A stretch of 64,000 nt of DNA, from positions 998,182-1,062,181 of the forward strand of contig CP002098.1 in assembly GCA_000145985.1 (NCBI GenBank). Direction: 5' to 3'. The notes beneath the pieces are model-generated. The model had not been told where the DNA came from and did no database searches. It saw nothing but the letters and a program-made list of their open reading frames with translations. The translations under genes were made by a program, and so were the position numbers. Below are positions 1 to 64,000 of this stretch, in pieces. Source of the DNA: Ignisphaera aggregans DSM 17230. Its GTDB lineage: Archaea; Thermoproteota; Thermoprotei_A; Sulfolobales; Ignisphaeraceae. Position 1 is the stretch's first letter. Each line of letters opens with the position of its first letter.

Positions 1-7
1 TTCTAAT

Positions 8-945
8 ATGAGTAAAGTATTTGGTGAAAATGAGTTTAGAAATTTTAGAGAAGCTATATACTCTAGCTGTGGAGAGCTCTATAACTATAGCTTTATTAGA
101 GAGGAGACACAGGATAGATATGTCTATGCTTATTATACTTTCCATTTTAATAAATCTGATATAACATTTAGAATAGTTCTTAGTAAAATTGATGATGAAT
201 ACAAAATATCTGGACTATGGATAATATCAATAGCTCCAAGAGGACATGTAGTTAGTATATTTATTGCATTTTTATTGTCTATAATGGGAGGGTTATTAGG
301 TTTATTAACATTCTATCTACTTGGTTTTAAGAAAATAAGTATCTCAATGATGGTGTGGGGCTCTTTCTAGTAGTACTAACAATATTAATTCAGCCATATA
401 TTCAAAGCATACCATTCTTTATAATGGGCATAACAACGTCTTCAGAGATTATAGAGAGAGGTCTGATCTTTGTAATATTTGCTTCAATTTACATAGGTAT
501 AGTATCTGGCTTTTTCCAAGAACCTTTAAAATATTTGTTGTCTAGGGGTAAGGAGGTAGAGGTGGCTTTATTCATTGGTTTAGGTTTTGGTTTAGAGGAA
601 GCAGTATTGCTACCTCTTCTCCAATATGGACAGATAATAGCATTGGGAATAGAAGCTGTTAGAAGAGGTATAAACTGAGTTATCTCAGCTTTAGAGAGAT
701 ATCTTGCAACTATATTTCATGCATCTACAACAATGCTCTTAGCATATTCCTATAAAAATAGATTTTCGATAAAGGCAGTAATAGTGTTATGTATACTTCA
801 TGGAATAATAAATAGTTTTGCATCATACTATCAATTTACAGGGTCTATCATAGCTGTTATGATAAGCTATATAATGCTTCTAGCTTCATCTATATACATA
901 TTACAATATCTAATTCCTAGGATTAGAACAGTTTTAAAGCAGTAG
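8..945 (+). pseudogene. broken intramembrane-protease-like membrane protein (PrsW/YhfC/CPBP type)
   Basis: Three consecutive reading segments together make one membrane protein. The first, from the ATG at 8, has a soluble N-terminal domain of about 75 residues and then membrane segments. It runs into a stop near 370. The reading continues in another frame from about 355, which would be restored by one extra G in the run GGGG at 355-358. A TGA at 676-678 then interrupts the second frame, and the reading continues in that same frame through 945. The second part shows an EPLKY motif, a GLGFGLEEA motif and two later histidines in membrane context (FHAST and LHG), the layout of Abi/PrsW/YhfC-type intramembrane metalloproteases. 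The family assignment is by motif only. The true start may lie left of the window. One frameshift plus one in-frame stop make a functional product unlikely. Confidence 0.7.
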
Positions 946-969
946 AATATAATTCATGGTATCATAATA

Positions 970-1983
970 CTAATTGTGATAGGTTTTAATTAGTCTAAAT
1001 AGTTCATCTTCCACCTCTACATGTTCTATACATATTTTATTGCTATCTCTTAGCATCTCTACTAAACACCTACCTCTATTCTTTACAACACCTATTGCTC
1101 TTGCCTCAATACCAATACTTTTAAGAAGATTTATAGCATCTTCAACTCTATCTCTTGGTACTGTTGCTAATAGTGTACCTGAACTTATTAATCTAAGTGG
1201 ATCTAGACCAAGTTTTTTACATATAATCCTTGTCTCTTCTCTTATAGGAATCTCGTTAAGCCATAGCTCTATGGTTTTATTTGATGCATATGCTATCTCT
1301 GTAACTCCGCCTATTACACCACCTTCTGTAGGATCATGCATAGATGTAACAAGACCTTTTTCAGCCAAGGCTAGAGCTTCCTTAACAATACTCACCTCTT
1401 CGATAAATCTAGCACATCTCTCTAGAATATGTGTATCTACACCTCTATCGATAAGCTCCTTAGCAAAGTCTGTACATAGTATAGATGTTCCTTCAAGAGC
1501 TACAGCCTTAGTAGCTATGAGTATATTACCCTCTCTTGCACCAGAGGTTGTAACAATCTTATTTCTATGCCCTATGCCTATCATGGTCATTCCAGCAAGA
1601 GGTCTATCAATACCTGTAGTTGTCTCCGTATGTCCACCTACAACCATTATCCCAAGTTCTTTTGCAGCTCTATCTATCTGATCACTTATCTTATCAACAA
1701 TGCTAATCACATCACTAGTCTCTGGAATGAATAAAGAGATTAGAAACCATCTAGGTCTAACCCCTCTCACAGCAATATCATTAGCAGCTATATGTACAGC
1801 AAGCCATCCGAGCATCTCAATAGATCCAGATATAGCATCACTATGAACTACCAAAACCTTATCATCACCTATATCTATTATCGATGCGTCTTCCCCTATA
1901 GCTGGTCCCACAATTACAGATGGATCTAAGACACCTATTCTTCTAAATATCTTTGACTCTAAAATACTTGGTGAAAGCTTCAT
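970..1983 (-). CDS. AIR synthase-related protein (HypE-like fold, substrate unknown)
   Basis: This belongs to the PurM/AIR-synthase superfamily of ATP-binding enzymes that also includes HypE, ThiL and SelD. The N-terminal half has the glycine/acid motif GPAIGEDASI and the HSDAISG segment. The middle has GGHTETT, and the C-terminal half has the typical HDPTEGGV motif. It lacks the C-terminal PRIC cysteine that HypE needs for carbamoyl transfer (it ends in TYHN), and no hydrogenase genes are nearby, so I do not call it HypE. Members like this are common in Crenarchaeota without an assigned reaction. The start is the ATG at 1983, six bases after an AGGTG site. A GTG nine bases upstream overlaps that site and is less likely. 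It is divergent from the ECF transporter operon. Confidence 0.85.
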   Translation of the reverse strand: MKLSPSILESKIFRRIGVLDPSVIVGPAIGEDASIIDIGDDKVLVVHSDAISGSIEMLGWLAVHIAANDIAVRGVRPRWFLISLFIPETSDVISIVDKISDQIDRAAKELGIMVVGGHTETTTGIDRPLAGMTMIGIGHRNKIVTTSGAREGNILIATKAVALEGTSILCTDFAKELIDRGVDTHILERCARFIEEVSIVKEALALAEKGLVTSMHDPTEGGVIGGVTEIAYASNKTIELWLNEIPIREETRIICKKLGLDPLRLISSGTLLATVPRDRVEDAINLLKSIGIEARAIGVVKNRGRCLVEMLRDSNKICIEHVEVEDELFRLIKTYHN

Positions 1984-2105
1984 TATATACACCTAAAATA
2001 ATATTTTTAGACTAAAGATATTATCTATTTAGAACTATTCGATTAATATATTCGAAAAATGCTTAAAGCTTATTCTAATACTATGTAGCTGAAATGTGAT
2101 GCCAT

Positions 2106-2864
2106 ATGAATGGTAAAGGATATCTCCTACCACTATTCATAGTACTAGTCTTTATAGCCACAATAGCTTTACAGATATATACCCCTGCAACAAAAGGCTA
2201 TTTCAATCTAGGTGAAACAGCTATATATACAATAGCAGCACTATCAACACCTCTAGCCTCTGGAATTGCTGCTGGAGTAGGCTCTGCTTTAGCAGATCTT
2301 GTTACTGGCTACTGGTATTTTGCCCCCGGTACCCTTGTTATAAAGTTTGTAGAGGGTTATGTAGCATCATATGCTATGAGAAAACTTAGGAAAAGCCCCA
2401 TATGGTTCAATAAGGCTCTCTCCATATCTACTGGTACTATTGTTGGAGCTTTATTTGGTGGTATAGCATGGCTAACTCTTAGTGGAACTTCAGAGGTATC
2501 CTCATTTCCACTATCTATCCTAGGTATACAAATAACGCTTATGTATAGTGAAATCTGGATTCATCCAATGATATGGATAATACTTGCAGCTATATCTATA
2601 GCTATCGTAACATATTTAACCATTAGAGGGAGAAGAGGACATGCATATCTAGCAACATCAATGGTTCTAGGAGGACTTTGTATGGTCTTAGGCTACTTTC
2701 TCTATGAATACTTCTTTTCAAATCCAGTAATACTAAATCTCCCACCAGAAGGAGCATTTGCAGAAATACCTGTGAATCTTGGGCAGATGATTGCAGGTGT
2801 AGTTTTTGGGGTCCCAACAGCTAATTTTGTCTTAGAGGCTCTTGGAGTTGAGGATAAGGGTTGA
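2106..2864 (+). CDS. ECF transporter substrate-binding (S) component
   Basis: This is a hydrophobic protein of 252 residues with about six membrane segments. It has the sequence logic of riboflavin/HMP-type S components (PF07155-like): a conserved loop GGVGSALADL-like (here AGVGSALADL), then GYWYFAPGTL and IKFVEGYVASY, around residues 55-90. S components capture a vitamin or its precursor and hand it to the shared ECF module. The downstream genes encode the ATPase and T component, overlapping or nearly so, so this is a dedicated (group I) ECF transporter. The substrate cannot be read from sequence. A thiamine precursor, riboflavin or another vitamin are all possible, and no biosynthetic gene or riboswitch beside it decides. 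The second half has further membrane segments beyond the usual core. Confidence 0.85.
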   Translation: MNGKGYLLPLFIVLVFIATIALQIYTPATKGYFNLGETAIYTIAALSTPLASGIAAGVGSALADLVTGYWYFAPGTLVIKFVEGYVASYAMRKLRKSPIWFNKALSISTGTIVGALFGGIAWLTLSGTSEVSSFPLSILGIQITLMYSEIWIHPMIWIILAAISIAIVTYLTIRGRRGHAYLATSMVLGGLCMVLGYFLYEYFFSNPVILNLPPEGAFAEIPVNLGQMIAGVVFGVPTANFVLEALGVEDKG

Positions 2865-4071
2865 GAATCTTAATGTTTCAATCAATGGCTTTGAAATTGT
2901 AAAAGATTTTTCAATGGATATAGATAGAAGTAGTATAACAGCTATCCTCGGTTCATCAGGATCAGGTAAAACAACTATCTTAAGAGCCTTAATAGGAATA
3001 ATACCAAGGATTTTCCCAGGTAAGGTTAAAGGTGTAATCATTCCATCACCAGATGAACTACAGAAACACTCCTTCTATATGCCTCAAGAGCCTTGGTATA
3101 CAACAGCATCTCCTTTTGTATGGATGGAAGCAGAATATTTTTCTAAATTCATTGGAGATGTATATAGCTATCTAAAACTCCTTAATATAGAGAATCTCGT
3201 GAATAGAAGTATATATACTCTTAGTGCTGGTGAACTCCAAAGGTTGAATATAGCTATAGCTGCCAGCTCTGATAAAAACATCATTATATTTGACGAACCT
3301 CTAGCCCATTTAGATAGAGATAATATGGAGAGAACCCTAGATCTATTGAGAAAGCTACGAGATGAGGGTAGAACTATTATTGTAGCTGAACATAGAGAGA
3401 AAATACTTAGCATCAGCGATGAGGTATACAGACTTGGTACTTCCCAAGATATGGATCCCGATATAGCTGATATTCTTTCACCACCTGAGTATAGAGGTGA
3501 AGAAATATGTCATATAGATATCTCTGAGTATGGCTATCCAGGACAAAGACCCATCCTAAAGAATATTAGGTTTAGTATCAATAAAGGAGATATTGTATGG
3601 ATTAGAGGGCCTTCGGGCTCGGGAAAATCAACCTTGTTGAAGCTTATTGCCAGGATGTATAGCTCCTCTAGCTGTAAAGCTATATGTAGATCAAAACCTG
3701 TTTATGTATCTGAAAACCCACTCCTATTCTTCTCTGAACCTAGGCCCATCCTAGAAATTATACAGTATCACTATGATGATAGATGTAAAGATATTCTATA
3801 TCGACTTGGTCTCAATCAATCAATGCTTAGTAGACCTATACTCTCTCTAAGCTCTGGAGAGAGAAGGAGGGTGGCAATAGCTATAGCACTCTGTATGAAG
3901 AGAGAGATAACGATTCTTGACGAACCTTCAATAGGTTTAGATCCTAAAAATAGATACCGATTACTGAATCTCCTTGCAAAATTGGCAAGAGAGGGATATA
4001 CATTTGTTATTGCATCACATGAAGAGGAATTCAAAAAGATTGCAACTAGTGTTGTGAGTCTATATGCCTAA
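2842..4071 (+). CDS. ECF transporter ATPase, two fused ATP-binding domains
   Basis: This 409-residue protein carries two complete ABC ATPase domains, equivalent to EcfA1 and EcfA2 in one chain. Domain 1 has Walker A GSSGSGKT at about 37-44, signature LSAGE at about 127 and Walker B IIIFDEP at about 150. Domain 2 has Walker A GPSGSGKS at about 256-263, signature LSSGE and Walker B ITILDEP. Both ABC halves look catalytically intact. It powers uptake by the S and T components encoded on either side. The start is a TTG at 2842 inside the last codons of the S-component gene, preceded by GAGG, so translation is probably coupled. Fused ECF ATPases are known from archaea and some bacteria. Confidence 0.92.
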   Translation: MELRIRVENLNVSINGFEIVKDFSMDIDRSSITAILGSSGSGKTTILRALIGIIPRIFPGKVKGVIIPSPDELQKHSFYMPQEPWYTTASPFVWMEAEYFSKFIGDVYSYLKLLNIENLVNRSIYTLSAGELQRLNIAIAASSDKNIIIFDEPLAHLDRDNMERTLDLLRKLRDEGRTIIVAEHREKILSISDEVYRLGTSQDMDPDIADILSPPEYRGEEICHIDISEYGYPGQRPILKNIRFSINKGDIVWIRGPSGSGKSTLLKLIARMYSSSSCKAICRSKPVYVSENPLLFFSEPRPILEIIQYHYDDRCKDILYRLGLNQSMLSRPILSLSSGERRRVAIAIALCMKREITILDEPSIGLDPKNRYRLLNLLAKLAREGYTFVIASHEEEFKKIATSVVSLYA

Positions 4072-4726
4072 ACCATTTAGATTCATTGTATACTATCTCC
4101 TTAATAGTCTAGCTACATCAAATTTCGATTGGTATAAAAGCTCATCGAATATTATATTAATAGCAATATTTATAACAACTCTTATATCTGGGAATATCCC
4201 TCTAAAGGCTATAGTAGCTTTTCTCCTATTTTCAATTCCTCTCATAAGATTTAGAATACCTCTGTATATAGCTATCCTCTCAATACTTCCAGCTCTTCCC
4301 ACATTCCTCATAGGGATAATATTTGCCTCTCTTACTATAGCCATAAATAGCTTTATCAAGGCATACACTATATCGATGCTAACACTAGCAATTCTACACT
4401 ACATAAATATCTCGGAAATAGCTTTTATAGCAGATAAAATAAGGAGAGGGTCATCTATATACATAATGCTGATATTCAAATCAATACCACAGATATTGAA
4501 GGAAGTTGAAGAAGCTTTATTCATAGCAGAGACAAAGGGCAAAGAGATTTGGAGAGGTATTGCTGTAGCAACCCTTGCAACATATGAACATGGAGTTCTA
4601 CATGAGGAGGGGCTGTATACAAAAAATATCTATAGAGTAGCTCCAAGATATAGAGTTAGTGCTATCATATATACAATAGTAATATTTATACTCATTCTAG
4701 CAATGTCTATTCTATACCAAGGCTAA
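4064..4726 (+). CDS. ECF transporter transmembrane (T) component
   Basis: This is a 220-residue membrane protein with clustered hydrophobic segments in the first 125 residues and a more polar second half. The segment with IPQILKEVEEALFIAETKG at about 145-165 resembles the coupling helices of EcfT/CbiQ proteins, where short Ala-Arg-Gly-type motifs dock onto the ATPases. It overlaps the ATPase stop by eight bases, so the order is S, A1A2, T in one operon. The role, assembling the S component with the ATPases in the cytoplasmic membrane, follows from family and context. It is shorter than typical EcfT (about 260 residues) but the fold elements appear complete. Confidence 0.82.
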   Translation: MPKPFRFIVYYLLNSLATSNFDWYKSSSNIILIAIFITTLISGNIPLKAIVAFLLFSIPLIRFRIPLYIAILSILPALPTFLIGIIFASLTIAINSFIKAYTISMLTLAILHYINISEIAFIADKIRRGSSIYIMLIFKSIPQILKEVEEALFIAETKGKEIWRGIAVATLATYEHGVLHEEGLYTKNIYRVAPRYRVSAIIYTIVIFILILAMSILYQG

Positions 4727-4744
4727 CATCATTAGCATAATCCT

Positions 4745-5362
4745 TTAAGCTCTTCTATAGATCCCTATAGTATATCCATAGGCTATGATATGTCCATTTA
4801 CCTCCTTTAAGAATTCACTTGGTTTTAGACTAGGGGTTCTAATGTCAATATCTAATGCTAGAACCATGAATATATATCTATGTGGTTTATCGCCTTTGGG
4901 TGGACATGGTCCACCATACCCAATTCTACCAAAATCATTAAATCCTTGGAATCCTATTTTAGTCTCAGCTAGCTTTGGAATAGAAGCTGGAATTTCTATT
5001 CTAGATGAAGGTTTTATTGAGTAGAGAAGCCAATGATAAAATATTCCTCCTGGAGCATCTGGGTCATAAACAATTATGGCGATACTTACGGTTTGCGATG
5101 GAACTCCCTCTATTATTAATGGAGGTGAGATATCACTTCCATCACATGTAAAGGCTGTTGGTATAGTTTCATTTGGTCTAAACTCAGGGCTTTCAACTCT
5201 AATTGACCTACTGGCTCTAGTAAGAGATGCAGAAAGCTCTAATGGTATTGGAATGCTTATCTCTATAGGTTTTTGAAAATATCTTTGAAGATATAAGTAA
5301 ACTCCTATAGCTACACTAGCTATAACAACAATAACTATTAATATTAATACTATGGGTCTCAA
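4745..5362 (-). CDS. membrane-anchored PEBP-family protein (YbhB/YbcL-like)
   Basis: The C-terminal 160 residues form a phosphatidylethanolamine-binding-protein domain. It shows the family motifs FTCDGSDISPPL, then DPDAPGG followed by FYHWLLYSI, and a late GGPCPPKGDKPHRY. The N-terminus has one strong hydrophobic segment, so the domain is probably anchored outside the membrane. PEBP-like proteins in prokaryotes have no settled enzyme activity. Ligand binding or inhibition of a protease or kinase has been suggested. I place the start at the TTG at 5362, seven bases after GGTG, because the signal anchor then begins directly. An ATG at 5425 would add 21 residues without a clear ribosome site. 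It is convergent with the ECF operon. Confidence 0.85.
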   Translation of the reverse strand: MRPIVLILIVIVVIASVAIGVYLYLQRYFQKPIEISIPIPLELSASLTRASRSIRVESPEFRPNETIPTAFTCDGSDISPPLIIEGVPSQTVSIAIIVYDPDAPGGIFYHWLLYSIKPSSRIEIPASIPKLAETKIGFQGFNDFGRIGYGGPCPPKGDKPHRYIFMVLALDIDIRTPSLKPSEFLKEVNGHIIAYGYTIGIYRRA

Positions 5363-5861
5363 AATACTACACCTATATCTGATAAAATTTAATAAGATAA
5401 TAAAGTAATGTGTACAGAAATGCAAAGGTCATTTAGGGGTGGAGTACGATCATCAATCACTTTTGGAGTCTCCAATCATCCCATAATTCATTTAAAAACT
5501 CTGCCTTATCACTTTTCATAACTTTCATTATCTCTAATTTCTTTTAATCTTAGTCTCCTATATAGAAGAGCTTATAGATATTTCTACAAAAGTATACTAA
5601 TAAGATAGGGATGAACTTGATAAACTAAGTGAGGAAAACCTTTATGAACTCCATGTCCTCCAAGAAAGGCTCGCTCTCAAAGAATGGCATGAAACAGACG
5701 CAAATGGGTGATGGAGATAGGTAGTTACAATGAAATTGAATCCTATATTTTGTTCTGTCTATATCAATGATCAACATATAATTAGTGTACCATAGTTTAT
5801 TATTACAGCTGTTTAATGATGTTTAAACCATTTTTATCTAGGTAGCTATGGATAACTATAA
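5363..5861. other. gene-poor gap with weak traces of decayed small genes
   Basis: No intact gene is visible. On the plus strand, a frame from about 5610 to 5720 reads as a charged helix (containing LYELHVLQERLALKE) and ends at a stop, without a start. On the minus strand, a 23-codon open frame starting MKVMKSD and ending WRLQK lies at about 5460-5530. Both look like tails of small antitoxin-type or regulatory proteins, but neither can be identified. A TATA-like element (TTTTTATC) at about 5829-5837 fits the promoter of the next gene. Confidence 0.4.
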
Positions 5862-5870
5862 GTGTATGTT

Positions 5871-6899
5871 ATGAAGAGAGCACAGCTCTTTACCCCTCTT
5901 GAAAATGGTATTGTTAGGTGTGATGTTTGTGAGAGGAGGTGTTATATAAAACCTGGTCAGAGGGGGTTATGTGGAAATTATGTTAATATTGATGGAGCTT
6001 TATATCATTTTGGATATGGAAAGCTTAGTGCTATTGAGAGTAGACCTATAGAGATAAAACCTCTTTTTCACTATTGGCCAAATAGTACAGCTCTAACATT
6101 TTCTAATTGGGGATGTAACTTCTTCTGTCCATGGTGCCAAAACCATCATCTAAGTTTTAGACTTCCTAAGGAGGATGATAGTATCTATACACCTCAAGAC
6201 CTTCTTAAGATGGCTATAATAAATGGTGATGAGGGTTTTTCTGCAAGTTTTAATGAGCCTACAACAAATTTTGACTTTTTAATAGATCTAGCTGAACTTG
6301 CAAAGAATAATAATCTCTATTTCATGATGGTTACAAATGGTTATCTAACTCTTAGAGCTATAGACATGTTATTTAGTCTTGGTGTAGATGGATGGAGTAT
6401 AGATATAAAGGGGTGTCCAAAGATAAAAAGAGCTTTAGTATCCATAGATCATAGCATTGTGTATAGAAATGCTAAGTACATAATAGATTTGGGTGGCCAT
6501 GTTGAGATGGTATATCTCGTTATTACAAATACAAATGATTTTAATGAATGTATTGAGTGGATAATAGATAATCATATCAATAGACTTGGAGCTAATATAC
6601 CTCTACATATAAATAGATATTTTCCTGCACATGTATGGAGAGAACCTCCAACTAATATTAATATTCTTAAACATATTGCCGATAGGGCTAGGAAGGAGGG
6701 AATAGAATATGTATACATAGGCAATGTTCATGACCCTGAGCTAGAAACTACAAAGTGTCCAAAATGTGGTAAGGTATTAATTAGAAGGGTTTACTATAGA
6801 GTTACACATTTTGATCTTGATAGAGATGGAGAGAAATATAAGTGTCCAAGGTGTGGATATATAATACCGATAAGAGGTAGATATATACCATGGAAATAG
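5871..6899 (+). CDS. amrS: radical SAM protein, AmrS family (pyruvate-formate-lyase-activase-like)
   Basis: A radical SAM enzyme of about 342 residues. An N-terminal cysteine cluster (CDVCERRC, then GLCGN) is followed by the radical SAM motif CNFFCPWC, the CX3CX2C that binds the 4Fe-4S cluster with S-adenosylmethionine. The phrase ESRPIEIKPLFHYWP is typical of the AmmeMemoRadiSam-system family. The C-terminus adds a zinc-ribbon-like pair (CPKCG and CPRCG). The substrate of AmrS proteins is unknown. The AmmeMemo partner protein is not in this window. The start is taken at ATG 5871, with GTG 5862 possible. A TATA-like element about 30 bases upstream suggests a nearly leaderless transcript. The stop overlaps the start of TrmO, so they form an operon with TrmO and thymidylate kinase. 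Confidence 0.85.
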   Translation: MKRAQLFTPLENGIVRCDVCERRCYIKPGQRGLCGNYVNIDGALYHFGYGKLSAIESRPIEIKPLFHYWPNSTALTFSNWGCNFFCPWCQNHHLSFRLPKEDDSIYTPQDLLKMAIINGDEGFSASFNEPTTNFDFLIDLAELAKNNNLYFMMVTNGYLTLRAIDMLFSLGVDGWSIDIKGCPKIKRALVSIDHSIVYRNAKYIIDLGGHVEMVYLVITNTNDFNECIEWIIDNHINRLGANIPLHINRYFPAHVWREPPTNINILKHIADRARKEGIEYVYIGNVHDPELETTKCPKCGKVLIRRVYYRVTHFDLDRDGEKYKCPRCGYIIPIRGRYIPWK

Positions 6900-7393
6900 T
6901 GTTTAGACCCATAGGATATGTAAGAACTAGATATAGTGATGAAGAGGTTTCAAAATCTATAGAAGGTGTTGATGGATATATAGAGATTCTACCCGAATAT
7001 GAAGAGGGCTTAGATGGGATAGAGGACTTCTCCCATCTGGTTGTAATAGCCTATCTACATAAGGTTGATAGAAATAGCTTTCCATTGAGGGTAAAACCAT
7101 TTAGAAAATTTGCTAGAGTTGGTATATCTCTTCCGGAGGTGCCATTGGTAGGCGTATTTGTATCCAATTCTCCACATAGACCTAACCCCATTGCTTTAAC
7201 CATAGTGAAACTTGTTAAGAGGAATAGAAATATTCTCTATGTATCTAGTCTAGATCTATATGATGGTACTCCTATTCTAGACCTAAAGCCATATGGATAT
7301 GGAATGAGGATAAAAGATATAAAGGTTCCTAGATGGTATGAAGAAGCATGGAATTTGATAAAAAGTATATTTAGGCTGACAACCCTTGACTAA
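6890..7393 (+). CDS. trmO: TrmO-family tRNA methyltransferase (UPF0066/YaeB)
   Basis: A 167-residue single-domain protein of the TrmO/TsaA beta-barrel family. In E. coli, TrmO uses S-adenosylmethionine to add the methyl group of m6t6A37 in tRNA-Thr. Diagnostic motifs are FRPIGYVRT at the N-terminus, NSPHRPNPIALT (family consensus SPxRPNPIGLS) in the middle and DGTPILDLKPY near the C-terminus. It begins ten bases before the radical SAM gene ends and its own end overlaps a possible TTG start of thymidylate kinase, so the three genes are probably co-transcribed. A link with t6A biology is notable because KEOPS genes and a methylthiotransferase acting on t6A occur elsewhere in the window. Confidence 0.9.
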   Translation: MEIVFRPIGYVRTRYSDEEVSKSIEGVDGYIEILPEYEEGLDGIEDFSHLVVIAYLHKVDRNSFPLRVKPFRKFARVGISLPEVPLVGVFVSNSPHRPNPIALTIVKLVKRNRNILYVSSLDLYDGTPILDLKPYGYGMRIKDIKVPRWYEEAWNLIKSIFRLTTLD

Positions 7394-7400
7394 AGCTGGT

Positions 7401-7997
7401 ATGGGTCTGTTTATTGTTTTAGAGGGTATTGATGGTGCTGGGAAGACAACTATAGCCAAAATGCTTTTGGATGATCTTGAAAGAAATGGTTATAGAACTA
7501 TATACACCTTTGAGCCATGGACAACAAGATTCGTTGAAGATCTAAAGAGCTTGGGTATGCGGAGGGATGCATATATAGATGCACTTATATATGCAGCTGA
7601 TAGACTTGTCCATGTTAAGGAGGTCATAGAGCCTGCTATTAGAGATGGATATATAGTTGTATGTGATAGGTATTTCTATAGTAGTGTAGCTTATCAATCA
7701 GCTATGGGGGTTCCTATGGACTGGATAATAACTTTGAATATGTTTGCATTGAAGCCAGATCTAGCTATATATCTAGATGTAGAGCCTGAGATTGGTATTG
7801 CTAGGAAGAGGGGATATAAATCTAGATTTCCTGAATATGAAGAATATGGTATTCTTAGGAAAGCTAGGGAGATATATCTTGAGATGGTTAGGAGGAATAT
7901 GTTGGTGTATATCTATGCTGGTAGAGATATTGGGGATGTGTATAGAGATGTTAGAAATATTGTTTATAGAGCTATAGAGCAGAGCTATAGGCGGTAG
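7401..7997 (+). CDS. tmk: thymidylate kinase
   Basis: dTMP kinase phosphorylates dTMP to dTDP for DNA synthesis. The P-loop GIDGAGKTT is at about residues 9-17. The DRY-type motif CDRYFYSSVAYQ and the LID-like segment RKRG follow in the expected order. The length of about 198 residues is normal. I choose the ATG at 7401, which places the P-loop at the usual distance. A TTG at 7386 overlapping the TrmO stop would add five residues. It is the last gene of the AmrS-TrmO-Tmk cluster and converges with the broken surface-protein gene. Confidence 0.93.
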   Translation: MGLFIVLEGIDGAGKTTIAKMLLDDLERNGYRTIYTFEPWTTRFVEDLKSLGMRRDAYIDALIYAADRLVHVKEVIEPAIRDGYIVVCDRYFYSSVAYQSAMGVPMDWIITLNMFALKPDLAIYLDVEPEIGIARKRGYKSRFPEYEEYGILRKAREIYLEMVRRNMLVYIYAGRDIGDVYRDVRNIVYRAIEQSYRR

Positions 7998-9790
7998 ACT
8001 AAATGATGAAATATCTTTGTGATTCTCTGTATTAACACCTTTATCTTTGTCCAGAATCTATTGAGATAAACCATTATAGCCATTGAAATATTCTTAATCC
8101 TCATATTCCAAAGAGCTATCCTGCGTCTTAGATGTCTACGGTATATACCTATCAGCATAGCTATAAACATAGCTGATGAATATGTTATCGCTATAGCCAT
8201 TGGAAAACCTATAGAGTAGACCATATTGTCATAAGTTCTTCTTGTTATAGTTGTTGTAATGGTCTGTGTAGAGAACACAGTATTTGTAGTTGTAGAGGTA
8301 TAGCCAACTACAATATATCTGAGCTGTGTTGCTGTTGTTGTATATGGAAGCACATATGGGATTGAAATAGTTGTATTTCTTAGGAATGTTGTTGCCTCTG
8401 TGAATATCTTTGTCCTCTCTACTGTTGTATAGACTGTAATTGACTGTGGAGTTATTGTCACAGTCTTGGTCTCAGTCTCAGTATATCTCTCAACAATAGT
8501 TGTTGGTATTACTTCTCTTACTGTCTTCTCCACAGTAATTGTATTGTTTATTGCAACTGTTTTTCTCTTCTACAACATGTCTCGTCACAGTTTTTGTAAT
8601 GATTATAAGAATTACAGAATCAGGAATACTGTTAACAGCATATATCGGAAGTGCTTTTATTGAATATATAACCCATCTCTCATTGGTTAAACCTAGAGCT
8701 TCATCATATCTAGCAAAATATATATATTGATACCATCTGAAGCAACCCTACCCCTATAAACATAGCAGCTATAGTCACGACAAGGCAAGACAAATCTATC
8801 TATACGTGTTAGATTCTTGGCATAGGTATCGATTACAGTTCTCCAATAGTCACCCTGTTTAGTTATCCCTATAGCGAATATCGTATTGTTTATATATATA
8901 TCGCTTTGAAATACAGTACATCACTCTTAGTATATCCAATTACGTCCCCCTGTAGAGTTTATAAGAGCTATCCCATTTCCAACAACATATCCATTGCCAT
9001 TCTCATCAAATACAACTGTAGATGCTCCTGCGCCACACAGCCCATCTATGTTTATAGCTTTTACATGTGTTAGATTGGTATCTAGAATCTCTATCCTCCA
9101 ACAAGCGTTGTCTACATCTGGATTATAGTAGTAGCCAACTACCCATAACTGTTTAGTGAAATTGTTATACGTTATTCCAAAAGCCCATGAATCTTCAGGT
9201 GAGGGCTTCCAGCTCTTAGCGTATACAGGAGATAGGATGTCTATTCTCCATTTCTCTACATGCCACTCCATACCTGTTGGAGACATCCCAAACCCAGCTA
9301 TATAGAGATGTTCACCATCGCTATCAACAGAATATGCCCAGCCGCCACCAATTGAAGGAATTGATGTTCTGCTTCTCAACACATTTAAATCTGTGTCAAG
9401 TTCTATAATAAGCCACTGCCAAATACCTGGTGTAGAAACATTTGCTCCCACCACATAGAGTTTTTCGTCAACAAATAGGCATTCAAATGGTATTCCAAAT
9501 CCATAGACCTTCCACGCCTCTAGCTCTCCATCATATTTATACCTCTTCTCAATTCTTATCATAGTATGCTGGGTAGAGTTTCTCGCAACGCCTACAACAT
9601 ATATATAGTCGCCATATATACATGTTGCTGTAGCCCAATCGTTATACATAGATGGATTGATATATCTAACCCAGTTAATATATGTAGCAACATCTCTACT
9701 ACTTGCAAAAGAGATAGATATTCCTACTAGTGATACTATAATCATAATTAGTATAATTAGTAGGGGTACCCCATCTATACACACTTTCAC
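7985..9790 (-). pseudogene. surface-anchored beta-propeller protein with Thr-rich stalk, frameshifted
   Basis: Reading the minus strand from 9790, a signal peptide is followed by repeated WVVGYYY/YIAGFG-type blades of a beta-propeller (about 260 residues), more extracellular sequence with two cysteines, a threonine-rich stalk, one membrane helix and a basic cytoplasmic tail ending at 7985. The frame is lost four times between about 8950 and 8560. Each break lies in a simple repeat and would be mended by removing one repeat unit: a G5 run at about 8946-8950, a TA repeat at about 8890-8900, an AT repeat at about 8717-8727 and an A5 run at about 8559-8565. The two large intact pieces are 8927-9790 and 7985-8533. 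All coding between them is recognisable, so this was a single gene of about 600 codons. The ligand or substrate is unknown. Confidence 0.75.
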
Positions 9791-9933
9791 TAGAGGAAAC
9801 CCTACTATGTTATACTATAATTCAGAACTATATAAGGCTTACGAAGACTATTATAGGGGATGTACAGAGAAGTATATAGATAATCCTTAGTTTGATTAAG
9901 GATATAAGATGTGTGGAGATTTCTATAACAAGG

Positions 9934-10695
9934 TTATTCTATTATTTTTCTAAACCATATTGATGCAAGGATTATAGATGATATAGTAAATGTTATTACT
10001 ATTCCTAGATCTAGTAATATATCTATAGAGCTATTGTATATAAGAAGCCCTCTTAAAACTTCAACTATATATGTCAGAGGGTTTCCTATTGCAATGATTT
10101 TTAGAGCTAGAGGCATTATATCTATGGGGTATAAGGCATTGCTTGTAAAGAATAGTGGCATTGTTATCGCATTTATTATGCCCATAAATCTTTCTCTAGT
10201 TTTTAATAGAGATGCTATGAGTATGGAGAGTGCTGTAAATCCCATACACCCAATTATTAAGACTATAAATGCTATCAAAATGTTTAGGGGGTTGTAACAT
10301 AGTTTAGCACCAATAGCATATGCTATTATAAGTATTATCAATAGCTGTGTAGAGGCTCTTATAGCACCTGCAAGAGCTCTTCCAGTTACAATAACTATTC
10401 TTCTTAGTGGTGTTGTTAATAGTCTTTTGAGTATTCCAGAATCTCTCTCCCATACAAGCATAATTCCATAGGCTAGAGATATGAATACTGCTGATTGCAT
10501 CATTACTCCTGGTGCTATATATGTGGCATAGTTTACACCTATAGGTAGATTCATTCTTGATCCCATTATCTCAGCAAATATTGTTAGCCAGAGGATTGGC
10601 TGTATAGCTCTTGTAAATATCTCTAAAGGGTCATGTCTAAGTCTTCTAAGTTCAAGTTCTGCAAAGGTTATTATTTCTCTAACTATACTCATCAT
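9934..10695 (-). CDS. ABC-2 type exporter permease (DrrB-like)
   Basis: A 253-residue membrane protein with an amphipathic N-terminus and six predicted membrane segments, matching ABC-2 permeases of the daunorubicin-resistance/NodJ type. A central cytoplasmic stretch with WERDSGILKRLLTTPLRR at about 75-95 is typical of the family. It pairs with the ATPase directly upstream, the two genes overlapping by four bases (ATGA). The pair would export a lipid, drug-like molecule or polysaccharide. The substrate is not evident. A GGAGG site lies directly before two adjacent ATG codons, so either could be the start. Confidence 0.9.
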   Translation of the reverse strand: MMSIVREIITFAELELRRLRHDPLEIFTRAIQPILWLTIFAEIMGSRMNLPIGVNYATYIAPGVMMQSAVFISLAYGIMLVWERDSGILKRLLTTPLRRIVIVTGRALAGAIRASTQLLIILIIAYAIGAKLCYNPLNILIAFIVLIIGCMGFTALSILIASLLKTRERFMGIINAITMPLFFTSNALYPIDIMPLALKIIAIGNPLTYIVEVLRGLLIYNSSIDILLDLGIVITFTISSIILASIWFRKIIE

Positions 10696-11711
10696 CCTCC
10701 CCTCCTGATAGCTCTTCTCATAGATCTAACCTCTCCAATCCTACCAAGCTTCTCTGCTTCCTCAATAGTCATACCTGTAAGTTTTATAAAGATTTCATTG
10801 AGTCCAGATCTAGCTATAGTTGCTTCATATACATGTAGACCTGTCTTCTCTAGAACATCAATTAGATTAGGTAGTATTTTTGCAGGTTCTAGAACCTCTA
10901 TGATAATCTCATTATTATTAATCTTAAGTATGCTTCCTATTCCGAGATCCCTAACTATCTTTAGAGCGCTTTCAACTCTATCTACTTTTATAACTATTTT
11001 GTCATAAACCTTAGAGTATTCCTTTAGCTGATTATAATCTCCTTCAGCTATAATTTTACCCCTATTCATTATGGTTATCCTCTCTGCATAGTTTTCTGCT
11101 TCATCCATATAATGAGTGTTGAATATTATTGTTGTTCCATACTCCTTTCTATACTCTAAAATTCTCCTCCAAACAATTTCCCTAGCTCTAGGATCTAAAC
11201 CTATTGTAGGTTCATCTAGGAATAGTATTCTAGGTCTAAGCATTAATGCTATAGCTATTTCTAATCTACGAATCATACCTCCTGAATATGTTCTAACAAG
11301 TCTATTCCTATCCTCATAGAGCCCCATAAACTCTAGAGCTTCATTTATAACCCTTTCTCTTAGAGATCCTTGAATACCATATAGCTTAGCATATATAAGA
11401 AGATTTTCATATCCAGTGAGATCAGTCCATACAGAAAATTCCTGTGGAACATAACCTATTAGCTCCCTAACCTTCTGACCCTCTCTAACAACATCATACC
11501 CAAGGATGCAAGCATATCCAGATGTTGGTGGTATTTGTGTAGTTAGTATCCTCATAAGAGTTGTCTTACCAGCACCATTAGGACCTAAAATAGCTCTAAT
11601 CTCTCCAACATTAACAGAAAGACTTACACCATCGAGAGCTCTTATAACTCCATTATAAACTTTAACTATATCTCTAGCCTCAACAGCTAGAACATCATTG
11701 CTATTAACCAT
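10692..11711 (-). CDS. ABC exporter ATP-binding protein (DrrA-like)
   Basis: A 339-residue ATPase with Walker A GPNGAGKT at residues 43-50, signature YSGGM at about 142-146, Walker B ILFLDEP at about 162-168 and a following switch histidine (FNTHYMDEAE). After the ATPase domain of about 220 residues there is the extra C-terminal regulatory domain (DUF4162-like) found in DrrA-type exporters. It is translationally coupled to the permease downstream. The gene is divergent from the GH51 glycosidase with about 120 bases between coding starts, which must hold both promoters. Confidence 0.93.
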   Translation of the reverse strand: MVNSNDVLAVEARDIVKVYNGVIRALDGVSLSVNVGEIRAILGPNGAGKTTLMRILTTQIPPTSGYACILGYDVVREGQKVRELIGYVPQEFSVWTDLTGYENLLIYAKLYGIQGSLRERVINEALEFMGLYEDRNRLVRTYSGGMIRRLEIAIALMLRPRILFLDEPTIGLDPRAREIVWRRILEYRKEYGTTIIFNTHYMDEAENYAERITIMNRGKIIAEGDYNQLKEYSKVYDKIVIKVDRVESALKIVRDLGIGSILKINNNEIIIEVLEPAKILPNLIDVLEKTGLHVYEATIARSGLNEIFIKLTGMTIEEAEKLGRIGEVRSMRRAIRRGG

Positions 11712-11828
11712 TGTATTACGCCTATAAGGGTTTGGAGCCCTATCACTACTTATAAACTTAGTTTGTATTCATTTATACACCATAATCTATTTTTAAGTGC
11801 TTCAAAAGTAGTGTATATAGGTGTATGT

Positions 11829-13298
11829 ATGTTTCGTGGAAGTATATTTGTAGATCCATTCATATCTATAGGTCGTATAAGTAGAAGGATATATGGGCAC
11901 TTCATTGAGCACTGGGGCAGGTGTATCTATGGAGGTATATGGGTTGGTCCTAACAGCTCTATCCCAAATATAAATGGCTTTAGAAAGGATGTTATAGAGG
12001 CTGTAAGAGGGATAAGAGCATCTATAGTTAGATGGCCAGGTGGAAACTTCTCCTCACAATATCACTGGCTTGATGGTATTGGCCCTAGAGAGAATAGGCC
12101 TAGAAAACTCAATCTAGCTTGGATTACTAAAGAGGGTGCAGAGATAGAAATAAATGAGTTTGGTACTGATGAATATATAGAGTGGGTTAGACTCATAGGT
12201 GCAGAGCCCTTTATAGTTGTCAACATGGGTAATGGCTCACCCGAGGAGGCTGCTAACTGGGTAGAATATTGTAACTCTTCTAAAGATACATATTTTGCTA
12301 GACTTAGGGTAAAATATGGGCATAGAGAACCCTATAACGTGAAGATATGGGGTCTTGGCAATGAGCAGTGGGGTTGGTGGCAGGTAGGTTTTACACTTAG
12401 TGGAGAGGAATATGGTAGAAGGGCTCTGGAATTTGCTAATGAGATGAAAAGAGTTGATCCATCGATAGAACTTGTAGCAGTGGGTCATGATGAAGATATG
12501 GAGTGGAATATAGATATGCTGAAGATGCTTAAGGACTATATAGACTATTTATCTATACATACATATATATGGCCAGAGAACTATAGCTATGAAGATTTTG
12601 TAGCTACATCTCTCCTAATAGAGGATAAGATTAGAGCGGTATATAGCACTATTGTATATGCCAAGAATAGATATGGTATTAAAAAGGATATAAAGATAGC
12701 ATATGACGAATGGAATGTATGGTATCCAGAAGCAAGAGATTATCCATATATACAGATAACAAGTGTAAAAGATGCTGTATGGACAGCTCTATTCCTAAAT
12801 ACTCTACATAAATATTCAGACCATGTCAAAATAGCTAATTTTGCACAACTTGTAAACTCTATAGCTCTTATAATAGCTAGAGATGATGGGTCATTACTTC
12901 TAACACCACAGTATTTAGTATTTAAGCTGTATACCATGCACAATGCTAGAGATGTTGTTAAAACAGTTGTAGAATCACCATCGTATATATCTGAAAAGCT
13001 GGGAAAAGTTGTTGATTATATAGATGTATCTACCCTTAGAGAAGATAACATACTATACATCTATATAGTCAATAGATCTAGAGATGAGGAGGCAGAAATA
13101 GATGTACACATAAAGAATTTGACTCCAAAAGCAGTTGAACATCTATATATAGCAGGAAGGTCTATAGACGATAAAAATACATTTGATAATCCTAACAATG
13201 TAGAGATAGAGAATAATAAAGAGTTCAGCATCCTAGGCAACACAATTAATGTTAAGCTCAAACCACACTCTATCAACATGTTAAAGATATATACATGA
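11829..13298 (+). CDS. abfA: GH51 alpha-L-arabinofuranosidase
   Basis: A glycoside hydrolase of family 51 that removes L-arabinofuranosyl side chains from arabinan or arabinoxylan by a retaining mechanism. From the ATG at 11829 the protein has about 489 residues. The acid/base glutamate is E179 in GLGNEQWGW and the nucleophile is E294 in YDEWNVWY. The N-terminal HFIEHWGRCIYGG and VRWPGGNF motifs are also typical. A C-terminal beta-sandwich follows the TIM barrel. No signal peptide is visible, so it acts on imported oligosaccharides. The chosen start follows a GGTG by five bases. An in-frame ATG at 11763 would add 22 residues lacking family character. DeoC downstream is on the other strand. 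Confidence 0.92.
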   Translation: MFRGSIFVDPFISIGRISRRIYGHFIEHWGRCIYGGIWVGPNSSIPNINGFRKDVIEAVRGIRASIVRWPGGNFSSQYHWLDGIGPRENRPRKLNLAWITKEGAEIEINEFGTDEYIEWVRLIGAEPFIVVNMGNGSPEEAANWVEYCNSSKDTYFARLRVKYGHREPYNVKIWGLGNEQWGWWQVGFTLSGEEYGRRALEFANEMKRVDPSIELVAVGHDEDMEWNIDMLKMLKDYIDYLSIHTYIWPENYSYEDFVATSLLIEDKIRAVYSTIVYAKNRYGIKKDIKIAYDEWNVWYPEARDYPYIQITSVKDAVWTALFLNTLHKYSDHVKIANFAQLVNSIALIIARDDGSLLLTPQYLVFKLYTMHNARDVVKTVVESPSYISEKLGKVVDYIDVSTLREDNILYIYIVNRSRDEEAEIDVHIKNLTPKAVEHLYIAGRSIDDKNTFDNPNNVEIENNKEFSILGNTINVKLKPHSINMLKIYT

Positions 13299-13338
13299 CA
13301 TATATTTTCTATGGAGCAGTTCTATCACCTTGGTAAAT

Positions 13339-14064
13339 CTATCTAATGCTATTCCTAAGATTTTTAAACTCATTAAATATTTGAACAGCAGAACTTGTAC
13401 CAATTCTCTCTGCTCCAAGGAATATCATAATAATGGCTTCAATTGCATGTCTTATACCTCCAGCCGCCTTAATCTTTATTCTACCCCTTGCAACTCTAGC
13501 CAATAACTCAATATCGTGTATAGATGTTGCTCCAAAGAAACCTGTAGCTGTTTTAACAAAATCTGCTCCTCCACTAATTACAATTTCTGTTGCTCTAATC
13601 TTCTCTTCATCTGCTAGTAGTGGTGTCTCTATAATTACCTTTAATATAGCTCCATAACTCTTAACAATATCTCTCATCTGGCTAATCTCTTCTTCAACAT
13701 ATTGATATTCTTTATCTCTAAATGCCTGGAGATTCATAACCATATCAATTTCTTTCACCCCTAGACTAAGAAGTTCCTCTGCCTCGCTAAGCTTTGCCTT
13801 AATTGTTTGGAACCCCATGGGAAAACCTACTACAGATCCTATAGATATATCTTCGGATAGTCTATTCCTCAAAACAAACTTTGCATGGTAGGGCGAGAGA
13901 AATAGGTTTTTAAATCCATATATCCTTGTATCCTCTACATACCTCTTAACAATATCTAGAGAAACATCTTGTTTCAATAATGTATTGTCTATAAGCTCTG
14001 CGAACTGCTTCTCACTGAATCTCTTTATGAATTCATAGATCATATCGTTTATGGTGATAACCAA
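13339..14064 (-). CDS. deoC: deoxyribose-phosphate aldolase
   Basis: Class I aldolase that cleaves 2-deoxyribose-5-phosphate to glyceraldehyde-3-phosphate and acetaldehyde. It shows VVGFPMGFQ, KEIDMVMN, KVIIETP with the second active lysine (about K142) and FVKTATGF with the Schiff-base lysine (about K171). The 241-residue length is normal with a short N-terminal extension. The TTG start at 14064 is supported by GAGGAG seven bases upstream. The gene follows Hsp20 with ten bases between them and may be co-transcribed with it. Confidence 0.93.
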   Translation of the reverse strand: MVITINDMIYEFIKRFSEKQFAELIDNTLLKQDVSLDIVKRYVEDTRIYGFKNLFLSPYHAKFVLRNRLSEDISIGSVVGFPMGFQTIKAKLSEAEELLSLGVKEIDMVMNLQAFRDKEYQYVEEEISQMRDIVKSYGAILKVIIETPLLADEEKIRATEIVISGGADFVKTATGFFGATSIHDIELLARVARGRIKIKAAGGIRHAIEAIIMIFLGAERIGTSSAVQIFNEFKNLRNSIR

Positions 14065-14074
14065 TAAAATCTCC

Positions 14075-14530
14075 TCATTTGAATATAACGATTTCTACAA
14101 CACCCTTCTTAGCTCTTATCCTAACATTATTTGGATCTGGTGTAAATGGTAGTGTTATAGCTGTTTTATACTCTGATACCTCTACACCCCTATATCTATT
14201 GGACCAATCCTCAAGATTTATCTTAGATTTTAACTTAGCTGAGATATACATGATATTTCCACTAAATTTTACATCTAGAGTTCCAGTAGCTGAATATGGA
14301 AGATCTAGATATATAACAATTCTATCGCCTAAATCTCTCATAGTGTATAAAGGTTCTATAGTTTCTCCATGTATTCTAGGAGCTTCATATGAATACCAAG
14401 ACGGTCTTATGGATGTAAATGTTCTCTCAATCTCTCTACTAATCCTCTGAACCTCTCTTATCATCTCACTCTCAAGATCCTTTAATCTCTTCTCAAATCT
14501 CTTAAAGAATTCATCTATTACATCACTCAT
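14075..14530 (-). CDS. Hsp20/alpha-crystallin-like small heat shock protein
   Basis: A 151-residue protein. An N-terminal 45-residue charged helix (KRFEKRLKDLESEM) may help oligomerisation. Then comes an alpha-crystallin domain with IVIYLDLPYS, a beta-strand array, and the closing ITLPFTPDPNNVRIRAKKGVVEI that matches the family's LP..VD....A...NGVL pattern. Small heat shock proteins hold unfolding proteins in an ATP-independent way. The C-terminal IXI tail motif is not clear. It lies between the PAC2-family gene and deoC on the same strand. The start ATG follows GGTG by five bases. Confidence 0.82.
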   Translation of the reverse strand: MSDVIDEFFKRFEKRLKDLESEMIREVQRISREIERTFTSIRPSWYSYEAPRIHGETIEPLYTMRDLGDRIVIYLDLPYSATGTLDVKFSGNIMYISAKLKSKINLEDWSNRYRGVEVSEYKTAITLPFTPDPNNVRIRAKKGVVEIVIFK

Positions 14531-14539
14531 TATCTCACC

Positions 14540-15310
14540 CTATGTATATAGAGGTACACTATATTCAACTCCTCTTCTAATCTGTTCAAAGGACTGCATA
14601 AGATTCCTCATATGTTCTCTAGCTCTCATCTTTATAATCTCTGCCTGCTCCAAAAGCTTATCTACATCTATCTGTACATTTAGAACTCTTCCTAAACTCA
14701 ATAGAACTTTTGCTGCAGCTTCAGGATCAGGAAACTCTAGAAATGATTCTGACATTAGTAGTGCTCCCAATATACGTTTTCTGAAAATCTCCTTTATAAA
14801 AGTGGCATAAGGCCCTGATAAAATCCCATTTTCAAGCATTTTTATACCACTTTCACTAAATATCTTCTTCATCTCATCGAAAGGAGATATGAAATATGTT
14901 GAGAGATCCTCAACATCAATTCTATTATGTATCGGCAATCCAGTGATACCGATTAACTGATCAACACCTCTTAATCTAGCATAATCAATAACAGCACTAA
15001 CAAACTTTGTAGAGACATCTATTGGTAGAGAAATCTCTGTATAGACAACCATAATCCTATCCCTTGCAAAAATCCTTATAGGAGGTCTTGGAATACCCCT
15101 ATGTATAATCATTATTGGCTGAAGATATGGTGAATCAACACCTCCTATCTCATCAAGCCCCATCTTATTGATCATATAAGATGCCGCTATAACCCCTACT
15201 AAACCAGCATCAGGAAGAGCTAATACCATAGTACTTGGTCTATTTAATGAAAAGCTCTTATATTCAATAAATGTAAATCCATCTATTAATTCCTCTCTAA
15301 ATATCTCCAT
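14540..15310 (-). CDS. PAC2-family protein (proteasome assembly chaperone-like)
   Basis: A 256-residue protein with PF09754 (PAC2) features: an N-terminal strand region with LALPDAGLVGVIAASY, a central segment reading GGVDSPYLQPIMIIH and GITGLPIH, and a C-terminal helical part. Archaeal PAC2/PbaA homologues bind the C-termini of proteasome-like assemblies, and some assist proteasome assembly. The exact role here is not proven. It starts the PAC2-Hsp20-DeoC run on the minus strand. The protein-quality theme of PAC2 and Hsp20 is suggestive, but no proteasome gene is in the window. Confidence 0.85.
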   Translation of the reverse strand: MEIFREELIDGFTFIEYKSFSLNRPSTMVLALPDAGLVGVIAASYMINKMGLDEIGGVDSPYLQPIMIIHRGIPRPPIRIFARDRIMVVYTEISLPIDVSTKFVSAVIDYARLRGVDQLIGITGLPIHNRIDVEDLSTYFISPFDEMKKIFSESGIKMLENGILSGPYATFIKEIFRKRILGALLMSESFLEFPDPEAAAKVLLSLGRVLNVQIDVDKLLEQAEIIKMRAREHMRNLMQSFEQIRRGVEYSVPLYT

Positions 15311-15559
15311 AGATAATCACTATATAGACTACCTAGATCAAGTTTATAAATCTATAATATCATATCACGTTATGGCTAATCCTATCTATATCTTATACTT
15401 GGGAATTAGTTATCCAATATTGGTATAGCCAAACGAATTTGTATAATGTCTTTTTACATATTCTTACAGTATTTATAGATATAAGCTTATATATCTCTTC
15501 CAATCTATGAATATAAATAATGTCTCTCATCTATCTATTGATATTATGGGGTAGATAAT

Positions 15560-16498
15560 ATGGCCAAGGGTAGTGAAGCTCAATATACCTGGCCTAAGTA
15601 TGTATGGATGAATGGATCTATTGTTAGGTGGGAAGAGGCTAAGGTTCATGTATTTGTCCATGGTCTTCACTATGGGACAGGGGTCTTTGAAGGAATAAGG
15701 GGGTACTATGATGGTGGATATATGAGGATATTTAGACTTGATGATCATTTTAAGAGGCTTTTTAGATCTGCAAAGATACTGCATATGGATATTCCATATA
15801 CTCTTGAAGATCTTGTAAAAGCAACTATAGATCTTGTAAAAATCAATCAATTTAAAAATGATATATATATAAGGCCCATTGCTTTTAGGGGTCTGGGGAG
15901 CTTTGGTCTAAGAGCTAAGAACCCTGTGGATGTTGCTATAATAGCTCTAGAGTTTGGCAAGTACCTTAAGCCTGATGGTATAAAATGTACTATTTCCTCG
16001 TGGAGAAAGCCTAGCCCAGATTCAGTGCCTATCTATGCAAAGCTTACAGGGATGTATGTTCTATACCATTTAGCTTCCATTGAAGCAGCTCTTCACGGAT
16101 ATGATGAAGCTATACTACTTGATAGCGAGGGATATGTTGCTGAGGGTTCTGGAGAGAATATATTTATAGTTAAGAATGAGACTCTAATAACACCTCCAGT
16201 ATATGATGATATATTAGAGGGGATAACACGTAATACCGTTATTACCCTAGCTAAAGAGGAGCTTGGGCTACAGGTAGTTGAGCGTAGGATAAGGCGTGAA
16301 GAGCTATATACATGTGATGAAGCATTCTTTACAGGTACAGCAGCTGAGGTAACACCTATTATAGAGATAGATGGTAGAGTTATTGGAGATGGCAGGATTG
16401 GGAGGATAACAAGGAAAATAATTGATCTTTATAGACAGGTAGTTCTCGGAAGAATTAAGAAGTATGAGAATTGGATTACAAGTATAGCTATAGAATAA
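15560..16498 (+). CDS. ilvE: branched-chain amino acid aminotransferase
   Basis: A class IV PLP aminotransferase of 312 residues that interconverts Leu, Ile and Val with their 2-oxo acids. It shows HGLHYGTGVFEGIRGY near the N-terminus, the PLP lysine in AKLTGMY at about residue 161, then the typical GYVAEGSGENIF and EVTPIIEIDGR motifs. D-amino-acid aminotransferase and ADC lyase share the fold, but the overall pattern is that of IlvE. It is preceded by a 249-base gap with no gene, which should hold its promoter, and is followed by MobB after 45 bases. Confidence 0.94.
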   Translation: MAKGSEAQYTWPKYVWMNGSIVRWEEAKVHVFVHGLHYGTGVFEGIRGYYDGGYMRIFRLDDHFKRLFRSAKILHMDIPYTLEDLVKATIDLVKINQFKNDIYIRPIAFRGLGSFGLRAKNPVDVAIIALEFGKYLKPDGIKCTISSWRKPSPDSVPIYAKLTGMYVLYHLASIEAALHGYDEAILLDSEGYVAEGSGENIFIVKNETLITPPVYDDILEGITRNTVITLAKEELGLQVVERRIRREELYTCDEAFFTGTAAEVTPIIEIDGRVIGDGRIGRITRKIIDLYRQVVLGRIKKYENWITSIAIE

Positions 16499-16543
16499 CT
16501 CTTTTTATATAGTTTTTCAGCATATATCTCTGGGGCCATAGAT

Positions 16544-17287
16544 TTGAAGCCCTATGTAGTTAGATTCATATCTTATGAATCTGGTAGGGGTAAGACAAAA
16601 GCTCTTGTATATATAGCTCAAAGACTCATCTCTAAGGGCTATAAGGTTTCAGTAATTAAGCATGCTTTTCATGGAATTGATATAGAGGATAAGGATAGCC
16701 ATATATTTATCCTAAATAGTGTTGAAGAGGTTGTTGTATCCTCTAGAGATATAGGGGTTCTATATATAAATAGATGGGTAGATTCTCTAGAAAAAGCATT
16801 AACTATTACTACAAATCCTATAGTACTTGTAGAAGGTTTTAGAGAGAGTGAGATAGGAGATGTAATAGCTATTGCCATGGACTGTAAAGAACTTGAGAAT
16901 CTGGTGAAGTATAAACCGTTGCTAGCAATTCTATGGAATAAAGATAAATGCTATAGCGATATAAGACTCTACGACTTTAATGAACTTGACGAGGTTGCTG
17001 AGGTTATTGAGAATAGAGCTGTTGAATGCATACTTAACCAACTACCTAAAACTAACTGTGGTTTCTGTGGATATTCAACATGTAGAGAGTTTTCATATGC
17101 ATATCTAAGGGTATATATAAGGATGTGTCCAACAATCTCAGATATAAGACTCATGGTTAACGATATTGATATACCTATGAATCCATTTGTTAAAAATATG
17201 CTGTTCTCACTAGTTCAAGGCTTTCTCAATTCTTTAAAGAATGTGCCAAGAGATAGAAGAAGGATATCTATAGAGATAAAGCTTTAA
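16544..17287 (+). CDS. MobB-like P-loop protein fused to a 4Fe-4S domain
   Basis: The N-terminal 150 residues resemble MobB, the GTP-binding helper of molybdenum-cofactor guanylation, with P-loop SYESGRGKTK at about 10-19 and the following KVSVIKHAFHGID segment. The P-loop is slightly altered from GxxxxGKT. The C-terminal part carries NCGFCGYSTCREF and a later CPT, a four-cysteine signature (CX2CX4C...C) of the Fe-S domain PF04060. The fusion suggests cofactor handling for a molybdenum or tungsten enzyme. A molybdopterin oxidoreductase is encoded at about 59-60.9 kb. The start is a TTG at 16544. No close Mo-cofactor gene neighbours are present. Confidence 0.82.
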   Translation: MKPYVVRFISYESGRGKTKALVYIAQRLISKGYKVSVIKHAFHGIDIEDKDSHIFILNSVEEVVVSSRDIGVLYINRWVDSLEKALTITTNPIVLVEGFRESEIGDVIAIAMDCKELENLVKYKPLLAILWNKDKCYSDIRLYDFNELDEVAEVIENRAVECILNQLPKTNCGFCGYSTCREFSYAYLRVYIRMCPTISDIRLMVNDIDIPMNPFVKNMLFSLVQGFLNSLKNVPRDRRRISIEIKL

Positions 17288-17315
17288 CAATAGATATATC
17301 TCTGTTATGTCTTTA

Positions 17316-18224
17316 TTATCTATTCCCTAGAGCCTTTCTAAGTATTTCCTTTACCTTCTCTTTATCCTCCTTAGCGCTCTCTATAAGTATTCTTATCATT
17401 GAAGCTAGATCTCTATCACCAATAAGAGTTGCGATAGAGTCCTCTATAACATTCTCATCTATGTATATCATCTTTATCGTCATACCACCATCTATAACTA
17501 TATTTACACCTGTAATCCACTCTGCTTCATCGGATGCTAGAAATGCTACTAATGCGGCTATATCCTCAGGTCTTCCAACTCTTCCAGCTGGATGCTGTCT
17601 ATGATCTAATGGAGATAGCTTTGGCTCTTTCCTAGGTATCTGCCATAAACTTGTATCTATCCATCCAGGTGAAACTGCTAAAACTCTTATCTTATATGGT
17701 GCTAAGCTTATCGCTAAAGCATGTGTCAAAGCTAAAAGCCCTCCTTTAGATGCTGAATATGGCTCTGTATGTGGTTCTGATTGAAGAGCTCTTGTAGAGG
17801 CTATATTTATTATTACACCACCTCTACTCTTCATATATCTAACAACATGTTTACTGCATAGATAAGGACCTGTTAGATTTACATCTATAATCCTTCTCCA
17901 CTCATCAATACTCTGAAGCTCTATAGGTTTACCACTAAATCCTATGCCAGCATTATTGATAAGAACATCTATCGATCCAAAAGTTTTATATACTTTGTCA
18001 ATAGCTCTCGAAACCTCTTCCTCTATAGATACATCAGCCTTTATAAAAATCGTCTTTAGACCCATAGAAACAAACTCTGCCTCTCTAACTCTACCAGCAT
18101 ATTCATCTATATCCAGTATAGCTGTTCTACATCCTTCTGAGGCGAGGCGATAAGCAATTGCAGCACCTATACCTCTTGCACCACCAGTTACAATACATGT
18201 CTTATCTCTAAATCTTTCATACAT
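17316..18224 (-). CDS. SDR-family NAD(P)-dependent oxidoreductase
   Basis: A short-chain dehydrogenase with Rossmann motif TGGARGIGAA near residue 15, NNAGIG, the catalytic serine region (INIAST) and the YSASKGG tyrosine/lysine pair. VSPGWIDT and a substrate-side segment close the fold. It resembles 3-oxoacyl-ACP reductase and glucose dehydrogenase types, but the substrate is not defined. After the usual core of about 255 residues there is an extra charged helical tail of about 45 residues (ending KVKEILRKALGN), unusual for the family. ATG 18224 is preferred, with a GTG nine bases earlier possible. Confidence 0.88.
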   Translation of the reverse strand: MYERFRDKTCIVTGGARGIGAAIAYRLASEGCRTAILDIDEYAGRVREAEFVSMGLKTIFIKADVSIEEEVSRAIDKVYKTFGSIDVLINNAGIGFSGKPIELQSIDEWRRIIDVNLTGPYLCSKHVVRYMKSRGGVIINIASTRALQSEPHTEPYSASKGGLLALTHALAISLAPYKIRVLAVSPGWIDTSLWQIPRKEPKLSPLDHRQHPAGRVGRPEDIAALVAFLASDEAEWITGVNIVIDGGMTIKMIYIDENVIEDSIATLIGDRDLASMIRILIESAKEDKEKVKEILRKALGNR

Positions 18225-18325
18225 ATGTATCACAACCCTAAATAGTATCTATGAGCTATATAAGCATTGAGACTGAAATCGCTTAAAATATATGAAAAGA
18301 GTTGAAAAGAAATAACCGATAATAA

Positions 18326-19954
18326 TTAGATAGTTCTATTTGTAATCTCCTTCTCTAATCTCTGTAGCTCTTCCAATATTCTCTGGAGAGACTCTATCAA
18401 TTCTTTTACTTCCTGCTGCAACCTTTTAATACTTTCTATAGCTGTAGCCCCCTCTACAGGTAGTCTAAATGTCTTTATATACATATCGAATTCTGTTACA
18501 GTTAATCTCTCTAACACTTGTAAGGTGTATACATTTCCTGTTGATGCATCTACAAAATCTATGTATAGAACGCCTCTACCATCATTTGTAATTATGGATA
18601 CCTTCCAATACAGAGTTTCATTAGATATTATCGGTATAGGCTCTGTCAACATAAACTTACTCCAATCAAGTGTAGGATGAGCCTTCTGAACATATGAAGC
18701 TATCCTTGATGCTCCCATCAATGTCTTTTCAGGTCTATAGACAAGTATCTTCGGCTCTATTGTCTTAGCATCGACATATATTATATACTTTATGGCATAA
18801 CCCTCACCAGCTGGCTCTACAGTGAAGACCCAGTATAGATTTCTATTACTGTCAAATAGGAGATAAGGTTGCTTTATATATCCCACATCTCTAATCTCAA
18901 ATGTTTGTCTCTGTAGAACTACTTCCCAGAAGCCTGCATACCACCGTAGTATCTCTATCCATTCTCTTGCAAGATCATCAGGTATTATAGGTATTTCATA
19001 TGACTCAAATATTCTTCTAGCTAGAGGGTGTTGCATAAGTTCTTTAGCTTCAACAATATGTATATCTCCATTCTCCTCTATAATAGCATATCCATAGAGC
19101 ATAGGTATAGAATATGTGAAGCCCTTTACCCATGTCTTTATCGGTATAAGTACATAGATCTTTCCATCGATATAGACCTCTATATTGTCATCAATAAGAG
19201 GTTGAAGTGCTAGTGCCCTAGCCTTTAGCTGTCTCAATAAGGTGTCTATATATAGAGGTGTTATCCTTGTCCTATGGAGAGACCAGTAGAGAGATCTATT
19301 TATAAACACTACATGTGGTGGATATATAGAGCCATTAACCAATACAACCCCATATGCATCCCTAAAAATCTCATTCCATATACCTGAAGGCTCTATAATC
19401 CAGTTATATATTATAGAACCATTGATATAGTATTCATATGATTCCTCAATATATATCCTATGTGTTGGTAGAGTTAGGAAAGAGGTAGCATATGCAAATG
19501 CTGTCTCCTGAGGAATTATACGAGTCATAGACACCTCTATAGGTCTATCTATAAAAACTACATAGTTATCCATAAGATATCGAGCACCTCCAGGGGTAAC
19601 TATAGTAGCATTGTATACTACCCCTAGAATAGCTATAAATAGCATTAATAGGAATATCGCTGTTCCCCAACCTCCATACCTTATACCCCTGATCCTATCT
19701 CTAATCTGCTCCCTAGTCCATCTACCCATATAGTCATAGTAATAGTCATAGCTTCTAGATCTAGCAGAAGATATAATCCTTGCTATAAGAATAGCTATAC
19801 ATATAATGACTATAGAGGCAAAGATGAACGTTCCTATAGCCATACTATTGAAATACTGTGCAAAAAATCCTAAAAATAATACAAATCCACCACTAAAAAA
19901 TGAGAATATATATAGAAAGACTATTAGCATCAAAACCAAAGCTATTCTCCGCAT
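18326..19954 (-). CDS. unrecognised membrane protein with large outer domain and coiled-coil tail
   Basis: I do not recognise a family. The 542-residue protein begins with two membrane helices (about 5-30 and 40-62), an arginine- and tyrosine-rich loop, and a third helix at about 98-118. A domain of about 370 residues follows, with several NGS/NRS/NET sites that could be N-glycosylated outside the cell. It is rich in aromatic residues, with repeated short strand patterns such as YWVFTVEP and YWKVSIIT that recall PepSY-like repeats. The last 45 residues form a leucine/glutamate-rich coiled coil. The start follows GGTG by six bases. It stands alone on the minus strand between an SDR gene and a cyclophilin-like gene. 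Confidence 0.75.
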   Translation of the reverse strand: MRRIALVLMLIVFLYIFSFFSGGFVLFLGFFAQYFNSMAIGTFIFASIVIICIAILIARIISSARSRSYDYYYDYMGRWTREQIRDRIRGIRYGGWGTAIFLLMLFIAILGVVYNATIVTPGGARYLMDNYVVFIDRPIEVSMTRIIPQETAFAYATSFLTLPTHRIYIEESYEYYINGSIIYNWIIEPSGIWNEIFRDAYGVVLVNGSIYPPHVVFINRSLYWSLHRTRITPLYIDTLLRQLKARALALQPLIDDNIEVYIDGKIYVLIPIKTWVKGFTYSIPMLYGYAIIEENGDIHIVEAKELMQHPLARRIFESYEIPIIPDDLAREWIEILRWYAGFWEVVLQRQTFEIRDVGYIKQPYLLFDSNRNLYWVFTVEPAGEGYAIKYIIYVDAKTIEPKILVYRPEKTLMGASRIASYVQKAHPTLDWSKFMLTEPIPIISNETLYWKVSIITNDGRGVLYIDFVDASTGNVYTLQVLERLTVTEFDMYIKTFRLPVEGATAIESIKRLQQEVKELIESLQRILEELQRLEKEITNRTI

Positions 19955-20082
19955 AATTTACACCGACAGAGCTAGAATTAATAGAACCGACTTAAAAACT
20001 GATTTAATGTTATGATAAGAGGTATTGTTTTCAATATACATAGTCTATATAGATGATCAAAATATGATATCGTAATTCAATT

Positions 20083-20463
20083 CTATATTCTCTTAACCAC
20101 AACCCTCTCTCCCTCTTTCACCAATCTCAGCTTTTCTAAACCCTCAACCACATACCCTATAACATTCACAGGACTTGCAGGTCTAATCTCATTTGGTTTA
20201 CTAATAGGTGTTGGTCCAAAGAATATACAGAGAGCTTGTCCGGGTGGCCAATATGCAACTATACCTTTATCAACAATGCTATCAGGATTCTCTAGAGGTA
20301 CTGCTATAGGTGTTGAGAAATATATTTCTTCACCCCATAGATTCACCTCACTCTCGAATGGAATATTCTTAAGTAGAGCTTCTATAGTTTTTAGATTCTT
20401 ATTGATTATTTCTACAACTATGTCTCCAATACTCTCAGGAAATGATATTATAATTCTTGTCAT
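20083..20463 (-). CDS. cyclophilin-like fold protein (DUF369/PF04126)
   Basis: A 126-residue protein with family motifs NLWGEEIYF, VDKGIVAYWPPG, LCIFFGPTPIS and SPVNVIGYV. These define the archaeal and bacterial cyclophilin-like beta-barrel family PF04126. Homologues lack most catalytic residues of true peptidyl-prolyl isomerases and their function is unknown. ATG 20463 is used, with a TTG four codons upstream possible. It is divergent from the ion-pump cluster, with about 165 bases between. Confidence 0.85.
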   Translation of the reverse strand: MTRIIISFPESIGDIVVEIINKNLKTIEALLKNIPFESEVNLWGEEIYFSTPIAVPLENPDSIVDKGIVAYWPPGQALCIFFGPTPISKPNEIRPASPVNVIGYVVEGLEKLRLVKEGERVVVKRI

Positions 20464-20628
20464 AGTTAGACCCAATAGACTAAGTTTAGGGTTAGATATA
20501 TAGATCTATTGGCAGAGGTATATGAAGATTATAATAATATTGTTGCAAAGTCTGATTGCGTTATATATCAAATATATATGTCAATAGGTAATAAGGGAGA
20601 ACCTATAGTATATCTCTAGCTGAGACTT

Positions 20629-22479
20629 ATGCTATATCTAAATCTCAGTATAGTGTTAGCTCCATTGCTCTATGTCATGTCTATAATTGGAATTATAAGA
20701 TTTTTTAGAAAGATTCTAAGAGTAGCTCTATGTATTTTATCCTTCGCATTAGCTACCTCTATATTTATTGATTATATTTCTGGGCATCTTCCATGGATAG
20801 ATAACTTAGATATAGTATTATTAGGACACTCTTTATCAGTTTCATATGGATATATCAATTCATTTCTTCTACTTACTGCATCAATAATAATCCTATCAAT
20901 AGCTATATACAGTAAACACTATATTAGGGAACATGGAGAAATAAATGAAGCTTTGTATTGGCCTCTATTAACAATTCTATATGCAAATATTATTATTCTA
21001 AGTATTGTTGATAACTATCTCATGTTTCTAATGTTTAGTGAACTTTCTGCACTAATGTTTGCTTTCCTGATAATTACAGATCATAGTAATATAGAATCCA
21101 GATATATATCTAGACTCTATCTAACCATAGACATTCTCTCCGGCATAGTAGTACTAATTGGAGTGACAATAATATTTATTGAGACCCAGGGATATAAATA
21201 CCAAAATATCATATTATTACCAGATAATATGCTTAACATAGTCTTAATGCTAATGACAATAGGATTCATGGTCAAAGCTGGTATAGTGCCATTCCATTGG
21301 TGGTTACCTAGAGTTCACGCTGAAGCTATAACACCCCTCTCATCAATTGCTAGTGGGCTTCTAACAAGCCTTGGTCTTTACGGAATTATACTTATATATA
21401 CTTTCTCAATATTCAGAATCCCATTTTATATAGTAATAGCTATGTATATAGCGGGTATGGCAAGTCTGATATATGGATCTATATCATCAATAGCACAAAG
21501 AGATATAAAGAGGATAATTGCGTATAGCACTATAGCTCATAATGGATATGCTATTACAATGCTATCTCTAATATATTCTATACAAGAACATTCTTTAGAG
21601 AACATAGAAATGGTACATATATCCACAGGCATATTACTTACATCAATACTTCTATATATATTCAACCACTCCCTAGCAAAATCATCTATATTCATGGCTA
21701 CAGGCAGTATAGAGCTAGCTACAGGCACAAGAGATATAGATGAGATGATAGGCAGTGGAAGGAGGTTACAAGGATTGTTTATACTCTTTCTACTGATCTC
21801 TATATTTCTCATAGGGTTACCTCCAAGTATAAGCTTTATAGCTAAGTCCTTGGTACATATATCGATTTTAAGAATTAGTTTAACATATATTCATGATGTA
21901 GCTTTAGCAGGATTTTCATCACTATTGATAACAGCTATAATTGTAAAGCTTATCTACAATATTTTTATTGCTAGTTCTACGGAAAACAATGTTAGGATAG
22001 ATAGGTATAGCATGACATATACCTTAATACCATGTTTAATCTCATTAATACCCCTACTCTTACCCTCATTGGTACCTATAATCACCTCAAATATCTATGA
22101 GAAGGCGTATAGATTTGTTGGAGGAGGAAGGACATTGTCATCATATGTAGCGTTCTATCCAATAATTGCAATATTCATGCCTAATCCACCACTACATGTA
22201 TATAGTATATATGAAGAGATACTCATAATAGTTCTTCCTCTAATCATAGTACCCATATCTACATTAGTATCAGTAGCTCTACGTCGATATATCGAGAATT
22301 TCTCCCATATCTTAAGCAGAGCAATTGAAAAATTATTACAGATACTGCATATGGGTATACTAAATAGTATTATATCGAAGATGTATTCCTTATTCTCTAA
22401 GTATGAAAGTGAATTCGTGATATCCCTAGCTCTATCCTTAATTATCTCAATCATCATCCTACTGATGGGAGTTCTATAG
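20629..22479 (+). CDS. Mrp/Mbh-type proton-translocating subunit (NuoL/M-like), large
   Basis: A 616-residue membrane protein with about 16 helices of the proton-conducting antiporter-like family (PF00361). The TM5 glutamate is in LMFSELSALMF, and the TM7 lysine with its broken helix is seen in VKAGIVPFHWWLP. The later lysine is in SFIAKSL. The TM8 lysine of many MrpD/NuoM proteins appears as serine (GLLTSLG). It begins a four-gene cluster of membrane subunits. Such modules exchange Na+ and H+, alone (Mrp) or joined to a hydrogenase or sulfur reductase (Mbh, Mbs). No peripheral-arm genes are present, so an Mrp-like antiporter is the simplest reading. Confidence 0.88.
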   Translation: MLYLNLSIVLAPLLYVMSIIGIIRFFRKILRVALCILSFALATSIFIDYISGHLPWIDNLDIVLLGHSLSVSYGYINSFLLLTASIIILSIAIYSKHYIREHGEINEALYWPLLTILYANIIILSIVDNYLMFLMFSELSALMFAFLIITDHSNIESRYISRLYLTIDILSGIVVLIGVTIIFIETQGYKYQNIILLPDNMLNIVLMLMTIGFMVKAGIVPFHWWLPRVHAEAITPLSSIASGLLTSLGLYGIILIYTFSIFRIPFYIVIAMYIAGMASLIYGSISSIAQRDIKRIIAYSTIAHNGYAITMLSLIYSIQEHSLENIEMVHISTGILLTSILLYIFNHSLAKSSIFMATGSIELATGTRDIDEMIGSGRRLQGLFILFLLISIFLIGLPPSISFIAKSLVHISILRISLTYIHDVALAGFSSLLITAIIVKLIYNIFIASSTENNVRIDRYSMTYTLIPCLISLIPLLLPSLVPIITSNIYEKAYRFVGGGRTLSSYVAFYPIIAIFMPNPPLHVYSIYEEILIIVLPLIIVPISTLVSVALRRYIENFSHILSRAIEKLLQILHMGILNSIISKMYSLFSKYESEFVISLALSLIISIIILLMGVL

Positions 22480-22529
22480 TTTTTATTATGTACATAAAAC
22501 CTTTATATAGGTAGAGATGGAAAATAGTA

Positions 22530-23315
22530 TTGGTTAAAGCAATGCAGCAAAGAATTGTTGTAATTCTCATAGTCTTGACAGTTGTAGCCATATCTATACT
22601 TCTCTCTCTTCACGATATAATGATCATTCCATTAGTAGCTATAGAGAATAAACTTAGAGAAATGTTTATATATTATTCATATAATACTGCTAATCCTATA
22701 TCTGCTCTTGTACCTGCCATAGTCAATGCTATTATATGGGATTTTAGAGGTATAGATACATTCTATGAAACTGTAGTTCTATTTACATCTATAATATCAT
22801 TGGCTGTTGTATACTATAATTATAGTAATGGTCTAGATAGAGAAGCTCTAGATAGAGTAAGGTTATCGCCTATAGCTATGACTGTTTTTCGCATTGTAAT
22901 ACCTGTAGCTATAGCTATAGCAATATCATTGGCTATTAACGGACATAGAACCCCTGGTGGAGGTTTTCAGGGAGGAGCTGTTGTAGCAGCTATGGTAGCA
23001 ATTGGTATAGCTATATATTCAGCACAAGAGATCTATATAAAGCAGTTCGAATATAGTAAACTTATCAGTATTAGATCTATAGGTTTACTGGCTATTATAG
23101 TAACTGCTATGATTCCTGTAATAAGAGGATATATATTGGGATCCCATGGCTATATTTTTCAGAATCAATATAAGCCTGGTGCTATAGATGGCGTTAGCTA
23201 TTATATAGATGGTGTTAGAGTCTCAGGAGTACTGCCGATATACAATGTCTTGGAGATGGTTATTGTTGCAACAAGTTTCATTTTAGTGCTAATGCTTTTG
23301 TATAGAAGGTATTGA
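22530..23315 (+). CDS. MrpB-like antiporter subunit with N-terminal MbhE/MrpA-tail domain
   Basis: The C-terminal half has the MrpB (MnhB) signature GHRTPGGGFQGG, four membrane helices and a loop near LGSHGYIFQ. The N-terminal half carries IVNAIIWDFRGIDTFYE, the hallmark of the C-terminal piece of MrpA, which is separate as MbhE in Thermococcus membrane-bound hydrogenase. So this 261-residue protein seems to be an MbhE-MrpB fusion. A TTG at 22530 and an ATG at 22542 are both possible starts. It sits 50 bases after the large NuoL/M-like gene and 13 bases before the MrpC gene. Confidence 0.85.
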   Translation: MVKAMQQRIVVILIVLTVVAISILLSLHDIMIIPLVAIENKLREMFIYYSYNTANPISALVPAIVNAIIWDFRGIDTFYETVVLFTSIISLAVVYYNYSNGLDREALDRVRLSPIAMTVFRIVIPVAIAIAISLAINGHRTPGGGFQGGAVVAAMVAIGIAIYSAQEIYIKQFEYSKLISIRSIGLLAIIVTAMIPVIRGYILGSHGYIFQNQYKPGAIDGVSYYIDGVRVSGVLPIYNVLEMVIVATSFILVLMLLYRRY

Positions 23316-23328
23316 TGGTGTTATTAAT

Positions 23329-23736
23329 ATGGATATGATAAAGCTCTGTCTCAATTTGTTAGCAATATCGATTATAACGAATATTTTGTTAGCAGTATAT
23401 GGTGTTGTTAAGAGACCAAGTATGATAAAGAAGATAATTGCTCTAGATATGTTAAACAATAGCATATGTATATTAGTGACCTATATAGGGTATATAGGTA
23501 TTGGATCAGTACCACCGGTGTATATGAGTCATGATGATAAAACCCTAGAGTTATTGATCTTAAGAGCTGTTGATCCATTGCCACAGGCATTAATTGTTAC
23601 TGCTATAGTGATAAATCTATCAATAACACTATTCCTATGTGTATTAACTCTACAAATATATAGAGTTGCTAAAACTACGAATATACATAGCATTTTAAGA
23701 CAGAGGGAGCTTCTGGAGGAGCTTAGTGGAGGCTAG
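23329..23736 (+). CDS. MrpC/MbhG-like antiporter subunit (NuoK-like)
   Basis: A 135-residue protein with three membrane helices, matching MrpC/MnhC. Typical motifs are IIALDMLNNSICILV in TM2 and DPLPQALIVTAIVINLS in TM3. In Mrp antiporters this subunit lines the ion pathway between the MrpA/D proteins and MrpB. It lies eight bases before the next gene, within the same operon. The N-terminal helix matches ITNILLAVYGVVKRPSMIK. A short charged tail of about 20 residues follows the last helix. Confidence 0.88.
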   Translation: MDMIKLCLNLLAISIITNILLAVYGVVKRPSMIKKIIALDMLNNSICILVTYIGYIGIGSVPPVYMSHDDKTLELLILRAVDPLPQALIVTAIVINLSITLFLCVLTLQIYRVAKTTNIHSILRQRELLEELSGG

Positions 23737-23743
23737 ATAGGGA

Positions 23744-25330
23744 ATGTCTATAGATATTTCTCTACTCATATCTAGTATCCCTATACTTGGAATAGCTATA
23801 GCACTAGCTATATTGTTAACATCTATAGTGATGAGAAATAGAAGTATTAGAACTATAATCCATGTTCTATTCCTAGTATTTCTATTTCTCATCACTATAG
23901 CTATAGCCATTATATTTATCAATCTCTATAATAATCCTGTAAGCTATTATTGTTTTGGTGGATGGCCACAGCCTCTAGGTATATGCTATATTCTTGATGC
24001 CTATACAACTTATTTTCTATTTCTAGTCTTAGTAGTATTTCTACCTATAGCACTATATAGTATATGGTATTCTAGACATATAGATAATTACTATTATCTC
24101 TACATCCTTATCATCATACATATATGTGGGTTAATAGCACTTTGCCTTACATCTGATTTCTTTAACATGTATGTCATGATAGAGGTCATAGGAATTTCCG
24201 CATATGGCTTAATAGCTTTTTACAGATATAGAGTTAGAGCATTAATAGCATCTATAAGATATGCAATTCTAGGTTCTCTATTTACCTCACTTTTATTTCT
24301 ATCAATAGCAATATTATATTTATCAACAGGAAGTCTTAGTATAGCTGTAAATGGAGCTATTTTAAGAAATGATAATCTTGGTCTAGCTGTATCAGCTTCT
24401 CTAAGAAGTGTTGACGGTGTTATAATTTATATTGTTATCGCTATATGGATTGGGCTTTTCATATCAGCAATATTTCCTAACCATATCTGGCTTCCTGATG
24501 CCCATAGTGAGGCTCCTACAACTGTTTCAGCACTTCTATCAAGTCTAAGTGTTGTTACTGGGATATATATAGTTTCTAGGATCTACTATACATTGGTATA
24601 CAACAGTATAGTTATGGATAGAATTAGTATAATTAATATAATTCTCATGGTTCTCGGATCTATAAGTAGTATACTTGGCTCAATAATGCTTATTAAGGAA
24701 GATGATGTTAAGAGGATTTTCGCCTATAGTACTATAATGAATATGGGCTATATAGTTCTAGGAATAGCTATAACAAATCCCATAGGTATAAAGGCATCAT
24801 TACTACATACCCTAAGCCACGGTATTGGAAAATCCATGGCATTTCTATCCATAGGTATATTTATATGGAGATACCAAACAAGAAATATTTTTGCACTTGA
24901 GGGTAGAGGATATGAAAATCCAATAACAACAATATTTCTAACTATAGCTCTACTTAACCTAATAGGACTTCCACCAACAGCAGGTTTCTACAGTAAACTT
25001 ATGTTAGCAAGAGCATTTCTAGAGACAAGAAACTATCCAGTCTTAGGAATATTCCTAGCAACAATAGTTATCTCTGCATATGGCTATAGCAGAGTATTGG
25101 AACATCTATTAAAACCACTACCGCCACAATATAGAACGCATGAAAAGGAACATCTATCTCCATTTGTAACATCATCCCTAGTAACACTATCTATAACAAT
25201 AGTATTAGTGGTACTACTACAGCCATATATAGAGCAATTCTTAGATATAGCTACACAAAGCCTTATACACACATATGAAAACTATAGATATGTACTAGTA
25301 GAACAGCTACAGAATATATTAATACCATAG
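23744..25330 (+). CDS. MrpD-like proton-translocating subunit lacking usual TM7/TM8 lysines
   Basis: A 528-residue membrane protein of the NuoL/M/MrpD family. The TM5 glutamate is seen in MYVMIEVIGIS. The broken-helix motif reads FPNHIWLPDAHSEAPT, and the later lysine is in GFYSKLMLAR. Where family members have lysine just before that motif (KSAxFP or KMPMVP), this protein reads FISAIFP. The TM8 lysine position reads SVVTG. Two of the charged residues of the central proton path thus appear absent, by eye alignment. It closes the operon. MrpE, F and G subunits do not follow. A gap of about 170 bases separates it from the ATPase on the other strand. Confidence 0.87.
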   Translation: MSIDISLLISSIPILGIAIALAILLTSIVMRNRSIRTIIHVLFLVFLFLITIAIAIIFINLYNNPVSYYCFGGWPQPLGICYILDAYTTYFLFLVLVVFLPIALYSIWYSRHIDNYYYLYILIIIHICGLIALCLTSDFFNMYVMIEVIGISAYGLIAFYRYRVRALIASIRYAILGSLFTSLLFLSIAILYLSTGSLSIAVNGAILRNDNLGLAVSASLRSVDGVIIYIVIAIWIGLFISAIFPNHIWLPDAHSEAPTTVSALLSSLSVVTGIYIVSRIYYTLVYNSIVMDRISIINIILMVLGSISSILGSIMLIKEDDVKRIFAYSTIMNMGYIVLGIAITNPIGIKASLLHTLSHGIGKSMAFLSIGIFIWRYQTRNIFALEGRGYENPITTIFLTIALLNLIGLPPTAGFYSKLMLARAFLETRNYPVLGIFLATIVISAYGYSRVLEHLLKPLPPQYRTHEKEHLSPFVTSSLVTLSITIVLVVLLQPYIEQFLDIATQSLIHTYENYRYVLVEQLQNILIP

Positions 25331-25502
25331 ATAAATCAATCTCGATATACCTAAACAAATATAAATAAATTGATTAATACAACAGAACATTGCCATTATC
25401 CATCACGCCATTAATAGAATTGTGTGAATTCTAGCTACATTCTCTATATCGCCATCTATAATTATTAACCCGCCTCTTTCTATTTTGCCTAGGAAAGAAG
25501 TT

Positions 25503-26525
25503 TTATCTATTACCCAATACCCTCTTAACAGATTCTCTATGGAGAGGTGTTTGCCATGCAAAATATTTTCCTATACCAAGCTCCAAATCTTTTTCAGGTG
25601 GTGGAACATCTATCCATCCAAGTTCATCACGTTCCCAGATATCTACAACAAGATTCATCTCTATAAGCTTCTTCTCAAGTTGCTGAACCTCAGGCTCCCT
25701 AAGTCTCTCAAGAATTATATCAGGATCATAAATAATTTCTTCAAGAGCCCTCCTCTCCTTCTCATTCAGCATAGCCGTAAAAGACCTTAGCTTTCTATCT
25801 CTAATAAACTCAGTTAAAATATTATCAAAACTCCATCCAGAAATATACAGAGTTTCTAATATATCTGGATTTCCACCAGCTACCCTCCAAACATCTTCAA
25901 AAGAAGGTTTAGGCTCGGGTAAAACCTCATAGAGTTTTCTAAATCCATCTCTAGGCATGTTCCACATAATTCTAAAGGTTGCCCATCTATGTCTCCCTAT
26001 CCTCTCCCTTGTAACACCCTCACTAGATGATACAAGAACAACTATCTTTTCATACTCCCCCGGAGGATATTCTATTAGATTCAATAATATCTTTGTATAT
26101 ATCTCTGCTTTATCCAACCCAATAGCCTGAAATATATCGTCCATCAAAACTGCTATCCTGGGTTTTCTAAGTTTATTCATAGCCCTACTAACAATCTTTA
26201 TAGCTATATCAACAATCCTTGGATATGGATCCGGAAAAGATTTTAATACTTCTTCAGCAATTTCATGGATAGAAGGTGTATACATCAAGATCTCCCTCTC
26301 ATCTCTAGCCAAAGGACTTACATAAACAACATGGTAACCAAATTCATCCTCAAGAATAACCTTAGCCTGTTTAAATAAAGCTGTCTTACCACAGCCCTCA
26401 GGGCCATATATAACATAAACTACATGTGTACCCCTCTCTGCATACTCCTCTATTTGTTTCAAAGCTTTTTCTCTATCAATAAACTCTATCTCTCTATCAG
26501 CAAAAACAATCTTTGTTCTCTTCAT
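25503..26525 (-). CDS. archaeal AAA+/STAND P-loop ATPase (PF01637-like)
   Basis: A 340-residue ATPase of the archaeal ATPase_2 type. The N-terminal FIDREKALKQ motif precedes the Walker A GPEGCGKTA at about 42-50. The Walker B is IAVLMDDIF at about 140, followed by a VLVSSSEG sensor-like strand. The C-terminal 120 residues contain helical/winged-helix sequence (LNEKERRALEEI). These ATPases are abundant in hyperthermophilic archaea and often sit near mobile or toxin-antitoxin genes. Functions are mostly unknown. ATG 26525 is used, with a TTG three codons upstream possible. Here it borders a gene-poor island with small antitoxin-like genes. Confidence 0.85.
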   Translation of the reverse strand: MKRTKIVFADREIEFIDREKALKQIEEYAERGTHVVYVIYGPEGCGKTALFKQAKVILEDEFGYHVVYVSPLARDEREILMYTPSIHEIAEEVLKSFPDPYPRIVDIAIKIVSRAMNKLRKPRIAVLMDDIFQAIGLDKAEIYTKILLNLIEYPPGEYEKIVVLVSSSEGVTRERIGRHRWATFRIMWNMPRDGFRKLYEVLPEPKPSFEDVWRVAGGNPDILETLYISGWSFDNILTEFIRDRKLRSFTAMLNEKERRALEEIIYDPDIILERLREPEVQQLEKKLIEMNLVVDIWERDELGWIDVPPPEKDLELGIGKYFAWQTPLHRESVKRVLGNR

Positions 26526-26619
26526 GGTATTCAAACTCTGTGTAGTGATACTAGCTTAAAGTACTATATATGTTTTAGCTGTTTCTATAGATAGCCTCAA
26601 GTACATCCTCCTTCAATTT

Positions 26620-26895
26620 CTAGAACCTTAACGCTTCACTAAGCTTCTTCTTTTCCTCAAGTAGCCTTTCCAATACTATCAGGTCTTCCCATGCAGGATG
26701 CTCAGCAACTCTACCTCTACGTATATACTCCTCCAGCTCCTCAGCACTTCGAACACCATATTTAGCAAGTATCTCAGCTATCTCAGCTTCTACAAGAGCA
26801 AGTCTACGTCTAAGCCAGAGCTCCACAGCTTCTCGCTCAAGTCTCTCTGGCGAGATTCCTAGTTGTTGTGCTACAGTATCTATAACTTTGGCCAT
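26620..26895 (-). CDS. small helical protein, antitoxin-like
   Basis: A 91-residue, highly charged helical protein rich in Glu, Arg, Ala and Leu. The N-terminal part (LGISPERLEREAVELWLRR) resembles the ribbon- or helix-type N-terminus of archaeal VapB-like antitoxins. The rest forms two long helices. Its codons are noticeably more GC-rich than the neighbours. No toxin gene is adjacent, and the next gene downstream is the ATPase after about 95 bases. It could be an orphan antitoxin or a small regulator. No family is firmly recognised. Confidence 0.6.
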   Translation of the reverse strand: MAKVIDTVAQQLGISPERLEREAVELWLRRRLALVEAEIAEILAKYGVRSAEELEEYIRRGRVAEHPAWEDLIVLERLLEEKKKLSEALRF

Positions 26896-27750
26896 ACCCC
26901 TACCTTACATACCTTTATTAAACATAGTACAAAAAGCTCTAGGTATGAGACTTTTTTTCTAGAATATTATATAGTTACTTGTCTTAAATCTTTAGCTGAC
27001 TAATATTTACAAGATTTTTGTTATTCTGATCAGCTATGATATATCTAGAAGCCGTGGACGAGAGAGCCGACATACTGTTATACAACATCTAAAATCTGTA
27101 GAGAGTATTCATAGCTATAAACTCTATTTAGACAAGGCTAGCATACCATGGTTCTAACCATTGTGCTGATTAGAAAACAGAATCTGGAGACAATGACACT
27201 AGGTATTACCAGGCTATAAAAAGAATTTGTATCACATAAACAAAAATTTGCTGAGATGTGCAATAATACGAATTTAAATAGATTCAGTGTCTAATTTCCA
27301 TCTCGATATAGAAACATATTTATTGTGTGGAGCCCATGTACCACTCAACTGAAGATGTGAGAAACATGGATCGTAGAACAAAGTATATACTAGGTCTAAA
27401 TGTGCTGGTAAGCACAATATGCTACTCCATTTCGCCGATAACCACATCTACATATACAGACATAATAACAACACCTCTGACAATCTTGCAACAATAACGT
27501 CTGTGATAAGCATAACTATAGTGATTCTATCATATATTGTCTTCTCCAGAAAAGAATTTGAAATATAGGGATGCAACAGATAGATCAAAACTCTACTTAT
27601 CTCCCCACCATCAACATCTCATTATGTTTAGAAACACTGTCATAAGATTTTCATAGTTCTGTATCACGTCATTCAGATGTTTATACCCAGGATTGTAATA
27701 TCTCTTCTATAGCTATGTACTGTATAGAGTGGTTGGACTATTATAGTGTG
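26896..27750. other. gene-poor stretch with decayed coding sequence
   Basis: No intact gene is seen over about 850 bases. A short GC-richer open frame at about 27036-27092 starts MIYLEAVDERAD and stops after 18 codons. A frameshifted small membrane-protein remnant lies at 27366-27568 and is listed separately. The rest has stops in all frames. With the neighbouring antitoxin-like genes and the tRNA-Gly beyond, this resembles the debris of a former mobile or accessory segment, but no transposase, inverted repeat or attachment duplication could be found by eye. Confidence 0.5.
27366..27568 (+). pseudogene. possible frameshifted small exported membrane protein
   Basis: The ATG at 27366 opens a frame reading MDRRTKYILGLNVLVSTICY, a signal-peptide-like segment, then threonine-rich sequence, and stops at about 27494. 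The sequence continues sensibly in another frame (NTSDNLATITSV), then a hydrophobic segment IVILSYIVF, positive residues SRKEFEI and a stop at 27566-27568. Together this looks like a small exported protein with a C-terminal membrane anchor, broken by one frameshift. A TTTAAATA element about 95 bases upstream could be its promoter. The product is unknown. This could also be chance. Confidence 0.35.
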
Positions 27751-28173
27751 CTAGAAGACCCTGCGAATTTCTTTGATTCTATCAAAGTCTTTGTCATTTG
27801 ATATAATCTCTTTTGCCCCTAGACGTATAGCACATGCAACGTGGAGCGCATCCTCAAGATCTATTCTATATGTATTCATAAGCTCTAAACCTCTCTCAAA
27901 ATCTTCAAGGGTTAGAGGTTCAAAGAGTATACGATTAGAAAGTGCTTTGAATGCCTTTAACACATGTTCCACAAAGTCGCTATCTCTAAGATTTGTCTCC
28001 TTTAATCCACCTAAAATTACAAGAGTTTCATATATCGTGAGTGTTGAGGTTATATATGAACCTCGCTTAGAGACTTGAGCATATCTAAGCCATTCAGCTG
28101 CTCTATCACCAAAGTCTGGATGTCCTCCAAGCCAATATACAAATACATTTACATCTATGTACCTCTTAACCAA
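27751..28173 (-). CDS. vapC: VapC-like PIN-domain toxin
   Basis: A 140-residue PIN-domain protein, a family of Mg-dependent ribonuclease toxins. Acidic residues of the active site appear in YIDVNVFVYW at the N-terminus, in TIYETLVI, in IDLEDALHVA and in SNDKDFDRI near the end, the expected order for VapC. Its start overlaps the end of the AbrB-type antitoxin gene by 19 bases, the classic toxin-antitoxin arrangement. The likely target is tRNA or rRNA, as in other VapC proteins. The specific target is unknown. Confidence 0.9.
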   Translation of the reverse strand: MVKRYIDVNVFVYWLGGHPDFGDRAAEWLRYAQVSKRGSYITSTLTIYETLVILGGLKETNLRDSDFVEHVLKAFKALSNRILFEPLTLEDFERGLELMNTYRIDLEDALHVACAIRLGAKEIISNDKDFDRIKEIRRVF

Positions 28174-28397
28174 TTTCCAAGAACCTCAAATAAGAATTCA
28201 TCGAGATCTTCAGGCCATTTATCCACTTTAACAGAGCCCTTAAACTTCTCAACAATATCTTCAATGGGCTCTACAATAAGTCTATTACCCTCGATGTATA
28301 TCTTCAGCAAAGTACCTTCCTTTATATTAAGTGTATCTCGTATCTCCTTAGGTATCACTATTCTACCCTTCTTCTCAACCCTTACTAATACTGCCAT
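28155..28397 (-). CDS. vapB: VapB-like antitoxin with AbrB domain
   Basis: An 80-residue protein with an N-terminal SpoVT/AbrB swapped-hairpin DNA-binding domain, VEKKGRIVIPKEIRD followed by GTLLKIYIEGNRL. The C-terminal 30 acidic and aromatic residues would wrap and inhibit the PIN toxin. The downstream toxin gene overlaps it. AbrB-type antitoxins normally bind their own promoter, so the pair is probably autoregulated, with the operator upstream of 28397. Confidence 0.9.
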   Translation of the reverse strand: MAVLVRVEKKGRIVIPKEIRDTLNIKEGTLLKIYIEGNRLIVEPIEDIVEKFKGSVKVDKWPEDLDEFLFEVLGNWLRGT

Positions 28398-28811
28398 ACT
28401 GGCAAAACCTAATATATAATATAGCTAGTGACACTTATAAACTTAGATCGGCAGATGCAACACATAGCTTAGTGCTACAACAGCGTTACACCATTACTTA
28501 ACTCAGCTAGGTTCAACAATATAACAAATTATGGACTTTGAACTTGCTGATAATCGAATTGTGATGGTTCCACCGTTCAAGAGCTTCATAGATAGTGTAC
28601 ATCTAAAATTCTCAAGCCTTATCATATAGTTAGTCATGATAGGATAGAGCTCATACATTCTAAATTGAACTTTCTAATCTATGTCATTATTCCATTTTGT
28701 ATAGTTTCTAAAATAGAATAGTGGTATGGAGATATGAATGTTGCATGAAGCCACATAATATGTTAAGAGAAATTTAACTTTTACAAAAGTTTATGAAGAG
28801 AGTTCTATTCT
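28398..28811. other. gap without recognisable gene
   Basis: About 410 bases between the VapBC promoter side and tRNA-Gly. I see no open frame with a ribosome site on either strand, no long inverted repeat and no tRNA-like fragment. The right end directly follows the tRNA's CCA end, the place where integrated elements often border tRNA genes, but no duplicate of the tRNA 3' end was spotted inside the window. Confidence 0.5.
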
Positions 28812-28890
28812 TGGTGCGGCGGCCGGGATTTGAACCCGGGATCTCCGGCTTGGCAGGCCGGCGTCCTAGACCAGGCTAGACGACCGCCGC
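28812..28890 (-). tRNA. tRNA-Gly (anticodon GCC), CCA encoded
   Basis: On the minus strand the acceptor stem GCGGCGG pairs with CCGCCGC. The anticodon stem CCGGC/GCCGG holds the loop CTGCCAA, giving anticodon GCC. The T arm reads CCCGGGTTCAAATCCCGG. The discriminator is A and the CCA end is encoded at 28812-28814. No intron is present. A strong TATA box (ATTTATAG) lies about 28-38 bases upstream of the 5' end, at about 28917-28928. Confidence 0.95.
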
Positions 28891-28912
28891 CTGTATCACG
28901 TTTTTTGTGGTG

Positions 28913-28930
28913 TAGCTATAAATATTTTTG
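28913..28930 (-). promoter_or_regulatory. TATA-type promoter of tRNA-Gly
   Basis: The minus strand reads AATATTTATAGC here. Its centre lies about 31 bases before the first tRNA base, the spacing expected for archaeal TBP/TFB promoters when transcription starts a few bases before the tRNA. Confidence 0.5.
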
Positions 28931-28932
28931 TT

Positions 28933-30186
28933 TTAAATCCAGTTTGTCTTTACTATTGTTTTTGGTGGTACATCTCTATATACTGTGATTCCTGGATATA
29001 TTATTGAGTGTGATCCTATTTTTATCCCTGGCATTATCGATACATTTATTCCTGTTTTTACATATCCTCCTATTACTGCTCCTAGTTTTCTTCTTCCTGA
29101 GTCAATCCTTTTTCCATCTATGGTCATCTTAATGGTTTTCTCATCTAGTCTTAGATTTGCTATTTTTGTTCCTGCTCCAAGATTAACATTTTCAGCTACT
29201 ATACTATCACCTATATATGATAGATGTGCTGCATGTGTATTCTCCATAACTATACTCTCCTTAACCTCTACAGAGAATCCTATATGAGATCCATCTAGTA
29301 TTACTGTATATGGTCTTAGATAGCTATTGGGTCCTATAGAAGCATTTTTACCTATGTATACAGGTCCCTCTATATATGTAGCACCCTTAACAACAGCATT
29401 ATCATCTACAATAACAGGGCCCTTTATAGTTACCATAGGATCTATAGAACCTCTGATATCTCTATAGCCAATCTTCTCCAGCTCTATTTTTGAAGCTTTT
29501 AGTAAATCCCATGGATATCCAATATCACTCCAACTCCTAGAATCAATAGTTATATATCTAAACTCTATACCCCTTCTATAGCCAAGACCTATAATATCTG
29601 TTAGCTCATATTCACCTCTAGGAGATAGACCTATTTCATTAACTAGCTCTAGAGTCTTAGAGGCAAATAGATATATACCTGCATTTGCAAGACCACTACC
29701 ACCAGATAGAGGCTTCTCCTCAATACCTATAACCCTATTGCCATCGATCAACAGCTTTCCATATCTAGAAACATCATCTAGATATACACTTGTAACAATA
29801 TTCCTATGTCCACCATCAACAATATTGCGAAGAACACTATAAACATTTTCAACATCTATATATAGATCTCCATATATAACAATAGCATCATCAAAAACTC
29901 TATCAATAGCAACCCTAACAGCATGAGCAGTACCAAGCTCCTGTCCCTGATAAACAAAAATAGGTTCTATACCAAGCTCACTAGATATACTCTTAACATA
30001 TTCTATAACCCTTTCCCCCATATAAGAAACAACAATAGCAATATTCTTTATACCAAGCATGGATAATAGCTTTAGAGGTCTATATATCACAGGTTTATTG
30101 ACTATAGGTAGCAAAACCTTTGGTCTAGTCTCAGTTAGAGGCTCTAGCCTATGACCTCTACCACCTGCAAGTACAATACCTATCAA
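28933..30186 (-). CDS. bifunctional-type sugar-1-phosphate nucleotidylyltransferase (GlmU-like)
   Basis: The N-terminal 230 residues are a nucleotidyltransferase domain: LAGGRGHRLEPLT with the catalytic loop, RPKVLLPI and a metal site near GDLYID. The C-terminal 170 residues form a left-handed beta-helix of hexapeptide repeats (for example VIVDDNAVVKGATYI, then IGKNASIGPN). This architecture matches archaeal GlmU/Sulfolobus ST0452-type enzymes, which make UDP-GlcNAc, UDP-Glc or dTDP-Glc and may also have acetyltransferase activity. Substrate choice cannot be read by eye. Two adjacent TTG codons may start it. The second sits six bases after a GGTG site. Confidence 0.88.
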   Translation of the reverse strand: MIGIVLAGGRGHRLEPLTETRPKVLLPIVNKPVIYRPLKLLSMLGIKNIAIVVSYMGERVIEYVKSISSELGIEPIFVYQGQELGTAHAVRVAIDRVFDDAIVIYGDLYIDVENVYSVLRNIVDGGHRNIVTSVYLDDVSRYGKLLIDGNRVIGIEEKPLSGGSGLANAGIYLFASKTLELVNEIGLSPRGEYELTDIIGLGYRRGIEFRYITIDSRSWSDIGYPWDLLKASKIELEKIGYRDIRGSIDPMVTIKGPVIVDDNAVVKGATYIEGPVYIGKNASIGPNSYLRPYTVILDGSHIGFSVEVKESIVMENTHAAHLSYIGDSIVAENVNLGAGTKIANLRLDEKTIKMTIDGKRIDSGRRKLGAVIGGYVKTGINVSIMPGIKIGSHSIIYPGITVYRDVPPKTIVKTNWI

Positions 30187-30270
30187 CAACTACACCTATT
30201 CGATAAGCAGAGTACCCCAAGATAAAAACCTTATTGGTATAGCAAGAATTAAGAATCTATAGAAAGAATT

Positions 30271-30924
30271 TTATCCAAATACTGCTTCTGTTAAACCAGG
30301 TTTTGCTATGACCACAGCTTTCCTAGGACCACTAGGTGTTGGAATAGCTATAAGCTTTGACTTTGCAAACTCAACCTTTCTTATAGGATAGATCTTCTTA
30401 GCCTCATTAAATATAGCTTGGTTGAAATCTCCAAACACCATTCCAACAGCAAATTCATCAAAAGTCTTCTCAGAAGCAATCTTTGTTACTAAATCCATCA
30501 CAATCTTTCTAATAGCATGCCTCTGACTCGTTCCACATCTATATGTAGTCCATACCATAACCGTGGGTCTAACAATATAGCCATCTTTTGTTGTGACATT
30601 GAATATAGCTGTTATCTTACTGCTCTTCCTCCTAGTCAAACTCCTTATATAGTCTCTAGCAAGCTCATGACCCTTAAAAATTGTGTAAGCATTATCACCA
30701 TCTATTCTAACTATTTGGAAACGTAAATGAACATGTACCTGTGTTATATCACCAGTTAAATCATATAGAGTTGTCTCTACAACTCTACCCAGCAACTTCC
30801 ACGGCTCATCACTAGGTGTTGTAGCTATAGTTATAGATCCAAACGCCTGTGGCGTAATAACATTATACCACTTCTTAAGCCTCCACCTCTCTCTACCAGT
30901 CAATTTAAACTTTGATGTACTCAT
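30271..30924 (-). CDS. rps3ae: 30S ribosomal protein eS1 (S3Ae)
   Basis: This small-subunit protein, found only in archaea and eukaryotes, is 217 residues long, the usual archaeal size. Recognised from WYNVITPQAFG, DLTGDITQVHVHLRFQI, RRKSSKITAI and the region around RHAIRKIVMD. It lies on the platform near the 3' end of 16S rRNA and the mRNA exit. The gene is last in the long minus-strand run starting at about 36.26 kb. About 100 bases separate it from Pcc1. Confidence 0.96.
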   Translation of the reverse strand: MSTSKFKLTGRERWRLKKWYNVITPQAFGSITIATTPSDEPWKLLGRVVETTLYDLTGDITQVHVHLRFQIVRIDGDNAYTIFKGHELARDYIRSLTRRKSSKITAIFNVTTKDGYIVRPTVMVWTTYRCGTSQRHAIRKIVMDLVTKIASEKTFDEFAVGMVFGDFNQAIFNEAKKIYPIRKVEFAKSKLIAIPTPSGPRKAVVIAKPGLTEAVFG

Positions 30925-31022
30925 ACACTATTCACACTCTTATTACATAACCATATCATTGTATAAGCTTAAAAACTTTATATACAAAGGGGAGAGAAAT
31001 GCTTTAGAGACCTAATACATCT

Positions 31023-31280
31023 CTATTTACTCTCTAAAAATATGCTTAGAGTCCTTGCAACAGTATTTATATGCATTAATAAATCGTCAACAGTGTTACG
31101 AAATGTAAGAATACCTATCTTCTCCCCCCTAACTACAATATTTAGATCACTATTCCTACACTCCATATCAATAGTAATTCCCTTAGGTGCCAAGAGATTA
31201 TCTGGTTGAACAGACTCTAGAATACTTCTACACATATCTGCATCCCCTATAGGTATTGATATAGTCAACTCTATTGTCAT
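31023..31280 (-). CDS. pcc1: KEOPS complex subunit Pcc1
   Basis: An 85-residue alpha/beta protein matching Pcc1/CGI-like subunits, with the pattern VVRGEKIGILTFRNTVDDLLMHI near the end. Pcc1 dimerises and binds tRNA in KEOPS, the complex that makes N6-threonylcarbamoyladenosine at A37. It overlaps the DHH-like gene upstream by four bases. Kae1 and Bud32 are encoded 3-4 kb upstream in the same run. The identification rests on short sequence but is well supported by context. Confidence 0.85.
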   Translation of the reverse strand: MTIELTISIPIGDADMCRSILESVQPDNLLAPKGITIDMECRNSDLNIVVRGEKIGILTFRNTVDDLLMHINTVARTLSIFLESK

Positions 31281-32437
31281 CTAATAACATCACCAACCTC
31301 CTGTAGAGAGGATAGAACAACATTATGTCTATCCATATTCAACTCCTTATCTAATGGCCATCTAGGCTCTATAAACTGTATAGGTAGTAGATACTCCTTC
31401 CCATGAGAAAAAACAGCTATTTCATCTACAAGTCCTAGAGCTCTAAATATTCTATAAACTGTATATAGTGGTAATGGATACTGCTCTGTCGATATATCTA
31501 TTACGCTAACCCTATTACCCTTTACAATCACTCTCTTAATTAGCTGATTCCTTATAGTTTCATCTATAAAATTCTTGATTCTTCTAATCATAGAACTAGA
31601 GTATATCTTGATATATTTAAAGAACTCTACATCTATATAGAGATATATCAGTGTATCAGGACCCTTTAGATCTATAAATGTTTGAAGAATATATGTAGCT
31701 TCATATATATCATCAATATCTTCTACCCCCTTAACAACAATCTTATCTCCAATGATGCTAATAGGATTTCTAGAATATGTAGAGAGTATCTTTGTAATCT
31801 CCTCACCAATCTTATTCCTCACATCTACACCCGTAACCTCTCCTATAGCTACTTGAAACTTTTTACTATTCTCACCATCTAGAGAATAGCCAAGTATATA
31901 TGGATCTATAGTTCTCTCTAGAGATGTAGCTAAATCTACTTTAGGATATCCAAATAGCCTTAGAGTATTTACATATTCCCAAAACTCCTTTGAAATAGCA
32001 CTCTCTACCAAGTTTCTATGTGCTTCAAAAAGTTTTTCATCATAGAGGCTATACCTTGATAATGAGAGCATTGCTGCTAGAGATAAGACTTCTAGTGTTC
32101 TTGGGATAATCCAATAATTCTTTAGTTCTCTAACTATGTGTAGCGATATTGATAGAGATGTTTTTGGATCTCTACCGATATAGTCATCTAGATATAGAAT
32201 TCTATAGCTAGCTAGAGGAGTTCTTTGAAAGACTCCTATCATAAGAACTATAGCTCCAGATTCAATAGGTTTGCTAGCTCTATAAAATGGTGCTAATTGT
32301 ATATCTATGTCATGTTCCTTCAACAATCTGTAGAGTAGAAATGTTGAATGTAGAGAATCTATATTTGTGGAATAGACTATATATAGAGATTTAGAGTTTT
32401 TCAATAGTGAGAGAAGTTCTCCAAATGTATGTGGCAT
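31277..32437 (-). CDS. DHH-like phosphoesterase relative with degenerate active site
   Basis: A 386-residue protein at the place where Crenarchaeota often keep a RecJ/DHH-family homologue, between uS15 and Pcc1. The N-terminal region with NIDSLHSTFLLYRLL is in the position of the DHH-family D-x-D motif, and LDDYIG may replace the DHH triad, but the usual metal ligands (DxD, DHH) are not clear. It is likely an inactive or altered member. Active archaeal RecJ-like proteins associate with replication or degrade RNA. The role here is unknown. It is coupled to Pcc1 by a four-base overlap. Confidence 0.6.
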   Translation of the reverse strand: MPHTFGELLSLLKNSKSLYIVYSTNIDSLHSTFLLYRLLKEHDIDIQLAPFYRASKPIESGAIVLMIGVFQRTPLASYRILYLDDYIGRDPKTSLSISLHIVRELKNYWIIPRTLEVLSLAAMLSLSRYSLYDEKLFEAHRNLVESAISKEFWEYVNTLRLFGYPKVDLATSLERTIDPYILGYSLDGENSKKFQVAIGEVTGVDVRNKIGEEITKILSTYSRNPISIIGDKIVVKGVEDIDDIYEATYILQTFIDLKGPDTLIYLYIDVEFFKYIKIYSSSMIRRIKNFIDETIRNQLIKRVIVKGNRVSVIDISTEQYPLPLYTVYRIFRALGLVDEIAVFSHGKEYLLPIQFIEPRWPLDKELNMDRHNVVLSSLQEVGDVIR

Positions 32438-32464
32438 AATCTATGCCTTAACTACATAGCTACG

Positions 32465-33037
32465 CTAAGCATTGGCATTAGCCTCATTACCTGTCTCCGA
32501 AGCTTCTACCCCTCCCTCAGATGGCTGCTGAGACCCTGTCTGCTGTGTAAGTTCTTCACCCATCTGCATACCAGTGCCAAGATATTGTGATACAAGGATT
32601 TTTGCTCTTTCAGGATCATATACAAAGTCTTGTGGTAACTTTCCTATACGTTTATAGTACTTTATAAGTGATTGAATCTTAGACTCTACCTCTATCAAGC
32701 CCCTCTTACTAGCAAAATCCTTTGGATGCTCCTGCAAATGTCTTCGAAGGTTTACAGCTTTAGCCATAAGCCTCAATAGATCTTCTGGAACAGGGTATTT
32801 AACACCATACTTCTCTAATAGTTTTTCAAGCTTCATACCTGTAACACTCTTTACTAAAGGAATTCCATATTGATCCCTTAGTATTATTCCTATCATCGAT
32901 GGTGTATAGCCAAGTCTAGCTAATTCAGCAGCTAGAGTTCCTATCTCATCAACAGAGTATCTAACCCATTTTGGTGGACCTATTCTTACAGGTCTTATAG
33001 ATTCTGATTGACCTTTATCACGTCTTTTACCCGCCAT
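32465..33037 (-). CDS. rps15: 30S ribosomal protein uS15
   Basis: Archaeal-type uS15 with the long N-terminal extension (PPKWVRYS onwards) and a core containing [17 protein letters not shown] and [20 protein letters not shown]. The C-terminus carries an extra tail of about 30 residues rich in Gln, Gly and Glu, not usual in the family and likely disordered. ATG 33037 is chosen since GGTG lies six bases before it. An upstream GTG at 33046 overlaps that site. Confidence 0.95.
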
Positions 33038-33070
33038 TATATACACCAGCTTATACTTTAACGAATTATG

Positions 33071-33661
33071 CTACTGAGAAAATATAAGTCTATCTCTATT
33101 TGCATACACCCACTCCCCCAATGCTCTAAAAGCTTTTCCTCTATGTGAATACATATTCTTTTCACTTCTATCCATTTCAGCAAATGTTTTGGAGTGATTA
33201 GATGGTATGAATATAGGGTCATAGCCAAATCCTTTATCACCCCTTATCTCATTAGCTATATAGCCCTCAGTAATACCCTCAAATACATATATCTCACTAT
33301 CACTAATAGCTAATGCTACAATAGCTATGAATCTTGCATTCCTATTCCTTACTCCCTCCATAAGCTTCAAAATACCTTTTAGCCCTATAGTTCTATAGAC
33401 ATAACTACTATAGGGACCTGGAAAACCATTTAATGCATCTATAAATAATCCGGAATCCTCAACCACCACAGGTTTTCTAATAACCTCATATGCATGTTTA
33501 GCAGCATAGATAGCTATTTCTCTAAGAGAATCACTCTGAATCTCTATCTTCTTCACATCAATAGGTATAAGCTCTATACCAAAACTCTTCACTATCTCAT
33601 TAGCCTCTATAACTTTGTTCATATTATTTGTTACAAACATTATCTTCATATCTGTCGCCAT
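33071..33661 (-). CDS. rdgB: XTP/dITP diphosphatase (RdgB/HAM1 family)
   Basis: A nucleotide-pool sanitising enzyme that hydrolyses dITP, ITP and XTP to monophosphates. It shows FVTNNMNKVIEA with the substrate loop, VEDSGLFIDALNGFPG with the metal-binding acid, and the late GFGYDPIFIP and AEMDRSEKNMYSHRGKAF motifs. A normal length of 196 residues. The N-terminus overlaps the Bud32 stop by 16 bases, with an internal ATG four codons in as another start. It is part of the KEOPS-ribosomal run. Confidence 0.95.
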   Translation of the reverse strand: MATDMKIMFVTNNMNKVIEANEIVKSFGIELIPIDVKKIEIQSDSLREIAIYAAKHAYEVIRKPVVVEDSGLFIDALNGFPGPYSSYVYRTIGLKGILKLMEGVRNRNARFIAIVALAISDSEIYVFEGITEGYIANEIRGDKGFGYDPIFIPSNHSKTFAEMDRSEKNMYSHRGKAFRALGEWVYANRDRLIFSQ

Positions 33662-34413
33662 TCACTCCTAAGTTTTCTCTCAGCAACATACCTACCCCTC
33701 TTCCTAATATCATCAACAAGTCTCAACACCTTTATAGTCTTCTCACTACCCATAACCTCGCTATACCCATTAATAAAACATTTCTTAAGTATATCCTCAT
33801 ATCTATAGTGAGTACTCTCTATAGATCTAAAGTAGATATGTAGATCTACAGCATAGTCCTCCATCCTTTTAGAGAAGTCTGAGAGACCAAAATCTATTAG
33901 ATATATATCCCTAGTTCTATTCTCAATCATTACATTACTTGTAGTTAGATCTCCATGAACAATATGTAGATTGTGCATAGTTCCTGTATATATACCAACA
34001 GCTCTAGATATCAAACATAATTCCTCTTCATTCATATGATCTATAAGCTCTCTAAAACTATTCCCATCGATATACTCCATAATTATTATTCCATCATCAG
34101 GTTCTACATATAGCGGAGTAGGGATATTTATATTTGCCTGTAGTAATTTAAACATAATCTTAGCTTCCCTCTCTGTTCTATCTCTTCTAAAAGCTATATC
34201 TAAATCTCTTGGCATAAAATTTTTAGGAAATCTCCATTTAATTATTACATCTATTCCTAGAAATCTAGCTCTATATATAATTGCTTCTGCACCTATAGAA
34301 AATGGCATTATATTCTCAAGGAGTCTAACTATCTCTATCCTCCCATCACTTCTAATTATATGTATCTCCTCTTTCAGCATATCTACAATTGTTTTAGGAT
34401 ACTCTATCTCCAT
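33646..34413 (-). CDS. bud32: KEOPS kinase subunit Bud32
   Basis: An atypical small kinase/ATPase of 255 residues. A glycine-containing N-terminal loop (SIGAEAIIY), the VIIKW lysine, the catalytic HGDLTTSN and metal-binding LIDFGLS are all intact. The C-terminal RGRYVAERK tail is typical of Bud32. Within KEOPS it supports tRNA t6A synthesis by Kae1. It overlaps Kae1 by ten bases. Many euryarchaea fuse the two, but here they are separate genes as in most Crenarchaeota. Confidence 0.95.
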   Translation of the reverse strand: MEIEYPKTIVDMLKEEIHIIRSDGRIEIVRLLENIMPFSIGAEAIIYRARFLGIDVIIKWRFPKNFMPRDLDIAFRRDRTEREAKIMFKLLQANINIPTPLYVEPDDGIIIMEYIDGNSFRELIDHMNEEELCLISRAVGIYTGTMHNLHIVHGDLTTSNVMIENRTRDIYLIDFGLSDFSKRMEDYAVDLHIYFRSIESTHYRYEDILKKCFINGYSEVMGSEKTIKVLRLVDDIRKRGRYVAERKLRSEWRQI

Positions 34414-35426
34414 GGAATTTCGACCTCATCTATACGCCATCTCTGATTAACTAGAGCTTTCCTAGGATCTATAGTGATGCCCTTCTTAAATGCTAGAAGA
34501 CCTGTCCATGCAATCATAACGCCATTGTCAACAGCATATTTTGGTGGAACTATACCTAGCGATGAGTTATATGTCTTTGCAAGCTGTAAGAATTTTTCTC
34601 TGAGTATAGGGCTTGCAGCAACACCTCCTACAACTAACAGTTCTTTCTTCTTAGTATGAACAAGACATCTAGCAGCAACCTCTAGAATACTATTATATGC
34701 TATTTCTCTTAGCGTTAAACAGATATCATTTAGATCAACACCCTTTCTATACATCTTTAGTGCTGCTGTTAAAAGACCTGAAAAGGCTACATCCTGACCC
34801 TTTACAACATATGGCAAGCCCCTTACAAAGTTTTTACCGGCTTCAGCACATCTATCTACTACATGAATACCATTTACGACATATGGAGGGCCTAGATTAA
34901 CTTCTCTTGCAAATGTATCTAATAGATTACCTAATGCTATATCTAGTGTTTCGCCAAAGACCCTATATCTCTTTTCAGTATATGCAATAATAGCTGTATT
35001 TCCACCTGAGAGATAGACAACAACAGGATCTCTTAGATCTGTCATCTTAATACCTATCTCCACATGGGCTACCGCATGGTTAACAGGTACAAGGGGTTTC
35101 CCAAGATATATTGAAAGTGCTCTCGCAACTGAAGCACCAATTCTTAGGCAAGGGCCTAGACCTGGTCCTAGTGCAATAGCTATAGCATCAATATCCTTTA
35201 TCGATATTTCTGCAGAATCTATAGCTCTCTTTATAACCATATGGCTATTCTCTGCAAAGAATCTTGATGCTTCTCTTGGATGTATTCCACCATGCTTAGG
35301 TATATATTGAATTCTTTCATCAGCTAAGATAAACTTCTCAGATTCATCAACAATTCCTACACCAAATGTATGTGCTGTAGATTCTATACCAAGAATAACA
35401 ACACTCTCCTTAAGCATTACAATCAT
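34404..35426 (-). CDS. kae1: tRNA threonylcarbamoyltransferase Kae1
   Basis: The catalytic subunit of KEOPS, which transfers threonylcarbamoyl from its adenylate to A37 of ANN-decoding tRNAs. It shows LGIESTAHTFG with the ASKHA phosphate loop, HGGIHPREA, the metal-binding H117 and H121 in NHAVAHVEIG, and VYLSGGNT. C-terminal VVGGVAASP and DNGVMIAW complete the family. Length 340 residues. ATG codons at 35426 and 35417 are both possible starts. Confidence 0.96.
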   Translation of the reverse strand: MIVMLKESVVILGIESTAHTFGVGIVDESEKFILADERIQYIPKHGGIHPREASRFFAENSHMVIKRAIDSAEISIKDIDAIAIALGPGLGPCLRIGASVARALSIYLGKPLVPVNHAVAHVEIGIKMTDLRDPVVVYLSGGNTAIIAYTEKRYRVFGETLDIALGNLLDTFAREVNLGPPYVVNGIHVVDRCAEAGKNFVRGLPYVVKGQDVAFSGLLTAALKMYRKGVDLNDICLTLREIAYNSILEVAARCLVHTKKKELLVVGGVAASPILREKFLQLAKTYNSSLGIVPPKYAVDNGVMIAWTGLLAFKKGITIDPRKALVNQRWRIDEVEIPWR

Positions 35427-35475
35427 CTATTAATTATAAAAATACTGAGACAATACAGTCATAGAATTTCATTGT

Positions 35476-35664
35476 CTATTTCGCTGAAGGCTTCTCCTCA
35501 ACAAATATTGTATAGTTACACTTTCCACAATGCCATCTAGGTTTACCAACTCTATGATAAGCCATTACAGAGCCACAGCGTGGGCAAAGTCTATTCTTCA
35601 GCTTTATAGTACCCTTACTATAGTCATATTCATATAGTCTTGATCTAAAGATCTTTTCACCCAT
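35476..35664 (-). CDS. rps27ae: 30S ribosomal protein eS31 (S27Ae)
   Basis: A 62-residue zinc-ribbon ribosomal protein. Four cysteines are seen in CPRCGSVM and CGKCNY, separated by HRVGKPRWH. In archaea it is not fused to ubiquitin. It lies 14 bases downstream of eS24, the standard archaeal order, and precedes Kae1. Confidence 0.95.
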
Positions 35665-35678
35665 TCAATACACCTAAT

Positions 35679-36026
35679 CTACTGCTCTAGGCCAAGCCTC
35701 TTAAAAATATATCTAGGTTCTACAAGTCTTGCTAATGATATATCTTCATATATATGGACATAAGCCTTAGAGCTTCCTCTACCATAATGAGATAATATAT
35801 TCTTAACAATAACCCTATCCTCACTCACTCCATATATAGATGCAACAATTTTCTGAACATCTTTTCTAGATGGTGTACCACTCCTTATATGATCTATATA
35901 TAGCTCAAGCTCTATTCTCTTCAATAATTTATTTAGCTTTTCATCTAATATAGTTACACTTACATCCTCTGAAACACTTATAGTCTTACCCTTATTGCCA
36001 AGCTTTTTCTCTAGCTCCATTACCAA
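35679..36026 (-). CDS. rps24e: 30S ribosomal protein eS24
   Basis: A 115-residue archaeal eS24 recognised from NKLLKRIELELYIDH, GTPSRKDVQKIVASIYG and the SHYGRGSSKAYVHIYED motif. It sits between RpoE2/Spt4 and eS31, a conserved archaeal gene order. ATG is used, with a second ATG two codons later. Confidence 0.95.
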   Translation of the reverse strand: MVMELEKKLGNKGKTISVSEDVSVTILDEKLNKLLKRIELELYIDHIRSGTPSRKDVQKIVASIYGVSEDRVIVKNILSHYGRGSSKAYVHIYEDISLARLVEPRYIFKRLGLEQ

Positions 36027-36042
36027 TACCTCTAAATACTAA

Positions 36043-36258
36043 TTATGTCCCTACCTTTAAAGCGTATCTACCAGCAACTTTTATATTTAGAAACTTTGCA
36101 ACCTCAGATTTCTCAGGATCTACAACTATAATAATACCACTCCACTCAGTTGAAAACTCTGTAGAGCCACAGACAGGACATACCTGAGTCTCTACAGGTA
36201 CAAGAGCTCTACACTTTATACATGCCTTAAATGCTTTAGTAGATTCCCTCCGCGACAT
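36043..36258 (-). CDS. spt4: transcription elongation factor Spt4 (RNA polymerase subunit E'')
   Basis: A 71-residue protein with a zinc site CIKCRALVP...CPVCGS and the Spt4 core WSGIIIVVDPEKSEVAKFLNI. It partners with Spt5 (NusG homologue) on elongating RNA polymerase and helps processivity. It is the first gene of the minus-strand eS24-eS31-KEOPS run, so the promoter should lie in the 36259-36337 divergent spacer. Confidence 0.94.
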   Translation of the reverse strand: MSRRESTKAFKACIKCRALVPVETQVCPVCGSTEFSTEWSGIIIVVDPEKSEVAKFLNIKVAGRYALKVGT

Positions 36259-36337
36259 ATAGCACCACTTTTCCTTTTCTTTTTTAATAGCTCTCTAGAA
36301 TTATAAAGATTCAAGCTAGAGAAGCCATGGTGTGAAA

Positions 36338-37138
36338 ATGAGAGTAAAAGAAGGGTGTTTCGCTATACCTCTATCCCAATATACAAATAGTGATAAGAAT
36401 CTTGTTGAGTATATTAGAAGACTTTTTGAGTTATCTCACAGTGAACCTATATACATAGCTGTTGAGCCAGCTGTAATTACTATAAAGATGGGGTTTAGAA
36501 AGATATGGATATCTATAGAACCAGGGAGTGCTATTATATGTAATAGAAGTTTAGCTGAAGTATTCAATGAGTCTATAGAGATTGTAGAAGATGTTTGGAT
36601 AGAAACAGAAATTCTAATACCATATACATATGAAGAGCTATGTGGATTAACAAAAATACTAAACATACCTATAGATAGAGATGAGGAGATTGGTATAAAC
36701 CATTTATGTATTACATCAAAATCTATTAATATTGATGTACTGAAAAGAGTTATAAATGGTGGTTTAATAGAGTTGGTAGATGTATTATATAGTAGTGGAA
36801 AGTTATTAGAGATAAAACCACGAAAAAATAAGCTATTTATAATATTAAAGGGGATGGGAATAAACAATATTTCTCAGTTAGAATCTTCATATTATAGCTA
36901 TATAGAGATTCCAAATGAGATGAAGATACTTATCGAGGATCTTATCTATATAGATGATAAACCTATTGTTATGGGAATAGGAAAAGGCTATATATCCCTA
37001 TTTACATCTATAGAACCATATACAGCCTATATCTATATAGCACTACTTCTTTCAACATATACTACTCCTAGTTCTAGTCCTAGAGCAAAAGTTTTCATAT
37101 CTAGAATTAGTTCTACTATGAATGGGATAACAACTTAA
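36338..37138 (+). CDS. unrecognised protein, divergent from spt4
   Basis: I do not recognise this 266-residue protein. It is soluble, with alternating strands and helices, rich in Ile and Glu. A repeated-looking element (IWISIEPGSAIIC and ISLFTSIEPYTAYIY) hints at an internal duplication, and DEEIGINHLCI lies mid-protein. No catalytic motif is evident. ATG 36338 follows a GGTG by five bases, while a GTG at 36332 overlaps that site. It is convergent with the PqqD/SSB genes. Confidence 0.75.
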   Translation: MRVKEGCFAIPLSQYTNSDKNLVEYIRRLFELSHSEPIYIAVEPAVITIKMGFRKIWISIEPGSAIICNRSLAEVFNESIEIVEDVWIETEILIPYTYEELCGLTKILNIPIDRDEEIGINHLCITSKSINIDVLKRVINGGLIELVDVLYSSGKLLEIKPRKNKLFIILKGMGINNISQLESSYYSYIEIPNEMKILIEDLIYIDDKPIVMGIGKGYISLFTSIEPYTAYIYIALLLSTYTTPSSSPRAKVFISRISSTMNGITT

Positions 37139-37182
37139 AAAACTATATATGTTCATATAAAAATATGTATTGGTTATTGCTA

Positions 37183-37491
37183 TTAACTAACCTTTTCCAG
37201 TAGACTAACTTCAACTAGTTTATCAATAATATCTACAACAGCATTGTAAAGCGTATTTATATCTATTTCCTCCTCAATATTCTGAGCAATATTCTCAACA
37301 ATTTTACCAATACTAGTTTCTCCATCACACATTGACCATACATAGTAGACTGCAGGTGCTAATGCATATGCTCTTTCTTCATCTACTGCTATAATGAAAT
37401 CTCCCTTATCAACACCTACTTCAACTCCTTTCTTTCTATATACTTCATTCCATCTAGGTCCGGGTACTTCTCCGCTTTCCATCTCTATCAC
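37183..37491 (-). CDS. PqqD-like protein (RRE-type winged helix)
   Basis: A 102-residue protein with PqqD-family character. A strand pair (VGVDKGDFIIAVDEERAYA) and the LAPAVYYVWSMCDGETSIGKIVENI pattern match the PqqD signature in which a hydrophobic/aspartate-gly segment precedes helices. PqqD domains bind leader peptides in RiPP maturation, but many archaeal stand-alone copies have no known peptide. It overlaps the SSB stop by four bases, so it is translationally coupled to a DNA-binding protein. No RiPP precursor or maturase is adjacent. Confidence 0.75.
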   Translation of the reverse strand: MIEMESGEVPGPRWNEVYRKKGVEVGVDKGDFIIAVDEERAYALAPAVYYVWSMCDGETSIGKIVENIAQNIEEEIDINTLYNAVVDIIDKLVEVSLLEKVS

Positions 37492-37919
37492 CTATATCCC
37501 CTTCCTCTACCTCTACCTCCAAACCTTCCTCCAGATCTTGGTCTCCTTGGAGGCATTGCTCCTCCTTCAGCTTTTGGAGATTCATCTGGAATTGCATCTG
37601 CTGGTGGTACAGCATCATCAGAAAGCTTCTCTATAGAGCTATTCTTACCAGCATTTAGCTGTACTTCTCCCTTAAAGACTGTTACCCATGCATTTCTAAT
37701 CTCTACTACATCACCTGAAGCTAGAGAACCTGCTTTTGATCCCCATACAACTAGCTTTACTCTACCTGTATCATCTCCAACAATATATTCTCCAAGAGTT
37801 CTTGTTCCAGCCTTTGTATCTATTGTTCTTGTGCCTAGTGCTTCTAATACCCTTACAGCTGTATTTATATTTTCCATTCCTGGTTTGAGATTTATTATTT
37901 TAGTTACGGATTCGGACAT
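37488..37919 (-). CDS. ssb: crenarchaeal single-stranded DNA-binding protein (OB fold)
   Basis: A 143-residue SSB of the Sulfolobus type: one OB fold (about 1-110) with GDDTGRVKLVVWGSKAG, NAWVTVFKGEVQLNAG, and a flexible C-terminal tail ending in Arg/Gly repeats (GGRFGGRGRGRG). It binds single-stranded DNA in replication and repair. In Sulfolobus the tail mediates protein contacts. The downstream PqqD-like gene overlaps by four bases. It is divergent from the DUF2283 gene with about 150 bases between. Confidence 0.93.
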   Translation of the reverse strand: MSESVTKIINLKPGMENINTAVRVLEALGTRTIDTKAGTRTLGEYIVGDDTGRVKLVVWGSKAGSLASGDVVEIRNAWVTVFKGEVQLNAGKNSSIEKLSDDAVPPADAIPDESPKAEGGAMPPRRPRSGGRFGGRGRGRGYR

Positions 37920-38072
37920 TCGAATCGAGCTCGAGATTTGGTCTAGAGCTCTTTGCTCTCAGAACTTAAAAATCTAGATGCTTTAAATCAGCTATAGAGT
38001 TTGAATACCATGTGGATAATACAATAGGTTTATTTAAATGATCAATTGATACTTACTATTCAGTGAATCCAT

Positions 38073-38303
38073 ATGGGTAATACAGATACTATATCGGAGA
38101 AGAGGGATTTGGTAATAAGTTTAGATGATATTGAGAAAGCAATGGTATTATACGATGAATCTCTAGATACTCTATATATAGAGGTTCCACAAACAGATGC
38201 TGAAGAAGCAATTTTGCTTGAAAACGATATTGGTATTAGAATAAAGGGGAATAGAGTTGTTGGTATAATAGTATATAACGTATCAAAGAGAACTGGAAGA
38301 TAG
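38073..38303 (+). CDS. DUF2283-family small protein
   Basis: A 76-residue protein with the DUF2283 pattern: VLYDESLDTLYIEV followed by NDIGIRIKGNRVVGIIVYNVS. Family members are small beta-rich proteins of unknown function, often near toxin-antitoxin or regulatory genes. The extra N-terminal 20 residues are charged. It lies between SSB (divergent) and the PhoU-like regulator (same strand). Confidence 0.8.
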   Translation: MGNTDTISEKRDLVISLDDIEKAMVLYDESLDTLYIEVPQTDAEEAILLENDIGIRIKGNRVVGIIVYNVSKRTGR

Positions 38304-38394
38304 TCTAAAACTATGCTTACATATCTATATCTGTAAACACTGTAAAAACATTTTTAAGCCCTGAAAAACTTGTAATACATAGGTTTGTAAATCT

Positions 38395-39450
38395 ATGAGC
38401 AAGCCAAAGATTGTTGAAACTCGAAAGGTTCAAAAATTTGGTAAATCAACACTAATGATTTCTCTACCATCTGAATGGGTAAGAATTATTGGGCTAAAGC
38501 CCTCAGATCTTGTTAGATTGGAGGCTAAAGAAGATGGATCACTAGTGATAATACCTCAGCAGATATTAGAGAAGAAGTCTAGGGGTAAGGAGATAAAGAT
38601 TGTAATATCTAGTACAACTTCCGAAGACATTCTCCAGAGAAGTATCTATGCACTATATATAGCTGGATATGATAGAATAGTTATTGAGAGTTCTGAGGGG
38701 AGAATCTCACATCAGCATATGCATAGTCTAAGAACATTGATAAGAATGCTTATTGGGGCTGAAATAGTTGAGCAAACAACAGATAGAGTTGCTATTCAGA
38801 TTTTTATAGATACTGAAAGATATAGCATAGATGGTTTAATAGCACGTATGATATCATCTATAAAGAGTATGCTAGAGTTTTTACTATCATCGATAAAGAC
38901 CCTAAGTCCTGAGCATCTAAAGGAGATAAGCGAAATAGAATTTGAGATGGATCGTGTACATGCACTTGCTGTAAGATATGTAAACGTTCTTAATATCTTA
39001 GGAGCCACACCATTTCTAACAGAGTATAGAGCATTAATAAAATCGATAGAGGATATAGGTGATGCATTAACACAAGCATCTCAAGTATTTATAGATAGAC
39101 CTGATCTAATGGAGGTTATAAGAAACTATATTGGTGAAAAACTAGATGAACTTAAGCTCCACATATCATATACACTAGATATTCTACTTGAAAGCTTAGT
39201 CAAAGGGGATATATTTATGGCTAGTAGAGCAATAGATTTAGCTATAGAGGCAATAAAATTTGTCAGTAAGATGGAGACAGATGTTGTACCTAAATATAAA
39301 TCTCTTGATGAATATCTAAGGGTTAAATCATTCTTTGAAAGACTTCTATTAATATGCTATAATCTACAAACAGCTTCAGAACTAGGATATGATATTGCTA
39401 TAGGCAAACATGAAGAAACAATAAATATTGTAGCAACAATTAAAGCTTAG
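38395..39450 (+). CDS. PhoU-like regulator with AbrB N-terminal domain
   Basis: A 351-residue protein. The N-terminal 50 residues are a SpoVT/AbrB swapped hairpin (VQKFGKSTLMISLPSEWV). The rest consists of two helical PhoU-like repeats with RVHALAVRYVNVLN and IGDALTQASQVF. Archaeal proteins of this build are thought to regulate phosphate uptake genes. No pst or phosphate transporter gene is in the window. Its stop overlaps the end of a convergent 29-residue small gene by three bases. Confidence 0.88.
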   Translation: MSKPKIVETRKVQKFGKSTLMISLPSEWVRIIGLKPSDLVRLEAKEDGSLVIIPQQILEKKSRGKEIKIVISSTTSEDILQRSIYALYIAGYDRIVIESSEGRISHQHMHSLRTLIRMLIGAEIVEQTTDRVAIQIFIDTERYSIDGLIARMISSIKSMLEFLLSSIKTLSPEHLKEISEIEFEMDRVHALAVRYVNVLNILGATPFLTEYRALIKSIEDIGDALTQASQVFIDRPDLMEVIRNYIGEKLDELKLHISYTLDILLESLVKGDIFMASRAIDLAIEAIKFVSKMETDVVPKYKSLDEYLRVKSFFERLLLICYNLQTASELGYDIAIGKHEETINIVATIKA

Positions 39451-39536
39451 CAAAGTGTATCCCTAGGTAAATATCCTTTTTTACCTTTTTTCTTCTGTAC
39501 TCTAGATTTCTCATCACTCTTTTTAGGAGTGGACAT
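39447..39536 (-). CDS. tiny lysine-rich protein (29 residues)
   Basis: A short open frame from an ATG at 39536 encodes MSTPKKSDEK, then VQKKKGKKG, ending RDTLC. A GGTG lies eight bases before the ATG, the same ribosome-site style as many genes here. The product is very basic and probably disordered. It is similar in style to the 26-residue MSTEPKSEKK protein at 58759-58839. It could be a nucleic-acid- or ribosome-binding small protein, but no family is recognised. Its 3' end overlaps the PhoU-like gene. Confidence 0.45.
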   Translation of the reverse strand: MSTPKKSDEKSRVQKKKGKKGYLPRDTLC

Positions 39537-39685
39537 ATATTTTACACCACTATAATACAATACCTATAATAATTTTTAAACCTTAAGCACCATATACCCT
39601 CCTTACAGCTACTATCCTTTCCAGTAAAACACTGTTATAAATTAGATTAACTAAATAATTATTTAAGATAAAAGTTTCAAAGGCG

Positions 39686-40351
39686 TTATGAATCATTTCT
39701 ATTTAGAATACCTCTATACCATTTAGATATAGTTGATAGCTTTTCTAGTGTCTGAGGATCAACTTTTATTATATGTTTCTCTATTAATAGAGCTAGACAT
39801 TTCCTTAAAACTCTTCTTATATTCCATCTCTTTTCAAGACTTCCAAAAAGTTTTATTGACGCTTCTCTTATCGATTTATATCTGAGTAATGCATCTATTA
39901 TCCTAATCTCTTCCTCTGATAGAACATTGTTTAGATATCTATTTGCTAATTTAGCTATATCAAGTGGTGAAAAACCGAGGTATATATCATTTACATCTAT
40001 ATCATCTATTCTCTTAACCACATCAAATTCTATTATTGTAACAATATCATCAGGGCTTATCTTCCTTCCATATATTTCCTCAAGATCTTTTATCAATTCA
40101 TCGACATTTTCATAGCCATCTCTATAAGCATCCTCATTTGTTAGCTCAGAAACCTTCTTATAAATAACATTCTTTATAATAGCTTTTGCAATAGGTCTAC
40201 CACCACTATGAATAATTATATCCTTTACCTTTGGAACAACTCTTCCAAGTCTAATAGTCGTTTTCTTCCTTCCAGATAGTATTGCTTCTATAAATCTCTT
40301 CTTAACCATTATATGTCCACGAATATATATCTTCTTCTGCACTATTATCAC
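39686..40351 (-). CDS. ASCH-domain protein with helical C-terminal extension
   Basis: The N-terminal 110 residues form an ASCH (PUA-like) domain: FIEAILSGRKKTTIRLG, then KVSELTNEDAYRDGYENVDEL and IVTIIEFDV. ASCH proteins bind RNA and some act on nucleosides such as N4-acetylcytidine. The C-terminal 100 residues are helical with a winged-helix look (ALLRYKSIREASIKLFGSLEKRWNIRRVL). The start may be earlier or later: ATG/GTG codons occur in the first 15 codons, with GGAG upstream. Confidence 0.82.
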   Translation of the reverse strand: MIIVQKKIYIRGHIMVKKRFIEAILSGRKKTTIRLGRVVPKVKDIIIHSGGRPIAKAIIKNVIYKKVSELTNEDAYRDGYENVDELIKDLEEIYGRKISPDDIVTIIEFDVVKRIDDIDVNDIYLGFSPLDIAKLANRYLNNVLSEEEIRIIDALLRYKSIREASIKLFGSLEKRWNIRRVLRKCLALLIEKHIIKVDPQTLEKLSTISKWYRGILNRNDS

Positions 40352-40405
40352 TCCTTAGATATATTAAGTTTCAACCAAGGATAATATACCATATGGTGTA
40401 TATTA

Positions 40406-41047
40406 ATGAGGTTAAAGGATTTATTGAAAATGTATTTTTGGTGGCTTTATGCAAAGGAGGATGCTCCTTCCACTATATATGAATTATCTAGTAGCATAGC
40501 CTTAAAAATTAATGTAAAACCCTTTAAAACAATAAAAGTATCTAGTATTCTACCAATAGCTAATGCTGTTACCATAGGCCCTATATGTAGAAGACTTATA
40601 TTAACAAAGACACTTTTAGATCTATTAACTATAGATGAGTTAAAAGGGGTTTTACTCCATGAATATGCCCACTGTAGATTAAAACATGGTATTAAGCTTA
40701 TGATTATTACTATATTGATGGCTATACCAATAATCCTACTTATATACTATATACTTATGACAATAGAATCAGAACTCCTATCTATATGTCTATCAATAAT
40801 CATCTTCATTCCTCTATATATAACTCTAATATTAGTGACAAGAATATATTCACGAAAATTTGAAATAGAAGCAGATATTTTTGCTACAAACAATTTAGAG
40901 AATCCAATGATATATCTATCTATACTTAGAAAAATCAAGATGGTTAACAGCCATAGCAATAGCCCAAAAATACGATTTCTATTCAGTACACATCCATCAA
41001 TAGATAAACGCATAGAGATAATAGAAAGTATATTACAAACCAAATAA
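40406..41047 (+). CDS. M48-type membrane zinc metalloprotease (HtpX-like, short)
   Basis: A 213-residue protein with the zinc motif HEYAH at residues 85-89, two membrane helices right after it (about 96-145) and the third-ligand region SRKFEIEADIFA. The N-terminal membrane helices found in HtpX are missing, so this is a short M48/M56 form. It probably cleaves membrane or misfolded proteins. It ends about 20 bases before the convergent tRNA-Trp gene. Confidence 0.88.
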   Translation: MRLKDLLKMYFWWLYAKEDAPSTIYELSSSIALKINVKPFKTIKVSSILPIANAVTIGPICRRLILTKTLLDLLTIDELKGVLLHEYAHCRLKHGIKLMIITILMAIPIILLIYYILMTIESELLSICLSIIIFIPLYITLILVTRIYSRKFEIEADIFATNNLENPMIYLSILRKIKMVNSHSNSPKIRFLFSTHPSIDKRIEIIESILQTK

Positions 41048-41102
41048 TATAGGTGATGAAGTGTAGTGGGCCCGGGGGGATTCGAACCCCCGACCTACGG
41101 GT

Positions 41103-41162
41103 CTCCCCTCAACGCTCCAGAGTTATTTCATCCCCAAAAAGGGTCCTCAGACCCGTAGCACA
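41103..41162 (-). ncRNA. 60-base canonical tRNA-Trp intron with box C/D guide features
   Basis: Cut after G37 (bulge AG/T) and before A38 (bulge AG/A). The helix between is CTCC (32-35) with GGGG. Inside lie CTGA (41147-41150), GATGA (41128-41132) and TTGA (41109-41112), usable as boxes D', C and D. The seven bases CTGGAGC before TTGA (one base apart) are complementary to tRNA 31-37, and the fifth base before the box faces C34, the known 2'-O-methylation site in archaeal tRNA-Trp. A second element before CTGA is complementary to 38-45. Confidence 0.7.
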
Positions 41163-41169
41163 CTGGAGC

Positions 41170-41187
41170 TTCGGCCCTTCTCATGGT
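41170..41187 (-). other. 18-base non-canonical tRNA intron at position 30/31
   Basis: The exon-intron junctions form a full bulge-helix-bulge. Exon bases CGGC (25-28) pair with GCCG at the intron's 3' end. The 5' bulge is GG/A and the 3' bulge AA/G, each cut between second and third base. Flanking helices are GAG/CTC outside and CC/GG inside with a seven-base loop. No alternative splice register gives the same exon product. Confidence 0.85.
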
Positions 41188-41218
<31 letters not shown>

Positions 41219-41293
41219 GCTATATATCATCTGTAAATAGTGTTTATGATAAAGAGTTTATATACTCATATACAAATCGGTCTAACCTAATAG

Positions 41294-41938
41294 CTATGGA
41301 GGTTTTTCCCACATTGATGTTATTCTCCTTCTCTTTATCTGTTTCATAGCTCTATCTATATATCTATATACTGTTGAGTGTTGCCTACCCTCTATAAGCA
41401 TCATAATAGCTTCTCTTGCAACATTAGCACTTTCATAATCTCCTATTATCGCTATATAGTCATCGTATACTGATATTTCTACACCTGTCATTTCCTCTAT
41501 ATTCTTCCTGACCCTTCCATCCTCACCTATAATCCTACCTTTAATTCTCGTTAAATGGTTTTCTGTTGGTTTTACATATTGTTTAAGATCTATGACTATA
41601 AGAATCTGATCCTCCTCCAATAATCTAAATGCTCTTTCGGGAGAAAATCCATAGCCAATAGCATTTATAACATCCTGAACCTTCATAATATCTATTGCAT
41701 CTGTATATGGTGTCAATGGCTCAACAACAATGATACCATTTGCTTCATCTACAGATATCTTGGTCTTAGTCATAGAGCTTAATCTCTTTAACACCTCTCC
41801 ATTCTTACCAATCAATACACCTAGCCTCTCAGGTGGAATTTTTAGATATAGCTTTGTTACCCCAGGTACAACAACAGAACGTCTAAATCTATTAGCTTTA
41901 TCTTCGTTACTAGCACCTTCGCTACGATTATTATCCAC
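41294..41938 (-). CDS. KH-domain RNA-binding protein Dim2/Pno1 homologue
   Basis: Two KH domains: the first with IPPERLGVLIGKNGEVLKRL, the second with RIKGRIIGEDGRVRKNIEEM. The length (about 215 residues) and domain pair match archaeal Pno1/Dim2, which binds the 3' end of 16S rRNA during small-subunit maturation together with Nob1 and Rio kinases. Rio1 lies directly upstream in the same operon. I prefer the GTG at 41938 since a GGTG lies six bases before it. The ATG three codons earlier touches that site. Confidence 0.9.
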   Translation of the reverse strand: MDNNRSEGASNEDKANRFRRSVVVPGVTKLYLKIPPERLGVLIGKNGEVLKRLSSMTKTKISVDEANGIIVVEPLTPYTDAIDIMKVQDVINAIGYGFSPERAFRLLEEDQILIVIDLKQYVKPTENHLTRIKGRIIGEDGRVRKNIEEMTGVEISVYDDYIAIIGDYESANVAREAIMMLIEGRQHSTVYRYIDRAMKQIKRRRITSMWEKPP

Positions 41939-42056
41939 AAACATCACCTAAGCCATTATGATAATGTTTAGAGAGTTAATAGCTTTTAAATACAAACCAG
42001 CAAATAAAGTAATAGTTTTTACTATCAGCTTTATATAATCCTTATATAATCCTAAA

Positions 42057-42869
42057 TCATGTAATCTCTCTAATCCCTTTTACTATCCCATTAAATAGTT
42101 CCTCTGGTCTAGGAGTCTTTATACCTATTTCATTGGAGAAAAATCTAACTATGTTCTGTATATCTCTATATAGAAACTCGTGTGCATTAGGATGATCAAT
42201 TTTTACCGCTTGACTAACATCTATTATATATAGGAGATCTCTATAAACCATAACATTATACTCACTTAGATCACCATGAACAAGTTTTGCATTCCAGTAG
42301 ATTTTATATATATTATCAATTATATCTATAAAGAATCTTTCAGCCATATTACTATCTATTGCTTTAGCATCATTTAATTCTTTTAATAGAGGTGCTCTAA
42401 CGCCATTCTCCCCAATGAACTCCATAACAAGTATATTTCTATAAACACAAAGTGGCTTAGGAACCCTTACACCGGCATCATACATCTGTTTAAGATTAGA
42501 ATATTCTTTTCTTGCCCATACAGCCATAAGCTTATGTGTATGTAGTGATGTAATCCATTCATATCTTGGATCCCCCCTGATATACTTTAGTATACCCTTT
42601 CTAAACTCAGCTGTAGAAGTTAGATAAATTTTCACAGCTATATCCTCATTATCAAATCCCTTAGCCCAGTAGACCCTTGCCTCCTTACCTGATGATATGA
42701 CTCCTTTTAGCTCCTTTATACATCTTCTCCTCATAAGCTCTATAACTGCTAGAACTGTTGCTTTATCAAAGACCTCTTCTACAGTTTCAAAAAGATCTTT
42801 ATCCTTTCTCCTAGGCTCTCTATCCCTACTATAAAACTCTATATCAATATCTATATCTCTTGATACCAG
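42057..42869 (-). CDS. rio1: Rio1-family atypical protein kinase, probable CTG start
   Basis: A RIO kinase/ATPase needed in ribosome small-subunit maturation. Core motifs: STGKEA-like ISSGKEARVYWAKG loop, IAVKIY lysine, catalytic HGDLSEYN and metal site IIDVSQAV. The first ATG is at 42734, but a clear N-terminal RIO extension (EFYSRDREPRRKDKDLFET, then VEEVFDKATVLAVIEL) continues in frame to the stop codon of aIF1A. In that stretch no ATG, GTG or TTG occurs. The best candidate is CTG at 42867-42869, eight bases after a GGTG. It gives 270 residues. Confidence 0.9.
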   Translation of the reverse strand: MVSRDIDIDIEFYSRDREPRRKDKDLFETVEEVFDKATVLAVIELMRRRCIKELKGVISSGKEARVYWAKGFDNEDIAVKIYLTSTAEFRKGILKYIRGDPRYEWITSLHTHKLMAVWARKEYSNLKQMYDAGVRVPKPLCVYRNILVMEFIGENGVRAPLLKELNDAKAIDSNMAERFFIDIIDNIYKIYWNAKLVHGDLSEYNVMVYRDLLYIIDVSQAVKIDHPNAHEFLYRDIQNIVRFFSNEIGIKTPRPEELFNGIVKGIREIT

Positions 42870-42872
42870 TAG

Positions 42873-43199
42873 CTATTCACCACTTTCAACAAATTCTTTT
42901 GCAATCTTACCCATATTTATTAGCCTTCTTACCTCATCCCTAGAATACTTATAGAGTATATCTCCTTTATTTGGCTGGAAATCCCATGGCATAACGAGAA
43001 CTACATCACCTTCAGAAAGCCACATCCTTCGTCTAAACTTTCCAGGTATTCTACATGTCCTTGAAACACCATCACTACATCTAACTTTAACGAAATCAGC
43101 ACCTATTAACTCCTCTATAACACATATCACTTGGCCCTCACTGGGTAGAGGCATTTCCATCTGTTCAACTGTTTTATCAGCATCTCTCTTTTTCGATAT
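42873..43199 (-). CDS. eif1A: translation initiation factor aIF1A, probable ATA start
   Basis: An OB-fold initiation factor that binds the ribosomal A site and helps start-codon selection. Core motifs: EGQVICVIEEL, VKVRCSDGVSRTCRIPGKFRRR and VLVMPWDFQPNKGDI. The first ATG is at 43160. Upstream, the frame stays open to a TGA and encodes a basic tail SKKRDADKTVEQ, as expected for aIF1A N-termini. GGTG lies seven bases before an in-frame ATA at 43197-43199, and no other candidate or ribosome site fits. If ATG 43160 is used, the product is 95 residues without the tail. The next gene, Rio1, follows in the same frame. Confidence 0.9.
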   Translation of the reverse strand: MSKKRDADKTVEQMEMPLPSEGQVICVIEELIGADFVKVRCSDGVSRTCRIPGKFRRRMWLSEGDVVLVMPWDFQPNKGDILYKYSRDEVRRLINMGKIAKEFVESGE

Positions 43200-43247
43200 A
43201 AGTTCTCACCTTAACAACAAAAATAATTCCCTAAGAACTATATAAGC

Positions 43248-44129
43248 TTAACCAGATCTATACGATTCTTTACGCTTAGATCTAAACTTAGAATAACCTT
43301 TGATGAGAATATCCATAGGCATAACCTCCTCAACACCATCACTATTCAATAGCCTTACAACATCTCCATCAACAGATAGAACAGTATAAGGAACTCCACT
43401 AACAACTATATAGTCTCCAGGCTTAATATTCATGATTCTTATCGATATATATTTTCTTGCATATCTAGAGCCATCAGATCTCCTCATAACATCTCCATAG
43501 GATTCTACAATCCTTACATATCTCCATCTTCTCCTAGCCATTTCAACTATTTTTGTAGCTGTATGTATATCGAGAACCTTGATATCAAAACCATTATCTA
43601 CCTCTGATATCTCTGAAATGAAATCTGTAAACATCTCTGAAATCTCATCTATAAATTTATTTACCTCACCATCTATATTAAGATATCTTAGCTGTATTAT
43701 TGCTGTATAGCTCTTTCCATGTCTTCTACGACAATTTATACAAATAGTTTTTCTCCATCTTATTGGTATAGATTTTACTATATCCATAGTTGTTTTCCCA
43801 TGTATAGAAATCTTTAGAATTATATTGGCTACCCCCTCGGCAATTCTCCCTAGATCTATATCAAGAGAAACTATCTTTATATCCTCAGCAACATTTATTC
43901 TACTAGATATAACTTCTCTAACTATGAGTTTTGCTTCCTCTGGAGTTGTTGGATAATACCACTTACCATTATATCTAATAGCACCACATATACCACATGA
44001 CTCTATCTCTATAAAGTCTATAGGTTTTACAATACCTTTTACCTCGACAAAACATTTTGGACATAGATTATCAATAATAGGAGTATCTTTTGATTCCTCT
44101 ACACCACATCTTACACAAAATCGTTTCAA
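43248..44129 (-). CDS. nmd3: archaeal NMD3 homologue
   Basis: A 293-residue protein with N-terminal zinc-binding CVRCGVE...CPKC and CGICGAIRYNGKW, then the CINCRRRHG element, typical of NMD3. The middle contains KVLDIHTATKIVEMARRR, and the C-terminal part is an OB/SH3-like domain ending in basic residues. Eukaryotic NMD3 is the 60S export adaptor. The archaeal homologue presumably guards immature large subunits. It overlaps DUF424 by four bases and precedes aIF1A. Confidence 0.9.
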   Translation of the reverse strand: MKRFCVRCGVEESKDTPIIDNLCPKCFVEVKGIVKPIDFIEIESCGICGAIRYNGKWYYPTTPEEAKLIVREVISSRINVAEDIKIVSLDIDLGRIAEGVANIILKISIHGKTTMDIVKSIPIRWRKTICINCRRRHGKSYTAIIQLRYLNIDGEVNKFIDEISEMFTDFISEISEVDNGFDIKVLDIHTATKIVEMARRRWRYVRIVESYGDVMRRSDGSRYARKYISIRIMNIKPGDYIVVSGVPYTVLSVDGDVVRLLNSDGVEEVMPMDILIKGYSKFRSKRKESYRSG

Positions 44130-44437
44130 TACTCATAAACCTCTCTTATTATCTGAATATGTAGTTGATCTCCAACTCTAAGAGCAAATTCTACTGATGC
44201 AAGTCCCCTCTTACTAAGTTCCTCAACAATTCTCTTACCTGATGCAACAACAATATCGGCCATCTTTATAGCTTCTAAAACTTTCTCAAGACTTACTCTC
44301 TCACCACCATAGAATTTTGTTGAGATGTCTAGAACTATTGGTCCATCTCTAAATACCTTGCCCAAGATCTCTTCGTCACATATAGCTACCACTACTTTTC
44401 CCTCACCTCTATGGATCTTTAGAAAATATTTATCCAT
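44126..44437 (-). CDS. DUF424-family protein
   Basis: A 103-residue archaeal protein with HRGEGKVVVAICDEEILGKVF, a middle FYGG element and VEFALRVGDQL at the end, the DUF424 pattern. It is regularly located between aIF2-beta and NMD3 in archaeal genomes, suggesting a role in translation or ribosome assembly, but no activity is known. It overlaps NMD3 by four bases. Confidence 0.88.
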   Translation of the reverse strand: MDKYFLKIHRGEGKVVVAICDEEILGKVFRDGPIVLDISTKFYGGERVSLEKVLEAIKMADIVVASGKRIVEELSKRGLASVEFALRVGDQLHIQIIREVYEY

Positions 44438-44445
44438 AGCAACAC

Positions 44446-44880
44446 CTATACAGGTTTAATAGATGATATAGCTCCACATGCTAAACAGCGTATATACCAT
44501 ATCTTTCCCTCTCTTATAAGCTCTGTATCATAGCTTTTACATGTAGGGCATTTTACATAGGTCTCTAGAAATCTATTATACTGATTTATTATGGACTGTG
44601 CCTTTATATTCTTATATATTATCAACACATTCTTCTCATCTACAGATCCTGAAGCACCTAGCTCCTTAAGGAGAAATCTTGCTACAATCCTTGGATCTCT
44701 TCTAATCCTTTCACAGACATAACCAAAATTCCTTATAATGACATGCTCCCCTATATACTCAAGCTCTAGCTGAGGTATATCATAGGCTCTCGAACTCTTC
44801 CTCACAGGTAATTTAGAGTAGAGCCTATCCAGTAGTTCATCATAGCTATATATAATCTTGGTCTCAGTATCCATAGCCAT
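44446..44880 (-). CDS. eif2b: translation initiation factor aIF2 subunit beta
   Basis: Core motifs: YIGEHVIIRNFGYVCERIRRDP, VARFLLKELGASGS and a C-terminal zinc ribbon CPTC...CLACGA. In the aIF2 trimer, beta helps carry initiator Met-tRNA to the small subunit. ATG 44880 is chosen because GGGAG lies six bases upstream, whereas a TTG at 44901 would add seven residues. It is first in the aIF2-beta, DUF424, NMD3, aIF1A, Rio1, Dim2 run. Confidence 0.94.
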   Translation of the reverse strand: MAMDTETKIIYSYDELLDRLYSKLPVRKSSRAYDIPQLELEYIGEHVIIRNFGYVCERIRRDPRIVARFLLKELGASGSVDEKNVLIIYKNIKAQSIINQYNRFLETYVKCPTCKSYDTELIREGKIWYIRCLACGAISSIKPV

Positions 44881-44964
44881 ATTAACTCCCTTTCTAAACA
44901 ATATCTATTCTGATACAGCTTAAAACCCAATATGCAGTAAAACATTATAGTAATAGTGATCTAG

Positions 44965-46245
44965 ATGAAGATATATATAGAGACCTATGGATGTGCACTA
45001 AATAGAGCTGATACAAATATAATTAAGACTCTTCTTATTGAGAAGAAGATAGAGATTGTTGATAGTCCTAGAGAAGCTGATGTCATAATTCTTAATACAT
45101 GTGTTGTTAGATATGATACAGAGGTAAGAATGCTGAAGAGATTAGAGGAACTTTCAAAAACTGGAAAGAAGATTATAGTCTCTGGATGTATGGCTAGAGC
45201 TCTACCAATAAAGATAAGAAGTGTTAATCCAAAAGCAGTCCTACTACCTCCACAGAGTATCCATAGAATATATGAAGCTATAAATGCTGATGATGGCTAT
45301 ATATTCTTTGATGAGATTAAGACATTTACTGTAATGCCAAAGATTATCGATGGTGTTAAGGCAACTATACCTGTAGCAGAGGGATGTCTAGATGAATGTT
45401 CTTTCTGTATAGTGAAGATAGCTAGACCACATCTAAAGAGTATACCTATAGAGAATATTGTCAATGCTGTTAAGGAGGTTATCTCTATGGGGGCTATAGA
45501 GATAGAGATAACGGCACAGGATCTAAGTGTCTATGGATATGATATATATGGAGAATATGCATTACCAAAACTACTTGAGAGTATCTTGGAGATAGAGAGA
45601 GAGGATTTTGTTATAAGAATAGGTCAGCTTAACCCTAGGCACCTGGTAAACTATTTGGATAGATTTATAGCTATACTAAGAGATCCTAGGGTATATAAAC
45701 ATGTGCATATACCTGTTCAAAGTGGTAATAATAGGGTTCTAGAGGCTATGAATAGAAAGCATGGTGTAGAGCTATTCCTAGATATTATATCAGAGCTTAG
45801 GAAGAAGATAGAGGGTATACAGATAGCTACAGATATAATAGTGGGTCACCCGGGTGAAGATGAAGAAGCATTTATGGATAGTGTTAAGCTGATAACGGAA
45901 AACTATATAGATCGTGTCCATATAGCAAGATATTCACCAAGACCATTAACAAGATCATCACTAATGAAACAAATTCCAGATCCTATAAAGAAGTCTAGGA
46001 GTAGCTATATAGAGAAGATATATGAGGTAGTTGCATATGAGGTTAATAGAGAGTATATAGGGTCTATAGCAGAGGTATGGATAACAGAGATAGATAGTAG
46101 GAGGAATATAGCTATAGGAAGACTATTTAACTATAGACCAGTAGTACTAGATAGAGGACCTGAGGCCTTAGGTAGAAAGGCATTTGTAGAAATTAGAGAT
46201 GCAACATTCTATGACCTTAGAGGAATAGTAAAAGAATTAGTCTAG
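44965..46245 (+). CDS. tRNA t6A37 methylthiotransferase (MtaB/CDKAL1 type)
   Basis: A radical SAM methylthiotransferase of 426 residues. N-terminal UPF0004 cysteines occur in YGCALNRAD, NTCVVR and SGCMA. The radical SAM triad is in GCLDECSFCIVK, followed by PVQSGNNRVLEAM and IIVGHPGEDEEAF. A C-terminal TRAM-like domain covers about 370-426. This class converts t6A to ms2t6A at position 37 of tRNA-Lys. It therefore acts after the KEOPS complex encoded nearby. It is divergent from aIF2-beta and convergent with the 77-residue protein, overlapping it by four bases. Confidence 0.93.
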   Translation: MKIYIETYGCALNRADTNIIKTLLIEKKIEIVDSPREADVIILNTCVVRYDTEVRMLKRLEELSKTGKKIIVSGCMARALPIKIRSVNPKAVLLPPQSIHRIYEAINADDGYIFFDEIKTFTVMPKIIDGVKATIPVAEGCLDECSFCIVKIARPHLKSIPIENIVNAVKEVISMGAIEIEITAQDLSVYGYDIYGEYALPKLLESILEIEREDFVIRIGQLNPRHLVNYLDRFIAILRDPRVYKHVHIPVQSGNNRVLEAMNRKHGVELFLDIISELRKKIEGIQIATDIIVGHPGEDEEAFMDSVKLITENYIDRVHIARYSPRPLTRSSLMKQIPDPIKKSRSSYIEKIYEVVAYEVNREYIGSIAEVWITEIDSRRNIAIGRLFNYRPVVLDRGPEALGRKAFVEIRDATFYDLRGIVKELV

Positions 46246-46478
46246 TTATTGTTACTAAAAATAAGATTAGCTATAATCTCAGCAGGAGCAGTATCGCCGT
46301 AGAACTTCTTAAGAATCTCTAAAACCCTCTCCCTATCACTCAAAACAATATCACTAAAACTCTTACCATATAGCTGTCTACAGAAAACATCTAGTATTGG
46401 GTATAGCCCAGGAACAACCCTATTAAGCTTAGATCTAATAACCTCTATCCTACTCTGAGAATCCTTACTCCGATCCAT
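46242..46478 (-). CDS. small helical archaeal protein (DUF3227/NitrOD5-like)
   Basis: A 78-residue helical protein with FCRQLYGKSFSDIVLSDRERVLEILKKFYG-type pattern (cited in part: GKSFSDIVLSD). This is reminiscent of small archaeal DUF3227-like proteins, but the assignment is tentative. ATG 46478 has a GGTG six bases upstream and is preferred to the GTG at 46487. Its last four bases overlap the convergent methylthiotransferase. Confidence 0.65.
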   Translation of the reverse strand: MDRSKDSQSRIEVIRSKLNRVVPGLYPILDVFCRQLYGKSFSDIVLSDRERVLEILKKFYGDTAPAEIIANLIFSNNN

Positions 46479-46577
46479 ACCTAACACCTAAAAGAGAGAT
46501 GTAATGAGAACCCAAAAAACTATGTTTTAAAAATATTAATGAAAAACTATTGTTTCAGAGTATATAAACCCCAAAAC

Positions 46578-46721
46578 TTATGCAAGGCTTCTGTCTTTTG
46601 GATCATAATCTGCTCCAACCCTAACTAATCCAATAGCTGCTGCTATAGCTAGTACCACACTTGCTATAGCTACAAATATAGATATATATCTCCAAATTCT
46701 TAACATTCTTAGACTAGACAT
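46578..46721 (-). CDS. single-span small membrane protein (47 residues)
   Basis: A short gene with ATG at 46719-46721 preceded by GGTG at six bases. The product starts MSSLRMLRIWRYIS, has one strong helix (IFVAIASVVLAIAAAIGLV), then VGADYDPKDRSLA. The positive N-terminus predicts an outward C-terminus. The DYDPKDR tail is distinctive. I do not know the family. Sec61-beta and SecE were considered and do not match. It lies between two unknown genes. Confidence 0.6.
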   Translation of the reverse strand: MSSLRMLRIWRYISIFVAIASVVLAIAAAIGLVRVGADYDPKDRSLA

Positions 46722-46833
46722 ATCTTACACCGAGACAAAGAACAAATATATTTAGATAATATGTTTTTCAAAGAGAATATTAATGAGAGCCGGTGCTTCA
46801 GAATATATGAACCAGCTGTAACTTGGTGTTTCA

Positions 46834-47931
46834 ATGAGTGCCAAGACTATACCTAGTGAATTTGCATATAGATTAGAACTTCTCTATACACTAAATATAC
46901 TTACATCTACACTACTAATAAGAGAATTGGGGTATGACCGTGGAGATCTAGTTAGAAATATGTTTGAATCACTAGATTTTAAGGGCATTGCCCTACGACC
47001 CGATATTATGACCCATAGACTAAGACTAATACAAGTCTTTCCCATATTAAGATTTAAAAGAGTAAAGCCATGTGATGTCTCAAAGGTTTTGTGGGACTCT
47101 TCTCTCCCTATACGTTCCATAGCGATATATCCACCATCAACAATGATACTATCTCTATTCTCCACTAAGAGTGGTTTGAATTCTCTGTTCAATGTATTGA
47201 ATAGATATAATTATATAGATATCTATGTCTTTCCCTATGTTGTTCGTTCTAAGCCCTACGTCCCTCTTCTAAATGCATTACTTAGTGGAAATCTTAATGA
47301 GGTTATAAGTCCTTCGTCTCTAGATCTTTGCTATAGTAAGAGGTTTAAGCTTCCTGATGACTGGGGCTCTAGACCTCATATAGATAAGGTTGATCTTGCA
47401 ATTCTAAATATTGTTTCTCTAGATCCTAAGATAACTATTGAGAAGCTTACCTATGAACTTAGTAAAAAGTTGATGAAGCCATTTACTACCTCTAAGGTTA
47501 GGAAACATGTTCTTCATGCCTCTAGATTTATCTTTGGTTATAGGGTCAGTATTCATGGAGTGCCCTCAGTATCAGATGTTAATAGATGCTACATTGTTGA
47601 GAATGTTAGTAGATCTGATGATCTTTGTCTATCTATTGTTAGACATCCCCTTTCAGTTTCATGTAATTGGTCTGATGAGGGTAAGGTATTGGCATGTTTT
47701 TCTGTTCCACTTGAGAGAGCCGTTGACTTCCATGTTAATATCACTTCTTTTCTACAAACGTTTGGTGAGGTTGTTGAGTTTTTTGATTATGTTTTTAGAG
47801 CTGGATTTTTTGCAGCTTCTACAGTTCCTTATGATGCATGGATTTCTAAGGCTAGGTCTTGGAGGATTGGTGAGGATAGTTTTAAGAGTGTTTTAGATAG
47901 GTTGCATAGGTATGGATGTTATGAGTCTTAG
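46834..47931 (+). CDS. unrecognised protein with central winged-helix-like segment
   Basis: A 365-residue soluble protein that I cannot assign. A helix-turn-helix-like stretch lies at about 185-230 (DKVDLAILNIVSLDPKITIEKLTYELSKK is the region, with LAILNIV and IEKLTYEL as helices), similar in style to AsnC/winged-helix sensors. N- and C-terminal parts (each about 140 residues) could be ligand-binding repeats, with a strand pattern IAIYPPSTMILSLFSTK and CFSVPLERAVDFHV. A regulatory role is only a guess. ATG follows GGTG by five bases. Confidence 0.7.
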   Translation: MSAKTIPSEFAYRLELLYTLNILTSTLLIRELGYDRGDLVRNMFESLDFKGIALRPDIMTHRLRLIQVFPILRFKRVKPCDVSKVLWDSSLPIRSIAIYPPSTMILSLFSTKSGLNSLFNVLNRYNYIDIYVFPYVVRSKPYVPLLNALLSGNLNEVISPSSLDLCYSKRFKLPDDWGSRPHIDKVDLAILNIVSLDPKITIEKLTYELSKKLMKPFTTSKVRKHVLHASRFIFGYRVSIHGVPSVSDVNRCYIVENVSRSDDLCLSIVRHPLSVSCNWSDEGKVLACFSVPLERAVDFHVNITSFLQTFGEVVEFFDYVFRAGFFAASTVPYDAWISKARSWRIGEDSFKSVLDRLHRYGCYES

Positions 47932-48049
47932 CTTTTACTATATCTATCTTTGGCTCTAGATTCTTAGTGTATTGTGCTAAGGTTTATTCTCTATATGTGT
48001 AAGATAGATATATAGGGGTTTGTATTTAAATTTGTTTTTAGTGGTTGTT

Positions 48050-49036
48050 ATGGTTGATATACTTGTTTTAAATTCAAATGATGTTGCATCTATACTCTCT
48101 ATGAAAGATGTTATTAGTCTTGTTGAGAATGCATTTAGGGAGAAGGGTCTTGGAAGGGTTCAGATGCCTCCTAAGGTATATCTCTTTTTCAGTAGATATG
48201 ATGGTGATTTAAGAGCTATGCCAGCGTATTTCGAGGGTCTTGATATTGCTGGTGTTAAGATTGTTAATTCTCATCCAATGAATCCTACTAGATATGGTCT
48301 TCCAACTGTTATGGCTGTTATCTATCTTGTTGATCCAAGAGGTGGAAGACCTTTGTGTATAATGGATGGAACTCTGATAACTGGTATGAGGACTGGTGGT
48401 GCTGCTGGTGTTGCTACAAAGTATCTTGGTAGAAGGGATTCAAGGATTGTTGGTATTATAGGAGCAGGTTTTTTAGCTAGATTTCATCTTGAGGCTTTTA
48501 CCAATGTTATTAGTGTTGAACGTGTTAAGATATATGATGTTATTAGGTCTAAGGCTGAGGATTTTGCTAAGCGTTACTCTTCTATCTATGGAATAGATAT
48601 AGAGGTTGCTAATGATGTTAGAGAAGCTGTATATGGTGTAGATGTATTAGCTACTCTTACACCATCTAGAGAACCTATAGTTAGAAATGAATGGGTTTCT
48701 GAGGGTATGCATATAAATGCTATGGGTGCTGATGCACCTGGGAAGGAGGAGCTTGATCCAGATATATTGAGGAGAGCTAAGATAGTTGTTGATGATATGG
48801 AGCAGGCTATCCATAGTGGTGAGATAAATGTCCCTATATCAAGAGGTATTATAAGGAGAGAGGATATCTATGGTGAACTTGGGGAAATTGTTGCTGGAAT
48901 TAAACCTGGGAGAACTTCTGATAGAGAAATAACAATATTTGATTCTACTGGTTTAGCTATACAAGATATTATAGTTGCATGGCATGTATATAGAGAGGCT
49001 GAGAAGCGTGGAATTGGTAGAATAATTAGTTTATAG
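48050..49036 (+). CDS. ornithine cyclodeaminase/mu-crystallin family (archaeal alanine dehydrogenase-like)
   Basis: A 328-residue NAD-dependent enzyme of the OCD/mu-crystallin family, with VKIVNSHPMNP, the TGMRTGGAAGVATKYL substrate loop and the Rossmann motif GIIGAGFLARFHLEAF. C-terminal INAMGADAPGKEELD is typical. Archaeoglobus and other archaeal members act as alanine dehydrogenase, while others are ornithine cyclodeaminase or Delta1-pyrroline reductase, so the exact substrate is open. ATG 48050 is preferred to the TTG at 48020, which would add ten hydrophobic residues. Confidence 0.88.
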   Translation: MVDILVLNSNDVASILSMKDVISLVENAFREKGLGRVQMPPKVYLFFSRYDGDLRAMPAYFEGLDIAGVKIVNSHPMNPTRYGLPTVMAVIYLVDPRGGRPLCIMDGTLITGMRTGGAAGVATKYLGRRDSRIVGIIGAGFLARFHLEAFTNVISVERVKIYDVIRSKAEDFAKRYSSIYGIDIEVANDVREAVYGVDVLATLTPSREPIVRNEWVSEGMHINAMGADAPGKEELDPDILRRAKIVVDDMEQAIHSGEINVPISRGIIRREDIYGELGEIVAGIKPGRTSDREITIFDSTGLAIQDIIVAWHVYREAEKRGIGRIISL

Positions 49037-49039
49037 ATC

Positions 49040-49765
49040 TTAGCTATGTCCATATTTTGTTAATGTTGTTTGCTTCTGTATTGAGCTTCTTATACCTGGA
49101 TTATCTGTAGCAATACCATTTACACCATAGCTAATCATCTTTAGTGCTAGAGCAACGTCATTTACAGTCCATGTGAATATCTTTAGCTTTTTCGCATGGA
49201 TTTCTCTAACTATATTTGGTGTTACTATATTGTATCTCGGTAGAATGGCATATGCTTTCATCTTAACTGCTTCATCTATTGGTATAGGATATCTATATGT
49301 TAGTAAACCTATATCAATTGAGCTATTAATTTGTTTAACTCTTTTCAATGATTCATAGTTAAACGATATTATAAGGACATTATCAATAGCTTTATAAGCC
49401 TCGATAAGTCTAACAACCTCTTCCTCTATACCCTCATCCTTTAACTCTATAAATATAGGTATTCTATTTGCAAATATCTCTAAAACCTCCTCTAACGTAG
49501 GTATTGGCTCTTTTCCAAATACCTTTATATTCCTTATATCATCATATGCAAGTTCTGAAACCTTCTTATCTATATTAGCAACACGTTTTAGATTATCATC
49601 ATGTAACACTATTAGTTTTCCATCACTAGTCCTCCTAACATCTAATTCAAAGGCATCTGCACCCATATCTACAGCTTTTCTAAATGCAGCAATAGTATTC
49701 TCAGGTTCTAATGCTGAGGCACCTCTATGAGCTATTACTATGAATTTCTCCTCTAGTAAAACCAT
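49040..49765 (-). CDS. ugpQ: glycerophosphodiester phosphodiesterase
   Basis: A 241-residue GDPD TIM-barrel enzyme. HRGASALEPENT with the catalytic histidine, FELDVRRTSDGKLIVLHDD with metal ligands and second histidine, and IPIFIELKDEG are conserved. It hydrolyses glycerophosphodiesters, giving glycerol phosphate. In archaea lipid turnover products may be substrates. It lies four bases from the convergent OCD gene and seven bases after the unknown helical protein gene. Confidence 0.93.
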   Translation of the reverse strand: MVLLEEKFIVIAHRGASALEPENTIAAFRKAVDMGADAFELDVRRTSDGKLIVLHDDNLKRVANIDKKVSELAYDDIRNIKVFGKEPIPTLEEVLEIFANRIPIFIELKDEGIEEEVVRLIEAYKAIDNVLIISFNYESLKRVKQINSSIDIGLLTYRYPIPIDEAVKMKAYAILPRYNIVTPNIVREIHAKKLKIFTWTVNDVALALKMISYGVNGIATDNPGIRSSIQKQTTLTKYGHS

Positions 49766-49772
49766 GGTATAA

Positions 49773-50600
49773 CTACCTCTGTCCCCTCATAATAATCTTT
49801 GTTGATAGCTCCTGATAAAGCTTATATATATCTGAGGTTGATGGGTCTACACCTGTTGCTAAAAGATCATTGTATAGCCTTCTCGATATAGCCTCAATAT
49901 CTATACAAGGCTCTGTACATATAGTTATAGGATGAACCTGTTTTGATATTAGCATTGATATTAGTGCTATAGAAGCTATATCTGACGGCATTAGAGATCC
50001 TTTTTCAACTTTAGATGATATAACCTCAACAATTTGCATGATAAGCGGATCTTTATGGAGTTCTAATGAATCATTTAATGCTTTTACAATTAGCTGTACA
50101 TATGCATCACTATTGCTATGTGCTGATGGTAGTAAATCTACATCATCTAGACATAGATTTCTATTCATTTTTAAAGGCTCATATATCTTCTTCCCAAATG
50201 TATCTAAAAGAGATAGAGATTCGCTAATTAGATTAAGCATTCTAGTTATATCTGTAAGTATATGGATATCTATAAGACATCGACGTGCAACTGTATTAAT
50301 ATCAAAACCTGTATATTTTGGTAGAAACTGTACTATGTTTCTCAAAACCTGTTTCTCACTCTCACTAGCTTCAGAGATAAAGGATGCTAATCTCTTCTGA
50401 ATATATACTAACTCGCTATAACTAAGATTATTTCTCTTAAGCTTTTCTATAGCCCACATAGCAACAGCTATAGAGAGACCAAATCTTGGTTTTGTAAGAA
50501 AATCAAATCTAGAGACAATATCTCTATTGAGAATACCTTGAATTCTATAACATTTCTGTAGCTTTAGCAATACGTTAATGATCTCCTCATAGGTAATCAT
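49773..50600 (-). CDS. unrecognised helical protein upstream of GDPD
   Basis: A 275-residue, nearly all-helical soluble protein with no family that I recognise. The N-terminal part contains FDFLTKPRFGLSIAVAMWAIEKL, and the C-terminal part CTEPCIDIEAISRRLYND, with two cysteines spaced CX3C. It sits seven bases before the GDPD gene on the same strand, so it is probably co-transcribed. The ATG follows GGTG by eight bases, making it a real gene. Confidence 0.72.
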   Translation of the reverse strand: MITYEEIINVLLKLQKCYRIQGILNRDIVSRFDFLTKPRFGLSIAVAMWAIEKLKRNNLSYSELVYIQKRLASFISEASESEKQVLRNIVQFLPKYTGFDINTVARRCLIDIHILTDITRMLNLISESLSLLDTFGKKIYEPLKMNRNLCLDDVDLLPSAHSNSDAYVQLIVKALNDSLELHKDPLIMQIVEVISSKVEKGSLMPSDIASIALISMLISKQVHPITICTEPCIDIEAISRRLYNDLLATGVDPSTSDIYKLYQELSTKIIMRGQR

Positions 50601-50686
50601 CTAGATAGCACCAAAAAACCTATAGTATAGTTATAGATACAAAGAATAAAAATCTTTCTAGTATAGAGATAAGAGCAGTTAGAATC

Positions 50687-50920
50687 TTATCTCTCAACTA
50701 CTATCAACGTTGTTGTACTCTTTATATGTGGCATCCTCCTAATTTTAGCTATAACAGCATTCCTTAGATTATCAAATGTCTCAGCTTCAACAACTGTAAC
50801 TACATCGTATATGCCATAAACAACATGAACCTCTTTAACTTCTGGAAGCTGTGAAAGCTGTCTAGCTACATCTTCTTCCATTCCAACATCTGTATTTATT
50901 AATACTATCGCCTTAGGCAA
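50687..50920 (-). CDS. stand-alone Lrp/AsnC ligand-binding (RAM) domain protein
   Basis: A 77-residue RAM domain with VLINTDVGMEEDVARQLSQLPEVKEVHVVYGIYDVVTVVEA-type pattern (key piece EVHVVYGIYDVV) and no DNA-binding domain. Stand-alone RAM proteins form rings that bind amino acids and may modulate Lrp-type regulators. The start is TTG at 50920 after a GGGG element, as no ATG fits. Confidence 0.9.
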   Translation of the reverse strand: MPKAIVLINTDVGMEEDVARQLSQLPEVKEVHVVYGIYDVVTVVEAETFDNLRNAVIAKIRRMPHIKSTTTLIVVER

Positions 50921-51041
50921 AATACGTCCCCTAGAATTATAACATTTTAGAACGCTTATAAAAGTATTTATGATATTATAACATATATAGAATTAAATAG
51001 CATATCTGTAGTAGAGATGTATTGAATTTGGTGTTTAGCAT

Positions 51042-51179
51042 ATGGAGATAGGAGATTATGAAAAGAGTCATGTAGTTAGAATATGTAGGGAGAAATGCCT
51101 AGAGCAGGGTTATTATGGAGATACACTGAGTTATTGTATTGAAAAATGTATTGAGGATATTAGAGGTTTATCAAAATGA
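51042..51179 (+). CDS. 45-residue protein with twin CX3C motifs
   Basis: An open frame from ATG 51042, eight bases after GGTG, encodes a 45-residue acidic/basic mixed helix-hairpin. Cysteines 15, 19, 32 and 36 form CREKC and CIEKC, a CX3C-X12-CX3C arrangement. This is the layout of small helical hairpins clamped by two disulfides or one metal, known in eukaryotic small TIM and CHCH-type proteins. In an archaeon either disulfides or zinc are possible. No signal peptide is seen. It is followed after three bases by a GGTG that serves the next gene. Confidence 0.6.
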   Translation: MEIGDYEKSHVVRICREKCLEQGYYGDTLSYCIEKCIEDIRGLSK

Positions 51180-51193
51180 TTTGGTGATGTATT

Positions 51194-52045
51194 ATAATTA
51201 TTGAGAGAATCTCTATTGTGAGAGACATTGGATTTACAGTTTATAATATTGGAAAAGGTTCTCCATGTATATTCATTATTACAGGGTTTACAAAAAATGA
51301 TTTCTGCTGTACAGCGTCATTACTAAGTGTTATTGATGCTATTAGAGATGAGGATACTCGAGGATCTATAAAGATAGTGCCTATAGCTAATGAGATTCTA
51401 TATAGATATGGAACAAATATAGATTATTTAAGAGGTATTGATAAGGCTTTTCCAGGAAAAGATAAATCTATTGTAAGTTCTATTGCTGAAGGTATATGGA
51501 ATATTGCTAGAAGATGTGACTATGCTATAGAGTTACGATGTTCAAATAATGTATTGGACCATATCGTTATTCCTATAGATAGAATGGATTATTTGAGTGA
51601 ATTCGTTAGTTTTATACCCATAGAAACAGTTGTAATGATAAAAAGGCTTTCTAAGCGTCTATTCTATGAATTATCTGTAAGAAATGTAAAGTCATTGAGA
51701 ATTATATTAAGGGGTGGTAAAGAGTTTGAAGCTGATGATATAGATAGAATTAAGAATATAACTATATCTATTCTGAGAAATATTGGTATAATTAAAAAGA
51801 AATCGAAGAATCAGTCAATAGAGAGGCAATTCTTTAATGGTTATACTATAGTTAGGAGTAGGATGAGTGGTGTTTTTATGCCTGTGAAAAATGTGGGAGA
51901 TTTTGTAGAGAGGGATGATGTAATAGGTTCTCTCAATAACGATAAAGTTGTATCTCCAGTAAAGGGGAGGATTATATTTATGAGTAGAGCAACCTATGCT
52001 ACTATAAATAGAGTTCTCTGTGTAATTGCTAACTCTCTCCAATAA
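51194..52045 (+). CDS. succinylglutamate desuccinylase/aspartoacylase-like protein, altered active site, probable ATA start
   Basis: A protein of about 283 residues resembling the M14-like AstE/AspA family: PCIFIITGFTKND in place of the usual GGIHGDE zinc motif, then RGIDKAFPG matching the DLNRxFPG element, and a C-terminal lipoyl-like barrel (PVKNVGDFVERDDVIG, VVSPVKGRI). The zinc histidine and glutamate of the first motif are missing, so a hydrolase activity is doubtful. GTG 51218 is the first canonical start, but an in-frame ATA at 51194 lies exactly seven bases after GGTG and adds the strand IIERISIV that family members usually have. Confidence 0.72.
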   Translation: MIIERISIVRDIGFTVYNIGKGSPCIFIITGFTKNDFCCTASLLSVIDAIRDEDTRGSIKIVPIANEILYRYGTNIDYLRGIDKAFPGKDKSIVSSIAEGIWNIARRCDYAIELRCSNNVLDHIVIPIDRMDYLSEFVSFIPIETVVMIKRLSKRLFYELSVRNVKSLRIILRGGKEFEADDIDRIKNITISILRNIGIIKKKSKNQSIERQFFNGYTIVRSRMSGVFMPVKNVGDFVERDDVIGSLNNDKVVSPVKGRIIFMSRATYATINRVLCVIANSLQ

Positions 52046-52448
52046 CCATTACAACTATAGTTCTAGAACTTCTAGGTCCATCCATTTCAACAAGGAATAT
52101 GTTTTGCCATGTACCTCTTACAATCCTACCATCAATAACAGGAAATATTCTTTCTGAACCTATGATAGCAGAACCTATATGGGCATGAGCATTATCATCA
52201 ATTATATTATGAGACCAATTTGCATCAGGTTTAGTTAGATCCTTTATAAATTTCTGTATATCACTTATAAGCCCTGTCTCATGTTCATTTGCAATAATTG
52301 CTGCTGTTGCATGCGGTGCAAATACTAGGCATATCCCATTCTTAATACCACTCTTTCTTACAATATTCTCAACACTAGATGTAATATCTACTAACTCAAA
52401 TCTACTTGATGTTGATACCTTTAGTACTTCATAATATGTTTTAAACAT
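52029..52448 (-). CDS. YjbQ-family protein (UPF0047, possible thiamine phosphate synthase activity)
   Basis: A 139-residue protein with the family hallmarks ICLVFAPHATAAIIANE, ANWSHNIIDDNAHAHIGSAIIG and a C-terminal GTWQNIFLVEMDGPRSSRTI. YjbQ proteins bind metal and have a weak thiamine phosphate synthase activity in bacteria. The physiological role is unclear. The 3' end overlaps the convergent desuccinylase-like gene by 17 bases. The start ATG follows GGTG by five bases. Confidence 0.92.
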   Translation of the reverse strand: MFKTYYEVLKVSTSSRFELVDITSSVENIVRKSGIKNGICLVFAPHATAAIIANEHETGLISDIQKFIKDLTKPDANWSHNIIDDNAHAHIGSAIIGSERIFPVIDGRIVRGTWQNIFLVEMDGPRSSRTIVVMVIGES

Positions 52449-52515
52449 TGAATCACCAGATAAGAAATAGTGTAAAATAATAGTGTTATAAAAATATATC
52501 GTTTATAATAGTCTA

Positions 52516-52902
52516 TTATTCCTCTTTAGCGGCCTTAGTCCTTAGCAATGTATATATAGTATCTTTAAGACCTGCTTTTGCTAAGAGTCTTTCAAGTCTA
52601 TAGAGCTGTTCATGAGCAATATCTAATCTCTTCGCAATTTGAGCTATAGGTATTCCTTGAGCTCTTGCATATAGTAGATACATTAGGGTTCTAACACTAT
52701 GTGGATGTCTAAGAGCTGCAGATATTGGGCTATCAAATACTAGCCAATCAAGTATATCAACATTCTTTCTAGCCCATTCAGCAATATCTGAAGGTAATTC
52801 AAATACATGTTCAAGTCTTTTCCTAAATATAACCTTATTCTCTGATATCATTAGCTTTCTCTTCCTCCTCCTTCTTTTTTCGAATATAATTTCTCCAGAC
52901 AT
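52516..52902 (-). CDS. small DNA-binding-type protein with HTH motif
   Basis: A 128-residue protein with a very basic N-terminus (EKRRRRKRKL) and a C-terminal helix-turn-helix (IPIAQIAKRLDIAHEQLYRLERLL). The middle contains WARKNVDILDWLVFDSP and LRHPHSVRTLMYLLYA. It looks like a compact transcription regulator or nucleoid-associated protein. Homologues seem restricted to Crenarchaeota as far as I can judge. No target operator is evident. Confidence 0.72.
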   Translation of the reverse strand: MSGEIIFEKRRRRKRKLMISENKVIFRKRLEHVFELPSDIAEWARKNVDILDWLVFDSPISAALRHPHSVRTLMYLLYARAQGIPIAQIAKRLDIAHEQLYRLERLLAKAGLKDTIYTLLRTKAAKEE

Positions 52903-53085
52903 ATTAATATCCCTCTACTCTTACCTCGTGTAAAATAGCTGTATAAATGAGTTTATAAATTTATCGTTTCTATAACTGAGAACAATATTTACGAAATAAA
53001 TGTTCCTATATAACTTAATTAAGCATTAGTATTCTACCAACAACACTTAATATATCTGCTAAATATATAGAGATAGGGGTTCCAT

Positions 53086-53382
53086 GTGAAAAATCTACCT
53101 GAGGCCGAGGGTATTCCGCTAAAGGTTACAGTCATAGATGGTATTAGGAGAGAGATATTCTGTGATGTAGATGAATTGATAGATTGTGATGAATATGAGT
53201 GTGCTATAGAGATATTCGATCTTTATATAAGACCCATCCTTCCATTCCCAATAACTAGATATTCAGTATCCAATATTTCTGTTGTGAGAGGTGGTAAGAT
53301 ATTTGTATATAGTGTTGATGATAGAAGAATATGTCTTGCAATACATAGAATAGATATGGATCCAGATACCCTATGTAGATAA
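53086..53382 (+). CDS. unrecognised 98-residue protein
   Basis: A small beta-rich protein of unknown family. It begins with a GTG at 53086 six bases after GGGG. It contains FCDVDELIDCDEYECAIEIFD (four cysteines in the whole protein counting CLAIHRID and the C-terminal CR) and IRPILPFPITRYSV. No membrane segment. It is followed immediately by the convergent Dph6-like gene, with one base between them. Confidence 0.65.
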   Translation: MKNLPEAEGIPLKVTVIDGIRREIFCDVDELIDCDEYECAIEIFDLYIRPILPFPITRYSVSNISVVRGGKIFVYSVDDRRICLAIHRIDMDPDTLCR

Positions 53383-53383
53383 C

Positions 53384-54070
53384 TCAGCATTTATATACAT
53401 TTATAGGCTCTATATATCCCTCTGTATCTGAGACTATAATAGGTTTAGCATTTATACATAGCTTAAATCTGTATAGAGGTGCATTGACTACAAAAGTCTC
53501 TGCTTCTCCACCTTCAAAACATGGGTCAAATCCATATATCTTAGCTCTTCTTAGAATTTCCATAGCTAATTCTCTAGATACTATCTTTCCAAGGAAATGG
53601 CTTGGTGGAAGACCCCATGTAGTTATAGATGTTATCATAAACTCTATTCCATTGTCTATAAGCTCAAATAGATATTGCTCTCTATCTCTACCCCAAAGTG
53701 GTGTATATAGATCTACTCCTATATCCTCTGCTATCTCCTGAAAGAACATTCTCTGAGTATAACTACCTAAAACCCCTATAACTATATAGTTAATATCGTA
53801 TCTCTCTATAAGTTCTTCTAGTGATCTCCTTATCTCTTTCTCTTCACCATCTCTATCCTCAGAGATTATTGGAATAGAAATATGATTGATACCAATACTC
53901 TCAGCACTAAGCCATGAATATTCTGCTAAAGGTCTATGAACAATCCAAGGACTCTTACCCTTAGGTATAAATGTAACTAGCGATACTATTTCAAATCCTT
54001 TAAGAAGTGATAGATGAGTAGCATATACACTATCCTTACCCCCACTAAATAAAACTATAGCTCTATTCAT
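53384..54070 (-). CDS. dph6: diphthine-ammonia ligase family ATP pyrophosphatase (Dph6-like)
   Basis: A PP-loop protein of 228 residues with LFSGGKDSVYA at the N-terminus, then VIGVLGSYTQRMFFQEI, and the GFDPCFEGGEAETFVVNAP motif typical of the Dph6/MJ0570 family. Dph6 adds ammonia to diphthine in the last step of diphthamide synthesis on EF-2. The overlap of four bases with the gene upstream implies coupling. Confidence 0.9.
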   Translation of the reverse strand: MNRAIVLFSGGKDSVYATHLSLLKGFEIVSLVTFIPKGKSPWIVHRPLAEYSWLSAESIGINHISIPIISEDRDGEEKEIRRSLEELIERYDINYIVIGVLGSYTQRMFFQEIAEDIGVDLYTPLWGRDREQYLFELIDNGIEFMITSITTWGLPPSHFLGKIVSRELAMEILRRAKIYGFDPCFEGGEAETFVVNAPLYRFKLCINAKPIIVSDTEGYIEPINVYKC

Positions 54071-54519
54071 GGCAATCTACACTTACAATAGACAACCCTT
54101 CTTATAGAGGTATATACATATCTATCTATATCTATTAGAAATGCTGAAGCCTCTAAGAATCCTTGAGACTTAAGATATTTCTCAAGATTTTCAATAAATA
54201 TTTTCTCACTATCTTTATCAATACTTAGAATAGTTGAATCTCCTATAATAATATGCACCATCTTCTCATCTATAAACCTCATCCATATAATCTCTGGTGT
54301 AGGTCCATATTTCTCAGGCTCTATAAGTATATGTTTAGCAATTCTATAACCTCTATACCTACTAAGATATTCTACTATAGCTTTTCGAAATGCTTTTATA
54401 GCTCTATACATAATGTTTTTGATGTCATCTCTAGACATATCTTGTGGTACATCTAGAAATAGACGCTTATGTTTCTCTGGATTAAATCTCTCTAAAAACC
54501 AGCTGATATCTGTAGCCAT
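54067..54519 (-). CDS. unrecognised 150-residue protein coupled to Dph6
   Basis: A 150-residue alpha/beta protein. It reads FLDVPQDMSRDDIKNIMYRAIKAF, then IIWMRFIDEKMVHIIIGDSTI, and ends VVYCKCRLP with two cysteines. The Pop5/Rpp14 RNase P fold (about 120-150 residues) was considered, but the sequence pattern is not convincing. It overlaps Dph6 by four bases, so its job may be linked to EF-2 modification or translation. Confidence 0.65.
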   Translation of the reverse strand: MATDISWFLERFNPEKHKRLFLDVPQDMSRDDIKNIMYRAIKAFRKAIVEYLSRYRGYRIAKHILIEPEKYGPTPEIIWMRFIDEKMVHIIIGDSTILSIDKDSEKIFIENLEKYLKSQGFLEASAFLIDIDRYVYTSIRRVVYCKCRLP

Positions 54520-54530
54520 TTCTCAATCCG

Positions 54531-55034
54531 CTATAGACTTATATTATGATATAATAATGTATACCTAAATATTTTTGCTATATCTTCCAGTGATAGAGCT
54601 GTATGATATATTGAGAGAGCTAGTGCTAGATAGCTATTAAATACTATATATATTATGATTAGAGCTATAGTTGTTATCTGGGGGAGGGAGGCAGCAATAA
54701 CTATATTTTTAGGACTATTAGTATTTATATAGAAACCTATGAATAATCCATTTACAATAAATCTATGGTCTAAGTGTAGAATCTTTATTGCTATTAGGTG
54801 TAGTAGTTCATGTATAGAGCCTATTAATGGTAGTAGTATATATGCAGTTAAAAGGATATTCATATCTATTACTCTACTAAGTAGCCATGGCATAGCTATA
54901 CCTAGAGCTATATAGGATAATATCTTTAGTTTCACAGGGGTCTCACACTCTATAGAAGTCTGTTTACAGATTATAAATTTATGTGTATAGAATAGCAGTT
55001 GACCAATACATTTGGCTATGCTATGAAAATCCAT
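54531..55034 (-). CDS. DUF3267-like membrane metalloprotease-type protein
   Basis: A 167-residue membrane protein with four hydrophobic helices and an HELLH motif (SIHELLHLIAIK), the zinc-binding HExxH form found in DUF3267 proteins. A later histidine in IYHTALSLEDI may be the third ligand region. The substrate is unknown. It lies twelve bases downstream of the CDP-archaeol synthase gene, probably in one operon. Confidence 0.75.
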   Translation of the reverse strand: MDFHSIAKCIGQLLFYTHKFIICKQTSIECETPVKLKILSYIALGIAMPWLLSRVIDMNILLTAYILLPLIGSIHELLHLIAIKILHLDHRFIVNGLFIGFYINTNSPKNIVIAASLPQITTIALIIIYIVFNSYLALALSIYHTALSLEDIAKIFRYTLLYHNISL

Positions 55035-55046
55035 GTATATTTTTGG

Positions 55047-55580
55047 CTACCATGGAACATCTTTTAAATTTAATTTATATGCAATATAGTTTGTAGCTAT
55101 ATGGAGAAGAAATGTTAGTAGTAGTACAAATATAAATTGTGTCAATGTAATTCTAATTAATTTGAATATAATTGCTAAGCTAAGTGCTATAATTATAAAC
55201 ATTAATTGGTCAACAATAGGTAGAGGTTCTCCTGGTTTTAAACCAATTCTACGCTTTATAAATGCACCAATTATATCACCAGCCATAGCCCCTATAGACA
55301 GTATAAATCCTCTTACAATAGCTATGGGATTGCCTTCTATAAGATATTGTATGAGAGATGTTACTAAACCTGCTATAATTCCTGATATTAGTCCTTCCCA
55401 ACTCTTACTATCTCCAAGAACCCTTCTACCATCTATAAATGTTTTCCCAAAGTCTATTGGATGTCTAGCAATATTTCTTGAGCTAAGTAGTTTAGATACT
55501 ACTACAGGTGTTCCATTTGCTATATAAGCAGGTATTATTATCCATATGATGTGTATCAAATTGTTTATATATATGTCCAC
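55047..55580 (-). CDS. carS: CDP-archaeol synthase
   Basis: A 177-residue membrane protein with five helices, of the CarS/DUF46 family, which activates digeranylgeranylglyceryl phosphate with CTP in archaeal lipid synthesis. Motifs: PAYIANGTPVV, HPIDFGKTFIDGRRVLGDSKSWEGL, GAMAGDIIGAFIKRRIGLKPGEPLPIVDQ region (short pieces GDIIGAFIKRR and PLPIVDQL). GTG at 55580 is the likely start. Divergent from PorC. Confidence 0.94.
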   Translation of the reverse strand: MDIYINNLIHIIWIIIPAYIANGTPVVVSKLLSSRNIARHPIDFGKTFIDGRRVLGDSKSWEGLISGIIAGLVTSLIQYLIEGNPIAIVRGFILSIGAMAGDIIGAFIKRRIGLKPGEPLPIVDQLMFIIIALSLAIIFKLIRITLTQFIFVLLLTFLLHIATNYIAYKLNLKDVPW

Positions 55581-55648
55581 TGTATTAACCTAGAAATAGA
55601 GTGTTTAAGCATTAACATTTTTATATCTAACTCCTATGCTATATACCC

Positions 55649-56224
55649 ATGTCGGTGAATAAATTGTCTTTAAAACGTATTGAGATTCGTTGGCATGGCA
55701 GAGGAGGGCAGGGTGCTATAACGGCATCAATGATACTTGCTGAGGGTGCTATATATCAGGGAAAATATGCACAGGCCTATCCAGAATTTGGTGCAGAGAG
55801 AAGAGGAACACCAACAAGGGCATATACAAGGATATCTGATGAACCTATATATAGTAGAGCACCTATAATTCATCCTGATGTTGTAGTAGTTCTAGATCCT
55901 ACTCTAGATAAATCACTCTATATGGGAGGTTTGAAGAGCAATGGTATTCTTGTTATGAATACTAAGAGAAGTGCGAAGGAGGTTAGAGATATTATAGGGA
56001 GAGAAGATATTAGGATTGTACGTGTTGATGCTACTAGAATAGCTTTAGAGATTCTAAAGACACCTATAGTTAATATGGCTATGATTGGTGCCTTACTAAA
56101 GAGTGTTCCAGTTGTTGATATGCATTATGTTGAGGAAGCTATAAAGGAGAACTTTAGACCTAAGGTTGCTGAAGCAAATATATTAGCTATGAAGAGAGCT
56201 TTTGAAGAGGCTGAGATAATATGA
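55649..56224 (+). CDS. porC: pyruvate (2-oxoacid):ferredoxin oxidoreductase subunit gamma
   Basis: A 191-residue gamma subunit with IRWHGRGGQGAITASMILAE at the N-terminus and the PEFGAERRGTP motif, both typical. In the archaeal four-subunit enzyme gamma helps form the CoA site. It overlaps the delta start by four bases. The 68-base spacer to the divergent carS must contain its promoter. Confidence 0.95.
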   Translation: MSVNKLSLKRIEIRWHGRGGQGAITASMILAEGAIYQGKYAQAYPEFGAERRGTPTRAYTRISDEPIYSRAPIIHPDVVVVLDPTLDKSLYMGGLKSNGILVMNTKRSAKEVRDIIGREDIRIVRVDATRIALEILKTPIVNMAMIGALLKSVPVVDMHYVEEAIKENFRPKVAEANILAMKRAFEEAEII

Positions 56225-56544
56225 GTGAAAAAAGATTACCTGGATATAAATCTCTTCCAATAGGAGCTGCAATTCTGAGACCTGGTAACTATGTAGAGAG
56301 ACCTACAGGTGATTGGAGGACATTTAGACCTATTATAAATCAGGATAAGTGTATAAGATGTTTAATATGCTGGATTGTCTGTCCTGAGCCTGCAATAAGT
56401 ATTGCTGATAAACCTTATAAGGATTCTAGGGGTAGGGAGTGGAAGTTTACTTTGGAGATAGACTATAACTATTGTAAGGGATGTGGACTTTGTGTAGAGG
56501 AATGCCCTGTTAAAGCTATAGACTTTGTTGAGGAGGTGAAGTAG
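56221..56544 (+). CDS. porD: pyruvate:ferredoxin oxidoreductase subunit delta (2x 4Fe-4S)
   Basis: A 107-residue ferredoxin-like subunit with two 4Fe-4S sites: CIRCLICWIVCPEP and CKGCGLCVEECPVKA. It relays electrons from the catalytic beta subunit to soluble ferredoxin. Its stop is followed at once by the alpha start, in the fixed gamma-delta-alpha-beta order. Confidence 0.96.
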   Translation: MSEKRLPGYKSLPIGAAILRPGNYVERPTGDWRTFRPIINQDKCIRCLICWIVCPEPAISIADKPYKDSRGREWKFTLEIDYNYCKGCGLCVEECPVKAIDFVEEVK

Positions 56545-57741
56545 ATGGAGAAAGGCCTTTGGAAGAGAATACCTCTAAACTCTAACTATGCAGCGGCATA
56601 TGCTGCTAAAGATGCTGATGTAGATGTAGTTGCTGCATATCCAATTACACCACAGACACCTGCTGTAGAGAAAATTGCTGAGTTTGTTGCTAATGGAGAA
56701 CTTAATGCTGAGTATGTACCTGTGGAAAGCGAACATTCGGCTATGAGTGCATGTATAGGTGCATCTGCTACTGGTGCAAGAGTGTTTACAGCTACATCTG
56801 CACAGGGATTAGAGCTTATGCATGAACTGCTTTGGATAGCATCAGGTTTGAGACTACCGATAGTTATGGCAGTAGCTTCAAGAGCTCTCTCAGCACCTCT
56901 AAGTATATGGGGTGATTATAGTGATGTTATGGCTGTTAGAGAGACTAGCTGGATTATATACATAGCATCATCTGCACAAGAAGTCTATGACAGTATTATC
57001 CAGGCGTATAAGGTTGCTGAAAATCCTGATGTATTGCTACCGGCTATGGTGGCATATGATGGCTTTATTATGAGCCATACATATGAAGCTGTAGAAGTAG
57101 CTGTAGATAAAGCACCAATACTTGAGTACATACCTAAGAAGATAACTTGGTATACATTAAATCCAGAGAAGCCTATTACTATTGGTGCTGTTGCAGATCC
57201 TAACTGGTACTATGAATTTAAGTATCAACAAGTATTAGCTATGAGGGAAACATATAGAGTTGTTGTTCAGGCTGATGAAGAGTTTAATAAGAGGTTTGGA
57301 AGAGGATATGGAGTTATAGAGAAGTATAAGCTTGATGATGCTGATATTGCGATACTAACATATGGAGGTCTCTATGGAACAGTGAGAGAAGCTGTTGATT
57401 ATCTGAGGAATAAGAATATTAAGATTGGGGCTATAAAACTTAGGTTGCTAAGGCCATTCCCAGTAGAAGAACTGTTGAAGAGTATAAAGGATTTGAAGGC
57501 ATTGATAGTTATAGATAGAGCTATAGCCTTTGGCTCACCTATAGAGGGTCCTGTTGCTATGGATATACTTACATCTATGAAGCTTAGAAATATAGATGTA
57601 CCTCTATATAGCTATATAGCTAGCATAGGTCAGAGAACAGTTCTAGAAGATGATATTGTTGGGATATATGAACATACTGTTAAACTTATTGAGAAAGGTG
57701 TTAGACCTGTAGAATCTATTTATTGGGGTGTTAGAGAATGA
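56545..57741 (+). CDS. porA: pyruvate:ferredoxin oxidoreductase subunit alpha
   Basis: A 398-residue alpha subunit containing YPITPQTP, EYVPVESEHSAMSACIGASATGARVFTATS and the LRLLRPFPVEEL element of the transketolase C-terminal-like domain. It contributes to the TPP site together with beta. It overlaps PorB by four bases. Pyruvate is the likely substrate by order and motifs, but 2-oxoisovalerate enzymes are close relatives. Confidence 0.95.
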   Translation: MEKGLWKRIPLNSNYAAAYAAKDADVDVVAAYPITPQTPAVEKIAEFVANGELNAEYVPVESEHSAMSACIGASATGARVFTATSAQGLELMHELLWIASGLRLPIVMAVASRALSAPLSIWGDYSDVMAVRETSWIIYIASSAQEVYDSIIQAYKVAENPDVLLPAMVAYDGFIMSHTYEAVEVAVDKAPILEYIPKKITWYTLNPEKPITIGAVADPNWYYEFKYQQVLAMRETYRVVVQADEEFNKRFGRGYGVIEKYKLDDADIAILTYGGLYGTVREAVDYLRNKNIKIGAIKLRLLRPFPVEELLKSIKDLKALIVIDRAIAFGSPIEGPVAMDILTSMKLRNIDVPLYSYIASIGQRTVLEDDIVGIYEHTVKLIEKGVRPVESIYWGVRE

Positions 57742-58697
57742 GCTCCTCTCCACAACTATATAGAACAGTATTTGATATACCTAGAGAAGAACTATTTGCA
57801 CCAGGACACGGACTCTGTGCAGGCTGTATTGCAGGAACAATAGCGAAGTTGTTGTTAAAGGCTACAGGTCCTAATACTATAGTAGTTACGCCTACAGGAT
57901 GTCTAGAAGTATCAACATCTATGTATCCATATACATCATGGAGAGTTCCATGGATACATGTAGCATTTGAGAATGCCGCTGCTGCTGCTAGTGGTATTGA
58001 GGCAGCTATAAAAGCTTTACAAAGGAAAGGTGTATTAGATCCTAGTAAGAGGATAAATGTTGTTGTTATAGGTGGTGATGGAGGTACTGTTGATATAGGT
58101 CTGCAAGCTCTTAGCGGTATGCTTGAGAGAGGTCATAGAGTTCTATACGTACTCTACGATAATGAGGCATATATGAATACAGGTATTCAGAGGAGTGGTG
58201 CTACTCCAATAAAGGCATGGACAACTACAACCCCAGTAGGTAAGGTATTGAGGGGTAAGCTTCAGCCTAAGAAACCAATAGCAGAAATTGTAGCTGCCCA
58301 TAGAATACCATATGTCGCTACAGCAAATCCCGCATACTATATAGATATGATGAATAAGTTTAAGAAGGGTCTTATGGTAGAGGGTCCATCATTTGTCCAT
58401 GTAATACAACCATGTACAACAGGCTGGAGATTTGATCCTAGATATGGTATTAAGATAGCAAGACTTGCTACAGAGACTGCTATGTGGATAAACTGGGAAC
58501 TTGAAAATAATGAGGTATTTAGAGTTACAGTACCTGTTCCAAAGAGGAAACATGTAAGACACTATATAAGAACACAAGGAAGATTTAACCACCTAACAGA
58601 TGAGGATATAGAGGAAATACAGAAGTATATAGATAAAGAAGTTGAGCGAATAAATAAAATGGTTGGAAAAGAAGTCATAGGTCCTGTAGTTGAGTAA
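57738..58697 (+). CDS. porB: pyruvate:ferredoxin oxidoreductase subunit beta
   Basis: A 319-residue TPP-binding subunit with the proximal-cluster cysteines in GHGLCAGCIAGT, PTGCLEV and QPCTTGW, and the TPP/Mg motif GGDGGTVDIGLQAL followed by YDNEAYMNTG. It catalyses oxidative decarboxylation to acetyl-CoA with ferredoxin reduction. Last gene of the operon. A 300-base spacer with a 26-residue small gene follows. Confidence 0.96.
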   Translation: MSSSPQLYRTVFDIPREELFAPGHGLCAGCIAGTIAKLLLKATGPNTIVVTPTGCLEVSTSMYPYTSWRVPWIHVAFENAAAAASGIEAAIKALQRKGVLDPSKRINVVVIGGDGGTVDIGLQALSGMLERGHRVLYVLYDNEAYMNTGIQRSGATPIKAWTTTTPVGKVLRGKLQPKKPIAEIVAAHRIPYVATANPAYYIDMMNKFKKGLMVEGPSFVHVIQPCTTGWRFDPRYGIKIARLATETAMWINWELENNEVFRVTVPVPKRKHVRHYIRTQGRFNHLTDEDIEEIQKYIDKEVERINKMVGKEVIGPVVE

Positions 58698-58758
58698 TAC
58701 ACCATTAATATATAAAAATATGTATTGGATAAATAATAAAGCTAAAGTTCTAATCTAA

Positions 58759-58839
58759 TTATTTTTTATCTCCACTCTTCCGAGACCTAGATCCACATCT
58801 CCTCGAAGATTTCTTCTCACTTTTTGGCTCTGTACTCAT
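58759..58839 (-). CDS. tiny arginine/lysine-rich protein (26 residues)
   Basis: From ATG 58839 a short frame encodes MSTEPKSEKK, then SRRCGSRSRKSGDKK. A GGTAGAGAG element stands just before the start. The product is highly basic and disordered-looking, in the same style as the 29-residue MSTPKKSDEK protein at 39447-39536. It could bind RNA or DNA, or be a ribosomal small protein, or be chance. It fills the otherwise empty 58698-58980 interval. Confidence 0.4.
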   Translation of the reverse strand: MSTEPKSEKKSSRRCGSRSRKSGDKK

Positions 58840-58986
58840 TACTCTCTACCAAGAATAACATCTCATTTAGTGCAATATATTAGGTACTAGCTTATAACAC
58901 AATAATCATTTATTATATAGAGTGTTATAGACAACTATCAAATATATAGCTCAAATTTATATCTATAATACACGGGGTGTTGAATT

Positions 58987-60918
58987 ATATACAGGGAGCT
59001 TTTATGTCCACGTGACTGTTATGATACGTGTAGACTTGTTTTCTCTATTGAGGATAATATTGTAAAGGATATAAAGCCATCAATATCCTTCCCTACAAAC
59101 GGAATAGCATGTCCAAAGGGTATTGCTGATCACAAACGTGCATATTCATCTGAGAGAATACTGTATCCCTTTATTAATATAGATAAAAATGGTAATTTTA
59201 GACGTATTGAGTGGGAGGAGGCTCTAGATATTATTGTTGGTAGATTAAAGGAATTATTATCTAGTAAACATAGCATTCTATTCATGGATCATGCAGGTAA
59301 TAGAGGACTTATAACAAGACATGCCTCTAGAAGATTATGGAATTATCTAGGTGTCTCAAGAATTGATGATAGTATATGTGATGTCAATGGTGCAAAAGCT
59401 CTAAGACTTCTATATGGTTCTACCTATGGTATTTTTCCTAGGGAGATGGATAGTCTTAGAATGGTAGTGGTATGGGGGTTTAATCCTTTTGCTAGTGCAA
59501 TTCATATATTCCATAAGCTTTTAGATATAAAGAAAAAGGGCGGATTTATTGTAACAATTGATGTTAGATATAGTGAAACTGCAGAGTATAGTGATCTTTT
59601 TATAATGCCTAGACCAGGTAGTGATGGTGTTCTTGCACTTGGAATAGCTAGGTATCTCATAGAGAATAATATGATTGACCATTCATTTATAAATAGATAT
59701 GTATATGGTTTTGAGGAGTTTTCTCACTATGTCTCTAAATATACCTTAGACTATGTTGAGAGAATTACCTCAGTTCCTAAATATGTTATTACTGAGTTAG
59801 CTGAGGAAATGTATCGTAGAAGACCAGATGTAGCTATATTTATAGGTTATGGCGTTCAAAGAAGGATTGGTGGCGGTGATATTGTTAGAGCTATAGCTTC
59901 AATACCTCCATTACTTGGAATACATCGTGGATTTTTCTATAGTAATACAGATGGTCTTCCAATAGACTTTGACTATATAGAAGGGAAATATCTCGGAGTT
60001 CCCTCTAGGGTTATAAGTAATCAGAAAGTTGGTGAAAAACTGTATGAAGGAGAATTTAGGTTTGTCTATATTCATCTATCTAATCCTGTAGCAACATTGC
60101 CAAACGCATTAAAGGTCTTAGAAGGACTTAAGAGAAGGGATGTATTTGTAGTTGTTCACGATACTCATTGGAGTGATACTGCAAGAATTGCGGATATAGT
60201 TCTTCCAGCACCAACATATTTAGAGAAGCTAGATGTTGTATATAGCTATTGGCATAATATTGTATGTATTAATCATCCTGTTATAGAACCTCTTGGAGAA
60301 TCACTTGGGGAATACCATGTTATGTGTGAAATCAGTAAAAAACTTGGTATAGAGAGTGATGTTTGTCCATCTATAGATATTCTTCTTGAAAAAGCCCTAG
60401 GATTTGAGACATATAAAGAACTTATGGATAATGGTTGTATAGAGCTTAGGCCAAGACCTAGAGATGAATATAGAACACCTACAGGAAGGGTAGAGCTATA
60501 TAGCACTATTGCTGAAAAAGAGGGTTTGAATCCTCTTCCAGCTGTCCCTATAGGTGAAATACTTAGAGATGATGAATTTTTACTAATATCATCAGCTATT
60601 AGGGAATATCTACATACACAGTTTGAGGATGTTTATGGAGAGATAAGACCTATAGTACATATAAATCCTGAGGATGCAAGGATGCTAGGTATAGATAATG
60701 GTGATAGAATAGAATTGTATAATAGCTATGGCAAAGCAGTATTAATAGCTAAGATAAGTAGTAAAGTGCCAAGAAGAATTCTTTGGATTCCTAGAGGTGC
60801 AAAGACCTTAGATGGTTTTAGAATAAATATTATAGTAAGAGATGATATTGAACCAATTGGAAGAGGATCTGTAATAAATTCAACTATAGTTAAAATAAGG
60901 AAGGTACACAAAGTCTAG
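58987..60918 (+). CDS. molybdopterin-dependent oxidoreductase (DMSO reductase/formate dehydrogenase family), probable ATA start
   Basis: A 643-residue Mo/W-bis-pterin enzyme. The N-terminal 4Fe-4S motif is CPRDCYDTC followed by GIACPKG, then FRRIEWEEALDII, MPRPGSDGVLALG and the C-terminal pterin-binding barrel (REYLHTQFEDV, INPEDARMLGIDNGD). The first ATG is at 59284, a hundred residues into the protein and after the Fe-S motif. The open frame reaches back to a TGA at 58981. The only start with a proper ribosome site is ATA 58987, seven bases after GGGGTG, with ATT 58984 as alternative. The electron donor is unknown. MobB-like at 16.5 kb may serve its cofactor. Confidence 0.88.
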   Translation: MYRELLCPRDCYDTCRLVFSIEDNIVKDIKPSISFPTNGIACPKGIADHKRAYSSERILYPFINIDKNGNFRRIEWEEALDIIVGRLKELLSSKHSILFMDHAGNRGLITRHASRRLWNYLGVSRIDDSICDVNGAKALRLLYGSTYGIFPREMDSLRMVVVWGFNPFASAIHIFHKLLDIKKKGGFIVTIDVRYSETAEYSDLFIMPRPGSDGVLALGIARYLIENNMIDHSFINRYVYGFEEFSHYVSKYTLDYVERITSVPKYVITELAEEMYRRRPDVAIFIGYGVQRRIGGGDIVRAIASIPPLLGIHRGFFYSNTDGLPIDFDYIEGKYLGVPSRVISNQKVGEKLYEGEFRFVYIHLSNPVATLPNALKVLEGLKRRDVFVVVHDTHWSDTARIADIVLPAPTYLEKLDVVYSYWHNIVCINHPVIEPLGESLGEYHVMCEISKKLGIESDVCPSIDILLEKALGFETYKELMDNGCIELRPRPRDEYRTPTGRVELYSTIAEKEGLNPLPAVPIGEILRDDEFLLISSAIREYLHTQFEDVYGEIRPIVHINPEDARMLGIDNGDRIELYNSYGKAVLIAKISSKVPRRILWIPRGAKTLDGFRINIIVRDDIEPIGRGSVINSTIVKIRKVHKV

Positions 60919-60979
60919 CTTAATGTCTAAAAGAATAGTGATTTCTCAAATATAATTTACAATCTTGGTACTAGATATA

Positions 60980-63277
60980 TTATGTTATTTCAGCTATATA
61001 TTCAATTCTTTCTCTAACTACGGATCTCCCTCCCTCTTTAGATATATAGTATACCTTATCAGCCATATCTACAACCTCAACATCGTGAGTAACAACCAAG
61101 ACCTGTGGCAATCTTTCACTCAGCCTCTTTATGATCTCAAATATAGTTCTTCTTCTTTCACTATCGAGAAACTGTGTAGGTTCATCTAATATAAAGAAAC
61201 CTGGAAGTCTACCAAAGACGGTATATGCAAGTGCTATTCTTAGAGCTATTGAGAGAGCTACCTGTTCTCCACCACTTAGACCTCTAACATCTATATCTCC
61301 AAACATGGTCTTAACACTAATATTAAAATCTTCATCTATAGTTATAGAGAAGTCCATTCCAAGCTCATGTAGAATCCTATTTGTATATCTCTCTATAAGC
61401 ATTCTCGCTTCATTTGTAAGAAGCTTTGCTAGAAGCCCATCTTTACCTAGTATTCTATTCACCAGTATATCTAGAGATGGATATATCTTTACAAGCTTCT
61501 CTAGTTCCTTAAGCTCTTCATCAAGATTCTTAATCTTTTCATTAAGTTCCTTTTTCCTAGCTTCACTACTCTCAATAAATCCTCTGATCCTCTCACTCTC
61601 ACTTATCTTTCTATTCAGTTCATCAGAAATCTTTCTATACTCATTCTCTATCTCACTATATCTAAAACTATCCAAATTAACTCCATATCCAGCCAACTCT
61701 TTTACAATATTGTTAAACTCTTCGAGTATAGTATTAATATCAGCATTAACATCTTTTAATAGTTTATGTAAAAGATTTCTCTTTTCATTTAAAGAATCCT
61801 GTATCTCCTTTGCTTTATTCTGTAGGCATGTAATAGTTGATATAATGCTACTACTAAAACAAGTACTAAATACATCAACACCCTTTACACTACTAAGAAT
61901 ATTATCTAAATCCTCCTGAATCTCCTTAAATTTCTGTATATTATTAGACAATCGTCTTGTAATTTGATCTAGCTGACCATCTAGTTCATATCTAGATTTA
62001 GCTAAAGACCTAAATCTTTCATACAAATTCTTAAGCTTTGTAATAATACTATTGTACTCCTCTAAAGATTTTTCAAGAAATTCTATACGAAGATCTATAT
62101 CTCTTGACAATTTTTCCCTAAGGTCTAAGGAGAGCTCTCTTCCACATAGAGGACATACAGTGCTCTCCCTAATAATATTAATTGAATCCCTATTAAGTTT
62201 AAGCTCTGCTTCTTTAACCATCTTTTCCTTTAATAGCCTTTCAACATGGTGATCTATTACCTCAAGAATTCTATCTATATTTTCCCCATCTATATTCTCT
62301 CTAACAATATTTGATAACTCAGATTTTAGTTTATCTATCTCACTATTTATCTTCGTTAATTTCTCTCTGAGTTTCTCCCTCTCCTGTTTATCTTCAGCTA
62401 TAGCTCTATAAATAGATATTACTTCATCCCTTTTTATACCTAGAATAGTCCTACAATAATCTTCATATTTCTCTAATTCTTTTATCTCTTTATATATTGC
62501 TACAATATTCTTCAGTTTATCATATCTATATCCTAAATCTCTTAGTTTTTCAAGATATGATAATCTTTCTCTAAGACTATTTATCTCTAGGTTAAGTCTA
62601 TCTAACCTCTCCCTCTTTTCACTAACTTCTTTCTCCAATCTAGATAGCTCATTAGTAATATCGTTAATCATCCTTCTTATTTCATCAAACCTTATCCTAG
62701 CTCTCTCAGCTCCATCTAAAGCCTGTTTGAGAAGATCTTTAGCTTTCTCAAGTTCCTCTAAACCTAGTAGCCTAAGGATAAGCTCTTTTCTTCTAGATGG
62801 CTGTTCCTCTATAAGTCTAGAAAGCTCATTCTGTCTTGAAACAACAGTTAATCTAATTGCATCACTTGATGGTATCCCTAAAATACTTCTAATAACATCT
62901 AGAACATTATCTACACCTACAGCTATAACCCTCTCATTACCATTTTCATCAACTTCAGAAATCTTTGCAGTTTCTGGTCTAGATACACTAATGATACGTT
63001 GAATTCTATATATTTTTCCAGATACACTAAGCTCTAGTTCTATTGAGCCCTCACTTGTACCTATCCTTAGAATCCCCTTCTTTCCCTCGCCCCTAAAGCT
63101 CCTGCCACTCTTTGGTGAAACAAACATGGCATATACTATGGAATCCACAATAGAGCTTTTACCTGCACCGTTAGGACCTACCAATGCTATTAAACCCATT
63201 GGAAAAACTATATCTGTATTCTCATGAGATAGTATATTCCTTAATCTAACCCTTCTCACAATAACAGTACTACTCAT
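60980..63277 (-). CDS. rad50: DNA repair ATPase Rad50
   Basis: An SMC-like ATPase of about 765 residues. Walker A GPNGAGKSS near residue 35, two long coiled-coil arms with a zinc hook CPLC at about 375, then signature LSGGEQVALS and Walker B FFILDEPTQFLD near the C-terminus. With Mre11 it tethers and processes DNA double-strand breaks. The coiled coils are shorter than in Pyrococcus (about 880 residues total). ATG 63277 is preferred. TTG 63289 inside the Mre11 stop region is also possible. Confidence 0.96.
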   Translation of the reverse strand: MSSTVIVRRVRLRNILSHENTDIVFPMGLIALVGPNGAGKSSIVDSIVYAMFVSPKSGRSFRGEGKKGILRIGTSEGSIELELSVSGKIYRIQRIISVSRPETAKISEVDENGNERVIAVGVDNVLDVIRSILGIPSSDAIRLTVVSRQNELSRLIEEQPSRRKELILRLLGLEELEKAKDLLKQALDGAERARIRFDEIRRMINDITNELSRLEKEVSEKRERLDRLNLEINSLRERLSYLEKLRDLGYRYDKLKNIVAIYKEIKELEKYEDYCRTILGIKRDEVISIYRAIAEDKQEREKLREKLTKINSEIDKLKSELSNIVRENIDGENIDRILEVIDHHVERLLKEKMVKEAELKLNRDSINIIRESTVCPLCGRELSLDLREKLSRDIDLRIEFLEKSLEEYNSIITKLKNLYERFRSLAKSRYELDGQLDQITRRLSNNIQKFKEIQEDLDNILSSVKGVDVFSTCFSSSIISTITCLQNKAKEIQDSLNEKRNLLHKLLKDVNADINTILEEFNNIVKELAGYGVNLDSFRYSEIENEYRKISDELNRKISESERIRGFIESSEARKKELNEKIKNLDEELKELEKLVKIYPSLDILVNRILGKDGLLAKLLTNEARMLIERYTNRILHELGMDFSITIDEDFNISVKTMFGDIDVRGLSGGEQVALSIALRIALAYTVFGRLPGFFILDEPTQFLDSERRRTIFEIIKRLSERLPQVLVVTHDVEVVDMADKVYYISKEGGRSVVRERIEYIAEIT

Positions 63278-63281
63278 ATTC

Positions 63282-64000
63282 TCATCCAATATAGCTTAAT
63301 ATCCCCCTCTTTCCAGCAGTACTTCTTACCTCACTACTTCTATTACTATCCTTCTTAAGATCTGTATCTACATTTAAAGCAAAACTTTCAATAGACCTTG
63401 TATAAAGCTTCTCAAGCTTTTTTGCTACCTCTGGATTCTCTCTAAGATATGAGACTAGTAGTGCCATGGTATTTCTATCTGGATTCTTAATGAAGTTGGA
63501 TAATAGTTCTACTAATTTATCATCCTGAATAATCTTTTTCAATACTATATCAATACTAACCATATCATATTGATTCTCTAGGCTTGGTATATGCATCTCA
63601 ATCTCCTTATCCTCTCCTTCAGCTCTTATCCTATAGTACTCTATAACTCTCTTCAACTTTAGTCCATCAAGTATCTTAGCTATCAACTCTACCTTGACAT
63701 TATATGCATTGACTATTACTATTGGAGGCTTCTTATTTGATTTCAATGATAACTCTTTTATTGATTGTTGAAGTCTTTCTGAAAATGTATTTAAATCTCT
63801 ACATTCAATGATTATCCATGGCCTTACGCTCTGAATCTTTATGAAGTTGATATCAACGTTTCTATTATCTATATCTGCTATAGCTACATACTTATCACAA
63901 CATTCATTGACCTTGAATATCTCTGTAGCACCTGGATATACAATTGGTGTTCCTGAGGAATGTCTATATACACTCTTTATATGGTAATCACCTAGAGCTA
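63282..64000 (-). CDS. mre11: DNA repair nuclease Mre11, 5' part outside the window
   Basis: Open reading continues from the stop at 63282 to the window edge, giving 239 residues of the C-terminal part. It shows the last nuclease motif as ALGDYHIKSVYRHSSGTPIVYPGATEIF (key part LGDYHIK; GTPIVYPGATE), then the capping domain and a C-terminal Rad50-binding helical tail. Usual Mre11 has GHxH here; the first histidine is aspartate in this protein. It overlaps Rad50 and precedes it, as in other archaea. HerA/NurA genes, if present, would lie outside. Confidence 0.88.
   Translation of the reverse strand, partial: ALGDYHIKSVYRHSSGTPIVYPGATEIFKVNECCDKYVAIADIDNRNVDINFIKIQSVRPWIIIECRDLNTFSERLQQSIKELSLKSNKKPPIVIVNAYNVKVELIAKILDGLKLKRVIEYYRIRAEGEDKEIEMHIPSLENQYDMVSIDIVLKKIIQDDKLVELLSNFIKNPDRNTMALLVSYLRENPEVAKKLEKLYTRSIESFALNVDTDLKKDSNRSSEVRSTAGKRGILSYIG

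Follow-up and report, generated by a model that had tools for sequence, protein, structure and literature searches.

The aIF1A locus

Ignisphaera aggregans is a hot-spring archaeon, and the gene for its initiation factor aIF1A lies in the 64,000-nt stretch of DNA analysed here (hereafter, the window). The sequence comes from the type strain DSM 17230, whose finished genome comprises 1,875,953 bp (PMC3035270). aIF1A is a single-copy gene on the minus strand, within a cluster ordered aIF2 beta, a 103-aa ORF, a putative NMD3-like protein, aIF1A, RIO1 kinase, and a KH-domain protein (Table 1). A Shine-Dalgarno (SD) motif, the spacer GAACTT (43205-43200), and an ATA codon follow one another at the 5' end of the gene. 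After ATA come the codons TCG AAA AAG AGA GAT GCT GAT AAA ACA GTT GAA CAG and only then the first in-frame ATG. The SD motif matches GGAGGTGAT, the generally known pairing partner of the 16S 3' end in archaea; a search for the 16S 3' end in stretches covering 1.524 Mb (81%) of the genome found no rRNA. If the TATA-like element farther upstream acts as the promoter, it would yield a short leader that still contains the SD.

Table 1. Features of the aIF1A locus and of other genes with inferred near-cognate starts. Positions are those of the window unless another stretch or contig is named.
Feature	Position	Strand	Basis or remark
SD, AGGTGA	43206..43211	-	sequence; encloses in-frame stop TGA 43208-43206
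ATA, inferred aIF1A start codon	43197..43199	-	family conservation, coding signature, no canonical alternative
Basic N-terminal tail SKKRDADKTVEQMEMPLP	43143..43196	-	4 Lys/Arg; aligned with relatives
aIF1A coding sequence, ATA to TAG	42873..43199	-	NF003082 above cut-off
First in-frame ATG	43158..43160	-	rejected start; within conserved tail, not conserved in relatives
Tail residues encoded upstream of ATG 43160, including TVEQMEMPLPSEGQ		-	reading from the ATA start
TATA-like TTATATAG	43238..43245	-	sequence only; ~40-46 nt upstream of ATA
RIO1 kinase gene	42057..42869	-	directly after aIF1A stop; likely start CTG 42869-42867
NMD3-like zinc-ribbon protein (putative)	43248..44129	-	upstream neighbour; ORF list, named from sequence features
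aIF2 beta gene	44446..44901	-	same cluster; PF01873 match at G000:C1:1042651-1042980
Molybdopterin oxidoreductase	58984-60915	+	100 codons before first canonical start
YchF-related GTPase	L391:6892-8115 (G000:C1 about 1196892)		starts AGGTGAAGAATT-ATA-GCT; layout as in aIF1A
PurQ	L407:2592-3284		starts AGGTGAGACTCT-CTG-GCT; 26 codons pass before a canonical one
Trm5/Taw21-like tRNA methyltransferase	L398:9453-10310		starts GGTGAAAATGGT-ATT
D-2-hydroxyacid dehydrogenase ORF	L397:17149-18093		60 codons + catalytic domain before first canonical codon

According to the original prediction, the aIF1A frame continues upstream of its first ATG to encode a basic tail and reaches ATA seven bases after GGTG, with no fitting ATG, GTG, or TTG. 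The sequence bears out each of these points. The frame reads from ATA through a tail with four Lys/Arg residues, and exactly 7 nt separate GGTG (43210-43207) from ATA. Because the in-frame TGA is part of the SD, only GAA, CTT, and ATA lie before the tail, leaving it without a canonical start. The protein including the tail matched the NCBIfam equivalog NF003082 from residue 2 (144.2 bits; cut-off 108). A short basic tail before the OB fold, as described for archaeal aIF1A (PMC6412873), is present in this protein only if translation begins at ATA.

Family comparison places the start at ATA

The aIF1A comparison covered 18 family genomes (five genera) and ~146 others of the phylum. In 17 of the 18 family genomes, the SD GGTG was followed after 5-8 nt by ATA; the eighteenth, L015, carries ATG at the ATA position. 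The conservation of ATA with GGTG across species, named in the original prediction as supporting evidence, was thus observed, as was conservation of the upstream tail, which contains 4-8 Lys/Arg in every family member. Residue 2 is always small (A, S, P, V, or G), which fits a position following an initiator Met. The codon preceding ATA differs freely among genomes (CTT, GCT, CCT, TCT, AAC, TTT, GAC, and others), while ATA is constant. ATA makes up 54% of Ile codons in the family aIF1A genes and 59% genome-wide; by codon usage alone, 17 ATA codons would occur with a chance of ~3e-5 to 1e-4 (0.54^17 ~3e-5), an optimistic figure since the genomes share descent.

The SD-to-ATA distance spans all three frames among family members, and the upstream side is therefore not coding. 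In four close pairs of genomes, tail substitutions after ATA were concentrated at the third codon position (7/7/29 for positions 1/2/3). No frame bias was seen in the 45 nt preceding ATA (e.g. 7/6/9, 11/8/6, and 10/7/6). This position-3 bias after ATA, with none before it, indicates that the coding signature begins at ATA. We rejected ATA as an internal Ile codon of a longer ORF, given the frame-shifting distance and the upstream stretch without a coding signature. On this comparative evidence, AUA is almost certainly the start codon of aIF1A.

Default gene callers limited to ATG/GTG/TTG would choose the internal ATG 43160, with the upstream frame open by chance. That ATG, however, is not conserved in relatives, and in 11 of the 18 family genomes the tail has no canonical codon from which it could begin. 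In L013, no such codon appears until 28 codons inside the OB fold. The tail is also conserved and evolves as coding sequence, and we consider an internal start highly improbable. Hardly any weight falls, either, on a sequencing error, AUA-to-AUG RNA editing, or the use of an upstream ATG joined by splicing. Splicing of a few mRNAs, that of cbf5 among them, does occur in crenarchaea (PMC2738675), but the 17 independent assemblies agree, the stated error of the finished genome is <1 in 100,000 (PMC3035270), and an SD lies directly before ATA in every ATA genome. No positive evidence of sequencing error, editing, or splicing of aIF1A was found.

Non-canonical aIF1A starts recur in other lineages

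A non-canonical start was forced in 17 of 116 aIF1A genes of the order and in one CTG-only case outside the order; three tail-length artefacts (L196, L230, and L231) were excluded from this count. The forced starts are ATA in the family of the window and CTG in Pyrodictiaceae (f7), in two genera of f2, a third family, and in L208. The genomes in which CTG was the only candidate are L028-L030 and L033 (Pyrodictiaceae), L085, L249, and L208. Pyrolobus fumarii, which belongs to f7, has GTG, unlike the CTG of other Pyrodictiaceae. Outside the order, in another class, aIF1A of L208, L194, and L195 (f21) starts CTG GGT AAG, with an in-frame TAG immediately before the CTG in L208. The Desulfurococcus genes (L050, L069, and L082) likely start at CTG as well, a reading short of proof because GTG codons lie inside the SD.

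Many crenarchaeal aIF1A genes have an ATG, GTG, or TTG start. In Sulfolobaceae, 14 of 15 genes use TTG and one uses GTG, with ATG in none. In those other archaea whose aIF1A has a canonical start (ATG, GTG, or TTG), the protein, its tail, and the SD position are the same. The distribution of start codons indicates that aIF1A has come to use poor starts repeatedly, in crenarchaeal lineages beyond the family of the window as well.

As controls from the same families, we used aIF1, aIF2 beta, aIF6, and aIF2 alpha, seeking a start before the conserved domain. None of 177 genes lacked a canonical start (aIF1, 0/58; aIF6, 0/59; aIF2 alpha, 0/30; aIF2 beta, 0/30), and ATG was available in all 58 aIF1 genes. 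The one possible exception is aIF2 beta of the Ignisphaera relative G007 (L140), which reads GGGTGA-GTATGT-ATT-TCG-CAG, with its sole canonical codon inside the conserved part, and probably starts at ATT.

Other genes with near-cognate starts

We then took a census of coding prefixes lacking any canonical codon among 1,706 ORFs in the same 1.524 Mb. ATA was not enriched behind SD motifs across this sequence (11/292 versus a background of 4.1%); as SD enrichment was absent overall, we rejected a general role for ATA as a start in this genome. About eight genes, including aIF1A, credibly need a near-cognate start. In the enzymes among them, Pfam/NCBIfam matches begin before the first canonical codon, and some of the genes act in translation.

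The adjoining RIO1 gene has the same frame as the aIF1A TAG and contains no ATG, GTG, or TTG for 46 codons; its likely start is a CTG 8 nt after GGTG. A CTG right after the aIF1A stop was also found in L002-L004, and RIO1 has CTG in Pyrodictiaceae (L029, L030, L149, and L151) and Pyrolobus (L019). For the YchF-related GTPase, the aligned codon in relatives is ATA, ATT, ACG, or ATG, with two cases of ATC/ATT accompanied by a competing GTG. In Escherichia coli, YchF itself binds both IF3 and the small ribosomal subunit (PMC8138138), although the archaeal GTPase is no more than related to it. The ATT of the Trm5/Taw21-like gene is confined to I. aggregans, its relatives having canonical starts. 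The molybdopterin oxidoreductase, with GGGGTG followed by TTGA ATT ATA, likely starts at ATT or ATA, and the D-2-hydroxyacid dehydrogenase perhaps at ATT or GTC. PurQ and a secreted protein were also in the group. Four further ORFs with long coding prefixes (L454:4539-5048, L456:5732-6076, L400:5175-5747, and L432:8760-9503) had no convincing combination of SD and near-cognate codon; they are probably broken or split genes and were left out of the count.

The near-cognate starts on these other genes mean that a poor start does not in itself imply self-control, and any regulatory unit may extend beyond aIF1A. They also suit an explanation without regulatory meaning, in which a strong SD is enough for ribosomes of the lineage to initiate at any near-cognate codon, and the aIF1A start, like those of several other genes, simply drifted. 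RIO1, the YchF-related GTPase, PurQ, the Trm5/Taw21-like gene, and the molybdopterin oxidoreductase all lack canonical starts, and an ATT restricted to one species is what drift would give. Drift predicts turnover, however, and ATA persists in 17 of the 18 members of the family even though one A-to-G change restores ATG. The four control initiation genes are essentially without near-cognate starts, and such starts are rare among the ORFs surveyed. We judge such general tolerance an unlikely explanation; in our assessment, the poor start has probably been selected for in the aIF1A gene.

A possible role for the AUA start

Archaeal start selection is performed by aIF1, aIF1A, and aIF2 (PMC7531240). 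The account that we favour, with moderate confidence, is that aIF1A is AUA-led and that its poor start is kept for the dependence on initiation stringency that it brings, likely serving homeostasis. The start site, its conservation, and an apparent preference for this gene come from sequence comparison; the steps that follow are our proposal. The strong SD AGGUGA would hold the 30S subunit 7 nt upstream of AUA, where Met-tRNAi (anticodon CAU) would read AUA with a third-position mismatch. The initiator Met would probably be removed from MSKKRDADK.... The poor start (CTG elsewhere) may be kept because aIF1A synthesis would then track how strictly near-cognate codons are rejected. The most likely use would be homeostasis, in which abundant aIF1A, together with aIF1, would cause complexes on AUA to be rejected and synthesis to fall.

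Work on Sulfolobus, as cited in PMC6237735, found that aIF1 discriminates against non-canonical starts. In Pyrococcus abyssi, aIF1A reinforces the destabilising, proofreading effect of aIF1, and alone it stabilises initiator tRNA (PMC6237735). Since aIF1A reinforces aIF1, an excess of both could lower initiation at AUA and close a negative loop. The opposite sign of feedback is also conceivable, because basic residues in the yeast eIF1A tail favour suboptimal start codons (PMC5756025) and the aIF1A tail here depends on the AUA start; for the archaeal tail, a P-site contact has been suggested but not seen (PMC6412873). The case for self-control is weakened because other genes, including the adjoining RIO1, use ATA, ATT, or CTG, and because the discriminating factor is aIF1, whose own gene starts with ATG. 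Feedback by aIF1A itself is therefore a tentative proposal, to which we would give somewhat less than an even chance.

Besides general tolerance of near-cognate codons, the main rival to feedback is that AUA sets a low, fixed level of aIF1A relative to ribosomes or aIF1. A conserved poor start with a strong SD would fit this, and so would the codons of Sulfolobaceae, where a weaker start seems broadly favoured. A weaker SD or promoter would do equally well, though, and a strong SD joined to a poor codon is the combination seen in codon-sensing control. We regard a fixed level without feedback as rather unlikely.

Comparison with known systems

The homeostatic reading has its closest precedent in bacterial infC, an autoregulated gene with an ATT start in E. 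coli and an ATC start in Streptomyces (PMC5472188). In both infC and aIF1A, the gene of a start-selection factor has an evolutionarily kept near-cognate start and SD-led translation. However, IF3 is a P-site discriminator, whereas aIF1A is an A-site factor and a homologue of IF1; self-repression is proven for IF3 and proposed by analogy for aIF1A; and the archaeal factor functionally closer to IF3 is aIF1, which has an ATG start in these archaea. The parallel with infC drawn in the original prediction thus holds for the conserved poor start behind a strong SD, but it is weakened by the near-cognate starts of other genes and by the ATG of aIF1, leaving that interpretation as a whole partly supported. 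We doubt that aIF1A represents an archaeal counterpart of IF3/infC control that evolved independently several times.

Eukaryotic eIF1 autoregulates through a poor AUG context (Ivanov et al. 2010, as cited in PMC6237735). Here, too, the start site of a start-selection factor is itself poor, which gives homeostasis in the eIF1 case; but that case concerns eIF1 and an AUG whose context is poor, whereas in aIF1A, a homologue of eIF1A, the codon itself is near-cognate. In Streptomyces, sigR has a GTC start that is repressed by IF3 (PMC5472188). It resembles aIF1A in having a conserved non-canonical start missed by annotation, but its product is a sigma factor, and genetic evidence established that IF3 controls it.

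The start codons given in a review of archaeal initiation are AUG, GUG, and UUG (PMC7531240). The searchable literature yielded no report of an archaeal AUA or CUG start, and our literature search on self-control of any archaeal initiation factor found nothing on point. The comparisons above indicate that the unusual aIF1A start is conserved, and self-control is plausible by analogy. An AUA start conserved on such a factor would point to a pattern common to bacteria, eukaryotes, and archaea, each regulating a start-selection factor through the poor start of its own gene. The AUA-led gene would also be a natural substrate for asking what roles aIF1A and aIF1 play in codon discrimination. In annotation, callers that allow only ATG/GTG/TTG would shorten aIF1A, with loss of its functional tail, as well as RIO1 and other genes described here.
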